Origin: Sulfurimonas sp.
GTDB lineage: Bacteria; Campylobacterota; Campylobacteria; Campylobacterales; Sulfurimonadaceae
DNA: 50,924 bases
Assembly (NCBI GenBank): GCA_016744115.1
Contig: JADGEZ010000013.1
Span: 1-50,924, forward strand
Direction of reading: 5' to 3'
Shown: positions 1-50,924 of the stretch, piece by piece
Layout: every line of letters starts with the position of its first letter
Numbering within the stretch: the stretch's first letter is position 1
Notes under the pieces: generated by a model
The model's database searches: none
What the model saw: the letters and a program-made list of their open reading frames with translations, nothing else
Told to the model about the DNA's origin: nothing
Translations under genes and position numbers: made by a program

Positions 1-90
1 ACTTCTAAGCTTCCTATTTATCTTGTAGGGATTGAGTTTGATACTAAGGAGAGAAATATTTCTTTGGTGGAGTATGAGGAGATTATTTAG
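1..90 (+). CDS. PD-(D/E)XK nuclease / AAA-ATPase-like protein, C-terminal end only (partial)
   Basis: An open frame enters from the left edge and stops at TAG 88-90. The last 29 residues include PIYLVGIEFDTKERNI followed by an acidic tail. This resembles the C-terminal strand of the PD-(D/E)XK domain found at the end of AAA-ATPase-like/DUF1703 proteins, where a 'yLiGi.Fd...Rni' pattern is typical. Such proteins are widespread in anaerobes and often occur in many genomic copies; their function is poorly defined. Only the tail is visible, so the family call rests on a short motif and the ATPase domain cannot be checked. The repeat cluster begins 14 bp after the stop. Confidence 0.5.
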   Translation, partial: TSKLPIYLVGIEFDTKERNISLVEYEEII

Positions 91-104
91 TGCTGAGATA
101 CCAA

Positions 105-308
105 CTAGACTCCCAGTCAAGCTGAGAGTGACGGGGTTTTTGAATGCTTGACACTTTCGTCATTGGGTGCTTGACACGGAATCTAGTTGTGTCTTGGTTT
201 GTGGTACTAGACTCCCAGTCAAGCTGAGAGTGACGAGGTGTGAGAGTGATGAAGTGGACTCCCAAGTCAAGCTGAGAGTGACGAGACTGAGTGCTTGACA
301 CGGAATCT
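105..308. repeat. Mosaic cluster of short dispersed repeats (two motifs, three copies each)
   Basis: Motif A (CTAGACTCCCAGTCAAGCTG continuing AGAGTGACG) occurs at 105-133, 207-235 and, with one inserted A and a shorter left end, 257-283. Motif B (TGCTTGACACGGAATCT) occurs in full at 168-184 and 292-308 and in part (TGCTTGACAC) at 145-154. Read on the minus strand, motif A folds as CTCTCAG-CTTGA-CTGGGAG, a short hairpin. This is the style of the small palindromic dispersed repeats common in intergenic DNA of many bacteria. Spacing is irregular and the units are interleaved, so it is not a CRISPR. The minus-strand open frame across it simply repeats an RHSQLDWES-like peptide and is not taken as a gene. 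Confidence 0.8.
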
Positions 309-318
309 CCTTATTCTT

Positions 319-534
319 TTACTGTTGTAATAATTGTAGAGTTTTTGCTACTGCGAAAGTTCCGCCTGCTCCTACTGCTATGCCGTAGAATGCTAGTCTC
401 CATGCTTCATAGGTTTTTTTACTTAGTTCTACGTCAAATCTTTTCATATCTAAGTTTATATCTTGCGTTACTTTAATCAGGTCTGCTTTTAGTTTTTCTA
501 TTTGTAGTATCTCTTTTTCATCTATGGTTGTCAT
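319..534 (-). CDS. Small hypothetical protein with one C-terminal membrane segment
   Basis: The 71-residue product has a charged, helical N-terminal half (roughly residues 5-45) rich in Lys, Glu and Asp with coiled-coil-like spacing. A single hydrophobic segment follows near residues 48-64 (FYGIAVGAGGTFAVAKTL). The start ATG at 534 is preceded on the minus strand by AGGAAACC at a usable distance, and a TATAAT-like box lies further upstream (566-571). The architecture of soluble coiled coil plus one C-terminal membrane helix resembles many small accessory proteins next to repeats or mobile DNA. I do not recognise a named family and assign no function. Composition is ordinary for the window. 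Confidence 0.55.
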   Translation of the reverse strand: MTTIDEKEILQIEKLKADLIKVTQDINLDMKRFDVELSKKTYEAWRLAFYGIAVGAGGTFAVAKTLQLLQQ

Positions 535-565
535 TTTTAGGTTTCCTAAGTAGAGAATATTGTTT

Positions 566-571
566 ATTATA
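566..571 (-). promoter_or_regulatory. -10 box for the small membrane protein gene
   Basis: The minus strand reads TATAAT at 571-566 in an AT-rich stretch, about 32 bp before the ATG of the gene ending at 319. No convincing -35 is visible, which is usual for Campylobacterota sigma70 promoters. Confidence 0.45.
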
Positions 572-772
572 TATAAAACAGATTAAATGGGGATTAATAA
601 GTAATAGGGCATAAATAACTTCATAGCTAAGATCATTGAAAATGTGTTAGAACAAAAAAATTGAAATGGGAATCTCACATTTGGCTACTTTAAATGTGGT
701 TTTTAGAAGTGCCCATTAATAGTTCATAAAAATCCATTTTATTTTTTTAAAGCGAATTTTATCATATTTGCG

Positions 773-778
773 TATAAT
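773..778 (+). promoter_or_regulatory. -10 box (TATAAT) upstream of the palindromic element and Sel1 gene
   Basis: TATAAT lies at 773-778, preceded by TTTGCG in a T-rich tract. A start site would fall near 785, about 10 bp before the left arm of the palindromic element at 794, so a transcript reaching the Sel1 gene would carry the whole element in its leader. The rest of the stretch 535-793 shows no other feature. Confidence 0.5.
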
Positions 779-793
779 CCTCATAATGTAAAC

Positions 794-1062
794 TAGACTT
801 CTTGCAAAACTCCTATATGTCTCAGCACTTAATAGAGAGTTTTAATCAAGGCAAATATTCTCAAGGGTAGCCAAAGCTACGGTTGGGGTTATTTACGCTC
901 AAGTAAAGCTCTCTATAAAGTGTCCTACGGAAGTGATAAGAAGTGCCAAGCTTGCATAAAAAATATTTTATCCTTAGCTTAGGCTAGGCATACAAATTTG
1001 TTTTACACAATCTTAGCACTTCTTATCGCTCTGAGGCATATAGGAGTTTTGCAAGAAGTCTA
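794..1062. mobile_element. MITE-like palindromic element with 32-bp terminal inverted repeats
   Basis: Arms 794-819 and 1037-1062 (TAGACTTCTTGCAAAACTCC continuing TATATG and its complement) match perfectly over 26 bp. They extend to 32 bp (794-825, 1031-1062) with one T:G position. A second perfect 12-bp inverted pair, GATAAGAAGTGC 935-946 and GCACTTCTTATC 1016-1027, is nested inside. There is also a TAGAGAG/CTCTCTA pair (833-839, 909-915) and a GTAGC-CAAA-GCTAC hairpin (867-880). The ends are TA...TA, compatible with a TA target duplication as in IS630/mariner-type elements. There is no open frame of transposase size. I infer a non-autonomous element; a structured RNA is an alternative. Confidence 0.7.
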
Positions 1063-1099
1063 CTAAGTTAATTGAGGTTTTTAAGATGGGGAAAGATAC

Positions 1100-1786
1100 A
1101 TGATACAAAATGCACACGATGCGTACAACTCTAGCGACTATACAAAAGCTTTTGAGCTTTATACAAAATTGGCGGAGGCAGGAGATGCTGATGCTCAAAC
1201 ATCTTTGGCTTTTATGTACCAAAAAGAACAGGCTTGTCAGAAAAATGATGCAAAAGCCTTAGAACTTTATACAAAAGCAGCCGAGGCTAAACAGCCTTAC
1301 GCACTTTTTAATCTTGCCATTTTATATGCTAATGGAGTTGGTGGAGTAGAACACGATCAGTTTAAAGCACATGACTTACATATGGAAGCAGCAACGAGAG
1401 AAGTTCCTCCTGCTATGTATGAAGTTGCCTTGATGCTAGAGCGTGGTCTTGGATGTATGCAAAACTACTCTGAATCTGCTTTTTGGTATGAAGAGGGAGC
1501 GAAGCGTGGTCACTTAGAGTCTTTTAACAATCTTGGAGCCTTGTATAAAGAGGGTCACGGAGTTGATAAAGATGAGGCAAAAACATTTATCTGTTTTTCT
1601 CGTGCCGCTGAGGGTGGTTTAGCACAAGGTTTATACAATCTTGGTCTTTTATATGATCAAGGTTTAGGCTGTGATAGAGATCATGATAAGGCACTTGACT
1701 TGTGTAGAAAAGCGGCTTATAAAGGGCATGAAAAAGCAAAAGAGATTATCAAAGGTTTACAAGATGATGGCAAGATTGTATTTTAA
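1100..1786 (+). CDS. Sel1-like repeat protein
   Basis: The 228-residue protein is built almost wholly of Sel1-like tetratricopeptide-type repeats of about 36 residues. Units such as AKALELYTKAAE, SAFWYEEGAKRGHLESFNNL and KALDLCRKAAYKGHEKA are visible. Several repeats carry Cys near the loop (ACQKND, LGCMQN, LGCDRD), as in Helicobacter cysteine-rich proteins. No signal peptide is apparent with the ATG at 1100, so the product is probably cytoplasmic and acts as a protein-binding scaffold; the partner cannot be told from sequence. GGGGA lies about 8 bp before the ATG. The gene sits just downstream of the palindromic element, and its stop codon overlaps the ribosome binding site of riboflavin synthase, suggesting co-transcription. 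Confidence 0.85.
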   Translation: MIQNAHDAYNSSDYTKAFELYTKLAEAGDADAQTSLAFMYQKEQACQKNDAKALELYTKAAEAKQPYALFNLAILYANGVGGVEHDQFKAHDLHMEAATREVPPAMYEVALMLERGLGCMQNYSESAFWYEEGAKRGHLESFNNLGALYKEGHGVDKDEAKTFICFSRAAEGGLAQGLYNLGLLYDQGLGCDRDHDKALDLCRKAAYKGHEKAKEIIKGLQDDGKIVF

Positions 1787-1795
1787 GGAGTTCTC

Positions 1796-2419
1796 ATCTT
1801 TACAGGATTAATTAGAGAAATCGCAAGTGTTAAAAGTTTAGTTGGTAGTACACTTAGCATCAAAGCCACACATAAAAGTAATATTGGAGATTCTATCGCC
1901 ATTAATGGTGCTTGTTTAACCGTTGTCAAAGTTTTAGATGATGGATTTGCAGTTGATCTTTCACCTGAGAGCCAGAAGCATCTTGTTATGCAGAACTATA
2001 AAAATGAGGTTCACATAGAACCTGCCATGATGATGGGAGATAGATTTGAGGGGCATATTGTTCAAGGTCATATAGATTGCATAGGCGAAATTAAAGAGAT
2101 TAAAAACAATGGAAACTCTTTTGATGTTTTTATATTTTTGAGTAAAAAAAACATCCCCTTTGTAGTGCCAAAAGGTTCCATCACCATTGATGGGGTAAGT
2201 CTTACTGTAAATGATGTATCTGCTGATGCGTTTAGGCTTACAATCATCCCCCACACTATGAAAGAAACACTTTTTAGAAACTACAAAAAAGGTTCTAAGG
2301 TAAATATAGAGACCGATATGTTTGCACGCTATGTTTCACATATAATCTCGCATCAAGGCAAGGCAAATTCACAAAGCCTTACATGGAACGAAGTAGATTC
2401 GATTTCGGCTCGATTTTAG
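1796..2419 (+). CDS. ribE: Riboflavin synthase, alpha subunit (apparent ATC start)
   Basis: Dismutates two 6,7-dimethyl-8-ribityllumazine molecules to riboflavin, the last step of vitamin B2 synthesis. Read from 1796, the 207-residue product has both lumazine-binding repeats: FTGLIREI, SIAINGACLTV and LSPES in the first, GHIVQGHIDCIG, ITIDGVSLTVND and IPHTM in the second. In this family the protein begins MFTG, and here the codon before FTG is ATC (1796-1798). The only in-frame codons between it and the stop at 1784-1786 are GGA, GTT and CTC. AAGGAG at 1785-1790 sits five bases before ATC, ideal spacing. The next ATG (1988) would delete the first repeat. Either ATC is the start or one base differs from the true sequence. 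Confidence 0.85.
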   Translation: MFTGLIREIASVKSLVGSTLSIKATHKSNIGDSIAINGACLTVVKVLDDGFAVDLSPESQKHLVMQNYKNEVHIEPAMMMGDRFEGHIVQGHIDCIGEIKEIKNNGNSFDVFIFLSKKNIPFVVPKGSITIDGVSLTVNDVSADAFRLTIIPHTMKETLFRNYKKGSKVNIETDMFARYVSHIISHQGKANSQSLTWNEVDSISARF

Positions 2420-2422
2420 AAT

Positions 2423-4207
2423 TTGCAATATTCTAAACTCCAAGTACTAAAAGACAATTTCGGTCACAATAGCTTTAGAGAGCTTCAAGAAGAGGGTGTT
2501 GATGCCATACTTAGTGGGCGAGACCTGCTTATGATTTTACCAACTGGGGGTGGAAAATCTCTTGTGTTTCAGCTTCCTAGTCTCATAAAAGAGGGGGTAA
2601 GCATAGTTATCTCGCCTCTTATAGCCTTGATGCAAGATCAGGTTGCATCCCTTAAGGCTCAAAACATTCAAGCGGAGATGATTTCATCTGCTCAAAGTCA
2701 AGATGAGATACAAGAGATACTTAACCTCTTGCGAATGAAACGCTTAAAGTTTCTCTACCTTTCTCCTGAACGCTTAAACACACAATGGACTTATGACTTA
2801 CTAAATACTTTAGATATAAACTTTTTTGTCATTGATGAGGCACATTGTATCTCTCAATGGGGACATGAATTTCGTGATGATTATCGTGCTTTAGGAAATT
2901 TAAAACACAATTTTCCAAATACAAGTATTTGTGCTTTTACAGCTACTTCAACAGATAATGTAACCCAAGATATCATGGATGAATTAAGACTAGAAAATCC
3001 TCTTTTATTGAGAGGAAAAATCTTCCGTAAAAATCTTTTCATCTCATCTGAGAGACGCATCAAAAATGGTTATCCTCAACTGCAAAACTTTTTATCTCGC
3101 CACAAAGATGAGAGTGGTATTATTTATGTTAGTTCAAGGAAAAAAACAGAGGAATTGAGTTCATTTTTAAACACGAAAGGTTTTACATCACTTCCCTACC
3201 ATGCGGGGATTCCAAACCATGTACGAGAACAAAACTTTAAAATATTTGTCAATGACAAGGTAAATATCATGGTAGCTACAATAGCTTTTGGAATGGGGAT
3301 AGATAAAAGTGATATTCGTTTTGTTGTGCATATGTCTTTGCCTAAATCGCAAGAAAATTACTATCAAGAGATTGGTCGTGCTGGGAGAGATGGTGAGGAT
3401 AGTGAGGTTTTACTTCTTTTTAATGCTGCAGATATGGTGATGCAAAAGCAATTTTTACATAGCATTGACAATCTTCAATATCGTGAACATCTTGAGAAAA
3501 AGATTGATGGAATCTATAAATACTCCACAAGTGAGATTTGTTTTCATAAACAATTGGCTCAATACTTTAACGACAGCCTTGATCCTTGTAAAGATAGATG
3601 TGATAACTGCTTAAATACCGACTCTAAAAGACAAGATATTACTAAAGAATCACAAATGATTTTAAGTGCAATATATAAAACAAATCAAAGTTTTGGAAAA
3701 AACTATATCATTGATATTTTGCGTGGATCTAAAGAGCAAAAGCTTCTAAGTAATGGTGCTGATAATTTATCTATGTATGGGATTGGGACAGCTTTTACTA
3801 AAAAAGAATGGTTTATCGTCTTAGAAAGGTTACTTGAACTTAGCATCATTAACATCGGTGAATACTCTGCTTTAAAACTTACAGACGAAGCCGTTCAAGT
3901 TTTAAAATCTCTTTTAGAAGTAGATATAAAATCATCTCGCCTTGATGTGGATAAAAAAGTTAAAAAGATTAAACAAAAAGAAGATTTTGATTATGATGAA
4001 GAACTTTTTGAAGAGTTACGAAAAACACGAGCCTTACTTGCCAGTGAAAAAGGTGTTCCAGCCTACATAATTTTCGGAGATAAAACACTCAAGCATCTTG
4101 CAAATGAAAAACCATTTGACAAGGCTAGTATGCTCGAAGTTAATGGAGTTGGAGAGAAAAAATTTGAGCAGTTTGGAGAAGAGTTTTTGAGTGTTATTAA
4201 TCCTTAA
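2423..4207 (+). CDS. recQ: ATP-dependent DNA helicase RecQ
   Basis: A 3'-5' superfamily 2 helicase for recombination and fork repair, 594 residues. Visible parts in order: TGGGKS Walker A at 41-46, DEAH at 138-141 followed by CISQWGHEF (the RecQ aromatic-rich loop), TATS motif III, and FGMGIDKSDIRFVVH with QEIGRAGRDG for motifs V-VI. A Cys cluster (CFHKQ, CKDRCDNC) for the zinc domain, a winged-helix region and a C-terminal HRDC domain (about 520-594) follow. The start is TTG at 2423, three bases after the ribE stop, without a strong ribosome binding site, so translation is probably coupled. Length and domain set are normal for bacterial RecQ. Confidence 0.93.
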   Translation: MQYSKLQVLKDNFGHNSFRELQEEGVDAILSGRDLLMILPTGGGKSLVFQLPSLIKEGVSIVISPLIALMQDQVASLKAQNIQAEMISSAQSQDEIQEILNLLRMKRLKFLYLSPERLNTQWTYDLLNTLDINFFVIDEAHCISQWGHEFRDDYRALGNLKHNFPNTSICAFTATSTDNVTQDIMDELRLENPLLLRGKIFRKNLFISSERRIKNGYPQLQNFLSRHKDESGIIYVSSRKKTEELSSFLNTKGFTSLPYHAGIPNHVREQNFKIFVNDKVNIMVATIAFGMGIDKSDIRFVVHMSLPKSQENYYQEIGRAGRDGEDSEVLLLFNAADMVMQKQFLHSIDNLQYREHLEKKIDGIYKYSTSEICFHKQLAQYFNDSLDPCKDRCDNCLNTDSKRQDITKESQMILSAIYKTNQSFGKNYIIDILRGSKEQKLLSNGADNLSMYGIGTAFTKKEWFIVLERLLELSIINIGEYSALKLTDEAVQVLKSLLEVDIKSSRLDVDKKVKKIKQKEDFDYDEELFEELRKTRALLASEKGVPAYIIFGDKTLKHLANEKPFDKASMLEVNGVGEKKFEQFGEEFLSVINP

Positions 4208-4391
4208 TCTAAATTGAGTGAATAAGAGCAAAGTTACTCTTGGATATTAGCCAGTAAAGAGATTGATTAAGTCTTATCTTTCGTAAAAATATTGTGGTAC
4301 CAATTTATTTTGATTTTAATAGTGTCGGAGTGATTTATTATATGTAAAGCTTTATAAAGATATAATTTCTGCTTAAGTATAAGGGAAATGT
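4208..4391. promoter_or_regulatory. Intergenic promoter region before the SapC/type I secretion operon (TATAAT 4361-4366)
   Basis: The 184-bp gap holds a weak AAGAG/CTCTT inverted repeat shortly after the recQ stop, without a T-run. A TATAAT box lies at 4361-4366, 25 bp before the TTG start of the next gene. AGGGAA at 4382-4387 serves as its ribosome binding site. No -35 is clear. Confidence 0.5.
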
Positions 4392-5750
4392 TTGGCACGA
4401 AAAGTAAGGGTTTTTATAGAAAATGTTTCTCAGCATGTTAAGCTAAAAAGTTTAGATGAGTTAATTCTCTTTAGAGATGACTTAGATTATCAGGCTTTTA
4501 CTTTATTTCTTTTAGAGTTGAGTGCTAGTCACTTAGTTAAAATCCATGCTTATATGCTACAACCGTGCTATTTTGAATTTTTGCTCACACCAAAAGATAC
4601 AAATAGTTTATCAAAATTCATGCAAATATTAGGAAGACTGTATGTTTTTTACTACAATAAAAAGTATAATCATGTTGGAACATTGTTTGATGGAAGATAT
4701 AAGACCTCTTTGGTAGAAGATAAAGTGTACCTTTATGATCTTATGCAGTATATAGAGCAAAAAGAACAAAAAATATCTAAATACAGTAGTCTAGGAAAAA
4801 ATATTTTAGGTAAAGAAAATTCTATCGTAACTTTTCATCCTATATATGAGAAAGCACTTTATGTGGAGCATTGTAAGACAAAGTTAGATGATGCAAGAGA
4901 TAACTTCATTTCACAATGTTTAGAAAAACAAGTTCTAACAGGAACAGTTGAATATACGCAAAAACTGGAAAAATTAATCGGTATGACACTCTCTTCAAAA
5001 AATAGAGGTCGCCCAAAAAAACAAACACAAGAAAAAAGGAAAAAAATGTATAAAAATTTAGTAATATTAGATAGAGAAGTTCACAAAAGTTTGAAAATTA
5101 CAGAATTAAAAGATTTAAACTTTGCAAAATCAAGTAGCTTTGTGCCAGTCAATTTAAGTGAATTAAATTCTGTAGGGATGGATTTTCCTATTGTATTTAC
5201 TGGTGGGGATAACGCATCACTTATTGCAATAGTATCCTTAGGTGGTGAAAGTTTAGCCATAAACAACGAGGGAAAATGGTTAAAGTCATATGTTCCTTCT
5301 TATCTTAGAAAATATCCATTTTCATTTGCTTCTACAAAAGATGAACCAAACAAAAAAGTGATTATGATTGATGAGGATTCCTCTTTATTCTCAAAATCAA
5401 AAGGAAAACAGCTTTTCAAAAAAGATGGTGAGCATTCTGAAATATTAGATAATGCTATAAACTATTTAACCGCTTACGAAGAACAATCAATGGTAGTTAG
5501 AAATTTCGCAAGATTAATTGCTGATAGTGGTATTCTTGAAGAAAGAGAAATATCTGTAGGTGAGGGTGATGAAAAAAAGGTATTAGTCAAAGGCTTTAAA
5601 GTGGTAGACAAAGAAAAGTTGCATGCTTTAGATGATGAAACCTTAGCCTTATGGGTAAAAAAAGGTGTTATAACCGCTATAGATGCTCATCTAAAATCAC
5701 TTGATAACATTCAAAAACTATTTGACTTAGCACATGAAAGACAAAACTAG
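4392..5750 (+). CDS. Degenerate Y1/REP-type transposase domain fused to a SapC domain
   Basis: A 452-residue two-part protein. Residues 1 to about 200 follow the REP-associated tyrosine transposase layout: FRDDLDYQAFTLFLLE, IHAYMLQPCYFEFLLTP, GRLYVFYYNKKYNHVGTLFDGRYKT and YLYDLMQYIE. The two histidines of the HUH motif, normally in a 'MpNHvHlL' context, are replaced (PCYFEFLL), so single-strand DNA cleavage is unlikely; a Tyr remains in MQYIE. A basic linker with an AT-hook-like RGRPKK (205-210) leads to residues 219-452, a complete SapC-family domain beginning MYKNLVILDREVHKSLKI. SapC is encoded with the S-layer exporter in Campylobacter fetus and its role is unclear. The start is TTG 4392 with AGGGAA upstream. 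It is the first gene of the operon, 8 bp before the ABC transporter. Confidence 0.8.
   Translation: MARKVRVFIENVSQHVKLKSLDELILFRDDLDYQAFTLFLLELSASHLVKIHAYMLQPCYFEFLLTPKDTNSLSKFMQILGRLYVFYYNKKYNHVGTLFDGRYKTSLVEDKVYLYDLMQYIEQKEQKISKYSSLGKNILGKENSIVTFHPIYEKALYVEHCKTKLDDARDNFISQCLEKQVLTGTVEYTQKLEKLIGMTLSSKNRGRPKKQTQEKRKKMYKNLVILDREVHKSLKITELKDLNFAKSSSFVPVNLSELNSVGMDFPIVFTGGDNASLIAIVSLGGESLAINNEGKWLKSYVPSYLRKYPFSFASTKDEPNKKVIMIDEDSSLFSKSKGKQLFKKDGEHSEILDNAINYLTAYEEQSMVVRNFARLIADSGILEEREISVGEGDEKKVLVKGFKVVDKEKLHALDDETLALWVKKGVITAIDAHLKSLDNIQKLFDLAHERQN
5036..5048 (+). promoter_or_regulatory. Possible internal ribosome binding site and ATG for a stand-alone SapC
   Basis: AAGGA (5036-5040) is followed five bases later by ATG (5046-5048) in the reading frame of the fusion protein. 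That ATG is residue 219, exactly where SapC homology begins. The site could yield a 234-residue free SapC alongside the fusion. It may also be a relic of the original sapC start from before the fusion. Confidence 0.4.
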
Positions 5751-5758
5751 GAAATTAA

Positions 5759-7540
5759 ATGCAAAAAACAGCAAATACAACAGATACAGCTAAATCAGAA
5801 TTAAAAGAAGCAATACTAAGTTCAAAAAAATCATTTCTAGCCGTTGGATTTTTCTCTCTTTTTGTAAACTTACTGATGCTTGTTCCACCTCTTTATATGT
5901 TACAACTTTATGATAGAGTTTTAACAAGTCGAAGTGAGGGAACACTTTATATGCTCACGGGCATCGTCGTTATTTTATTTATAACCATGGCATTACTTGA
6001 GATAATTCGCTCAAATATACTTGTGAAAATATCAAATAAATTTGACTCTTTACTCAATGAAAGAGTTTTTAACACCTTGTTTGATTTAGCAAACAAAAAG
6101 CCAGGAAAGGCGAGTTCTTTGCCTATGTCTGATTTAACACAGATAAAACAATACATGACAGGAAATGGGCTTTTTGCTTTTTTTGATGCTCCTTGGATTC
6201 CTATCTATATAGCAGTTTTATTTATGTTCCATCCATACTTTGGTTATTTTGCTATATTTGCGGCTATAGTTCTTGTGATATTTACTATACTTAACCAAAT
6301 GATGACAAAAGAAAAATTGGGAGAAGCGAACTCATTAAGCCGAGCATCCACTATGTATGTTGATGCAAATCTTAGAAATGCTGAAGTTGTTAATGCACTA
6401 GGAATGAAAAACAATATTAGAAAACTGTGGTCAGAAAAATATTATGGCTTTTTAAATGCTCAAAGTGAAGCTAGTTACAAAGCAGGAACATGGGCAAATA
6501 TCTCTAAAAGCTCAAGAATGCTTTTCCAATCCTTGATGCTAGGTCTAGGTGGATATTTAGCCATCCATGATGAAGTGAGTGCAGGTATGATGATTGCGGG
6601 TTCTATCATTATGGGTAGAGCCTTAGCTCCACTTGACCTGATTATTGGATCATGGAAGGGTTTTTCTTCAGCAAAAACATCCTATGAAAGGTTAGATTCT
6701 TTGTTAAAAGACTTTCCTACAGATAAAGAATATATGCAATTACCAGCACCTGAGGGTGAAATACTTCTTGAAAATGTTGTTGTGATTCCACCAGGTTCTA
6801 AAGTACCATCTATTAAAGGTGTTTCAATGCTTATAAACAAAGGTGATATTGTAGGGATTATTGGTCCAAGTGCTGCTGGTAAGTCTTCTTTGATAAGAAT
6901 TATCTTAGGTTTATGGCCTCTAGTCCAGGGAAAATCAAGATTAGATAAAGCCGATATATATCAATGGGACAAAGATCTTTTAGGACAACATATAGGCTAC
7001 TTACCACAGGATATAGAGCTTTTTGAGGGAACTGTAAGCCAAAACATAGCAAGATTTAATGAAGTAGATGCAACAAAAGTAGTTGAAGCTGCAAAAAAAT
7101 CTGGTATTCATGAAATGGTTTTAAGACTGCCTGATGGTTACGATACAAAAATAGGAGCAGGGGGAGCAACTCTCTCTGGTGGACAAAGACAACGAATAGG
7201 TTTTGCAAGAGCTGTTTATGATAGTCCTGTTTTAGTAGTCTTAGATGAACCAAATTCCAATCTTGATGAGGCTGGTGAAGCAGCTTTACTAAGAGCTATC
7301 AAAATGTTAAAAGAGATAGAAACAACTGTAATCCTTGTAACGCACAGACCAAGTTTGTTACAAGTCACTACTAAATTAGCGGTCATTAAAGATGGATTAC
7401 TTGAAGTATATGGCAATACAAATGAGATCCTAGCAAAGATGAATGAAGCAGCACAAGCAGCACAAAATGGACAGGTTCAAAAGCGAATCAGTTCTCAAAA
7501 AACTGCAGCAAAAATATCACTTAGTAAACCAGGGAGTTAA
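5759..7540 (+). CDS. Type I secretion system permease/ATPase (PrtD/SapD family)
   Basis: Inner-membrane ABC exporter half-molecule of 593 residues that, as a dimer, energises one-step secretion across both membranes. The N-terminal half carries about six membrane segments (first at 27-49). The ATPase half has Walker A GPSAAGKS (369-376), signature LSGGQ (472-476) and Walker B VLVVLDEP (DE at 496-497). The GPSAAGKS loop and the GRALAPLDLIIGSWKGF segment are typical of the PrtD group, which exports proteases, lipases and S-layer proteins. There is no N-terminal C39 peptidase domain, so a C-terminal-signal substrate is expected. ATG 5759 has AGGAA upstream. It lies between SapC and the adaptor gene; no substrate gene is in the window. 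Confidence 0.93.
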   Translation: MQKTANTTDTAKSELKEAILSSKKSFLAVGFFSLFVNLLMLVPPLYMLQLYDRVLTSRSEGTLYMLTGIVVILFITMALLEIIRSNILVKISNKFDSLLNERVFNTLFDLANKKPGKASSLPMSDLTQIKQYMTGNGLFAFFDAPWIPIYIAVLFMFHPYFGYFAIFAAIVLVIFTILNQMMTKEKLGEANSLSRASTMYVDANLRNAEVVNALGMKNNIRKLWSEKYYGFLNAQSEASYKAGTWANISKSSRMLFQSLMLGLGGYLAIHDEVSAGMMIAGSIIMGRALAPLDLIIGSWKGFSSAKTSYERLDSLLKDFPTDKEYMQLPAPEGEILLENVVVIPPGSKVPSIKGVSMLINKGDIVGIIGPSAAGKSSLIRIILGLWPLVQGKSRLDKADIYQWDKDLLGQHIGYLPQDIELFEGTVSQNIARFNEVDATKVVEAAKKSGIHEMVLRLPDGYDTKIGAGGATLSGGQRQRIGFARAVYDSPVLVVLDEPNSNLDEAGEAALLRAIKMLKEIETTVILVTHRPSLLQVTTKLAVIKDGLLEVYGNTNEILAKMNEAAQAAQNGQVQKRISSQKTAAKISLSKPGS

Positions 7541-7541
7541 G

Positions 7542-8832
7542 ATGAACACAGACAATCAAGCATTAAAAATGCCCTCACATGATGATTCTTTAGTAATAAC
7601 ACTCGGTTTGAGTTTACTCTTTGTAGTATTTGTACTCATTGGTGGCTGGATGGGATTTGCTCCATTGGCTTCATCCTCGGTTGCGGTAGGGGAAGTATCT
7701 GCTGGTTTAGATAAAAAAACTATACAGCATTTAGAAGGTGGTAAAATCACAGCTATTTATGTAAAAGATGGTGATAAGGTTACAAAAGGTCAAATCTTAC
7801 TTAAACTTCGCGACATTCAAATTAAGGCGCAATTAAATATTTTATCATCTCAGTATCAAGATGCTATAGCTCTTTTTGCAAGGTTAGAAGCTCAAAGAGA
7901 TGAAATCACTAACATAATATTTCCTGCTGAGTTAGTGGATGAAAATGCAAGAAAAGATCAAGTGGCTATATTTAAAACAACTCTTAAAACGGTTCATGAT
8001 GAGAAGATTATTTCTCAAAATAAAATTCATCAATTAACAAATCAAATAAGCGGTTTATATTCGCTACTTCAAAGTAAGGAAAATAGACTTCTATCCATAA
8101 CAGAAGAAAAACTAGAATGGGAAGATTTGTATGAACAAAGACTAGCCGATAAGCAAAAAATAAGAGAACTCCAAAGAGAAACCTTAAGTATAAACGGTGA
8201 TATTGCAAACCAAAAAACAGAGATGCTTAGATTAAACGAGCAAATTTCTGAAACACAAGTTCATCAGTTTTTACGAGAAAAAGAGTTTAAAAAAGATGTT
8301 TTAGAAAGGTATGTTTCCACTAAGTCAGTTATTTCTGATTTAAAATCTAAGATTATCGCTAACCAAGATATTATAGATAGAACAAGTATATATTCTCCTA
8401 TTGATGGGACTATAGTTGGTTTTACGATGCATACGGTTGGGGGTATAGTTTCCCCTAGTAAACCCATACTCGAAATCATACCAAATGGTTCAAAGTTATT
8501 AGTAGTAGCACAGGTTCTAACTACAGATATTGATAAGGTTCGAATCGGCTTAGTAGCAGATGTCATGTTCTCTGCTTTTAATCTTAAAACAGTACATGTT
8601 ATCAGAGGAGAAGTTGTCCATGTCTCAGCAGATATATTCACAGATCAAGCAAGTAATATGCCGTATTATGAAGCAAAGATTGAAGTCACACCAGAGGGTA
8701 TAGAAGTTTTGAGGGAAAACAATTTTGTCTTAGTCTCAGGTATGCCAGCACAAGTTATGATTAACTTAGGTGATAGAACAGCTCTTAGTTACCTTGTTAA
8801 GCCATTTACAGAGATGCTCACAAGGAGTTTAA

Positions 8833-8843
<11 letters not shown>
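7542..8843 (+). CDS. Type I secretion membrane fusion protein (HlyD/PrtE/SapE family)
   Basis: Periplasmic adaptor linking the ABC transporter to the outer-membrane channel. From ATG 7542 the protein has 433 residues: a short cytoplasmic N-terminus, one membrane anchor (about 14-40), a first biotinyl-lipoyl half (HLEGGKITAIYVKDGDKV), a long coiled-coil hairpin (about 90-270), the second lipoyl half (IYSPIDGTIVGF) and a C-terminal beta-barrel (VLTTDIDKVRIGLVADVMF). The reading frame is open back to 7443, but AGGGAG 5 bp before ATG 7542 and the absence of homology upstream favour 7542, one base after the ABC stop. Its end overlaps the TolC-like gene by 11 bp. Confidence 0.92.
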
Positions 8844-12057
<3,214 letters not shown>

Positions 12058-12068
<11 letters not shown>

Positions 12069-13176
12069 AATAGCCATAGTCCATGATTGGTTAGTAACTG
12101 ACGCTGGAGCTGAAAAAGTTTTAAGCTCCCTCATTGATATTTATCCTAATGCTAGTATATATTCTTTGGTAAATTTTTTGACTGATAAAGAGAGAGAAAT
12201 AGTTTTACATTCAAAGTTTGTTAAAACTTCCTTTATTCAAAACTTACCATTTGCAAAAAAATATTTTAGAAATTATTTAGCCTTATTTCCTTGGGCAATT
12301 GAGAGTTTTAATCTATCTTCTTATGACTTGATTATTAGTAGTTCTTGGGCAGTTGCTAAGGGTGTGAAAAGTACCTCAAAGCAGCTGCATATATCTTATT
12401 GTCATACGCCTATTCGTTATGCTTGGGATATGTATGAAGAATATACGAAAAATCTAAAACAGCCAAAAAAATTCTTAGTTGAAAGAACCTTAAAATATTT
12501 ACAAAAATTTGATATGAGAACTTTAGATAGAGTAGATTATTTTATTGCTAACTCAAAATTTGTGCAAAATAGAATTAAAAATACTTATACGAGAGATTCT
12601 ATAGTGATATATCCACCCGTCGATGTCAAAAATTTTAAGTTGTGTGATACAAAAGAAGAATTTTATTTTACAGCCTCACGCCTAGTTCCTTATAAAAAAA
12701 CAAAACTTATAGTAGAAGCTTTTAACGAGATGGCAGATAAAAAGTTGCTTGTCATGGGAGATGGTGAGGAGTATGAGAGTATTGAAAAAATTGCAAATAA
12801 AAATATAGAAATTTTAGGTTATAAAGATAAATCTTGTATGATAAAATACATGCAAAAAGCAAAAGCATTTGTGTATGCAGCGATAGAAGATTTTGGAATA
12901 CTGCCAATAGAAGCAATGGCATGTGGAACACCAGTTATCGCTTTAAATGATGGAGGCACAGCCGAAACAGTAAACAACTTACATAATGGAATCCATTTTC
13001 AATATCAAACAAAAGAAGCAATTATAAAGGCTATCAAAAAGTTTGAAACTCAAAGTTTTAATCATCAAAATATATCTAAGAATGCACAAATATTTTCAGA
13101 TTTACGCTTCAAACAAGAGATAAAAGAGTTTATTGACAGTTCTTTAAAGTATAATCTATCTTATGAATACAAATAA
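12058..13176 (+). CDS. Family 4 glycosyltransferase (WbaZ-like)
   Basis: A 372-residue GT-B enzyme that probably adds mannose or a deoxy-mannose residue from a GDP-sugar during surface polysaccharide assembly. The N-terminus LKIAIVHDWLVTDAGAEKVL and the SYCHTPIRYAWDMYEEY segment match the WbaZ-like group. EDFGILPIEAMACGTPVIAL is the donor-site E-x7-E motif of GT4 enzymes. No membrane segment is present, so it acts at the inner face of the cytoplasmic membrane. The TTG start at 12058 overlaps the preceding reductase, and the next gene overlaps by 14 bp. The acceptor and linkage cannot be read from sequence. Confidence 0.88.
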
Positions 13177-14476
13177 AATCAACATATCAACATCTCTTTT
13201 ATTTTTAATCTTATTTTTAATAGATTTTCTTGCATTATTGACCTCCCTATGTTTAGCTATTTATCTAAAAGGTGAGATGCTGTATGAAAATATAGAAATT
13301 TATATTTGGATAATTGCTATATCTCTTTGTATGTTTTTGTATGAAAAAATCTATTTTGTGAGAAACGATTTTTGGGGTGATGCTAAGAGAATTATCAAAG
13401 GTTTAATTCTTTCATTTTTGATAGTATTTACAGTTTTAACACTTACAAAAATCTCAGGTGAATATTCCAGAACTCTTATTGTAAGCTTTTTTATTATCGC
13501 AGTTTTCCTAGTCCCTTTTTTTAAGAGAATTTTTAAAAGATTGTTGTTTAAGATAGTTTTTTTTCAGATTAAAGTTAAAGTCTTAGCAAAAGCAAGGCAG
13601 TTAGAAACTTTAAATAATGAGATAAAAAATAACTGGTATTTTGGATTTGAGAATAATGATGATACTTATGAAATGATAATTATCTCTTCAAGAAATTTTA
13701 AAACATCGGAGTTAGAACAACTAATCAAAGAGCATAGTAAAGATACAAAAGATATTTATGTTATTCCTTATATGGATCATTTAGATTTTTCTCACGCTAG
13801 CATTATGGATTACTCAAACATTAGACTCTCAGCCATACATCTTGAAAATCGTTTATTAAATTATAAAAATACGCTTATAAAATATTTTTTTGAAAAAGTG
13901 CTTGTAATTTTGATTTTTCCTTTTGCCTTAGTCTTACATCTTTTTATATCTGCTTCTATAAAATTAAATTCTAAAGGAAGTGTTATATATAAACAAAAAA
14001 GACTTGGAAGTAATTCAAGAAAATTTTCTTGCTATAAGTACAGAACAATGTATGAAAATCAAGATATATTAGAAGTGTATTTAAAAGATAATCCAGATGA
14101 AATAGAGCATTACAAAAAATATCACAAGTATAAAAATGACCCTCGAATAACTTATATAGGAAGTTTTTTAAGAAATACATCCTTAGACGAATTTCCTCAA
14201 TTTTACAATATTTTAAGAGGGGATATGAATTTGATAGGTCCTAGACCTTATATGGTTGAAGAAGAAAATAGCATTGGGCAACTAAACAAAGAGATAATTC
14301 TTAAAGTAAAGCCAGGTATCACTGGTTTATGGCAGGTGAGTGGAAGAAATGAATTGACATTTAAGCAAAGAGTGAACTTAGACACTTGGTATATACAAAA
14401 TTGGTCTTTATGGATGGATTTTGTTATCTTTTTAAAGACTATTAAAGTTGTTCTCCTCAAGGTTGGTGCTAGATAA
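13163..14476 (+). CDS. Undecaprenyl-phosphate sugar phosphotransferase (WbaP/WcaJ-type polyprenyl glycosylphosphotransferase)
   Basis: Initiates lipid-linked glycan synthesis by moving a sugar-1-phosphate from a nucleotide sugar to undecaprenyl phosphate. The 437-residue protein has four N-terminal membrane segments (roughly within 1-125), a soluble middle domain, a re-entrant hydrophobic helix (LVILIFPFALVLHLFISASI) and the bacterial sugar transferase core: KQKRLGSNSRKFSCYKYRTM, the LDEFPQFYNILRGDM catalytic Asp-Glu segment, and LIGPRPYMVEEE with VKPGITGLWQVSGRN. The C-terminal WYIQNWSLWMDFVIFLKT is typical. It closes the eight-gene run; 54 bp separate it from gspG. Confidence 0.92.
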   Translation: MNTNKINISTSLLFLILFLIDFLALLTSLCLAIYLKGEMLYENIEIYIWIIAISLCMFLYEKIYFVRNDFWGDAKRIIKGLILSFLIVFTVLTLTKISGEYSRTLIVSFFIIAVFLVPFFKRIFKRLLFKIVFFQIKVKVLAKARQLETLNNEIKNNWYFGFENNDDTYEMIIISSRNFKTSELEQLIKEHSKDTKDIYVIPYMDHLDFSHASIMDYSNIRLSAIHLENRLLNYKNTLIKYFFEKVLVILIFPFALVLHLFISASIKLNSKGSVIYKQKRLGSNSRKFSCYKYRTMYENQDILEVYLKDNPDEIEHYKKYHKYKNDPRITYIGSFLRNTSLDEFPQFYNILRGDMNLIGPRPYMVEEENSIGQLNKEIILKVKPGITGLWQVSGRNELTFKQRVNLDTWYIQNWSLWMDFVIFLKTIKVVLLKVGAR

Positions 14477-14530
14477 ATTTAGATAGAATTTCAAATTAAT
14501 ATATACTCTCAATAATTAAAGGAAAAAAAT
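14477..14530 (+). promoter_or_regulatory. Probable promoter of the type II secretion operon (TATACT 14502-14507)
   Basis: The gap between the sugar transferase and gspG holds TATACT at 14502-14507 and an AAAGGAAAAA ribosome binding site just before ATG 14531. It is the only break of this kind between 4392 and the end of the secretion cluster. Confidence 0.4.
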
Positions 14531-14962
14531 ATGCAACAAAAAGCAAAAAAAGCATTTTCACTGATAGAACTTATGATAGTAATTGTGATTTTAGGGTCAC
14601 TCGCAGCATTAGTGATGCCAAATCTAATAGGTAAAGGTGAAGAAGCAAAAAGAAAATTAGTCTGTGTACAGATGAAAAGTATTTATAATGGTGCTTTAGA
14701 TATGTTTAAAATCGACAACAGTGTTTATCCATCTACAGAAGAAGGGTTAGAAGCCTTAGTTAAAAATCCAGATCCAGAGATGTATTTAAACTACTCTAAT
14801 CGTGGTTATTTTAAAGATAAAAAAATGCCTAAAGATTCTTGGGGTAAACCTTTTATCTACATTAATGATGAGGGTACTATAAATCTCATCTCTTTTGCAG
14901 CTGATAAAAAAGAGGGTGGAACAAATGAATCCTTAGACATTAAAATGAGTGAGTGTAAATAG
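14531..14962 (+). CDS. gspG: Type II secretion system major pseudopilin GspG
   Basis: Main subunit of the periplasmic pseudopilus that acts as a piston for substrate export. The 143-residue prepilin begins MQQKAKKA followed by FSLIELMIVIVIL; processing is expected after Ala8 with the conserved Glu at mature position 5. The GspG-specific globular signature YPSTEEGLEALVKNP and the later KDSWGKPFIYI are present. A single N-terminal hydrophobic helix anchors it before assembly. It is first in the operon, which suits the most abundant component. No prepilin peptidase gene is in the window. Confidence 0.93.
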   Translation: MQQKAKKAFSLIELMIVIVILGSLAALVMPNLIGKGEEAKRKLVCVQMKSIYNGALDMFKIDNSVYPSTEEGLEALVKNPDPEMYLNYSNRGYFKDKKMPKDSWGKPFIYINDEGTINLISFAADKKEGGTNESLDIKMSECK

Positions 14963-14975
14963 TTAATAGTTAAGT

Positions 14976-15512
14976 ATGTATATGAAAAAAGCATTTTCAC
15001 TCATAGAACTTCTTATAGTGGTTCTCATCATCGGAGTTATATACTCTATGGCAATTGGTACGATTAGAGGTGCTTCAGATACTAAGGCAAAAAAAGTAAA
15101 CCTTAAAAATCTAAAATATTACCTGCAATCTATCAAGTATGAGCAGAGTGTGAAGATTTTATGCTTAGATAATTGTAAGAGTTGTAGTCTTCTTGTAGAT
15201 GAAAAAAAAGATAAAGAACTTGATGAAAGTTTTGATATTTTAGTTGATGATACAGTAGAGATATATAGCTATGAGTATTTAACAGGTATGCAAGAAAAAG
15301 AGAAAGAAATTTTTTTTAACAAAGAAGAAGTTGAAGAGGATGTGTGCTTTTCTTATACGATAGATAAAAAAGGGATAGGTGATCAGGTGTATATAAGGTT
15401 TAAAGAAAAGGTATATGATTATACTCTTGACTCAGGATTTGTGAGTGTATATAACTCTTTAGAAGAAGCACAAGAAGCACAAGAAATCTTACGAGAAGAG
15501 TTGTTTCAATGA
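14976..15512 (+). CDS. Type II secretion minor pseudopilin (GspH-like position)
   Basis: A 178-residue prepilin-like protein: MYMKKA then FSLIELLIVVLIIGVIYSMA, giving a class III cleavage site after Ala6 and Glu at mature position 5. The remainder is acidic and contains a Cys pair region (CLDNCKSC). The globular part does not closely match a named minor pseudopilin by eye; GspH is inferred from order (G, H, F). Translation could begin at ATG 14976 or 14982; the latter gives the usual MKKAFSLIE. It overlaps gspF by 4 bp. Confidence 0.75.
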   Translation: MYMKKAFSLIELLIVVLIIGVIYSMAIGTIRGASDTKAKKVNLKNLKYYLQSIKYEQSVKILCLDNCKSCSLLVDEKKDKELDESFDILVDDTVEIYSYEYLTGMQEKEKEIFFNKEEVEEDVCFSYTIDKKGIGDQVYIRFKEKVYDYTLDSGFVSVYNSLEEAQEAQEILREELFQ

Positions 15513-16723
15513 TTTTTAAATACAAAGGCATTGATGCTAAGGGTAGAAAAGTATCTGACAAGATAGAAGCCTTGACATTAAGTGATGCTAAGTCAAAACT
15601 AAAACTAAAAAAAATAATTTATCAAAAGATACAAGAAGAAAGCCCTTCCATTTTTGCGAGTTTAAGTCTCAGTAGAAAATACAAGATTCCAGCCAAAGAG
15701 CTTTCGTCTTTGTCTCGTGAGCTTTCTATGTATATCCGTTCAGGTATAACTATCGTCTCCGCCTTAAAAATAGTCCAAACACATTATGAAAAAAATCCAA
15801 AAATGAAACTTTTTTTAACAACTTTAAGCACGCATTTAAATGAGGGAAAAAATTTCTATACAGCATTAGAGATGCAATCTGTAGTTATCTTGCCAGAATT
15901 TTTTAAACAGTCCATTAGAGTAAGTGAAAGTGGAGGTATCTTAGATGAGGTACTTTTGGAGTTATCAAGATTTTTAAAAGAGCAAGATAGGATTAACAAG
16001 GAGATTAAAGGGGCTTTTGCTTACCCCTCTTTTATGATTATTATCTCTTTACTGATGATTTCATTTATGTTGGCTTTTGTAGTACCTCAAATCACAGGAA
16101 TTTTTGAGAGTATGGGTCAAGAACTTCCTGCTCCTACGATTTTTGTTATCGCAATGGGAGATTTTTTTAATGATAATTTTACAAAAATTTTAGCGGCTAT
16201 CTTTGTATTTGTTGCCTTGTTTTTACTACTTATGAAAAAAAGTAAGATATTTGCTTATACCGTACACTCCATCCTTTTAAAATTACCTTTATTTGGAGAG
16301 ATTATCCAAAAAAGTGAACTTGCTAGGTTTTCATACATCGCTTCACTTTTAACTGCATCGGGTGTACCCTTTGTACAGACGATAAATCTAAGTACCGACA
16401 TTTTAAATAACCTTGTACTCAAAGAGATTTTTCTTAAAGCTTCAAAAAAAGTGGTAGAGGGAAAACTTTTGTCTCATGCTTTAAATGAACATGTAAAAAA
16501 AATTGACTATGCTTTTATACAGTCTATTGCCTTAGGGGAAGAAACATCTCAGGTAGTAAATGTTTTAACAAATATGTCTGAACTTTATTTTGAAGAAAAT
16601 AGAGATAAAATCAGCATGTTACTCACTCTTCTTGAACCCGCTTTAATGCTTTTTGTAGGAGGGGTAATAGGCTTCATAGTAGCTGCGATGTTACTTCCGA
16701 TATTTTCAATGAGCATAGGCTAA
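15509..16723 (+). CDS. gspF: Type II secretion inner membrane platform protein GspF
   Basis: Polytopic platform protein that couples the GspE ATPase to pseudopilus assembly. The 404-residue sequence has the two T2SSF repeats: LSRELSMYIRSGITIVSALK near residues 70-90 and ELARFSYIASLLTASGVPFVQTI in the second half. Three membrane segments are visible (about 170-190, 217-240 and 375-400). The N-terminal MIFKYKGIDAKGRKVSDKIEA is standard. The ATG overlaps the preceding gene in an ATGA arrangement and the stop is one base from the next start, so the genes are tightly coupled. Confidence 0.94.
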   Translation: MIFKYKGIDAKGRKVSDKIEALTLSDAKSKLKLKKIIYQKIQEESPSIFASLSLSRKYKIPAKELSSLSRELSMYIRSGITIVSALKIVQTHYEKNPKMKLFLTTLSTHLNEGKNFYTALEMQSVVILPEFFKQSIRVSESGGILDEVLLELSRFLKEQDRINKEIKGAFAYPSFMIIISLLMISFMLAFVVPQITGIFESMGQELPAPTIFVIAMGDFFNDNFTKILAAIFVFVALFLLLMKKSKIFAYTVHSILLKLPLFGEIIQKSELARFSYIASLLTASGVPFVQTINLSTDILNNLVLKEIFLKASKKVVEGKLLSHALNEHVKKIDYAFIQSIALGEETSQVVNVLTNMSELYFEENRDKISMLLTLLEPALMLFVGGVIGFIVAAMLLPIFSMSIG

Positions 16724-16724
16724 A

Positions 16725-17657
16725 GTGAAGAAAAAAAATGCGATAGCCCTAATCATTACCTTGATGTTTATCATATCTATGTCTGTAGCGATTGGGATAG
16801 GACTCAAGCAGGTAAACAAAGCCTCAAAATCTATGAGTGATGAAAAGTTTATGTTTCAAACAAGTATACTTTTAGAGGATATTTTACATATTTTGAAGAG
16901 TTCTAAAGAATTAGATATGATTAAAACACTAAGTTCAGATGCTGAAAAAATTGAAGTTTTTGCTACATTTTTGCATATGCCTATTCCTCCTATACCCTTT
17001 GATAATTCTGATATGCTAGTTAGCATTGAATTTAATAGTGCTAGATCAAAATTTAATATTAATAGCTTAGAAAATAATGAATCAAATATTACACAACTAG
17101 AGCAATTAGAGCACTTTAAAAGATATATGACTTGGAAAAAAGTGGGGCAAGAATATACCGATATTTTGTTAGATGCTAAGGGTGGATTAAAAGAAGATTT
17201 TAACTATAGGAGTGATTTGTTTAGTAATAACTCTCATTTAATTAGAAAAAGTATAAGCTCATTAGCACATTTAAAGGAGATTAATAAGTTCTATCTAAAC
17301 TCTTCTCATAATGTTAGGATAAATGATATAGATGGAGAAAATTTGTTTGATTTTTCTAATGATGATGATTATAAAATTGATTTAAACCATGCAACAAAAG
17401 AAACATTTGAGTTTTTACTCGCTTGTGATGAGTTAAGAGCGGAGCAATTAGTTGCAGAGGCAGGTGAATACTCTAATGTAGGTGACATGTTATTAAGTCC
17501 TAAAGAAAAGGAAAATTTAGAGAAGTTTGAAACAAGTTATTATGAACCATTCATAGATGTCACAATAGAGTTTGAAGAAAATAATAATAAAGCTATAATA
17601 CGATTTCAATACGATATAGAAGAAAAAAAAGGTTCTAACTTTGTTTATGAAATTTAA
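16725..17657 (+). CDS. gspK: Type II secretion minor pseudopilin GspK-like
   Basis: A 310-residue protein with an N-terminal hydrophobic segment (NAIALIITLMFIISMSVAIGIG) that lacks the usual Glu at position 5, as is normal for GspK, the pseudopilus tip subunit. The large globular part contains FNINSLENN and the segment IDLNHATKETFEFLLACDEL, resembling the helix-hairpin-helix-like T2SSK repeat. The start is GTG 16725, directly after the gspF stop. Size, order and the HhH-like repeat make GspK the best call; the globular domain is divergent. Confidence 0.78.
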   Translation: MKKKNAIALIITLMFIISMSVAIGIGLKQVNKASKSMSDEKFMFQTSILLEDILHILKSSKELDMIKTLSSDAEKIEVFATFLHMPIPPIPFDNSDMLVSIEFNSARSKFNINSLENNESNITQLEQLEHFKRYMTWKKVGQEYTDILLDAKGGLKEDFNYRSDLFSNNSHLIRKSISSLAHLKEINKFYLNSSHNVRINDIDGENLFDFSNDDDYKIDLNHATKETFEFLLACDELRAEQLVAEAGEYSNVGDMLLSPKEKENLEKFETSYYEPFIDVTIEFEENNNKAIIRFQYDIEEKKGSNFVYEI

Positions 17658-18570
17658 AGATGATTTGAGAACAATATTTTTAGACGAATATTCTGAGGTT
17701 TTTTCCTTAGAGGAGAAAGTAAATATTGTCTTATCTCCATCGCTTTATTGGATTAAAAAACTAGACTTGCCCCTCAAGTATTTGTATGAGGTGAAAAAGT
17801 TAATTCCTTCCTTATTTGAAGATATTTTACCTGAGGGAAACTACAGTTATACCGCTTATAAAAGTGATGATAAATATTTTATATTTGCCTATGAAGATAA
17901 GATAATATTAGACTTACTTCATGAAAAAGGTATCTCCTTATCGCAGGTAAATAATATCCATTTAGCTCAAAGTGAATTTCAAAATATAGATGCAGCACTT
18001 AAAATAAATAAGACACAAAGTATTTGCATAAAAGATGAACTTCTTATCTTAGTGCCATGTTGTTGGATTAAAGAAACAAGGTATATTGATTTTGATAATG
18101 AAAAACTCTCAAAACACACAATAGCCTTAGCAAAGTTTAACCATATTCTTGATAACAAAAGTCTTTATACACTAGGGATAATATTTTCAATAATGATTTT
18201 ACTCGTATCAGTAGAATGGTTTATCTCCTCGCAAAAAGTAAAGCAAATAAGGCAGGTAAAAGAAGAACTTTTTTCAAAATACAAGTTAAGACCAACAGTA
18301 CTACAAAACAAAGTCTTACTAAAAAAATATACAAAGTTACATAAAAGACAAATAAAAATTAGACAATATTTATCTTCCATCCTAGCCATGAGACTCAAAA
18401 CAGGATATAGTCTAACACTTATAAGTATAAAAAACAAACTTTTAAGTATAAACTTTAATATAAAAAATCAAGCTGATAAAAATACAATTCTAAAACTTTT
18501 AAAATCTAAAGAGATACAATTTAAGTCCTCTTCCAAAGATAATAAGCTTTTTGTGGAGATACAACTGTGA
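17641..18570 (+). CDS. gspL: Type II secretion protein GspL-like
   Basis: A 309-residue bitopic protein: a cytoplasmic N-terminal domain of about 175 residues, one membrane helix near 176-196 (LGIIFSIMILLVSVEWFIS), and a periplasmic ferredoxin-like tail. This is the plan of GspL, which ties the GspE ATPase to the inner-membrane platform; the cytoplasmic domain is shorter than in gammaproteobacteria. Translation may start at TTG 17641 (AAAGG eight bases upstream) or ATG 17647. Recognition is by architecture and position rather than by strong motifs. Confidence 0.7.
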   Translation: MFMKFKDDLRTIFLDEYSEVFSLEEKVNIVLSPSLYWIKKLDLPLKYLYEVKKLIPSLFEDILPEGNYSYTAYKSDDKYFIFAYEDKIILDLLHEKGISLSQVNNIHLAQSEFQNIDAALKINKTQSICIKDELLILVPCCWIKETRYIDFDNEKLSKHTIALAKFNHILDNKSLYTLGIIFSIMILLVSVEWFISSQKVKQIRQVKEELFSKYKLRPTVLQNKVLLKKYTKLHKRQIKIRQYLSSILAMRLKTGYSLTLISIKNKLLSINFNIKNQADKNTILKLLKSKEIQFKSSSKDNKLFVEIQL

Positions 18571-18968
18571 ATAAAATAAATCCATTATATGTAGGTATCT
18601 TTCTTATAGTTGTATTTATTGTTGTAAGCCTTAGCTTGAAATCTTCAAAAGAGGAATTACAAGAAACAAAGCTACTCTTACAAGAGACAAGAGAATTAGC
18701 GATAGAAGTATCAGAGTATAAAAAAATCTATGCTAAAAAAAGTAAGAAGTCCTTAGAAAAGATAGTGAAATTAGGAATATTAAAATCGGCAAATTTAGAG
18801 ATTAAAAAAAGTAAAAAATCAATGAGTATATTTTCAAAAAGTATGGATAAAAATGCACTTAATTACCTTATGGGAAAATTATTAAATAGCGCTTACAATA
18901 TAGAATCATTAAGAGTAAAAAAATTAAGTAATGAAAAAGTTAGTTTATATGTGGAGATAAAATGGTAA
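18567..18968 (+). CDS. gspM: Type II secretion protein GspM-like
   Basis: A 133-residue protein with one N-terminal membrane helix (about 7-24), a Lys/Glu-rich coiled-coil stretch (25-75) and a small periplasmic domain ending in YVEIKW. The plan and the position after GspL match GspM, which pairs with GspL through ferredoxin-like domains. The GTG start at 18567 overlaps the gspL stop (GTGA) and is preceded by GGAGA. Sequence conservation in this family is very low, so the call is mainly contextual. Confidence 0.65.
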   Translation: MNKINPLYVGIFLIVVFIVVSLSLKSSKEELQETKLLLQETRELAIEVSEYKKIYAKKSKKSLEKIVKLGILKSANLEIKKSKKSMSIFSKSMDKNALNYLMGKLLNSAYNIESLRVKKLSNEKVSLYVEIKW

Positions 18969-19495
18969 AGAAATTTTTCAAATCAGTATTGTATTTTTTA
19001 TTTTTTATTGTATCTCTTATGTATCTTACACCAAAAGTAAATATATACTATTTATTAGAACAAAAATTAAAACCATTCGGCGTGATAGTCTCAAAAGAAG
19101 ACCTAGAAGATACAGGATACAATCTTAACATAGAAAATTTACATGTATCGTATAAAGAGATAAAGAGTTTGAAAATATCTAAGATGGAGTGTAATATTTT
19201 TGCTTTTTACAATAGCATAAATATTAAAGATATAGAGTTAGCCAAGGCTTTAAGCTCTTTTCTTCCAAGAAAAATAAAAGATGTGAAGATTAGCTATAGT
19301 ATTGTAAATCCATTGAATATTTTTGCAAGTGCTAAGGGAGAGTTTGGAGATTTAGAAGCTGAGTTTAACCTATCAGAGTTTAGGCTACACCTTAACTTAA
19401 AACCATCAAAACTGATGCTTCACTCTTACGAAAACACTTTAAATAACATGAAAAAAACTCAAAATGGAGACTATACTTATGATCAAAGTTTCTAA
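18962..19495 (+). CDS. Type II secretion protein GspN-like
   Basis: A 177-residue protein with an N-terminal signal or anchor helix (KSVLYFLFFIVSLMYLTP) and a beta-rich remainder built around repeated 'IKDVKISYSIVNPLNIFASAK'-like strands. Position between M and C and the beta-strand pattern suggest GspN, an optional inner-membrane or periplasmic component, but similarity is weak by eye. ATG 18962 has GGAGA upstream and overlaps the previous gene; the end overlaps gspC. Confidence 0.55.
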   Translation: MVKKFFKSVLYFLFFIVSLMYLTPKVNIYYLLEQKLKPFGVIVSKEDLEDTGYNLNIENLHVSYKEIKSLKISKMECNIFAFYNSINIKDIELAKALSSFLPRKIKDVKISYSIVNPLNIFASAKGEFGDLEAEFNLSEFRLHLNLKPSKLMLHSYENTLNNMKKTQNGDYTYDQSF

Positions 19496-20285
19496 GTCAG
19501 TACTTCTTCATCTGCTCATAAAACTTTTAATAATTTTTGTACTTGCGAAAATCATTTCACTTCTAAGCTTATGGTATCTACCAAGTGATGGAGTAGAGTT
19601 AAGTCAAAAAACAAGTAAGAAAGTTGAATATAGGCGAATTGATTTTAAAAATATGATAAAAGGCTCAGATACGCAAAATAATGTAGAGCAAAGTACTATT
19701 AGTTCTAGTAATGTAAGTATTACAAATATGTTTTTAAAGGGTTTATATGGTCTAGGAGATTCAGGTTATGCAATTTTGGCATTAAAAAATACTCCAAACA
19801 AGGCCTCTATTATAGCTGTTGGAGAGGAGTTTTCCTCATATAAATTAACTTTTATTAAAAATAATGGAGTTGTATTTACTAAAAATTTTAAAGAATATGT
19901 TTTATACTTTAAAGAGATGAAAGATTCTTCTCATGTAAAAAGAGTGCAAAAAAAATTCTTTGAAGAAGAAAGTACACAAATATCTAGGACGGATATAAAA
20001 TACTATTCTAAAAATCCCAAACAAATGTGGAAAGATATTAGCTTAACAGATTATAAGCAAAATAATAAACTCATAGGATTTAGGATTACAAGAATTAAAA
20101 AAGAGTCTAAGTTCGCTACATTGGGACTTAAGGCTCAAGATATAATTATTAGTGTAAATAATGTTGCATTAACATCTTATAAAGAAGTGTTTGATATCTA
20201 CAACAAACTAGCTAAACTTCAAACTATTCAAATAATAGTACTAAGAAACAAAGAAGAAAAGGAATTTATATATGAAATCAATTAA
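19479..20285 (+). CDS. gspC: Type II secretion protein GspC-like, with PDZ domain
   Basis: Links the inner-membrane platform to the secretin. From ATG 19479 the protein has 268 residues: a membrane anchor (about 8-32), a homology region recognisable from the GLYGLGDSGYAILALKNTP and KASIIAVGEEF segments, and a C-terminal PDZ domain (LIGFRITRIKKESKFATLGL, QDIIISVNNVALTS). An upstream ATG at 19464 is possible, but GGAGA (19466-19470) eight bases before 19479 favours the shorter form. It overlaps both neighbours. The HR-PDZ arrangement is diagnostic of GspC. Confidence 0.85.
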   Translation: MIKVSKSVLLHLLIKLLIIFVLAKIISLLSLWYLPSDGVELSQKTSKKVEYRRIDFKNMIKGSDTQNNVEQSTISSSNVSITNMFLKGLYGLGDSGYAILALKNTPNKASIIAVGEEFSSYKLTFIKNNGVVFTKNFKEYVLYFKEMKDSSHVKRVQKKFFEEESTQISRTDIKYYSKNPKQMWKDISLTDYKQNNKLIGFRITRIKKESKFATLGLKAQDIIISVNNVALTSYKEVFDIYNKLAKLQTIQIIVLRNKEEKEFIYEIN

Positions 20286-22161
20286 AACGCTCTTCATAGC
20301 ATTCATATTAGTAGTGAGTGTCTCAGCAAGAGATAAGGTAAATGTCAATTTTGCAGATTTAGAGATAAAAGATTTTATCAAATTGATAGCTAAAATAACT
20401 CATAAAAATATTTTAATAAACCATAAAGTAAACGGCACAATAAATTTTATAAGCAATGCTCCTATATATGATGATGAACTCATAGGGATACTTGTATCAG
20501 TTCTTAACTCTAAGGGTTTTACTCTTATAGAAGATGGTTCTTTATATAAAATAGTTCGTGCTACAGAATCTGCAAAACATAATCCAAAAGTTATCTCACT
20601 TGGAAAAAAGTTATATGGTTCATTGATGGTGACACAAGCCATAGTTGTTAAGGGTGAAAATGTTGATGTAGTAGCGGCAAAGATCCGTTACCTTATCTCA
20701 AAAACAGCCAAACTTATGACTATGAAAGAATCAAATATCATCTTAATAACAGACTATCCTAAAAATATAGAAACGATTAAAAGAGTGATAAAAGATATAG
20801 ATACATACAATAAAGCAATTGTAAAAATCGTATATGTAAAAAATACAGAAGCAAAAAAACTACAAACTCGTTTAGTAGATGTGGCAAAATCTATTTTTAA
20901 TGAAAAAGTGGCTTCTCAAAGAGTTAAAATTATTCTTGATGATAATATCAATGGAATTATTATAGTAGGAGATGTAAAAAATGTACAAAGAATTGAAAAA
21001 CTAATAAAACAGCTTGATGTAGAGTCAAATATGAATAGCATTGTTAAAATTTTTCCTTTAAAAAACTCTGATGCTAAATCAGTTCTTGCAACGCTCACGG
21101 CTATTGCGTCTAAACAAGTATATAAGGATCCATCTTTAAAACCAAATATTTCCTCAAGTGAAGAGATAAACTCAATCATTGTAGTGGGTGATCCCGCTAT
21201 CGTAAAGGGATTAAAGGTTATTATTGATGAGCTTGATAAGGAAAAATATCAGGTATATGTACAGGCAAAAATCATAGAGATAAATCAAAATGACAGTAAA
21301 GACTTAGGTTTAAAGTATGGATTTGCGGGAGGAGATGTCTCTTCAACAGGATTATATTCAATGAGTGCTAACTTTGGTTCATCAAGTTTGACAACAATAG
21401 CTTCAGAGGCTGTAAAAAAAGCATTACTAGGGATTGGAGAAGGGACAAAGTCAGCTTTATCATTAGGAGCAACTCTTGATTTTTTAGAAGAAAACGGTGT
21501 TTCAAAAGCAGTTTCAAATCCTTCTATACTGTGTGTAAATAACAAAGAATCCTCAATCTATGTAGGGAAGACAATCTCAATATCAACAGGGAGTGTAACT
21601 TCAAGTACAACAGCAGTCCCCGGGGTAACAAATAGTTTCAAGCGTGAGGATGTTGGTTTGACCTTAAAAATAAAACCTCGTGTCTCTTCTAATGATAAGG
21701 TTACCTTAGATGTAGAAGTTGTATTAGAGAGTGTTCTTGATGATGGTTCTAAAAATGCAACAGGGCAACCTGTTACATCCAAGCAAGAGGTTAAGACACA
21801 GGCTATCTTACGCCATGGTGAGAGTATTATCATCGGTGGACTTGTCAAAGCATATAAGAAAAAGGTACACAGTCAATTGCCTATATTAGGAGATATTCCT
21901 ATACTTGGGGATTTACTCTTTTCTTCAAATAGCACAAAAGTAGAAGAGGATAATTTAGTGGTTATTTTAACTCCTTATGTTATTAGTAAAAGTGAGGAAC
22001 TCTCACAATTGCAAAAAGATTTAGGTATTTTATCTAGTGTCCAAGATACTTATAATTTAGATATTTTTAAGAGCATGGAAGAAAAAAGATTAGAAAAATC
22101 GCAAGAAATTCAAACACAAGATGACGATGATTTATTTTTTTTAGATGAAGAAGAGTATTGA
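20272..22161 (+). CDS. gspD: Type II secretion system secretin GspD
   Basis: Forms the outer-membrane gate of the type II secretion system. The 629-residue protein starts with a signal peptide (to about residue 20), then an N0 domain (VNFADLEIKDFIKLIAKIT), N1-N3 ring domains (repeats at about 100-320 such as VIKDIDTYNKAIVKIVYVKN and IIDELDKEKYQVYVQAKIIE) and the secretin beta-barrel (about 325-580) with VGLTLKIKPRV and LPILGDIPILGDLLFSS. The C-terminal tail is acidic. No lipobox is present. AAAGGAA precedes ATG 20272. Confidence 0.95.
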   Translation: MKSIKTLFIAFILVVSVSARDKVNVNFADLEIKDFIKLIAKITHKNILINHKVNGTINFISNAPIYDDELIGILVSVLNSKGFTLIEDGSLYKIVRATESAKHNPKVISLGKKLYGSLMVTQAIVVKGENVDVVAAKIRYLISKTAKLMTMKESNIILITDYPKNIETIKRVIKDIDTYNKAIVKIVYVKNTEAKKLQTRLVDVAKSIFNEKVASQRVKIILDDNINGIIIVGDVKNVQRIEKLIKQLDVESNMNSIVKIFPLKNSDAKSVLATLTAIASKQVYKDPSLKPNISSSEEINSIIVVGDPAIVKGLKVIIDELDKEKYQVYVQAKIIEINQNDSKDLGLKYGFAGGDVSSTGLYSMSANFGSSSLTTIASEAVKKALLGIGEGTKSALSLGATLDFLEENGVSKAVSNPSILCVNNKESSIYVGKTISISTGSVTSSTTAVPGVTNSFKREDVGLTLKIKPRVSSNDKVTLDVEVVLESVLDDGSKNATGQPVTSKQEVKTQAILRHGESIIIGGLVKAYKKKVHSQLPILGDIPILGDLLFSSNSTKVEEDNLVVILTPYVISKSEELSQLQKDLGILSSVQDTYNLDIFKSMEEKRLEKSQEIQTQDDDDLFFLDEEEY

Positions 22162-23678
22162 TGTTTGATTTAGAAGCACTGCATGATTTAAAGTTAGAAG
22201 TTTATGAACCAGAAGATGTGGATGTAGAACTTAGTGTTAAAAATTATCTTTTATTTAGTGAATTTGAAAATGAGAAATGTGCCTTTGTTTGTGAAAATTA
22301 TCTACTTGAAGCAACGAACTTTTACACAAAATTAGATACTAACTACAAACTGCATCTCCTAGATGAAGATTCTTATGATAGATTATATAACCGTTTTTTA
22401 GAACTTCGTACTGATAGAACCATGCAAAGTATGCAAGAGGATAATAAACAAGAGGATGAAGACGAAAATATCTCTCTTACAGATTTTCTGCGAACATCAT
22501 CAGATATTTTAACAAGTGAAGAATCTGCTCCTATCATCAAGTTTGTAAATGCTCTTTTTTACCAAGCGATTAAAAAAAGAGCCTCAGATATACATATAGA
22601 AGTTCAAGAAAAAAGAGGAGAAGTTCGTTTTCGTGTAGATGGGATGTTACTCAAAAATGCAGACTTAGATAAAAAAGTAGTAAACTTAATCGTGAGCCGT
22701 ATAAAAGTTATATCAAACCTAGATATTTCAGAAAAACGAATCCCCCAAGATGGAAGAACACAGATTAAAATATCTGGAGAAACCTTAGATGTGCGTGTTT
22801 CTATACTTCCAACTTTTCATGGAGAAAGAGTTGTTATGAGACTCTTGATGCAAAGTTCTCAAATTCCCAAAATAAATGAACTTGGATTTGATGAGGTACT
22901 AGTGAGTGATATGAGAAAATTATTACGCTCCTCTCATGGGATCATACTAGTAACTGGACCAACGGGAAGTGGTAAAACAACATCCTTGCATTCATTTTTA
23001 AGAGAAGTAGAAGAACCTGAAAAAAATCTCATAACAGTAGAAGACCCAGTAGAATACAAGTCGGATAATATTGCTCAAATTCAGGTAAATGAAAAAGTAG
23101 GTTTAACTTTTGCTGCGGCTTTGAGATCTATCTTGCGTCAAGATCCCGATGTTATCATGATAGGGGAGATTAGAGATGAAGAGACAGCTGCTATCTCTGT
23201 TCGTGCTGCATTAACAGGGCATTTAGTTTTTTCTACCTTACATACAAATTCAGCAGCTGCTACTATCTCTCGTTTGTCAGATATGGGAATTGAACCCTTT
23301 TTAATCTCATCCTCTTTACTTGGAATTTTAGCACAAAGACTTGTGCGTGTCTTGTGTAGTGATTGTAAAGTAGAAGATATAATCGCAGAAGATTTTGCAA
23401 AAGATTATTTGCTTAACAGCAATGCAATCATATATAAGGCTTGTGGCTGTAAATCATGTAACTATAGTGGTTATGCTGGTCGTAGGTCTATAGGGGAATT
23501 GTTGCTCATGAACGACAAGGTAAAAGACTTACTTAAAACTACAACGGATGAACATACTATCAAAACATCTTTAGAAAAAGATGGTTTAAAAACAATATCA
23601 ATGCAGTTAAGAGATATGCTTATAAAAGGGGAAACCTCTTTAGATGAAGCCATTAGAATTGGCTTAGGGCATGCTTAA
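22161..23678 (+). CDS. gspE: Type II secretion ATPase GspE
   Basis: Cytoplasmic hexameric ATPase that powers pseudopilus assembly, 505 residues from ATG 22161 (the ATG overlaps the gspD stop as TGATG; a TTG three bases earlier is also in frame). Features: an N-terminal GspL-binding region, Walker A GPTGSGKTTSL, Asp box VEDPVEY, Walker B RQDPDVIMIGEIRDEETA and His box TGHLVFSTLHTNSAA. The zinc-binding Cys pairs CSDC and CGCKSC are in the C-terminal third. All catalytic motifs are intact. The 3' end overlaps the next pseudopilin gene by 8 bp. Confidence 0.95.
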   Translation: MFDLEALHDLKLEVYEPEDVDVELSVKNYLLFSEFENEKCAFVCENYLLEATNFYTKLDTNYKLHLLDEDSYDRLYNRFLELRTDRTMQSMQEDNKQEDEDENISLTDFLRTSSDILTSEESAPIIKFVNALFYQAIKKRASDIHIEVQEKRGEVRFRVDGMLLKNADLDKKVVNLIVSRIKVISNLDISEKRIPQDGRTQIKISGETLDVRVSILPTFHGERVVMRLLMQSSQIPKINELGFDEVLVSDMRKLLRSSHGIILVTGPTGSGKTTSLHSFLREVEEPEKNLITVEDPVEYKSDNIAQIQVNEKVGLTFAAALRSILRQDPDVIMIGEIRDEETAAISVRAALTGHLVFSTLHTNSAAATISRLSDMGIEPFLISSSLLGILAQRLVRVLCSDCKVEDIIAEDFAKDYLLNSNAIIYKACGCKSCNYSGYAGRRSIGELLLMNDKVKDLLKTTTDEHTIKTSLEKDGLKTISMQLRDMLIKGETSLDEAIRIGLGHA

Positions 23679-24123
23679 AGGGAAAAAAGCTTTTACCCTC
23701 ATAGAGGTAATAGTATCAGTTCTGATAATCTCTATCGTAATCATGGCTCTTTTACAAATGTTTGCGAACAATACACATATCTTTTTATCACTTAATAATA
23801 AAACGAAAATAAGTCAATATTCTTCATTTTTCATCTCGAGTAGAGATATTGGTTTTGAAGATGACATGAGCGATATGTATAAGTTAGTAGAGGATTTTAC
23901 CTTAGAGGATGATTTAAGAAGAGAACTTAAAAATATGAAAATGGGTATTATGTATCAAGAAGTTAAGAGAATTGATATGAGTGAATTTGAAGATGATGAA
24001 GATGAAAATACTACTAATGCTTTAAACAAAGAATCAAATTCAAATATAATTTTTGAAATAGGAAAAACTATTTTAACAACTCAAAATACTTCAGTAAGCT
24101 TTTTGAGGTTGAGACTAGAATGA
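23671..24123 (+). CDS. Type II secretion minor pseudopilin (GspI-like)
   Basis: A 150-residue prepilin: MLKGKKA then FTLIEVIVSVLIISIVIMALLQMF, with a class III peptidase site and Glu at mature position 5. The 'FTLIEVIVSVLIISI' helix is typical of GspI. The globular part is acidic (EFEDDEDEN). It starts inside gspE and overlaps the next pseudopilin by ATGA. GspI is inferred from order and the helix; the globular domain is not diagnostic. Confidence 0.72.
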   Translation: MLKGKKAFTLIEVIVSVLIISIVIMALLQMFANNTHIFLSLNNKTKISQYSSFFISSRDIGFEDDMSDMYKLVEDFTLEDDLRRELKNMKMGIMYQEVKRIDMSEFEDDEDENTTNALNKESNSNIIFEIGKTILTTQNTSVSFLRLRLE

Positions 24124-24653
24124 AAAAAAATGCTTTTTCTCTCATAGAGATGTTGGTGTCAATAAGTATTTTAGCAATTATGATGTTGTATCTATATAAA
24201 AGCTACGCTTCGCTCAACATGTCAAATGATATTTATAAAACAAAGGTCAAGAAATTATTAGATATAAATAGCATTACAAAAACATTACTTTTAGACTTTT
24301 CTTTAGCCTTACCAGAGTCTATTAAAATAATAAAGCAAGAAGAAAATGAAGTTCTTATACGGATGCAAACATTAAATTCTAAGCATAGAAATTTTAGCCC
24401 TTACTTGATGTATATGGTAAAAAATGATAAACTATACAGATTAGAATCTTTAAAAGATTTTTCCAGTGCTTCATTTTCTTTTAATGATGTGTTAAATATA
24501 GATGAAGTGGCAGAAGTACAAAGATTCAGAGTTTATAAATATATAAAAATAGTTAAAAGAATATACACAGAGTTTTATTTAATAGATATTAAATTTAAAG
24601 AAGAAAAACAAATATTATTTAAAGTCAAAGCACTTAATGAATATAAAAAATAA
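24120..24653 (+). CDS. Type II secretion minor pseudopilin (GspJ-like)
   Basis: A 177-residue prepilin with MKKNA then [24 protein letters not shown], Glu at mature position 5, and a basic globular domain. GspJ forms the pseudopilus tip with GspI and GspK, and this gene follows the GspI-like gene directly, the usual I-J order. It is the last secretion gene; purH begins 17 bp later. Assignment to J rests on order and size. Confidence 0.72.
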
Positions 24654-24670
24654 ATACAAAAGGAAATTTT

Positions 24671-26209
24671 TTGAAAAAAAGAGCATTAGTAAGCGTAAGC
24701 GATAAGGCAGGTATAGTTGAGTTTTGTAACTCTCTTGTGAAAAATTCTTATGAGATTATCTCTACAGGTGGGACATATAAAGTCCTGGTAGAAGCGGGCA
24801 TAAAAGCTATAGAGATTGACGAGGTGACTAAGTTTCCTGAGTGTTTTGAGGGGAGGGTTAAAACTCTTAATCCTTTTGTGCATGGGGGTATTCTTCATCG
24901 TCGCGATAAACAATCACACCTAAATCAAGCCAAGGAGTTAGGAGTTGAACCTATTGATTTGGTTTGTGTTAATTTGTATCCTTTTAAGCAAACGATAGAT
25001 AAAACTGATGATTTTGATGAAATAATTGAGAACATTGACATCGGTGGACCTGCCATGGTTCGCTCCGCTGCAAAAAACTTTGACGCAGTAATAATTGTTA
25101 CGGATGTAAATGATTATGATGAGGTTATAGAAGCTATTGAAAATGAAAAAAACACCAAAGAGTTTCGCCGTGGATACATGATAAAAGCTTATGAGCATAC
25201 TGCCAGTTATGATGCGATGATAGGTAATTATATGAACAAGCGTTTTAATGATGGTTTTGGTGAAAAACAGTTTTTGGTAGGAAATAAAGTTATGATTACT
25301 AGATATGGTGAAAATCCACATCAAAAAGGTGCATTATATGAGTTTGATAAACACTTTACAAATAACTTTACAACACTCAAAGGTGAGGCGAGTTTTAATA
25401 ATTTAAATGATCTAAACGGTGCAGTGAAAATTGCCGCTGCCTTTGGTGAAGATAACTCTGTTTGCATCTCTAAACATGGTAATCCCTGTGGTTTCGCAAT
25501 AAAAGACAATCTTCTTGAAGCTTATGTAGAGGCACTTAGATGTGACCCAATATCGGCATTTGGTGGGGTGGTTGCGGTGAATGGTGTAGTAAATAAAGAA
25601 CTAGCAGAAAAAATGAATGAAACTTTTTTAGAAGTTGTGATAGCTGGTCGTATCACCCAAGAAGCTCAAGAGATTTTTGCAGCCAAAAAGCGTATAAAAC
25701 TTTTTGAAATGGGTTGGGATAAGCTTATCTTAGCAAATGATATTAATGACTTCAAACATGTTGAGGGCGGATTTGTTTTTCAAGATGCGGATAAGGTTGG
25801 TAAAGATGAGGTTAAAAATGCAAAACTAGTATCTAAAACACAAGCATCTCAAGGGGATATGAAAGATATGGAGATAGCGTATAAAGTCGCATCTCTCACA
25901 AAGTCAAACTGTGTAGTTTATGTTAAAAATTCAGCGATGGTGGCTGTTGGCATGGGTATGACTTCTCGAGTTGATGCAGCTGAGTGTGCTTTGAAAAAAG
26001 CAAAGGATATGGGTCTTGATGTGAGTGGATCTTCTCTTGCTTCAGAAGCATTTTTCCCATTTCGTGATAGCATTGACGCTGCAGCTGCAGCGGGTGTGAA
26101 AAATATCATCGAACCAGGGGGAAGCATTAGAGACGAAGAGATTATACAAGCTGCAAATGAGTTTGGTATGAGTTTATACTTCTCAGAAGTTCGCCATTTT
26201 TTGCATTAA
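24671..26209 (+). CDS. purH: Bifunctional AICAR formyltransferase / IMP cyclohydrolase PurH
   Basis: Catalyses the last two steps of de novo IMP synthesis. The 512-residue protein has an N-terminal MGS-like cyclohydrolase domain ([48 protein letters not shown]) and a C-terminal AICAR formyltransferase domain with the catalytic Lys-His motif in [11 protein letters not shown] and [16 protein letters not shown], ending in EVRHFLH. Length and motifs are normal. The start is TTG 24671 with AGGAAA upstream. It follows the secretion operon by only 17 bp and may be read from it, an odd pairing with no obvious functional link. Confidence 0.96.
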
Positions 26210-26248
26210 GATAATTAGGGTAAAATAGCATTATAAAGGTGAGATTAA

Positions 26249-26632
26249 ATGAAATTTTTTATAGGTATATGTTTTGCGACATCAGTATTATTTTCAAATA
26301 TGAAGATATATGTGTCTAAAAATAGTACGATAGATTCTATCAGCCTACGAGAATTAAAAAATTTATATCTTAAAAAAACAAAACTCCTCAATAATCAAAA
26401 AGTCATTGTTTATGATAACCAAGAAGAATATAAAAACTTCTGTATTAATATTTTAAATAAAACAGATGGACATATTCATGCTTATTGGATGAGGCAAATT
26501 TTTTCGGGAAAAAAAATCCCTCCTGATAAAATAAAATACTCTGAAATAACTTTTATTTTAAAGAAAAATCCATTTGCAATTAGTTATTCAAAACGAGATT
26601 TAGATGCAAAGGTTATATATGAATTTAAATAA
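26249..26632 (+). CDS. Small PstS-like periplasmic substrate-binding-type protein
   Basis: A 127-residue protein with a signal peptide (MKFFIGICFATSVLFS) and one short domain resembling half of a phosphate-binding PstS-like fold: SISLRELKNLYLKKTKLLNNQKVIVYD, HAYWMRQIFSGKKIPP and NPFAISYS. Proteins of this size occur in Campylobacterota and other Proteobacteria beside sensory genes and are annotated as phosphate ABC transporter substrate-binding; the ligand is uncertain. AAAGGTGAG precedes ATG 26249. Its end overlaps the porin-like gene by 14 bp. No pst permease genes are nearby, so a sensory role is more likely than transport. Confidence 0.72.
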   Translation: MKFFIGICFATSVLFSNMKIYVSKNSTIDSISLRELKNLYLKKTKLLNNQKVIVYDNQEEYKNFCINILNKTDGHIHAYWMRQIFSGKKIPPDKIKYSEITFILKKNPFAISYSKRDLDAKVIYEFK

Positions 26633-27854
26633 ACTACTCTTACTTTTTTTCTTGGTGACTTCTTTGTTCTCTAATGATAAATATACTACAAATTTTAATT
26701 ATTTTGGAAACTTAAGTGCAGGAAAATTAAATAGTTCTGGATATGATTTAAATGACTATAATCATGATAGTACTAATGATAGCATAGGTTTCTCAGCATA
26801 TTCTAAAGTAGCAGCTCAGTTTAGTTTAACTTATGATGACTTGACTTTTACTGCACAAGGATTACTAAGAGAAAAGCATAGTTCATTAACTCCAGAAATA
26901 ACATGGTTCAATATAAAGTATGATATTAATGATAACTATGCTTTACGCCTTGGGCGGATTCAAACTAAGGTTTTATTAAATTCAGAGTCCTTAGATATTG
27001 ATTATCTACATCTTTGGGCAAAGCCTCCTGTGGAAGTCTATAGATTGATGCCAGTAAGAACATTTAATGGATTAGAGTTAAGCTATAATGAAACTATAGA
27101 CGATAAAAGCTTCCATATATCTATCGTCCCCTTTGGGTTTTATAAGAGCGATATAAATTCTAACAAGAACAGAGATGTATCTTTAAAAATTGATAATTCT
27201 CATTCTGTTAGCCTTACCTTAGAAAATGAAACAATTACATATAAGGCATCTTTTTCAAAATCTGATACTAATATCAAAGATTTAGATTCTACCTTAATGA
27301 TTGTAAATGGATTGAAAGCTTATGGAAATGATATGCAGAGATATACTTTTGAAGATAGAGTTACCTATTCTTCATCATTTGGTGTGCAATACGCAGGAGA
27401 GTTGTTCTTATTTGACACAGAACTAGCACATTTTAAAAGTAATAGTCTTCTTCCTACATCAACAGCTGCATATGTGATGTTAGGGTATAAAATGGATAAA
27501 TTAACTCCCTATATGATATATGCAGAAAATAAAAACGATAAGAGCCATTTTAATACAAGTAATATAAAGACTAGCGATGATAGAAGTGTAGCACTCAAAA
27601 AAGCTTTAAATGATGTTTTATACCTGCAGAATTATTCTCAACAAACAACTTCTATTGGTGTGAGATATGATATAAAAGTGGGTTTAGCATTAAAGACTCA
27701 AATTGATCGCATTACTACTACAAACTATGGAGATATTTCTTCTTTAAGTATTGATATGACTGGCTATGAAAGAGTGGGAATCTTATCTCGTGATGCAGGC
27801 ACACGAGATAAAGTTATTTATGCTTGGACAGTGAGTCTTAGTTTTGCTTACTAA
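26619..27854 (+). CDS. Outer membrane porin-like beta-barrel protein
   Basis: From ATG 26619 the protein has 411 residues with a signal peptide (MNLNKLLLLFFLVTSLFS) and a body of alternating amphipathic strands rich in aromatic and Asn/Asp/Ser residues. It ends with aromatic-terminated strands (VIYAWTVSLSFAY), the expected C-terminal Tyr/Phe for outer-membrane insertion. AAAGG at 26608-26612 supports 26619 rather than the upstream ATG 26604. It overlaps the PstS-like gene at its 5' end and the HD-GYP gene at its 3' end. The substrate is unknown. Confidence 0.72.
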   Translation: MNLNKLLLLFFLVTSLFSNDKYTTNFNYFGNLSAGKLNSSGYDLNDYNHDSTNDSIGFSAYSKVAAQFSLTYDDLTFTAQGLLREKHSSLTPEITWFNIKYDINDNYALRLGRIQTKVLLNSESLDIDYLHLWAKPPVEVYRLMPVRTFNGLELSYNETIDDKSFHISIVPFGFYKSDINSNKNRDVSLKIDNSHSVSLTLENETITYKASFSKSDTNIKDLDSTLMIVNGLKAYGNDMQRYTFEDRVTYSSSFGVQYAGELFLFDTELAHFKSNSLLPTSTAAYVMLGYKMDKLTPYMIYAENKNDKSHFNTSNIKTSDDRSVALKKALNDVLYLQNYSQQTTSIGVRYDIKVGLALKTQIDRITTTNYGDISSLSIDMTGYERVGILSRDAGTRDKVIYAWTVSLSFAY

Positions 27855-29247
27855 CATAACGATAGGGGAAAAGTTATTAGGACTTTTTTTTATCAATTTG
27901 ACGGTTCTTCTAGTTATAGTAGGAAATGGATATACACATACAAAAAATAGTGTTATAAATTTTAAGGAGATTGAAGAAAAAGTATTGCCTATCTCTAATA
28001 TTCATATTCAAAATCTTTATTTACTAGAGACTATTATGAATTCTTTTGTAGATGTAGCCGTTACAAATGAAAAAGATATATTGATTAATATCTTAAATAT
28101 TAAATCACACTTATTAAAAAATTTACAAGAGTTAGTTAAATATGAAGTTGATATAGAAAAACAAAAAAATTTATTTAAAAAATATTTTGATTTTGCATAT
28201 GCTTTTACCTTATCTGTTATAGATAATAAAAACAAGTATAAAATCGAAGATGCAGCAATACTAAAGGGATACTCTAATCAAGTGATTAGACTATTTAGAA
28301 AGAAGAAAATTATTTCTCAAAAAAATGTATCAAATTCCTTAGCAAAGATTTCTAATAATATAAGTATTTATTTTAATAACTCACTTATTTTTTCATCTAT
28401 AGGTCTTATAGTAATGCTTGTCTTTGGTATCGTTATGAATAGATTTGTAAAAAATAGATTTGCAACTATTTTAGTATCACTCAATAATCTGTTGAAAGAA
28501 AAACCAGACTTTTCAGTACGCTTATATGCAGGAAATAGTGATGAAATAGGGCAACTCACAGAGTTATATAATCAACTATCAGATAAGTTAGAAACAGCGC
28601 ATAATACAAGCTCACAAAATTTTCTCAAAGAGATAGAAGATACACAAAAAGAAGTTGTATTTACCATGGGTTCAATTGCTGAGAGTAGATCCAAGGAAAC
28701 TTGTAATCATGTTAGAAGAGTAGCTGAGTATAGTAAATTACTTGCTTTATATTATGGACTTAATGAAGATGAGGCTGAGATGTTAAAACAAGCAAGCCCA
28801 ATGCATGATATTGGTAAAGTAGCAATACCTGATTCTGTATTAAACAAATCAGGAACCTTGGATGATGCCCAAAGGAAAATAATGGATGAACATGTTAATC
28901 TCGGTTATGAAATGTTAAAACATTCAAAAAGACCACTACTTAAAACAGCCGCTATTGTAGCATTACAGCATCATGAGAAGTGGGATGGAACAGGTTATCC
29001 AAAGGCTAAAAAAGGTAGTGATATTCATATCTATGGACGCATTACAGCCTTAGCAGATGTGTTTGATGCCTTAGGTTCAGATAGAGTATATAAAAAAGCA
29101 TGGGAAGATGAGAAAATTTTTGATTTATTTAGAGAAGAAAGAGGGAAACATTTTGACCCTAATTTAGTAGATATTTTCTTTGAAAAACTAGAAGATTTTT
29201 TGGCGATTAGAGATACTTTTAAAGATGAACACCAGAAGCACAGCTGA
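27844..29247 (+). CDS. Membrane-bound HD-GYP phosphodiesterase with HAMP domain
   Basis: Predicted cyclic di-GMP phosphodiesterase of 467 residues. Layout: membrane helix at about 12-30, periplasmic four-helix sensor region to about 175, second helix at about 180-200, HAMP (about 200-255), then an HD-GYP domain. The metal-binding HD is in MHDIGKVAIPD (His321) and HHEKWDGTGYP (HHE at 376-378) carries the GYP motif; all key residues look intact. The TTG start at 27844 lies inside the porin-like gene. The overlapping trio suggests that the periplasmic protein and porin feed a signal to this enzyme. Confidence 0.88.
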   Translation: MLTNITIGEKLLGLFFINLTVLLVIVGNGYTHTKNSVINFKEIEEKVLPISNIHIQNLYLLETIMNSFVDVAVTNEKDILINILNIKSHLLKNLQELVKYEVDIEKQKNLFKKYFDFAYAFTLSVIDNKNKYKIEDAAILKGYSNQVIRLFRKKKIISQKNVSNSLAKISNNISIYFNNSLIFSSIGLIVMLVFGIVMNRFVKNRFATILVSLNNLLKEKPDFSVRLYAGNSDEIGQLTELYNQLSDKLETAHNTSSQNFLKEIEDTQKEVVFTMGSIAESRSKETCNHVRRVAEYSKLLALYYGLNEDEAEMLKQASPMHDIGKVAIPDSVLNKSGTLDDAQRKIMDEHVNLGYEMLKHSKRPLLKTAAIVALQHHEKWDGTGYPKAKKGSDIHIYGRITALADVFDALGSDRVYKKAWEDEKIFDLFREERGKHFDPNLVDIFFEKLEDFLAIRDTFKDEHQKHS

Positions 29248-29278
29248 TTCATACAAATTTATTTACCTCTTTTGTTAG

Positions 29279-29325
29279 CCTGAACCTGACTCAGGGTCTA
29301 GAGTCTAATACTAGATTCTAAATTG
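29279..29325. repeat. Degenerate dispersed palindromic repeat
   Basis: CCTGAACCTGACTCAGG (29279-29295) can form a stem with either of two CCTGA units, and TCTAGAGTC with ACTAGATTC follows. The pattern 'CCTGA...TCAGG.TCTAG' is the style of small dispersed repeats seen in many bacterial intergenic regions. There is no T-run, so it is not called a terminator. The rest of 29248-29389 shows no gene. Confidence 0.4.
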
Positions 29326-29389
29326 GTATGTACTTTTGGTAGAAGTTCTCAATGACAAGCTGTATAAATATGCGTGACACGAGAAGTAT

Positions 29390-29410
29390 CTTGATTGACA
29401 TCCACTCAAG
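29390..29410. promoter_or_regulatory. HAIR-like operator for HspR
   Basis: CTTGATT, seven bases (GACATCC), then ACTCAAG. This matches the HspR-associated inverted repeat CTTGAGT-N7-ACTCAAG at 13 of 14 positions. It overlaps the TTGACA -35 (29395-29400) of the promoter for the dnaJ-like and hspR genes, and hspR is the second gene of that operon, so negative autoregulation is expected. Confidence 0.88.
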
Positions 29411-29424
29411 TTATATGATACAAT
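29395..29424 (+). promoter_or_regulatory. Sigma70-type promoter of cbpA-hspR
   Basis: TTGACA (29395-29400), 18 bp, TACAAT (29419-29424). This is one of the few promoters in the window with a clear -35, and the HspR operator lies across it. AGGAAAAC precedes ATG 29458. Confidence 0.65.
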
Positions 29425-29457
29425 TGCACTTAATAGAATACAATTTTTAGGAAAACA

Positions 29458-30345
29458 ATGGCAAAATCATTATATAAAACACTGCAAATCAATGAGGGTT
29501 CAAATGAAACAGAGATTAAAAAAGCATATAGAAAACTTGCACGACAGTATCATCCTGATGTAAACAAAGATGCTGGTGCAGAAGATAAATTTAAAGAGAT
29601 AAATTCAGCGTATGAAATTTTAAGTGATAAAGAGAAAAAAAGACAATACGATCAAATGGGCGATAATATGTTTGGTGGTCAAAATTTTAGTGATTTTTCT
29701 CGCTCCCATGGATCGCATGGTTCAGCTGATTTGGATGATATATTGAGACAAATGTTTTCTGGTGGTGGTGGCTTTGGTAGTGGAGGAAATCCATTTGGCG
29801 GTGGTGGTGCAAATCCATTTGGCGGCGGAACACATCAAACACAAAATTTAGATATAGAAACAAATGTAACAATTCCTTTTATAGTTTCGATTCTTGGTGG
29901 TTCACACTCAGTTTCTGTAAATGCTCATAGGTTTGATATAAAAATTCCTGCTGGCGTGAAAAGTGGTGAGAAGATGAGGGTTAAAGGAAAAGGTCATACT
30001 CAAGGAGGGCAAGTAGGGGATTTATTTTTAAAAATCACAGTTGCATCAAGTCCTGATTATGAGAGAGAAGATGATGATATTGTTAAAATTTTTGAATTAC
30101 CATTATCTATAGCATTATTTGGTGATAAAATAGCTATACAAACACTAGAAAAAGAGATTAAACTTAAAGTTCCACAAAACACAAAAAATGCTCAAAGATT
30201 TCGTGTTAAAGAGATGGGTGCGATGAACAGAAAAACTAAAGTTCGTGGAGATTTGTATTTAAAAGCAAATATTATATTGCCTCATGTTGATGATTTAGAT
30301 GAAGATTTACTTCAGATGATGAAAGAGAAACTCCCAAAGGTATGA
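29458..30345 (+). CDS. cbpA: DnaJ-like co-chaperone CbpA
   Basis: Hsp40 co-chaperone of 295 residues that stimulates DnaK. The J domain (about 1-70) contains the HPD tripeptide in YHPDVNKDAG. A Gly/Phe-rich stretch follows (about 95-125, GGGGFGSGGNPFGGGG), then two beta-domains of the DnaJ C-terminal type (FDIKIPAGVKSGEKMRVKGKG, LKVPQNTKNAQRFRVKEMG). There is no CxxCxGxG zinc finger, so it is CbpA-type rather than true DnaJ. It is controlled by the HAIR-like operator upstream and hspR follows after 4 bp, as in Helicobacter pylori. Confidence 0.93.
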   Translation: MAKSLYKTLQINEGSNETEIKKAYRKLARQYHPDVNKDAGAEDKFKEINSAYEILSDKEKKRQYDQMGDNMFGGQNFSDFSRSHGSHGSADLDDILRQMFSGGGGFGSGGNPFGGGGANPFGGGTHQTQNLDIETNVTIPFIVSILGGSHSVSVNAHRFDIKIPAGVKSGEKMRVKGKGHTQGGQVGDLFLKITVASSPDYEREDDDIVKIFELPLSIALFGDKIAIQTLEKEIKLKVPQNTKNAQRFRVKEMGAMNRKTKVRGDLYLKANIILPHVDDLDEDLLQMMKEKLPKV

Positions 30346-30349
30346 TCAT

Positions 30350-30727
30350 ATGATACACAAATATGATGAACCTGTTTATTTAATTAGTATTGTTGCTAAA
30401 ATTCTTGATATTCATCCTCAAACTTTAAGACAGTATGAAAGAGAGAACCTTATATGCCCATCAAGGACAGATGGTCGTATAAGATTGTATTCACAAAGAG
30501 ACATAGATAGAATAAAGTTAATTCTTAGACTTACTCGTGAGCTTGGTGTAAATCTTGCAGGTGTCGATATTATTTTAAGATTAAAAGAAAATGTTGATGC
30601 GATGGAATCAGAAATAGCAGAGCTAAGACACCAAGTTTTGAAATCTCAAAATTCCCATTCTGTATCGCCAGATAAAGCACTTGTAACAAAAAAAAGTATC
30701 TACGATATTATTATCTTTGAGAAGTAG
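30350..30727 (+). CDS. hspR: MerR-family heat shock repressor HspR
   Basis: A 125-residue repressor of chaperone genes. The N-terminal winged helix of MerR type reads VYLISIVAKILDIHPQTLRQYERENLICPSR (two pieces, about 8-40) followed by GRIRLYSQRDIDRIKLI and a dimerising helix (about 60-100). TLRQYER is typical of HspR. It binds HAIR sequences, and one lies upstream of its own operon. AAAGG precedes ATG 30350. Its stop is two bases from the stop of the convergent murA. Confidence 0.93.
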   Translation: MIHKYDEPVYLISIVAKILDIHPQTLRQYERENLICPSRTDGRIRLYSQRDIDRIKLILRLTRELGVNLAGVDIILRLKENVDAMESEIAELRHQVLKSQNSHSVSPDKALVTKKSIYDIIIFEK

Positions 30728-30729
30728 TC

Positions 30730-31992
30730 TTATTCTTTGAGTCTCTTTATTTTTGCCCCAACTGCTTGAAGTTTTTCTTTGAGTTTGTCATAGCCACGAT
30801 CAAGATGGTAAATTCTATGAATATTTGTAATACCATCAGCTACAAGAGCTGCTAAAACTAAGGCACTTGAAGCTCTTAAATCTGTTGCCATTACATCCGT
30901 ACCGCTTAAAGTATTTTTTCCATTAACAGTAGCAATATTTCCATTGAGTGTTATATCTGCACCCATACGCTGGAGTTCACTTACATGCATAAAACGATTT
31001 TCAAAGAGTCTTTCTTCGATGATAGAAACACCATTGGCTTGAGTTGCAAGAGCTAAAAACTGTGCTTGCATATCTGTAGGAAAAGCAGGATATTCTTGTG
31101 TCACTATTTTAACAGGTTTTATATCTGATGAAGGGTGTATAGTAATTGTGTCCTTTGTTAGAGTAAAGGAGCTTCCCATCTCTTGAAGTTTTGCAAGTAC
31201 TGAACTAAGGTGTTTTGGCTCTACATGAGAGAGAGTAAGCTCAGATCTTGTAATCGCAGCTGCACAAAGATATGTTCCAGCTTCTATCCTATCAGGAATT
31301 ACAGAAAATTCTTTAATATCAATACATTTTCCTCCTGTACCATGAATGCTTAATATCGCAGTACCAATACCTTCAATCTTGACACCATTGTCATTTAAAA
31401 TTTCACAAAGTTGTACCACTTCAGGCTCTCTCGCTGCATTTGTAAGAGTGGTATTTCCATGAGCGAGAGCGGCAGCCATAATGATATTAGCGGTTCCTGT
31501 TACGGTGATTTTATCAAAAATAATATCACAGCCCACGAGACCATTTGGTGCTGATGCTTCAATATAGCCAGATTTTATATCAATTTTTGCACCCATTTGT
31601 TCTAATGCTTTTAGATGTAAATCAATAGGGCGTTGTCCTATAGCACAACCACCTGGAAGAGAAACTTCACAATGTCCAAATCTAGTTAAGATAGGACCTA
31701 AAACAAGGATAGATGCTCTCATAGTTTTGACAATATCATAAGTTGCTTTTGTCTCAGTAATATTTGAAGTATTTACAAGAACTTTATCATCGTGAAAATC
31801 ACATGACGCACCGAGGTTTGTAAGAAGTTTTAAAAGTGTATTTATATCCACAACAGAGGGAAGGTTTTTAATATGCACACTATTTTTAGCAAGAATAGTC
31901 ATAGCAATTAGAGGTAAGGAAGCATTTTTTGCACCAGAAATTTTAATCGTCCCATTAAGGGATTTAATCCCCTCTAATTGTAAGTAGTCCAT
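30730..31992 (-). CDS. murA: UDP-N-acetylglucosamine 1-carboxyvinyltransferase MurA
   Basis: First committed enzyme of peptidoglycan synthesis, transferring enolpyruvate from PEP to UDP-GlcNAc in the cytoplasm. From ATG 31992 the protein has 420 residues, the normal length. It begins [20 protein letters not shown] and includes KNASLPL with the substrate-binding Lys-Asn, the catalytic Cys in [15 protein letters not shown] (fosfomycin target), and the Asp-containing [13 protein letters not shown] and [16 protein letters not shown]. The frame is open upstream to 32247, but AGAGAG before ATG 31992 and family alignment fix the start. A minus-strand TATAAT lies at 32026-32021. Confidence 0.96.
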
Positions 31993-32020
31993 ATTTCTCT
32001 CTTGATATTTAAGTAGCACC

Positions 32021-32101
32021 ATTATATCAATAATTCTATTAAACCATAGATTTATTTTTAAACTTATAAAGCAAGAATATTTCGATATAATTTTATCATT
32101 A
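32021..32101. promoter_or_regulatory. Divergent promoters of murA and the 32129 operon
   Basis: A minus-strand TATAAT at 32026-32021 (for murA) and a plus-strand TATAAT at 32096-32101 (for the operon starting at 32129) lie 70 bp apart in AT-rich DNA. Clear -35 boxes are absent. Confidence 0.5.
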
Positions 32102-32128
32102 CATATTACAGACAAATAAGGATATTTT

Positions 32129-32554
32129 ATGAATTTTATTTTAGATAAACTAAAAAATTCAAGAAATAATATATCTTCGTATGAATTTGCAAGAGAGGAA
32201 AACTTAGTCATTTTAGAAAAACTTTTTTTAGAATTAGGTATAGACAAAAAAGTAGAAAAATTTTCTGAACTTTTTTATTTTAGAGTAATAAATCTTTCTG
32301 CGGCATCTTTGATGCAAGATACTCTAGGAGAAATTAAAGAGGGAAAATATTTACAAGTCTTAGCAATTTCGTATGACAAAGGGGCTGTTGTTAAGGCTAA
32401 AAATATCTCTTTAGCCTATTTTGGTAGAGTAGAAAAGGTTGAAGTAAATTTAAAAAATAAGGTCGTTGAATTTATTATACGATATAGGTTTGAAAAAAGT
32501 TTTATGACATTAGAACATTACAATAGTATTTTAGATGATATGCAAAAAATATGA
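32129..32554 (+). CDS. Conserved hypothetical protein, 141 aa
   Basis: A soluble, charged protein without signal peptide or membrane segment. The N-terminal half is predicted helical ([42 protein letters not shown]); the C-terminal half has strand-like stretches ([34 protein letters not shown]). I do not recognise a family. AAGGAT lies upstream of ATG 32129. It leads a five-gene run ending in rsmD, overlapping the next gene by 4 bp, so it is a real gene. Confidence 0.75.
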
Positions 32555-33090
32555 GTAAGTTTTACTTTTTTTTATGGCTTAGATGGTTGTTGAGAGTTCT
32601 TTTATGTAGTCTGGGTTTAGCTTTTGCACTTTCTTTTTTAATAAGTTCTTTTATATACATTAATCAAGGTATGTTGGAGTTTAGCGATGAAGTTATGAAT
32701 GCTTTACTTGAAATATTTCAATTTTCTTTCCCTATAACTTTGAGTTTTACATTACTAATCGCTCTGTTTAGGGCGTTAAAATATATTTTTAATCAAGAGG
32801 TCTATGGCTATAAAATGAATTTATTAGAATGTGATTCTAAAAAAAGAATAGAAAAAATAGGCTATGGTGACTTGGTGAAAGTCTGGAGAAAATGGTTTAT
32901 GATTATGATATGGCTTGTTACAACAGAGCTTACTGTAAGTCTTGTCTTTATCCATTTTTTTATATCTAAAAATACTATTATGGAATGGTTTGACATATAT
33001 TATATATCTGTACTTATATTTATTGCTGGTTATTTTTCATTTATAATACTTGGATCAAGGTGTGATCGAGTTAAAATAGTAAAATGTTAA
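32551..33090 (+). CDS. Hypothetical inner membrane protein, 179 aa
   Basis: Four hydrophobic segments are apparent: about 13-33 (LRVLLCSLGLAFALSFLIS), 53-75 (FSFPITLSFTLLIALF), 115-137 (MIMIWLVTTELTVSLVFIHFF) and 147-167 (YISVLIFIAGYFSFIILG). The central loop is basic. There is no recognisable family motif. The gene overlaps both neighbours (ATGA with the preceding gene, 7 bp with the exonuclease-like gene). Function unknown. Confidence 0.72.
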   Translation: MSKFYFFLWLRWLLRVLLCSLGLAFALSFLISSFIYINQGMLEFSDEVMNALLEIFQFSFPITLSFTLLIALFRALKYIFNQEVYGYKMNLLECDSKKRIEKIGYGDLVKVWRKWFMIMIWLVTTELTVSLVFIHFFISKNTIMEWFDIYYISVLIFIAGYFSFIILGSRCDRVKIVKC

Positions 33091-33800
33091 TATTTTTAGA
33101 TACTCAAACTACAGGATTAGAACAGGAAGATAGGGTGTGTTCTATTGGTATTATCAGTATATTTGAGCAAACAATAGTATCAAAATATGAGCTCATAAAT
33201 GAGGGTAAAAAAATATCTTCTAAAGCCTCAAGTATCAATCATATAACGAATGAGCTTTTAGATGATAAGCCAAGATTACAAGAGAGTGATATATATAAAT
33301 TCTTAAGGGAGCATAATAATTCTACTACAACTATTATAGGACACAATATCAATTTTGATATGCAACAGTTATCAAAAATAGGTTTCTCATTTAAGGGAAA
33401 AATAATAGACACTCTAAGAGTGTCAAAACATTTGATTAAAGAGTGTGAATCGTATGGATTGCAATTTTTACGCTATGAGTTGAAACTCTATCAAAATGAA
33501 GAAAAAGAACTTTTAAATTGTGATATTAAAGAGACTATACTCACTCATAATGCTTTGTCAAATAGTCTTATTATAAAGTTACTATACGCATATCTTTTCA
33601 ATTTATGCACAAAAGAAGAGATGTACAAGTTGAGTTTTAAAAATGTTCTTTTAGAAAAATTTGAATTTGGAAAATACAAGGGGAAATATATTGAAGAAAT
33701 ATCTATGATGGACAGGGGATACATGGAATGGCTCTTAGGTAATATGGTAAATTTAGATGAAGATTTACAATATAGTATTAATTATTATCTACAAGGATAA
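33084..33800 (+). CDS. DEDDh exonuclease-fold protein with altered catalytic residues and C-terminal DUF3820-like segment
   Basis: A 238-residue protein of the DNA polymerase III epsilon/RNase T fold. Motif I reads FLDTQTTGL, where families with activity have DxE; here Gln8 replaces the metal-binding Glu. Motif II GHNINFD keeps Asp92. Motif III, normally HxAxxD, reads HNALSN with Asn160 in place of Asp. Two of the four acidic ligands are thus amides, which argues against ordinary two-metal nuclease activity. The last 50 residues, FGKYKGKYIEEISMMDRGYMEWLL, resemble the DUF3820 module that often follows such exonucleases. ATG 33084 overlaps the membrane protein gene; the next gene starts 3 bp after the stop. 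Confidence 0.82.
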   Translation: MLIFLDTQTTGLEQEDRVCSIGIISIFEQTIVSKYELINEGKKISSKASSINHITNELLDDKPRLQESDIYKFLREHNNSTTTIIGHNINFDMQQLSKIGFSFKGKIIDTLRVSKHLIKECESYGLQFLRYELKLYQNEEKELLNCDIKETILTHNALSNSLIIKLLYAYLFNLCTKEEMYKLSFKNVLLEKFEFGKYKGKYIEEISMMDRGYMEWLLGNMVNLDEDLQYSINYYLQG

Positions 33801-33803
33801 ATT

Positions 33804-34145
33804 TTGAAAATTGCAGTTGAGTGTAAGTCACCATTGTTACAAAAATCTTTAGAACTATTTTTAAGCCCTTATTTATGTACTTCCAAATATTGTGATATTC
33901 TTGTGAGGGATGAAGAGTCTAAAGAGGATGAAAAATGTTTTTTTATATCGGCTACGACTGGTGCAGATTTAAAAAAACCATTTTCAAAATCTCAACTTAT
34001 TTTAGCTCTTGAGAAAAAATACAAATCTATGACAAAAACTGAAGTAAGCTTAGACTTTGATATTTTAGAAAAACATATTCACTATCTAAGTCAAGAGTAT
34101 GAGAAAAATATTTTAACTGCAGTCAAAGCATTCTATGAAAAATAA
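33804..34145 (+). CDS. Conserved hypothetical protein, 113 aa
   Basis: A small soluble protein with an alpha/beta pattern (MKIAVECKSPLLQKSLELFL, CDILVRDEES, CFFISATTGADLKKPFSKSQ) and a helical tail. The N-terminal strand and phase of acidic residues recall a receiver-like or glycosyl-binding Rossmann half, but I cannot assign a family. TTG 33804 is preceded by AAGGAT. It overlaps the start of rsmD by 11 bp, an arrangement that usually marks a conserved functional pair. Confidence 0.7.
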   Translation: MKIAVECKSPLLQKSLELFLSPYLCTSKYCDILVRDEESKEDEKCFFISATTGADLKKPFSKSQLILALEKKYKSMTKTEVSLDFDILEKHIHYLSQEYEKNILTAVKAFYEK

Positions 34146-34731
34146 AACTATGACTAAAAAAATAATAATGGGAAAGTATAAGGGTAAAACTCTTAAATTA
34201 CCCTCTGGTGATACAACAAGAAGTTCTAAATCAATAGTATTAGAATCATTTTTTAATACCATACAGTTTGAGATAATAGATGCTTCTTTTGTTGAAGTTT
34301 TCTCAGGAAGTGGCTCTATTGGCTTAGAAGCATTAAGTCGTGGAGCAAAAGATCTTATATTTATGGAAAGAGATAAAGAAGCTTTAAAGGTTTTAAAACA
34401 AAATATCAATCAAACAAATCCAAGTTTATGTAAAATTATCTCAGGAGATAGTTTTGTAAATATAAAAGAGGTAATAAAAATTTTAAAAGAAAAAAATGAG
34501 TCTGCTTATTTTTATATTGATCCACCTTTTAGTATTAGAGATGGGATGGAAGATATTTACGAGAAAATGATTTCATTAATCTCATCATTACCTAAAGAAG
34601 TAGTCAAAATGGTTATAATTGAACACATGACAGGATTAGAAATAAATCAAAAAATAGGCAGTTATAGCATTAAAAAATCTAAAAAATTTGGAAACACATC
34701 TTTAACATACTTTGAATCTTCAATTATTTAA
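34135..34731 (+). CDS. rsmD: 16S rRNA (guanine966-N2)-methyltransferase RsmD
   Basis: Methylates G966 of 16S rRNA using SAM. The 198-residue protein starts with the substrate-side IIMGKYKGKTLKLPSGDTTR, followed by the Rossmann SAM site VEVFSGSGSIGLEALSRGA and the catalytic loop YFYIDPPFS, where families read (D/N)PP(Y/F). Length is normal for RsmD. It closes the operon beginning at 32129. Convergent genes from the minus-strand restriction-type island end 45 bp further on; no clear terminator is seen in between. Confidence 0.9.
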   Translation: MKNKTMTKKIIMGKYKGKTLKLPSGDTTRSSKSIVLESFFNTIQFEIIDASFVEVFSGSGSIGLEALSRGAKDLIFMERDKEALKVLKQNINQTNPSLCKIISGDSFVNIKEVIKILKEKNESAYFYIDPPFSIRDGMEDIYEKMISLISSLPKEVVKMVIIEHMTGLEINQKIGSYSIKKSKKFGNTSLTYFESSII

Positions 34732-34775
34732 TCTATTTTTCAAAGGAGATAGGGTCTATAATATTCTCTGATTTA

Positions 34776-35456
34776 TTATATTTTATAATGTTTATTTTCT
34801 ATAAATGTTTTAATATGTGTTAATATATATCTCATATATTCTATTGATTCATTTTTTATCTCACCTAATTTTAAAATGCTATAGTTCCTTCCACATTCAG
34901 AAAATGATTCATTTCCATGAGCTAAATTGTTTCTTTTATCTTTTATAATAAAAAGGGAAGACTCATTCTCTTTAGGAATATGATTGGTTTTTAAACCATA
35001 TTCTTCTATAGATTTTTTTATTATGCTAGGTGTAACATTACCTGATAACTCATTATTAAAGTTAATATTTATGATTTCTTGAGCTATCATGTCTATTTTA
35101 TTCATAACAAATTCGGATTTCAATGTTTCTCTTGGGATAGGACAAGTGTCACCAAAACTTTTGTACTCTTTATTTATCCACATTTGCTTTATTTGAGGAA
35201 TAAGGTTTTGATAACTTAATTCCTCAGATGTAATTGCAATACAAATTTTTTCCAAAGAGTTTCTAAAAGATGATTCAATTAAATTATAAAGTAATAAAAA
35301 TAAATTAGATTTTAAAACATGATGTACACTCTCTGAAACAAAAATTATTTTCCTAGGGTCAAAATCTCGTGCAAGATGTGTGGTAGTCTGTACAAAATTA
35401 AAATATTCATTTATTTCTTGAACTTTTTTTTCAAACTCTATAATAATAAATTCCAT
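34776..35456 (-). CDS. HEPN domain protein (MAE_28990/MAE_18760-like)
   Basis: A 226-residue, mostly helical protein. The RNase-type HEPN motif R-x4-H is present as RNNLAH (175-180), preceded by FIIKDKR and followed by GNESFSECGRNY, as in the MAE_28990-like HEPN families. Many HEPN proteins are toxins or effector RNases in defence systems. It is the third gene of an operon with a cytosine methyltransferase and a DUF262 protein; only one base separates it from the DUF262 stop (TGA-C-ATG), so they are translationally coupled. No other nuclease motif is visible. The family name is from memory and could be refined. Confidence 0.75.
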   Translation of the reverse strand: MEFIIIEFEKKVQEINEYFNFVQTTTHLARDFDPRKIIFVSESVHHVLKSNLFLLLYNLIESSFRNSLEKICIAITSEELSYQNLIPQIKQMWINKEYKSFGDTCPIPRETLKSEFVMNKIDMIAQEIININFNNELSGNVTPSIIKKSIEEYGLKTNHIPKENESSLFIIKDKRNNLAHGNESFSECGRNYSILKLGEIKNESIEYMRYILTHIKTFIENKHYKI

Positions 35457-35457
35457 G

Positions 35458-36519
35458 TCAGTGGCTTAATATTTTATTTTTTACATAATCAGTTCTGCCG
35501 ATAAGCTTTAATCTATTGTTTGATGCATCTGAACGAGTATGTTTTTTAAATTCATCTGATTCTAACCAATCAGTATTTACGGTATCTAAGTTTGGATTCT
35601 TTAACAAAGCCAAATGTACTCCAACAGAAAGGGCTTCAAATCTAACACGAGGAGTTGAATTTGCATTTTTTGTTTTTCTAAAACCATCTTCAAAGTTTTT
35701 CTTAATAAAATCTAGCATATTAAAAAATTCATTTTTCATCTTACTCTTTACATCATCAGTAAAAGTATCTTTTTTATTTTTTATGTAGTCCTCTATAAAT
35801 GGAGAAACATGACCTTTATAATCACCTCTTTTTTCAGAGTAGGCAAAAAATCTTAAAACCATTTGTTGGGGTTCTTCTCTTAATGTTCTATTTTCACTAA
35901 TGGGACAAAGTTCTTTAAATAATTGATTGTTAGCACATTCTGAAACAAAATCATAAAATTTACCACTATAAGTACCTTTTAAAATTTCTATTTGCTTTAA
36001 TTCATCACTACCAGTATTGATTCTTTCAAATAAATCAAACCTTGCTTCTGGGTCTGTTTTCTCACCCAGAGCAATCATTTTTAAACTTTTATTATTTATT
36101 CTTCTTTGCCGTATTATTGATAAATCTTTAAAATAAAAACCGTTTAAAGTTTCTAGTTTTTTTAGACCTTCTAATTTTAGTTCATTATGCAAAAAAGAGT
36201 GTAGTGTTCTAACTCTTTGAGAACCATCAACTATTTCATATCTACCATCTACATCAGCAAAAAATATATAGGGTATAGGTATTCCTAAAATAACAGATTC
36301 AATAAATTTTGACTTTCTACTTTCCGACCATACATACTCTCTTTGATATTCAGGAATATATATATCTCCGTTGTCATTATCAATCCCTTCATGATATTTT
36401 TTCACAATTATTTCTATGGGATATTCAAGTGTATCATAATCATAATTTTTTATTTTAAGTATAATTTGTTCTTCTGCATTACTTTGCATCTCTTTTGTGA
36501 TTTTCATATCTTGTTTCAT
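35458..36519 (-). CDS. DUF262 (GmrSD N-terminal/ParB-like) protein
   Basis: A 353-residue protein with the DUF262 core: IPEYQREYVW (55-64), SVILGIPIPYIFFAD, and VDGSQRVRTLHSFL carrying the DG-Q-R motif (98-102). In GmrSD-type restriction enzymes this ParB/sulfiredoxin-like domain hydrolyses nucleotide and is usually joined to a DUF1524 HNH nuclease. Here I see no HNH (His-Asn-His) in the C-terminal 150 residues, so the partner effector may be the adjacent HEPN protein. ATG 36519 has AAGGAG upstream and lies within the last 41 bases of the methyltransferase gene. Confidence 0.85.
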   Translation of the reverse strand: MKQDMKITKEMQSNAEEQIILKIKNYDYDTLEYPIEIIVKKYHEGIDNDNGDIYIPEYQREYVWSESRKSKFIESVILGIPIPYIFFADVDGRYEIVDGSQRVRTLHSFLHNELKLEGLKKLETLNGFYFKDLSIIRQRRINNKSLKMIALGEKTDPEARFDLFERINTGSDELKQIEILKGTYSGKFYDFVSECANNQLFKELCPISENRTLREEPQQMVLRFFAYSEKRGDYKGHVSPFIEDYIKNKKDTFTDDVKSKMKNEFFNMLDFIKKNFEDGFRKTKNANSTPRVRFEALSVGVHLALLKNPNLDTVNTDWLESDEFKKHTRSDASNNRLKLIGRTDYVKNKILSH

Positions 36520-37573
36520 TATCTATCTCCTTTAAATGCTCTAAAATACTAAGACCTATAACCTCACCAAGCTTAGGAGGAACAGCATTTCCAATCTGCT
36601 TAGAAACCTGCCCAAATTTAAGATTTTCCTTTTTATCTGTAAACTTATAGTTATCGGGAAAACTTTGTAGTATTGCAGCTTCTCTGAGTGATATTGCTCT
36701 GTCTTGTTCAGGATGTCCAAATCTACCATTACCTATGCCAGTACAAAAAGTTGTCATGGTAGGGGATGGTTTATCCCATTCCATACGACCATAAACGCTT
36801 ACATAAGTTTTACCCTTACTACTTTGATGACATTTCAATTTTAAATCTTCATCCCAGTCTCTACTCCAACTACCACCAGGTATTGATTGTTTAACTCTTT
36901 TTATATTCTTATCTGATAGTTTTGAGGCTTTATGTAAAAAATCTATTTTTGAAGCTTCTCCAGAATTAATTTTTTCTAAATGCCCTATAGCTTTTCTAAC
37001 TGTTATATAATCTTCTGGCTTATGTGTTGGTTTTATAAGTTTTATTTTTCCTTTTTTTGATGCAAGTAAAACTAGTCTCTTTCTTTTTTGAGCAATACCA
37101 TAATCAGGAGAATAAACTATGTCGTACCAAGTATAAAAACCTTCATTTTCTAATTCTTTTACAAAATTATCAAATACTGGTTCTTTTTTAAATTTCAAAA
37201 GATTTGGAACATTTTCCATAGAAACTATATCAGGGTTAGTTTCTTTAATTAATCTTGTAAATTCATATAAAAGTTGCCATCTAGTATCTTTTTGTTTATC
37301 ACCTTTGAGTGTATATGTTGAAAATGGTTGGCATGGTGCACAACCAAGTAAAATTTTAATATCATTTTTCTTATAATATTTTGTAATATCATTTTTTTTA
37401 ATATCTGTAATATCAGCATGATAAAATTTAGCTTCGCAGTTTTCTTCGTAAGCGTATTTGCATTTGTTGTCAAAATCAAATCCTGCTTTGACATTAATTC
37501 CTGCCTGTCTTAGACCATAAGAAAGACCACCTATTCCACAAAATAAATCAACTGCGGTAATTTGATTTTTCAT
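36479..37573 (-). CDS. DNA (cytosine-5-)-methyltransferase
   Basis: A 364-residue C5-methyltransferase with all main motifs: I DLFCGIGGLSYGLRQAG (9-25), IV APCQPFS with catalytic Cys81, VI MENVPNL (Glu120), VIII QKRKR (162-166), and X in KQIGNAVPPKLG. The target recognition region lies around 215-300. It would methylate a specific sequence and protect the host. It is the first gene of a three-gene minus-strand operon with DUF262 and HEPN genes rather than a classical endonuclease. AAGGAA lies upstream of ATG 37573. The recognition sequence cannot be predicted here. Confidence 0.93.
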   Translation of the reverse strand: MKNQITAVDLFCGIGGLSYGLRQAGINVKAGFDFDNKCKYAYEENCEAKFYHADITDIKKNDITKYYKKNDIKILLGCAPCQPFSTYTLKGDKQKDTRWQLLYEFTRLIKETNPDIVSMENVPNLLKFKKEPVFDNFVKELENEGFYTWYDIVYSPDYGIAQKRKRLVLLASKKGKIKLIKPTHKPEDYITVRKAIGHLEKINSGEASKIDFLHKASKLSDKNIKRVKQSIPGGSWSRDWDEDLKLKCHQSSKGKTYVSVYGRMEWDKPSPTMTTFCTGIGNGRFGHPEQDRAISLREAAILQSFPDNYKFTDKKENLKFGQVSKQIGNAVPPKLGEVIGLSILEHLKEIDNETRYENHKRDAK

Positions 37574-37732
37574 TCGTAGTTTATTCCTTATAAAATTAAT
37601 ACTTTATTTTATCAAATGTATTCTCTATTATTGATTAATTGATTTGGTGAAACTGGACAAAGAAAATTGCAACATAGATATACCAATAAACAAAGACTTA
37701 AAATATGCATTTATTTTTTTATTAAGAAGAGA

Positions 37733-38173
37733 TTAAAGATGTTTTTCAATATACGCTACTCCTGATTTAGTACTCTTGACATCTACTTTTTCCTTATCAT
37801 CAAAAGTTTCTTTTCCCTCGTAGCCGATATTCCAAAGTGTTGCTTTATAATAAACTTTTCCATTTTGTATAACGCCGACTCCTGCCTCATTTAAAAAGTT
37901 ATCATTATTTTCTTTATTTTTAGATTTTAAAAATAATTTTAGGGTCTTAGTCCTCAAACTCACTAACATAAGAATAGCAATAATGCCAACGCTAGAGAGT
38001 TGCCAGAATCCATCTGGATATATATTTAATAGAGAAAGAACTGATACAATTAAAAAGGCAATTCCAAACCAAAATAAAACAAAAGAAAATGTAATAGCTT
38101 CTAAGGCAATAAGAATTATTCCTATCGCCATCAAGCTTGTTGGTGAGATAAGACTAAGCGTTAGGTTTTGCAT
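37733..38173 (-). CDS. NfeD-family membrane protein
   Basis: A 146-residue short NfeD: two or three N-terminal membrane helices (about 10-75, LMAIGIILIALEAITFSFVLFWFGIAFL, given here in outline) and a C-terminal OB-fold with GVGVIQNGKVYYKATLWNIGYEG. The short form partners with SPFH proteins in membrane organisation. It overlaps the upstream SPFH gene by 20 bp on the minus strand, the standard arrangement. AAAGGG lies before ATG 38173. Confidence 0.88.
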   Translation of the reverse strand: MQNLTLSLISPTSLMAIGIILIALEAITFSFVLFWFGIAFLIVSVLSLLNIYPDGFWQLSSVGIIAILMLVSLRTKTLKLFLKSKNKENNDNFLNEAGVGVIQNGKVYYKATLWNIGYEGKETFDDKEKVDVKSTKSGVAYIEKHL

Positions 38174-39077
38174 TTTCTAGCCCTTTAAACAAAGCATCCC
38201 CCATGACACTCATAGAACCAATCATTTCAGTAACATTATAAGGAAGTATTACTTTGTTAGCTGAATCACTATTTGCGAGTTGTTTAAAAGCTTCTATTCT
38301 ATCTTTAGCTAGTAAAAATTCCGATGCTTCTTTATTTTCTCTCATTGAAGTATTGATACTATCCATAGCCTTGGCTTGACCTTCTGCTATTGCCATCTCC
38401 TCGTATTTTTTAGCATCCGCCATTCTCTCTATTGCTTCAGCTTTTAAAATCTCTTCTTGTTTAAATGCCTCTGCTCCAAGGACTTGTGCTACTTTATCTG
38501 CCTGAGCTGTTGTTTCTTTAGCCCTTTTTTCTCTCTCTGCTTGCATTTGTAAGTTCATAGCAACTTCAATCTCTTTTGGAACAGAAATATCACTAATTTC
38601 AACTCTTGTAATCTTTACACCCCAATTCAAAGAAGCATCCCCTAGTGCTGTTTGCAGTTTTGAGTTTAAGGAATCTCTGTTTGACAAGGTAGCATCTAAT
38701 TCCATTGAACCTATTTCACTTCTTAATGTAGTCATTGCTAGATTTGTAATAGCTTTTTTAAAATCAATAACATTATATGTTGCTTGTTGAGCATCTTCAA
38801 CGCTGCAAAATACAATCCCATCAATGGTGATATTTACATTATCTCTTGTAATTACAGATTGTTGTGGAATATCTATCATCTGCTCTTTTGTCGTAAGTAA
38901 ATTAACAGGGTTATCTACTATGGGAATAATAAAATTTAATCCACCCTTTAAGACTGTATGAAATTTACCTAATCTTTCAATAACTAACATATCTGCTTGA
39001 GATACTATTTCAATACCCTTTACAATAATAATAATCGCAAACATAATAATCGAACCTGTAATAATCAATACTTCCAT
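38154..39077 (-). CDS. SPFH/Band 7 (stomatin/QmcA-like) membrane protein
   Basis: A 307-residue protein with one N-terminal membrane helix (about 3-25), a Band 7/SPFH domain (VIERLGKFHTVLKGGLNFII, DIPQQSVITRDNVNITIDG, GVKITRVEISDISVPKEIE) and an Ala/Glu-rich coiled coil (about 185-260, including QAEREKRAKETTAQADK). It belongs to the QmcA/stomatin group, scaffold proteins of the inner membrane that work with NfeD and proteases. GAGGT precedes ATG 39077. It is divergent from the flagellar operon at 39237. Confidence 0.92.
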   Translation of the reverse strand: MEVLIITGSIIMFAIIIIVKGIEIVSQADMLVIERLGKFHTVLKGGLNFIIPIVDNPVNLLTTKEQMIDIPQQSVITRDNVNITIDGIVFCSVEDAQQATYNVIDFKKAITNLAMTTLRSEIGSMELDATLSNRDSLNSKLQTALGDASLNWGVKITRVEISDISVPKEIEVAMNLQMQAEREKRAKETTAQADKVAQVLGAEAFKQEEILKAEAIERMADAKKYEEMAIAEGQAKAMDSINTSMRENKEASEFLLAKDRIEAFKQLANSDSANKVILPYNVTEMIGSMSVMGDALFKGLENAKPNA

Positions 39078-39193
39078 CTTCTTACCTCATCCATTAAATT
39101 TAGTGTTTAAAACACATTAAAACCAACAGATAAGGCTGATAATAATCTATTTTAATATCTACTAGGATTATAGCTAAAAATATAAATTATTTA

Positions 39194-39210
39194 TTGGAAT
39201 AATTATTGCT
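39194..39210 (+). promoter_or_regulatory. Sigma54-type promoter of flgI
   Basis: TTGGAATAATTATTGCT has GG (39196-39197) and GC (39208-39209) exactly ten bases apart, in a TGG-N9-TTGC context close to the RpoN consensus. It lies 27 bp before flgI. RpoN with FlgR controls rod and ring genes in Campylobacter and Helicobacter. Confidence 0.75.
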
Positions 39211-39236
39211 TAAGTAAAATAACACAAGGATGAGTT

Positions 39237-40283
39237 ATGAGACTGATACTACTTTTTTTATTTATCATTACAAGTATTTATGCTACAAAAATTAATGATG
39301 TAGCCAATATAGTTGGTGTCCGTGATAATCAGATTATTGGTTATTCACTTGTTGTTGGGCTTAAAAAAACAGGTGATGGAACGACTTCAAAATTTACACT
39401 TCAATCAATATCTAACATGCTCAAAGCAATGAACATAGACATGAATCCAGTGGATATAAAATCTAAAAATGTTGCAGCAGTTGTTGTAACAGCCAGTTTA
39501 GCACCCTTTACTAGACAGGGTGATAAGTTTGATATTACCGTTTCATCAATTGGTGATGCTAAATCTTTAGAGGGGGGTACACTTCTTATGACACCTCTAA
39601 AAGGGGTTGATGGTAAGATTTATGCACTCGCTCAAGGTCCCGTAAGTATCGGTGGAAAAAATTCCAGAGGTGCAGGGAGTGAATCACATCCAACTGTTGG
39701 TTTAGTATATGAGGGTGGTTTAGTTGAAAGAGAAATAAACATAGACTTATACCATCAAGAATATGCAACATTATCCTTAAAAGAATCAAATTTTCAAAAT
39801 TCTGTTGCTATACAAAAAGCGATAAATGCTGTTTATCATACGCAAGTAGCAATAGCCATGGATCCTAGAACTATAAAGTTGAAAAAACCAGACAACAAGT
39901 CAATGATAGAATTTCTAGCAAAAATTCAAGATATAGATATGGATTATAAACCTAAAAATAAAATCATTATAAATGAGAGAACTGGAACTATAGTAGCTGG
40001 AGTAGGGATAGAAGTGAAGCCCATCTTATTAACTCATGGTGATATAACAATAAAAATTTCAGAGCATGAGATACTTAAGCAACCTGAAGGCTCAATGCTT
40101 GTAGATGATTCTCTTGTTATAGGCTTAAATGAAAATGAGATTTATACAAAAAAAGGAACAACCACAGTTGCTAATCTTGTTCGCTCATTACAAAAGTTAG
40201 GAGCAAGTCCTAAGGATATAATCTCTATATTAGAGACTATGAAAAGTGCAGGAAGTATCTCTGCGGAGTTAAAGGTAATATAA
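39237..40283 (+). CDS. flgI: Flagellar P-ring protein FlgI
   Basis: Forms the periplasmic P-ring around the flagellar rod. The 348-residue protein has a signal peptide (MRLILLFLFIITSIYA) and the FlgI sequence throughout: IVGVRDNQIIGYSLVVGLKKTGD, SLAPFTRQGDKFDI, VSSIGDAKSLEGGTLLMTPL, IINERTGTIVAGVGI and ATTVANLVRSLQKLGASP (here TTTVANLVRSLQKLGASP). Length is normal. AAGGA precedes ATG 39237. The gene begins the flgI-J-M-N-K cluster, the same order as in Campylobacter jejuni, and flgJ starts on its last base. Confidence 0.96.
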   Translation: MRLILLFLFIITSIYATKINDVANIVGVRDNQIIGYSLVVGLKKTGDGTTSKFTLQSISNMLKAMNIDMNPVDIKSKNVAAVVVTASLAPFTRQGDKFDITVSSIGDAKSLEGGTLLMTPLKGVDGKIYALAQGPVSIGGKNSRGAGSESHPTVGLVYEGGLVEREINIDLYHQEYATLSLKESNFQNSVAIQKAINAVYHTQVAIAMDPRTIKLKKPDNKSMIEFLAKIQDIDMDYKPKNKIIINERTGTIVAGVGIEVKPILLTHGDITIKISEHEILKQPEGSMLVDDSLVIGLNENEIYTKKGTTTVANLVRSLQKLGASPKDIISILETMKSAGSISAELKVI

Positions 40284-40567
40284 TGAACTTATATACAAAT
40301 AAAATAGCACAACAACATATAATTCCTAAGATTGATACCAAAGTTGAAGATCCAGAGTTAAGAAAACAAACAGATGCTTTTGAATCTGTTATCCTTAAAA
40401 TGCTGATGGATAATGCGATGAAAGATGAAAAAAATCTTTTTTCGCAACAAAATGATCCAGGAGATAAAATATATAAATCAATGTATAGAGATGAGTTAAG
40501 TAAAGCAAGTGCAGGGGGTTTTGGTTTTTCGCAAATGTTATACGATTATTTAAGTCAAAAGTCTTAA
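40283..40567 (+). CDS. flgJ: Flagellar rod-binding protein FlgJ (N-terminal domain only)
   Basis: A 94-residue rod assembly factor corresponding to the N-terminal half of enterobacterial FlgJ: DAFESVILKMLMDNAMKDEKNL and KIYKSMYRDELSKASAGGFGFS. The muramidase domain of gammaproteobacterial FlgJ is absent, which is usual in Campylobacterota. ATG 40283 overlaps the flgI stop (TAATG). No signal peptide; it is exported by the flagellar apparatus. Confidence 0.9.
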   Translation: MNLYTNKIAQQHIIPKIDTKVEDPELRKQTDAFESVILKMLMDNAMKDEKNLFSQQNDPGDKIYKSMYRDELSKASAGGFGFSQMLYDYLSQKS

Positions 40568-40590
40568 TTTATTCACTATATTGTCGATAT
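40564..40590 (+). promoter_or_regulatory. Sigma28 (FliA)-type promoter of flgM
   Basis: CGATAT at 40585-40590 matches the Campylobacter sigma28 -10, and TTAATTT lies about 17 bp upstream, partly within the flgJ stop region. It is 20 bp before the flgM start. A late promoter here fits FlgM being made from both middle and late transcripts. Confidence 0.55.
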
Positions 40591-40610
40591 GGCTGTACAA
40601 AGGATATAGT

Positions 40611-40814
40611 ATGATTTCATCATTAAATAACTCAGTTGTTAGAACAGCTTATGCTTCAACGGATAATAAAGAGATAAGTAAAAAAGATACAACAAATGTT
40701 TCTTCTCAGGGTAACTTGAGTAAGGTAGACCAGATTAAAGAAGCTCTTGAATCTGGAGAATATAAAATAAATTTGCAAGCCTTATCAGAAAAAATAGCTG
40801 ATGAATTACTGTAA
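40611..40814 (+). CDS. flgM: Anti-sigma28 factor FlgM
   Basis: Negative regulator that holds FliA until the hook-basal body is complete. From ATG 40611 the product has 67 residues: a disordered polar N-terminus (SSLNNSVVRTAYASTDNKE) and a FlgM-type C-terminal helix pair (KVDQIKEALESGEYKINLQALSEKIADELL). The frame is open to 40581 but AAAGGA just before ATG 40611 and the family length support this start. It lies between flgJ and flgN as in Campylobacter. Confidence 0.85.
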   Translation: MISSLNNSVVRTAYASTDNKEISKKDTTNVSSQGNLSKVDQIKEALESGEYKINLQALSEKIADELL

Positions 40815-40841
40815 ATAACAATACTAAAGAGGAGTCGAATT

Positions 40842-41270
40842 ATGTTGTCTTATCATTTAAAAGGTGCTTTAAGCGATTTAAGAGACTTAATTAGTATGAC
40901 AAAACAAGATATTGAAGATATTAAAGAAGCGAATCATGACCAACAGTTTGAGAGATTATCACTCAAAGAAGAAAAGTTAAAAAGTTTTGAAAATAAAAAA
41001 GCAATGATTGATCATGAAATATCTTCTTTAATGAGTACACAAGCAGATAAGGACTTACCAGAACTCTTAGATGAAGAGCAACATAATGCTTTGGATGAAC
41101 TCAAGACAGAATTGTCAAATCTTAGAGATATTAATAAAAAATATGCAAGGTTTGTCTTAAGTGTAAGCAATATATATAATAAATTTTTAGATAAACTTGT
41201 ACCAACTGAGATGCAAGGATACCAAAAAGTAGCATCAAAGAATCCCTCTATTTTGGAAGTGAGAGTGTAA
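40842..41270 (+). CDS. flgN: Flagellar export chaperone FlgN-like
   Basis: A 142-residue helical protein, highly charged, with long coiled-coil helices (DLRDLISMTKQDIEDIKEAN, RLSLKEEKLKSFENKKAMID, HNALDELKTELSNLRDINKK). Its place directly before flgK (one base apart), size and helical make-up fit FlgN, the chaperone for hook-filament junction proteins FlgK and FlgL. GAGGAG precedes ATG 40842. Family conservation is low, so context carries much of the call. Confidence 0.8.
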   Translation: MLSYHLKGALSDLRDLISMTKQDIEDIKEANHDQQFERLSLKEEKLKSFENKKAMIDHEISSLMSTQADKDLPELLDEEQHNALDELKTELSNLRDINKKYARFVLSVSNIYNKFLDKLVPTEMQGYQKVASKNPSILEVRV

Positions 41271-41271
41271 G

Positions 41272-43152
41272 ATGGCTTCAATATTTAATGCACTTCATAT
41301 TGGATACTCTGGCTTAAATGTTGCTCAAGTTGGGATAAATACAACAGGACATAATATTGCAAATGCTGAAACAGAAGGATATAGCAGACAAAGAATAGTT
41401 ACTACGGCAGAAATGGCGTTAAGTAGCCAGCCAGGTCAGATTGGAAATGGAGCAAAAATACAAAATATTAAAAGAATTTTTGATAATTTTGTATTTGACA
41501 GATATACGGATACTTATGCTCAAAAAGAATATGTAAATTTTGAAAAAGTCACGCTAGAACAGCTTGCAACATATTTTCCTGAGGTAGAAAATGTAGGTAT
41601 TAAAGCGGATATACAAGAATATTATAATATGTGGCGATCATTTTCAGATAATCCAGATAATGATGCAATTAAAATAGCTTTGGCAAAACAAGCAGAAGTT
41701 TTATCAGAGCATGTCCGTTATACGCAAGAAAAAGTTATGACATTACAATCCCAACTCAATTATGAAGTTTATGTGAATGTAAACGAGGTGAATGCCTTAG
41801 CAAAAGAATTGACTGAAATTAATAAATCAATTGATACCGCAGAAGCAGGTAGTTTATATGATGCAAATGATTTAAGAGACAAAAGAAATGTTATTGAAAG
41901 AGATTTAGCGAGGTTAATTGGTGCTGTTAGAACTTCAGGGCAAATTGAATCAAGTATTCAAATTGATAGTAATTCTAATATGAAAACAGGAAGTTATTCG
42001 GTTAGTGTCAATGGTTTTAATATTGTTGATGGGACAACATTCCATCCCATTCATATCTCCAATGATAAAAATCGTAACGGATTCTATGAGTTGTCTTTTG
42101 AACAAGAAGATGGTAAATTAATAGCTATGGAAGAAACGATTAATGAGGGAAAAATTGGATCTCTTTTAAATCTTCGCGGGGGAACCATTGATAGTACGAG
42201 TGGAGTACCAAAAGATGGGATTCTTCAAAATATCGTGGCACAACTAGATGCATTTGCCACAGGAATGATAGAGGGTATTAACAATATACATGCTAAAAGT
42301 GCAACAAAGAGGATGGATTCAAATCGCTTATCGTTAGCCCCTAGCAATCCAATATTATCTGCTGGTTTAAACCTAAAAGAGGGTTCATTTGACTTAGTAA
42401 TGTATGACATAGATGGGAAAGTTGTAGCAAGAAGAGAGATTAAAATAGATGCAACTACAACCTTAGAAGGCATAGCAGGCTCAAATTCTATTCAAGCACA
42501 GATGGAAGCACAAATAGATGATAACGATGATTCAAATGCAAATAACGATATTGATGATTATTTGAATTTTAATTGGGCTACATTTGCTGATGGAGATGGG
42601 GGACTAGAATTTACTCTTAATTCTACCTCAGAGTCTAAGGGATATACATTCTCTCTTGAAGATAATTTAACAACAACAGATTTTTCTTCAGGAACTAATT
42701 TTGCTGGTGCTTTAGGCATGCATAGATTCTTTGATGGTGATAAAGCTAACAATATGGATCTTCACTTTAAGTACAAAGATAATCAAACTTTATTATCAGC
42801 TGGTTTTACTAATGCAGCAGGTGATAGTAATTTAGCCTTAAATATGGTTCAACATCAATTTGAAATATATAACTTTGAAGTTGCTGGTGTAAACTTTGAA
42901 ACAACAAGTTATGGAATGTTTGATATTATGACTACAGAAATAGGGACACAAACAAACTCGGCAATAACTAGAAGTGAGACAATAAATACTCAATTTAACG
43001 CAGTTGAATTAGAATACTCTTCTACTACAAAAGTAAGTATTGATGAAGAGATGGCAAATCTTATCAAATACCAAACATCGTATGGGGCTGCTGCTAAAAT
43101 TATTACAACTATTGATCAGATGATGCAGACTTTACTTGGTATTAAACAATAA
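41272..43152 (+). CDS. flgK: Flagellar hook-associated protein 1 FlgK
   Basis: First hook-filament junction protein. The 626-residue protein has the conserved N-terminal helix (MASIFNALHIGYSGLNVAQV, TTGHNIANAETEGYSRQR) and the C-terminal helix (DEEMANLIKYQTSYGAAAKI, IDQMMQTLLGIK) that build the D0 domain. The central region (about 350-520) is acidic and Asn/Asp-rich, presumably surface exposed. Length is normal for Campylobacterota. It follows flgN after one base and closes the flagellar operon. Confidence 0.95.
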   Translation: MASIFNALHIGYSGLNVAQVGINTTGHNIANAETEGYSRQRIVTTAEMALSSQPGQIGNGAKIQNIKRIFDNFVFDRYTDTYAQKEYVNFEKVTLEQLATYFPEVENVGIKADIQEYYNMWRSFSDNPDNDAIKIALAKQAEVLSEHVRYTQEKVMTLQSQLNYEVYVNVNEVNALAKELTEINKSIDTAEAGSLYDANDLRDKRNVIERDLARLIGAVRTSGQIESSIQIDSNSNMKTGSYSVSVNGFNIVDGTTFHPIHISNDKNRNGFYELSFEQEDGKLIAMEETINEGKIGSLLNLRGGTIDSTSGVPKDGILQNIVAQLDAFATGMIEGINNIHAKSATKRMDSNRLSLAPSNPILSAGLNLKEGSFDLVMYDIDGKVVARREIKIDATTTLEGIAGSNSIQAQMEAQIDDNDDSNANNDIDDYLNFNWATFADGDGGLEFTLNSTSESKGYTFSLEDNLTTTDFSSGTNFAGALGMHRFFDGDKANNMDLHFKYKDNQTLLSAGFTNAAGDSNLALNMVQHQFEIYNFEVAGVNFETTSYGMFDIMTTEIGTQTNSAITRSETINTQFNAVELEYSSTTKVSIDEEMANLIKYQTSYGAAAKIITTIDQMMQTLLGIKQ

Positions 43153-43170
43153 GTTGTTTTAGAGTACTTA

Positions 43171-43968
43171 ATGCCAGTTTTTAGTATATTAATCTTAATT
43201 TTTGTTCTTGGAATCTCCTTTTTTGGAGCATATTTTTATAGCTTTGATGCCTATACATTAAATGCTGATGCTATCTTAGTAGAACCATCGACTAAGCATC
43301 CCTTAGGAACAGATAGATTAGGACGAGATGTTTTAGCAAGGCTAATGGAAGGGGGACAAGTCTCTTTAATTATTGGAGTTGGGAGTGCTTTTATCGCCTC
43401 AGTCATAGGTTTGGTTTTTGGTTCTATGGCTGGTTATTTTAGAGGTACATTAGATAAAGTTTTTGTAATTGTAGTGGATTTATTTTTAACTTTTCCAACA
43501 TTCTTTTTGCTCTTAGCCTTAGTGAGTTATGTAAATGCGTCAGCGTGGGTACTTATAGTTATTATATCCATAACAGCTTGGATGACCACAGCAAGGCTCA
43601 TCCGTTCTGAGAGTTTTAAAATTACAAGACAAGCCTATATAAAAATATTAAACATCGCAAATGTGAGTAAAACAAAAATTTTATTTAAATACTATGCACC
43701 AATCTTAGCCCCAATATATTTTGTGAGTTTTACCTTTGGTGTTGGTGGAGCAATCTTAGCAGAATCAGGACTTAGTTTTTTAGGATTAGGTATAGTAGCT
43801 CCACAAATGAGTTGGGGGACAATACTTAGTGGTGGAAAAGATGTCGTAGAGATAGCATGGTGGATAAGTTTTTTCCCTGGTTTAATGATATTTTTACTTA
43901 CATTCTCACTTATAAATATCTCAAATTATTTACAACAACTTACAAATAAAAAACAGATACAAAACTAG
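43171..43968 (+). CDS. ABC transporter permease (DppC/OppC family)
   Basis: Inner-membrane permease of 265 residues. After one N-terminal helix comes the DppC-type hallmark HPLGTDRLGRDVLARLMEGGQVSL, then about five membrane segments with the EAA-type loop near LNIANVSKTKILFKYYAPI and the typical LAESGLSFLGLGI segment. Substrate is probably a peptide, nickel or similar small solute. No DppB, binding protein or ATPase gene is beside it; the neighbours are flgK and an AI-2E family gene, so it stands alone here. Start ATG 43171 lacks a strong ribosome binding site. Confidence 0.88.
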   Translation: MPVFSILILIFVLGISFFGAYFYSFDAYTLNADAILVEPSTKHPLGTDRLGRDVLARLMEGGQVSLIIGVGSAFIASVIGLVFGSMAGYFRGTLDKVFVIVVDLFLTFPTFFLLLALVSYVNASAWVLIVIISITAWMTTARLIRSESFKITRQAYIKILNIANVSKTKILFKYYAPILAPIYFVSFTFGVGGAILAESGLSFLGLGIVAPQMSWGTILSGGKDVVEIAWWISFFPGLMIFLLTFSLINISNYLQQLTNKKQIQN

Positions 43969-43976
43969 GAAATAAG

Positions 43977-44996
43977 ATGAAAGAGAAACAAATCGGATAT
44001 TATTTTATTGTAGGTGCGAGTGTTATCATTGTATTAGCAGGTATAAAAAGTGCATCTGCGATAATCGTTCCATTTTTACTCTCTTTGTTTTTGGCGATAA
44101 TTTTATCTCCCTTATACAATTTTTTTATACGAAAGAAATTACCAGATTCTGTATCCTTAGTATTTGTGATAGGAATATTTGTAATATTTTTAAGTTTAGT
44201 TATTAAACTATTAGGTTCATCCGTACAAGATTTTAGCTCAAACATAAATTTTTATCAAGAACAACTCTTAGAAAAGTTTCAATTCATAGAAGTGAGTATG
44301 AAGAATATGGGAATTAATTTACCATTTGATGAATTGTCTAATGCAATCAATCCAAAGCAAATCATGTTATTTGCTACGAGTATGTTGCAAAGTATGAGTT
44401 TAATGCTAACAAATGGCTTTGTGATTATTTTCACTCTAATATTTATGCTTTTGGAATCCAATAGTTTTATAAAGAAAATATCTTATGCTAAGGGGATGGA
44501 AAATAGCGTAAACCATATACAAGAGATATTATCCAATATAAAAGAATATATGGTATTAAAAACAATAATCTCTTTTTTTACAGCTCTTGTGATATGGATA
44601 GGATTACTAGTAGTAGGAACTGATTATGCTTTTCTTTGGGCAGTATTGGCATTTTTATTAAACTTTATTCCAAATATTGGATCCATAATTGCAGCCATTC
44701 CAGCAGTACTTTTAACTTTTATCCAGTTAGATATGATAAGCGGAATCATTGTTGCAGTTATTTACGCTGCAGTTAATATCATCGTAGGCTCAATAATAGA
44801 ACCAAAAATCATGGGAAATGGACTAGGCATCTCAAGCTTAGTAGTCTTCTTATCACTCCTCTTTTGGGGCTGGCTTCTAGGTTCAGTTGGGATGCTCTTA
44901 TCCATCCCCCTAACCATCATGGCAAAAATAGCATTTGACGCTAACGAAGATACAAAATGGATAGCAATTTTACTCGGTAATGGTAAAGCAAATTAA
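43977..44996 (+). CDS. AI-2E family transporter (PerM/YdiK-like)
   Basis: A 339-residue membrane protein with about seven hydrophobic segments. Family landmarks include FLLSLFLAIILSPLYNFFIRK near the N-terminus, a soluble segment (about 85-130), LLVVGTDYAFLWAVLAFLLN and IPNIGSIIAAIPAVLL, and the terminal GNGLGISSLVVFLSLLFWGW. Members export diverse small molecules; autoinducer-2 transport is only one proposed role. AGGAAATAAG precedes ATG 43977, nine bases after the permease stop. Confidence 0.9.
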   Translation: MKEKQIGYYFIVGASVIIVLAGIKSASAIIVPFLLSLFLAIILSPLYNFFIRKKLPDSVSLVFVIGIFVIFLSLVIKLLGSSVQDFSSNINFYQEQLLEKFQFIEVSMKNMGINLPFDELSNAINPKQIMLFATSMLQSMSLMLTNGFVIIFTLIFMLLESNSFIKKISYAKGMENSVNHIQEILSNIKEYMVLKTIISFFTALVIWIGLLVVGTDYAFLWAVLAFLLNFIPNIGSIIAAIPAVLLTFIQLDMISGIIVAVIYAAVNIIVGSIIEPKIMGNGLGISSLVVFLSLLFWGWLLGSVGMLLSIPLTIMAKIAFDANEDTKWIAILLGNGKAN

Positions 44997-45055
44997 ATAA
45001 GTAAACTCCAAGAGCAAAATAGATATACTATTAAACATATATTATTAGGATAAAT

Positions 45056-45625
45056 ATGATATTAATGATTGATAATTACGATAGTTTTACTTATAATATT
45101 GTTCAATATTGTAGAGAATTAGGGGCAGATTTAAAAATAATAAGAAACGATGAGATGAGTGTTAAAGAGATAGAAAAATTAAATCCTCAAAAAATAATTA
45201 TCTCTCCAGGACCATCAACACCAGATAAAGCAGGTATTACACTCGAAGTTATAAAATATTTTTCAGATAAAACACCAATCTTAGGTATTTGTCTCGGTCA
45301 TCAAAGTATCGCTCAAGTCTTTGGTGCAAATGTAGTTCGAGCAAAAAACATGATGCATGGTAAGACATCAGTTATGAGAAGAACAGGCGAGTGTGAAATA
45401 TTTAAAGACATACCAAAAGATTTTATTGCAACTCGTTATCATTCTTTGATTGTAGATAAAAAATCTTTGCCAGAACACATAGAAGCTACAGCTTTTAGCG
45501 GTGATGATGAAGAAATCATGGCTTTGAGGATTAAAGATAAAGATATATATGGTGTTCAGTTTCATCCAGAATCAATTATGAGTGAGCATGGTTACGACAT
45601 CTTAGATAATTTTTTAAAATTGTAA
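45056..45625 (+). CDS. pabA: Glutamine amidotransferase, aminodeoxychorismate/anthranilate synthase component II
   Basis: Class I glutaminase that supplies ammonia to chorismate-using synthases for folate (PabA) or tryptophan (TrpG). The 189-residue protein starts MILMIDNYDSFTYNIVQY and has SPGPSTPDKAG, the nucleophile Cys in GICLGHQSIAQVFG, MHGKTS, RYHSLIV and the His-Glu pair in GVQFHPESI. All active-site residues are present. No trpE or pabB is adjacent; being away from trp genes makes PabA (or a shared subunit) more likely. ATTAGGA precedes ATG 45056. Confidence 0.9.
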   Translation: MILMIDNYDSFTYNIVQYCRELGADLKIIRNDEMSVKEIEKLNPQKIIISPGPSTPDKAGITLEVIKYFSDKTPILGICLGHQSIAQVFGANVVRAKNMMHGKTSVMRRTGECEIFKDIPKDFIATRYHSLIVDKKSLPEHIEATAFSGDDEEIMALRIKDKDIYGVQFHPESIMSEHGYDILDNFLKL

Positions 45626-45630
45626 TATTT

Positions 45631-46824
45631 ATGAAACATAAAATTATTTTATTTAGTATTGTTGCTATAGATACTTTAATTTTATTTTTTCAAACTTCTG
45701 TTATCTCTATTTCAAATCACGAGGTAAATTTACTCTATGGTGATGTCACTTTCATCCAGTACATTGAACATTTATCATTAAATTTTTTTGGAAAAAATGA
45801 TACAGCACTTCGCTTTCCTATGATTTTATTTCATATAATGAGCGTATTGTTATTGTATAAAATATCGCAAAAGTATTTAAAAGAAGTACGAAACAGATTA
45901 TGGCTTATTGTGATTTTTATATTATTACCAGGGGTAATTAGTTCCGCACTACTTGTAGATAGTGCGGGATTTATAATCTTTAGTCTGTTCTTATTTATAT
46001 ATATATACGATAATTTTTCTGTTAAATTTACCTATCCACTTTTGTTAGTCTTTAGTTTGATTGACGCTACATTTGTATATCTTTTTCTAAGTTTGATATT
46101 TTACTCATTATATAAAAAAGATAAATACTACTTTTTATTCAATATGATATTATTGACACTCTCTTTATTTTTATATGGACTTCATATCCACGGCTCACCA
46201 AAGGGACATTTTTTAGATGTTATAGGTTTATATTCGGCAATATTTACCCCTATTATATTTATATATGTATTTTATGTTCTTTATAAAAGGTACTTAACTA
46301 AAGATATAAATGTATTGTGGTTTATATCAGCTGTACCATTACTTTTGTCTTTATTATTATCTATAAGACAAGTGATATATATAGAAGATTTTGCACCATA
46401 CTTTGTTATGGCATTACCTTTGGCTGCACAAACATTTTATGCATCATATAGGGTAAGATTAAAAATATTTAGAACAAAGTATAAGGCAATATTTTTAATT
46501 TCCATTGTTTTTTTACTTGTGAATTTCTTTGTAGTTTTATTTAACAGAGAATTATATATTTTTATAGATAATCCCAAAAAACATTTTGCAAGAAAAATGC
46601 ACATTGCAAAAGAATTGGCAAAAGAATTAAAAAACAGAGGTATTTTTTGTGTATCAACACAAGACAATATGTACAAAAGATTAATGTTCTATGGTATAGA
46701 AAATTGTCAAGAAAATAAACTAATAGAACAAAACTTAAATGAGGTTGGAGAAGAATATGTAACCATAAGTTACAAATATAGACCTATATACAAAGCAATT
46801 GTTACAAATATAAACAGTAGATAA
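45631..46824 (+). CDS. Membrane glycosyltransferase-like protein (GT39/ArnT-like)
   Basis: A 397-residue integral membrane protein with about nine hydrophobic segments and a small C-terminal soluble part (about 310-397). The first periplasmic loop contains NHEVNLLYGDVTFIQYIEHL and FFGKNDTALRFPMILFHIMS, resembling the acidic-residue loop and 'R.P..lf' segment of GT39/ArnT-like lipid-linked sugar transferases; DSAGF follows the third helix. A catalytic Asp-Glu pair is not obvious, so the family call is tentative. It starts 5 bp after pabA and is followed by the acl promoter. Confidence 0.6.
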   Translation: MKHKIILFSIVAIDTLILFFQTSVISISNHEVNLLYGDVTFIQYIEHLSLNFFGKNDTALRFPMILFHIMSVLLLYKISQKYLKEVRNRLWLIVIFILLPGVISSALLVDSAGFIIFSLFLFIYIYDNFSVKFTYPLLLVFSLIDATFVYLFLSLIFYSLYKKDKYYFLFNMILLTLSLFLYGLHIHGSPKGHFLDVIGLYSAIFTPIIFIYVFYVLYKRYLTKDINVLWFISAVPLLLSLLLSIRQVIYIEDFAPYFVMALPLAAQTFYASYRVRLKIFRTKYKAIFLISIVFLLVNFFVVLFNRELYIFIDNPKKHFARKMHIAKELAKELKNRGIFCVSTQDNMYKRLMFYGIENCQENKLIEQNLNEVGEEYVTISYKYRPIYKAIVTNINSR

Positions 46825-46872
46825 ATATATTTAATATTAATTATAAACGCAAGATAACTGTTACGCTAGATA

Positions 46873-46905
46873 TGCTACAATTTCGCACAAATATCAAAAT
46901 AGGGA
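46873..46905 (+). promoter_or_regulatory. Promoter and ribosome binding site of aclBA
   Basis: Extended -10 TGCTACAAT at 46873-46881 lies 32 bp before ATG 46913, with AGGGA at 46901-46905 as the ribosome binding site. No strong -35 is present. A near-consensus -10 and a short leader suit highly expressed central-carbon genes. Confidence 0.55.
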
Positions 46906-46912
46906 ATTTCAC

Positions 46913-48250
46913 ATGGCTCAAAAAGCGATACGAGAATACGATGCTAAGTCAATCTTAGCAAAACATTGGAATAAATATTTTCCAGATTTTACTTATGCAT
47001 ACGAAACAGTTATGGTTCAAGATGGATCACAACTCATTGAAGCTGCCAAAACTGCCTCTTGGTTAAATGAGAAAACATTAGTTGCAAAACCAGATATGCT
47101 TTTTGGAAAGCGTGGTAAAAATGGACTAGTTCTTTTTAAAGATGCTAAACCAGGGGATGTTTCTTTAGCTAAAGCAGCACAGTGGATTGGTGAAAAATCT
47201 GCGTCAGAACAAAAAGTTTTCTTTTCTTTTGATGGTGATACACCTACAGGTGAGCCGAGTGTTGATAAATTGACACACTTTGTAGTTGAACCATTTACGC
47301 CTCACGCACAAGAAGAAGAGTATTATGTATCTGCTACTTGTGTTGGAGAAAATGATGTTATCTATATGTCTGCTGAGGGCGGAATGGAAGTTGAAGAGGG
47401 TTGGGATGATAAAGTTACAGAAGTAGCATTCCCAATTACAGCAACCGAAGAAGAGATAGCATATAAGATAAGAACAAGTGTTCCAGAAGATGTAGCACAA
47501 AAAGATAAAGCTGCTTTTGCTGAGTTTTGTATCGGTTTTTTTAGAGCATACAGAGAACTAAATTTCGCATACTTAGAAATAAATCCTTTCGTAATGCAAG
47601 GGAATAAAATAGAGTTATTAGATATGGTCGCAAAACTTGATGATACTGCTGGATTTATGATGGTAGATGAGTGGGGTGATGTTGAGTATCCTACTGCATT
47701 TGGTATGGAAGCGAAATCTCCAGAAGTTGAAGCTGTTGAAGAAGCTGATGCGAAAACTGGTGCATCTCTAAAGCTTACCTTACTTAAACCAGAAGCGAGA
47801 ATCTGGACTATGGTCGCTGGTGGCGGTGCTTCAGTTGTTTACGCTGATACTATTGCTGATATGGCAGGGATTGATGATCTTGCTAACTATGGTGAATACT
47901 CTGGTGGTCCAACTACTGGAGAGACAAAATTTTACGCAGAAACATTGCTTGATCTTATGACAAGAGAGGCAGATTCAACTGGGCGTGGAAAAGTTATGAT
48001 TATCGGTGGAGCTATTGCTAACTTTACGGATGTTGCAAAAACATTTACAGGTATTATCCAAGCCTTTGAAGTATATGCTCAGAAGATGAAAGCAGTTGAT
48101 CTTAAAATCTATGTAAGACGCGGTGGGCCAAATTATGAAAAAGGTCTCAAAGATATTAAAGAAGCGGCTGATAGATTAGGTCTATATATCGAAGTTTATG
48201 GACCAGAAACGCATGTTACTGACATCGTTCGTATGGCACTAGAGAAGTAA
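46913..48250 (+). CDS. aclB: ATP-citrate lyase beta subunit
   Basis: Small subunit of the key enzyme of the reductive TCA cycle, which splits citrate to oxaloacetate and acetyl-CoA with ATP and CoA. The 445-residue protein has an ATP-grasp-like N-terminal half (KPDMLFGKRGKNGLVLF, FAYLEINPFVMQGNKIELLDM) and a succinyl-CoA-synthetase-like C-terminal half (WTMVAGGGASVVYADTI, ANYGEYSGGPTTGETKFYA, VRRGGPNYEKGL). The length matches the separate AclB of Campylobacterota and Chlorobi. aclA follows after 9 bp. Its presence marks autotrophic carbon fixation. Confidence 0.96.
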   Translation: MAQKAIREYDAKSILAKHWNKYFPDFTYAYETVMVQDGSQLIEAAKTASWLNEKTLVAKPDMLFGKRGKNGLVLFKDAKPGDVSLAKAAQWIGEKSASEQKVFFSFDGDTPTGEPSVDKLTHFVVEPFTPHAQEEEYYVSATCVGENDVIYMSAEGGMEVEEGWDDKVTEVAFPITATEEEIAYKIRTSVPEDVAQKDKAAFAEFCIGFFRAYRELNFAYLEINPFVMQGNKIELLDMVAKLDDTAGFMMVDEWGDVEYPTAFGMEAKSPEVEAVEEADAKTGASLKLTLLKPEARIWTMVAGGGASVVYADTIADMAGIDDLANYGEYSGGPTTGETKFYAETLLDLMTREADSTGRGKVMIIGGAIANFTDVAKTFTGIIQAFEVYAQKMKAVDLKIYVRRGGPNYEKGLKDIKEAADRLGLYIEVYGPETHVTDIVRMALEK

Positions 48251-48259
48251 GGAGAAATA

Positions 48260-50065
48260 ATGGAACAACTATACACAAGAGACACACAAGCAATTTTTTG
48301 GAACAATAACACAACTGCTATTCAAAGAATGCTAGATTATGATTATACAATTCAGCGAAAAACTCCTTCAGTAGCGGCAATTGTTGCACCTACAAGTAAC
48401 AACAAATTTGAAAAATTCTTTTTTGGACCAAATGAGGTAATGATACCTTTGTTTAAAACTACCGCAACTGCAAAAGCTGCACAGCCTCAAGCTGATGTAC
48501 TTTTAAACTTTGCCTCATTTAGAACGGCGTATGATGTAACTATGGAAGCCCTAGAGATTGGTGGTTTCTCTTCTATGATGATTACAGCAGAAGGTATCCC
48601 AGAGCGATTAGCCCGTGGAATGAACCAAACTGCTCGTGAAAAAAATGTAATTATCATTGGACCTGCAACTGTTGGTGCTATCACTCCAGGTGCATTTAAA
48701 GTTGCTAACATTGGCGGAACTATTACAAATATCGTTCAATCAAAACTCCACCGTGCAGGTTCTTGTGGACTTGTGACACGATCAGGAGGTTTATTTAATG
48801 AACTCTCTAACATAATCTCTATTAATGCTGATGGTATTGCCGAGGGTGTAGCTATCGGTGGTGATAGATTTGTTGGTTCGGTATTTATTGACAATCTTCT
48901 TAGAATGGAAAAAAATCCAGCTGTTAAGTATATGATTCTTTTAGGTGAAGTTGGTGGTACTGAAGAGTATAAAGTTATAGAAGCTATTAAATCAGGTACG
49001 ATTACTAAACCAGTTATTGCATGGTGTATAGGTACTATTGCTAAGTATTATGATTCAGGTGTTCAATTTGGTCACGCAGGAGCTTCTGCAAATGGCGAGA
49101 TGGAGACAGCAGATTATAAAAACAGTGCAATGAAAGAAGTAGGTATTCATGTACCTACGTCATTCAACGAACTCCCAGCAATGATTAAAGAAGTTTTTGA
49201 ATCTCTTAAGCTAGAGGACATTCCAGAACCAGAAATGAGTACAGTCCCAGCAAGTAGAAGAAGCAAAGAGTTTATTTGTACTATTTCTGATGATAGAGGC
49301 GAAGAGTGTACCTATGCAGGTTTTCCAATCTCTTCTGTTGCGACTCCATCAACTGGTAAAGGTATCGGTGATGTAATTTCACTTTTATGGTTTAAAAAAC
49401 AGTACCCTTTATGGGCTACAGACTTTATTGAAACTGTACTTAAAACTGTTGCTGATCACGGTCCAGCAGTTTCAGGGGCTCACAATGCAAAAGTAACAGC
49501 TCGCGCTGGAAAATCTGTTGTTGAATCTCTTGTAACTGGTTTGCTAACAATCGGTCCAAGATTTGGTGGTGCAATAGATGGTGCAGCTAAGTATTTCAAA
49601 TATGCAAATGATAATAATTTAGACCCAAAAGCTTTCTTAAAATACATGAAAGGCGAGGGTGTACCAATTCCCGGAATTGGTCATCGTATCAAATCTCTTA
49701 AAAATCCAGACTTAAGAGTAACTGGTTTAATGAACTATGCAGCGGAGCATTTTCCATCAACTCCACTTCTTGATTATGCAAAAACAGTAGAAGCACTTAC
49801 AACATCTAAAAAAGAAAATCTTATCTTAAATGTTGATGGTACTATTGGTATCTTAATGGTAGATATGTGGAGAGCCTTAGGTTATTCTGAAGAAGAGATT
49901 AATGATTTTGTTGATTCAGGTACGCTAAACGCATTTTTCATAGTAGGACGAAGCATCGGTTTCATAGGACATGTACTCGATGAAAAGCGTCTTGCTATGC
50001 CAATGTACAGACACTCAATGGATGACATCCTTTACGATGTTCCAAAAGCAGAAAAGATTAAATAA
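48260..50065 (+). CDS. aclA: ATP-citrate lyase alpha subunit
   Basis: Large subunit of 601 residues. The N-terminal CoA-binding and ligase parts contain GPATVGAITPGAFKVANIGG and FGHAGASANGEMET, with the phosphohistidine His272. The C-terminal third is a citrate-synthase-like domain with GPAVSGAHNAKVTARAGK, GPRFGGAIDGAAKYF, VPIPGIGHRIKSLKNPD and GFIGHVLDEKRL. All expected motifs are present. AGGAG lies just before ATG 48260. A strong terminator follows the stop. Confidence 0.96.
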   Translation: MEQLYTRDTQAIFWNNNTTAIQRMLDYDYTIQRKTPSVAAIVAPTSNNKFEKFFFGPNEVMIPLFKTTATAKAAQPQADVLLNFASFRTAYDVTMEALEIGGFSSMMITAEGIPERLARGMNQTAREKNVIIIGPATVGAITPGAFKVANIGGTITNIVQSKLHRAGSCGLVTRSGGLFNELSNIISINADGIAEGVAIGGDRFVGSVFIDNLLRMEKNPAVKYMILLGEVGGTEEYKVIEAIKSGTITKPVIAWCIGTIAKYYDSGVQFGHAGASANGEMETADYKNSAMKEVGIHVPTSFNELPAMIKEVFESLKLEDIPEPEMSTVPASRRSKEFICTISDDRGEECTYAGFPISSVATPSTGKGIGDVISLLWFKKQYPLWATDFIETVLKTVADHGPAVSGAHNAKVTARAGKSVVESLVTGLLTIGPRFGGAIDGAAKYFKYANDNNLDPKAFLKYMKGEGVPIPGIGHRIKSLKNPDLRVTGLMNYAAEHFPSTPLLDYAKTVEALTTSKKENLILNVDGTIGILMVDMWRALGYSEEEINDFVDSGTLNAFFIVGRSIGFIGHVLDEKRLAMPMYRHSMDDILYDVPKAEKIK

Positions 50066-50073
50066 TCTTTTAC

Positions 50074-50107
50074 ACAAGGAGTTTATCTCCTTGTTTCCCT
50101 TTTTTCT
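50074..50107 (+). terminator. Rho-independent terminator of aclBA
   Basis: ACAAGGAG (50074-50081), loop TTTAT, CTCCTTGT (50087-50094): an 8-bp perfect stem followed by a T-rich run (TTCCCTTTTTTC). It lies 9 bp after the aclA stop. Confidence 0.88.
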
Positions 50108-50140
50108 AATACCTCATTTTCAGATTTCAAAATTTTTAGA

Positions 50141-50146
50141 TATACT
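50141..50146 (+). promoter_or_regulatory. -10 box of the lone pseudopilin gene
   Basis: TATACT at 50141-50146 follows a T-rich tract and lies 34 bp before ATG 50180; AGGTG at 50168-50172 is the probable ribosome binding site. Confidence 0.4.
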
Positions 50147-50179
50147 AAAGTTCAAATTAATTATTTCAGGTGTATTAAA

Positions 50180-50803
50180 ATGAAAAAAGCATTCACATTA
50201 TTAGAGCTAGTCTTTGTTATTGTAATCATAGGAATCATTTCAGTCGTAATGATTCCAAGAACAGGTTCAAATAAAGTACGCGAAGCCGCAACACAATTAG
50301 TCTCCCATATTAAATATACACAGCATTTAGCTATGGTGGACGATAGGTATGATACTAATAAAAAAAGAGGAAAATTATGGTTTGCAGAAAGATGGCAAAT
50401 TTATTTTGCAAATGATGGTAGTGGAAATAGAAATTTAGTATATACAATTTATTCAGATAGGGATAGGGCAACAAATGCTGATGGAGATGAGATTGCCCTT
50501 AACCCCCTTAATGAAAAGTTGATGACTGGAGACTCTAAATATGGTGTAGACAGTATAACAGATAAAATGAATTTAACTGCAAGTTATGGTATAGATAGTA
50601 TAGCTGGAGATATTATGACTGGTGGCTGTGTAAATAGACAGCGTTTATTTTTCGATTTTTTAGGAAGACCTCATTTTAACAATGATAATGCTCATTCAAG
50701 ATTGATGATTACCGATTGTAACATTAGTATTTGTGACAATGGGGATTGTGCAACGATTACTATTGAAGCCGAAACAGGATATGCACATATATTAGAACCT
50801 TAA
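50180..50803 (+). CDS. Type II secretion / type IV pilin-like pseudopilin (GspH/FimT-like)
   Basis: A 207-residue prepilin starting MKKA then FTLLELVFVIVIIGIISVVMIP: class III cleavage after Ala4, Glu at mature position 5, one hydrophobic helix. The globular domain has a GspH/FimT-like beginning (EAATQLVSHIKYTQHLAMVDD, WQIYFAND) and a late Cys-containing part (GGCVNRQRLFFDFLGRPH, CNISICDNGDC). It lies 25 kb from the type II secretion operon, after the aclBA terminator with its own promoter, and may serve that system or a separate pilus-like machine. Confidence 0.82.
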   Translation: MKKAFTLLELVFVIVIIGIISVVMIPRTGSNKVREAATQLVSHIKYTQHLAMVDDRYDTNKKRGKLWFAERWQIYFANDGSGNRNLVYTIYSDRDRATNADGDEIALNPLNEKLMTGDSKYGVDSITDKMNLTASYGIDSIAGDIMTGGCVNRQRLFFDFLGRPHFNNDNAHSRLMITDCNISICDNGDCATITIEAETGYAHILEP

Positions 50804-50826
50804 GCAAACCCTAAGCAATACTTCTC

Positions 50827-50924
50827 TATAATTCCCATCCACAAACAATGACACATCAAGTTAATGAGTCAAAGCGGAGACGCTAAGATTGTTTGAGATC
50901 ATTGAAAATTAAGCAAGTAATAGA
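50827..50924 (+). promoter_or_regulatory. Strong promoter and untranslated leader, possibly of an rRNA operon
   Basis: TATAAT at 50827-50832 follows the pseudopilin by 23 bp. The DNA beyond it holds no sizeable open frame: an ATG at 50849 ends after 12 codons. The sequence GATTGTTTGAGATCATTGAAAA near 50887 onward has the look of an rRNA leader or spacer with boxA-like and 'cattgaaaatt' elements, and ends AAGCAAGTAATAGA at the edge. The rRNA gene itself would lie outside the window. Confidence 0.35.

Follow-up and report, generated by a model that had tools for sequence, protein, structure and literature searches.

RAYTs (REP-associated tyrosine transposases) have long been termed domesticated transposases, and we know of no clear host job that has been assigned to them. 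The fold binds single-stranded DNA (PMC8266576), and a typical RAYT gene is flanked by two inverted REPs, with cognate REPs numerous in the genome (PMC2817692, PMC8266576, PMC6006769). In Campylobacter fetus, the sap locus comprises sapCDEF together with copies of sapA or sapB, and in sapB strains the region next to it contains a GDP-mannose dehydratase (PMC4943207). The stretch that separates sapC from a sap gene carries a promoter (PMC3887049). In the literature surveyed we found no description of a function for SapC or of a RAYT acting as a transcription regulator, and in the open literature none of a SapC-transposase fusion. Nor did we find a published description of an eroded RAYT N-terminal part on the SapC of sap-like loci.

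The locus analysed here can be set beside both systems. Its features in common with RAYTs and TnpA-REP are the fold, the position of the tyrosine, the C-terminal tail of one RAYT subtype and an imperfect palindrome beside the gene. Unlike them, its protein is fused to SapC and has no metal-binding HUH histidines, and there is a single upstream hairpin, not two flanking ones, which is not repeated genome-wide. In common with C. fetus sapCDEF are a SapC gene followed by genes for an ABC transporter, an HlyD-family protein and an outer membrane efflux protein (OEP), and a nearby GDP-mannose dehydratase, and S-layer or DUF4214 proteins would likewise be the likely cargo; unlike in C. fetus, SapC here bears a full, conserved RAYT domain, and a hairpin accompanies the predicted promoter.

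A RAYT-SapC fusion gene at the head of a type I secretion operon

The window, by which we mean the whole 50,924-nucleotide stretch of Sulfurimonas sp. DNA that was analysed, carries on its forward strand an open reading frame of 452 codons (4392-5750) that has no internal stop. The frame starts with TTG (4392..4394), served by the Shine-Dalgarno sequence AAGGGA (4381..4386), and encodes a RAYT domain of Y1/HUH fold from which the HUH motif has been lost (residues 1-218; 4392..5045), followed by a SapC domain with its own ATG at Met219 (5046..5750). The SapC match (PF07277, residues 226-443) has an E-value of 4.7e-58 and scores 196.8 bits against a curated cut-off of 28.9, so the full SapC domain proposed in the earlier note is present. 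Only 8 bp separate the fusion from the next gene (5750 to 5759), and the claim of an in-frame fusion heading an operon of exporter genes holds as well. These are a SapD-like type I secretion ABC transporter (5759..7540), a SapE-like HlyD-family membrane fusion protein (7443..8843, its true start perhaps 3′ of 7443) and a SapF-like outer membrane efflux protein (8833..10140), all on the same strand and followed there by a GDP-mannose 4,6-dehydratase (10151..11194), a gene that often adjoins this exporter. The sapCDEF-type order of SapC, ABC, HlyD and OEP is found in the window and in more than 20 other loci.

Further along the window, positions 14531-24653 hold a gene cluster with type II secretion components (GspG-like at 14531, a secretin at 20272, GspE-like at 22158). 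On a different contig of the same genome (G000:C74:7329-7514, L154), a 1443-aa open frame encodes a DUF4214 protein that is likely an S-layer or type I secretion cargo.

The N-terminal part is a complete RAYT without its HUH motif

By sequence profile and structural model, the N-terminal part of the window protein is a Y1_Tnp (HUH-superfamily) fold. The Y1_Tnp match (PF01797, residues 34-123, E 1.4e-4) reaches 22.4 bits, slightly below the curated 23.0, and relatives of the same gene clear that cut-off easily at 40-58 bits. An AF2 model of residues 1-218 (mean pLDDT 86) finds as its best PDB match 4er8 (Foldseek E 9e-7), the structure of E. coli TnpA-REP with a bound REP hairpin. The model superposes on 4er8 over 150 residues at 2.6 Å with a VIA Z of 15.6, far above the 8.5-10.9 obtained with other HUH enzymes, and a family profile of the N-terminal part matches 4er8 alone among PDB sequences (E 3e-4). 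The Y1 homology is thus significant both in fold and in the family profile, in agreement with the resemblance to REP-associated tyrosine transposases that had been noticed in residues 1 to about 200.

Profile alignment to 4er8 places Y60 and E62 on its two histidines and Y120 on the tyrosine of the YI..NP motif. The former HUH motif (4569..4577) now reads Y60-F61-E62; together with the preceding residue, C59-Y60-F61-E62 stands where 4er8 has E-H-M-H. The counterpart of the catalytic tyrosine of TnpA-REP, Tyr120 (4749..4751), is kept. The replacement of the histidines that had been read from the window is correct for this protein, but it does not extend to the whole fusion family, in which the motif is intact at four loci (L056, L057, L061, L065; in L061 as MPNHVHIL, with YIESNPVR). 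Among the columns that are invariant across RAYTs, whether fused or free, are Y84, Y87, N89, K90, K91, Y92, G96 and R102. The RGRPKK stretch (residues 205-210; 5004..5021) had been taken for an AT-hook-like joiner. It is instead the way in which RAYTs of this subtype normally end at the C terminus, which rules out an AT-hook gained at fusion. RAYTs in the same branch finish with RGRP or something similar, so that residues 1-218 represent an entire RAYT.

A single fusion within Campylobacterota

Among 299 genomes of the order, seven carry the full fusion, the window's genome included, and in G290 it is split across two contigs. A scan of named genomes gave fusion loci L034-L068 in Sulfurimonas, Sulfurovum, Sulfurospirillum diekertiae (a complete genome), Arcobacter, Poseidonibacter and relatives; more than 30 Campylobacterota genomes have the fusion. 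Independent assemblies, one of them complete, rule out an assembly artefact or a chance fusion. Genes for ABC, HlyD and OEP follow the fusion wherever the contig extends, often with GDP-mannose dehydratase behind them. L065 is the exception; its fusion is divergent from a separate sapC, and it is the latter that heads the operon. A palindrome lies between these two divergent genes (L065 9102-11422).

In a tree of the N-terminal part, all fused Y1 domains fall into a single clade (SH-aLRT 99), which is nested among proteobacterial RAYTs, and the free RAYTs nearest to it carry a C-terminal RGRP or similar. This topology gives one fusion event, in an ancestor within Campylobacterota, that placed a RAYT onto the front of sapC. 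Members with an intact HUH motif (L065 and the Sulfurospirillum branch) branch earliest and also retain the tyrosine and the NPVR loop. The HUH-less members group together (28 sequences, support 99), except for L060, which lost the motif separately; much of the HUH-less clade has also lost the NPVRAG loop. Glutamate occupies the third HUH position in 26/28 of that clade, which looks like a new state and not like free decay. Between the closest pairs, dN/dS is 0.11-0.30 in the N-terminal part and 0.03-0.24 in SapC, and by this measure the N-terminal part is under purifying selection. The single origin, conserved synteny, purifying selection, and loss of HUH alongside retention of other core residues together give good support to the earlier note's view that a transposase fold was domesticated on an S-layer export factor.

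The fused SapC domains cluster in a SapC tree, which was built by a quick method and has several long branches; in the same tree the separate sapC of L065 falls inside the cluster, and the eroded forms described below, with the standalone SapC of the Campylobacter family, fall near it. This arrangement fits a single fusion whose N-terminal part was later lost in places, and the position of the separate L065 sapC suggests that it descended by such a loss.

Two Campylobacter-family genomes (L142 and L147) have a SapC with approximately 145-170 extra N-terminal residues. Profile comparison shows these residues to be homologues of the RAYT part (E 1e-6 and 9e-9, each a single comparison), and they give no Y1 match in Pfam. 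Both genes keep the TTG start and the internal Shine-Dalgarno sequence with its ATG, and a DUF4214 protein is encoded near both. A degenerate palindrome of 23.4 bits stands directly 5′ of L142, and none was detected at L147 although the fused gene is kept there. The L147 locus presumably resembles the C. fetus sap locus, an assumption that we base on its adjoining S-layer gene.

An internal start and two predicted products

In-frame internal initiation allows a long and a short product to be made from one gene. The fusion resembles such genes in having two starts in one frame and a conserved internal Shine-Dalgarno sequence, and is unlike the usual cases in that its long form adds a transposase-derived domain. 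The internal sequence AAGGA (5036..5040), 5′ of Met219, pairs with the anti-Shine-Dalgarno at -5 kcal/mol or better in 33/34 loci, compared with 6% of 217 other in-frame ATGs in the same genes. It is kept in all three frames while the residues encoded there vary (KRKK, KGKK, KDKK, QGNK). Where arginine is encoded at the site, the codon is AGG in 17/19 cases against 6% elsewhere; the synonymous-codon test is weak for each sequence and strong only when sequences, which are non-independent, are combined. The fusion itself starts with TTG at 31 and GTG at 2 of 33 loci, whereas most of the free RAYTs listed start with ATG. Because the internal Shine-Dalgarno sequence and ATG are conserved at the nucleotide level, both the fusion and SapC alone are very likely made, with the fusion from the weak TTG as the scarcer of the two products. 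The earlier note had contained neither this start (5046) nor the relatives with intact HUH.

Two loci depart from the pattern. In the fusion copy of L065, which has a separate sapC alongside, the internal ATG has become ATA and the Shine-Dalgarno sequence is absent. In L054, an in-frame TAG at codon 109 interrupts the RAYT part and leaves the internal start and SapC intact; as L054 is a MAG, this stop may be a sequence error. The model of the SapC domain (window 5046-5750) is confident (pLDDT 94), but against the PDB it gave no Foldseek E-value below 0.87 and no VIA Z >=2, so no mechanism can be derived from the SapC fold.

A single palindrome beside the predicted promoter

Upstream of the fusion lies a REP-like imperfect palindrome (4286..4343, forward strand; 5′ arm about 4288-4304, 3′ arm about 4318-4335). 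In fusion loci with upstream sequence, the palindrome sits 57-97 nt before the fusion start; in L058 it was missed by a pattern search, and the covariance model gives a weak match at the same place. Across 32 sequences, 79% of cells are paired, and covariation is 0.265 against 0.174 in shuffled alignments (0/500 as high, a test that relatedness can inflate) and at most 0.112 in slid controls. The palindrome is near-symmetric and scores on both strands. In the window's genome the model finds one strong site, the one at 4286-4343 (54.7 bits, E 6e-9). Five of the six other fusion genomes likewise have one strong locus each, and G044 has a second palindrome, 5′ of where the start of the fusion gene occurs a second time. 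Matches at E<=1e-3 occur in 8/299 genomes, exactly the fusion-bearing ones, and each lies upstream of the fusion. L067, left out of the covariance model, was matched at E 2e-7. Standalone sapC loci among L012-L033 gave no palindrome by the model, the sole match there being an eroded fusion (L016). Marginal matches in G065, G078 and G232 fall in regions without SapC, RAYT or such exporter genes. REP-like genomic spread is ruled out by the single strong site that is general for these genomes. A terminator of the upstream gene is also ruled out, since the neighbours in L034, L042, L043 and L065 are divergent.

A predicted -10 hexamer, TATAAT (4361..4366, forward strand), follows the palindrome. 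Most Sulfurimonas loci have a -10-like hexamer that starts 29-31 nt past the palindrome arm; the hexamer score alone is not above that of shuffled sequence, and it is the constant position that stands out. The palindrome would accordingly be placed just upstream of a predicted operon promoter. The suggestion that the protein could regulate the operon or bind repeated hairpins is strengthened by this conserved hairpin beside the predicted promoter, but the hairpin is single-copy and not repeated.

Possible autoregulation and its alternatives

There are several possible explanations for the pairing of fusion and palindrome. The one that we prefer, and to which we give about an even chance, is that the domesticated RAYT domain binds the palindrome hairpin and thereby autoregulates the S-layer export operon. 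In this account, the single fusion put a RAYT ahead of sapC, with which a type I S-layer export operon begins, and the hairpin that the RAYT targets was retained at a single site immediately 5′ of the operon promoter. Of the two proteins, the scarce fusion initiated at the weak TTG would bind the palindrome through the RAYT fold, probably as an extruded hairpin, and set transcription of its own operon, while free SapC from the internal ATG would perform the export work. The SapC half of the fusion could report export state or sense demand, because the fusion and free SapC would have a partner in common, either the exporter or an S-layer substrate. No cutting would be needed, and that activity would have been lost in most lineages. 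Against autoregulation count that the promoter is a predicted one, that the palindrome might serve a different regulator as its operator, and that sap-like locus L147 has the fused gene with no detectable palindrome. An extended form is a tentative possibility, namely that RAYT and hairpin were captured together as a secretion feedback switch in which the SapC half senses export, and that the S-layer SapC of Campylobacter, possibly including that of C. fetus, is an eroded descendant.

A rather unlikely alternative is that an unrelated regulator uses the palindrome as a double-stranded operator, the RAYT part then having some other role, for example as a protein-interaction surface in export. 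The near-symmetry of the palindrome would suit such an operator, and the binding of RAYT to palindrome is itself putative; yet strong matches in the 299 genomes occur only alongside the fusion, the palindrome is degenerate or undetectable where the RAYT part erodes, and covariation at otherwise free positions is more in keeping with a folded strand than with a site for a dimer.

Control could also be post-transcriptional, with a transcript that starts 5′ of the palindrome and an RNA hairpin in its leader, bound by the RAYT part, governing initiation of translation at the TTG; the internal site would meanwhile sustain SapC. We regard this as unlikely to a marked degree. The distance of the hairpin from the start, the weak TTG with an independent internal start, and covariation that suits RNA as well as single-stranded DNA all accord with it, but most Sulfurimonas loci have the constantly placed -10-like hexamer 3′ of the palindrome, which would put the latter outside the mRNA, and single-stranded DNA is a known ligand of the RAYT fold (PMC8266576).

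An insertion relic, open merely by being in frame with sapC, with internally initiated SapC as the protein that does the work, is improbable. Such a relic need not stay open, as SapC has its own start, whereas the frame, TTG and Shine-Dalgarno sequence are kept across deep divergence, together with low dN/dS, the glutamate in the former HUH and the hairpin; the strong internal start, the stop in L054 and the erosion in two Campylobacter-family genomes are what speak for it. That the RAYT is still selfish or mobile and exploits sapC for expression hardly merits belief, since despite the intact HUH, tyrosine and NPVR loop of Sulfurospirillum and L065, HUH is missing in the window and most relatives, the location is fixed, and each genome has a single hairpin with no dispersed copies.

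This single-origin RAYT offers an enzyme series from intact through disarmed to eroded, a defined operon and, in each genome, one target hairpin, which makes its function directly testable. The fusion further provides a way into the study of SapC and hints that S-layer export may be feedback-controlled.

Two minor observations concern the surroundings. The window's genome contains two stop-broken RAYT fragments of a different subtype (G000:C59:1533-1832 and G000:C19:58055-58252; L002, L003). In many Sulfurimonas loci, a protein of 160-170 aa belonging to no Pfam family adjoins the fusion in either orientation (for example L007 870-1376); the copy in the window's genome is elsewhere (G000:C43:342-812, L155), 5′ of a gene that by look alone is like that for the large subunit of exonuclease VII.
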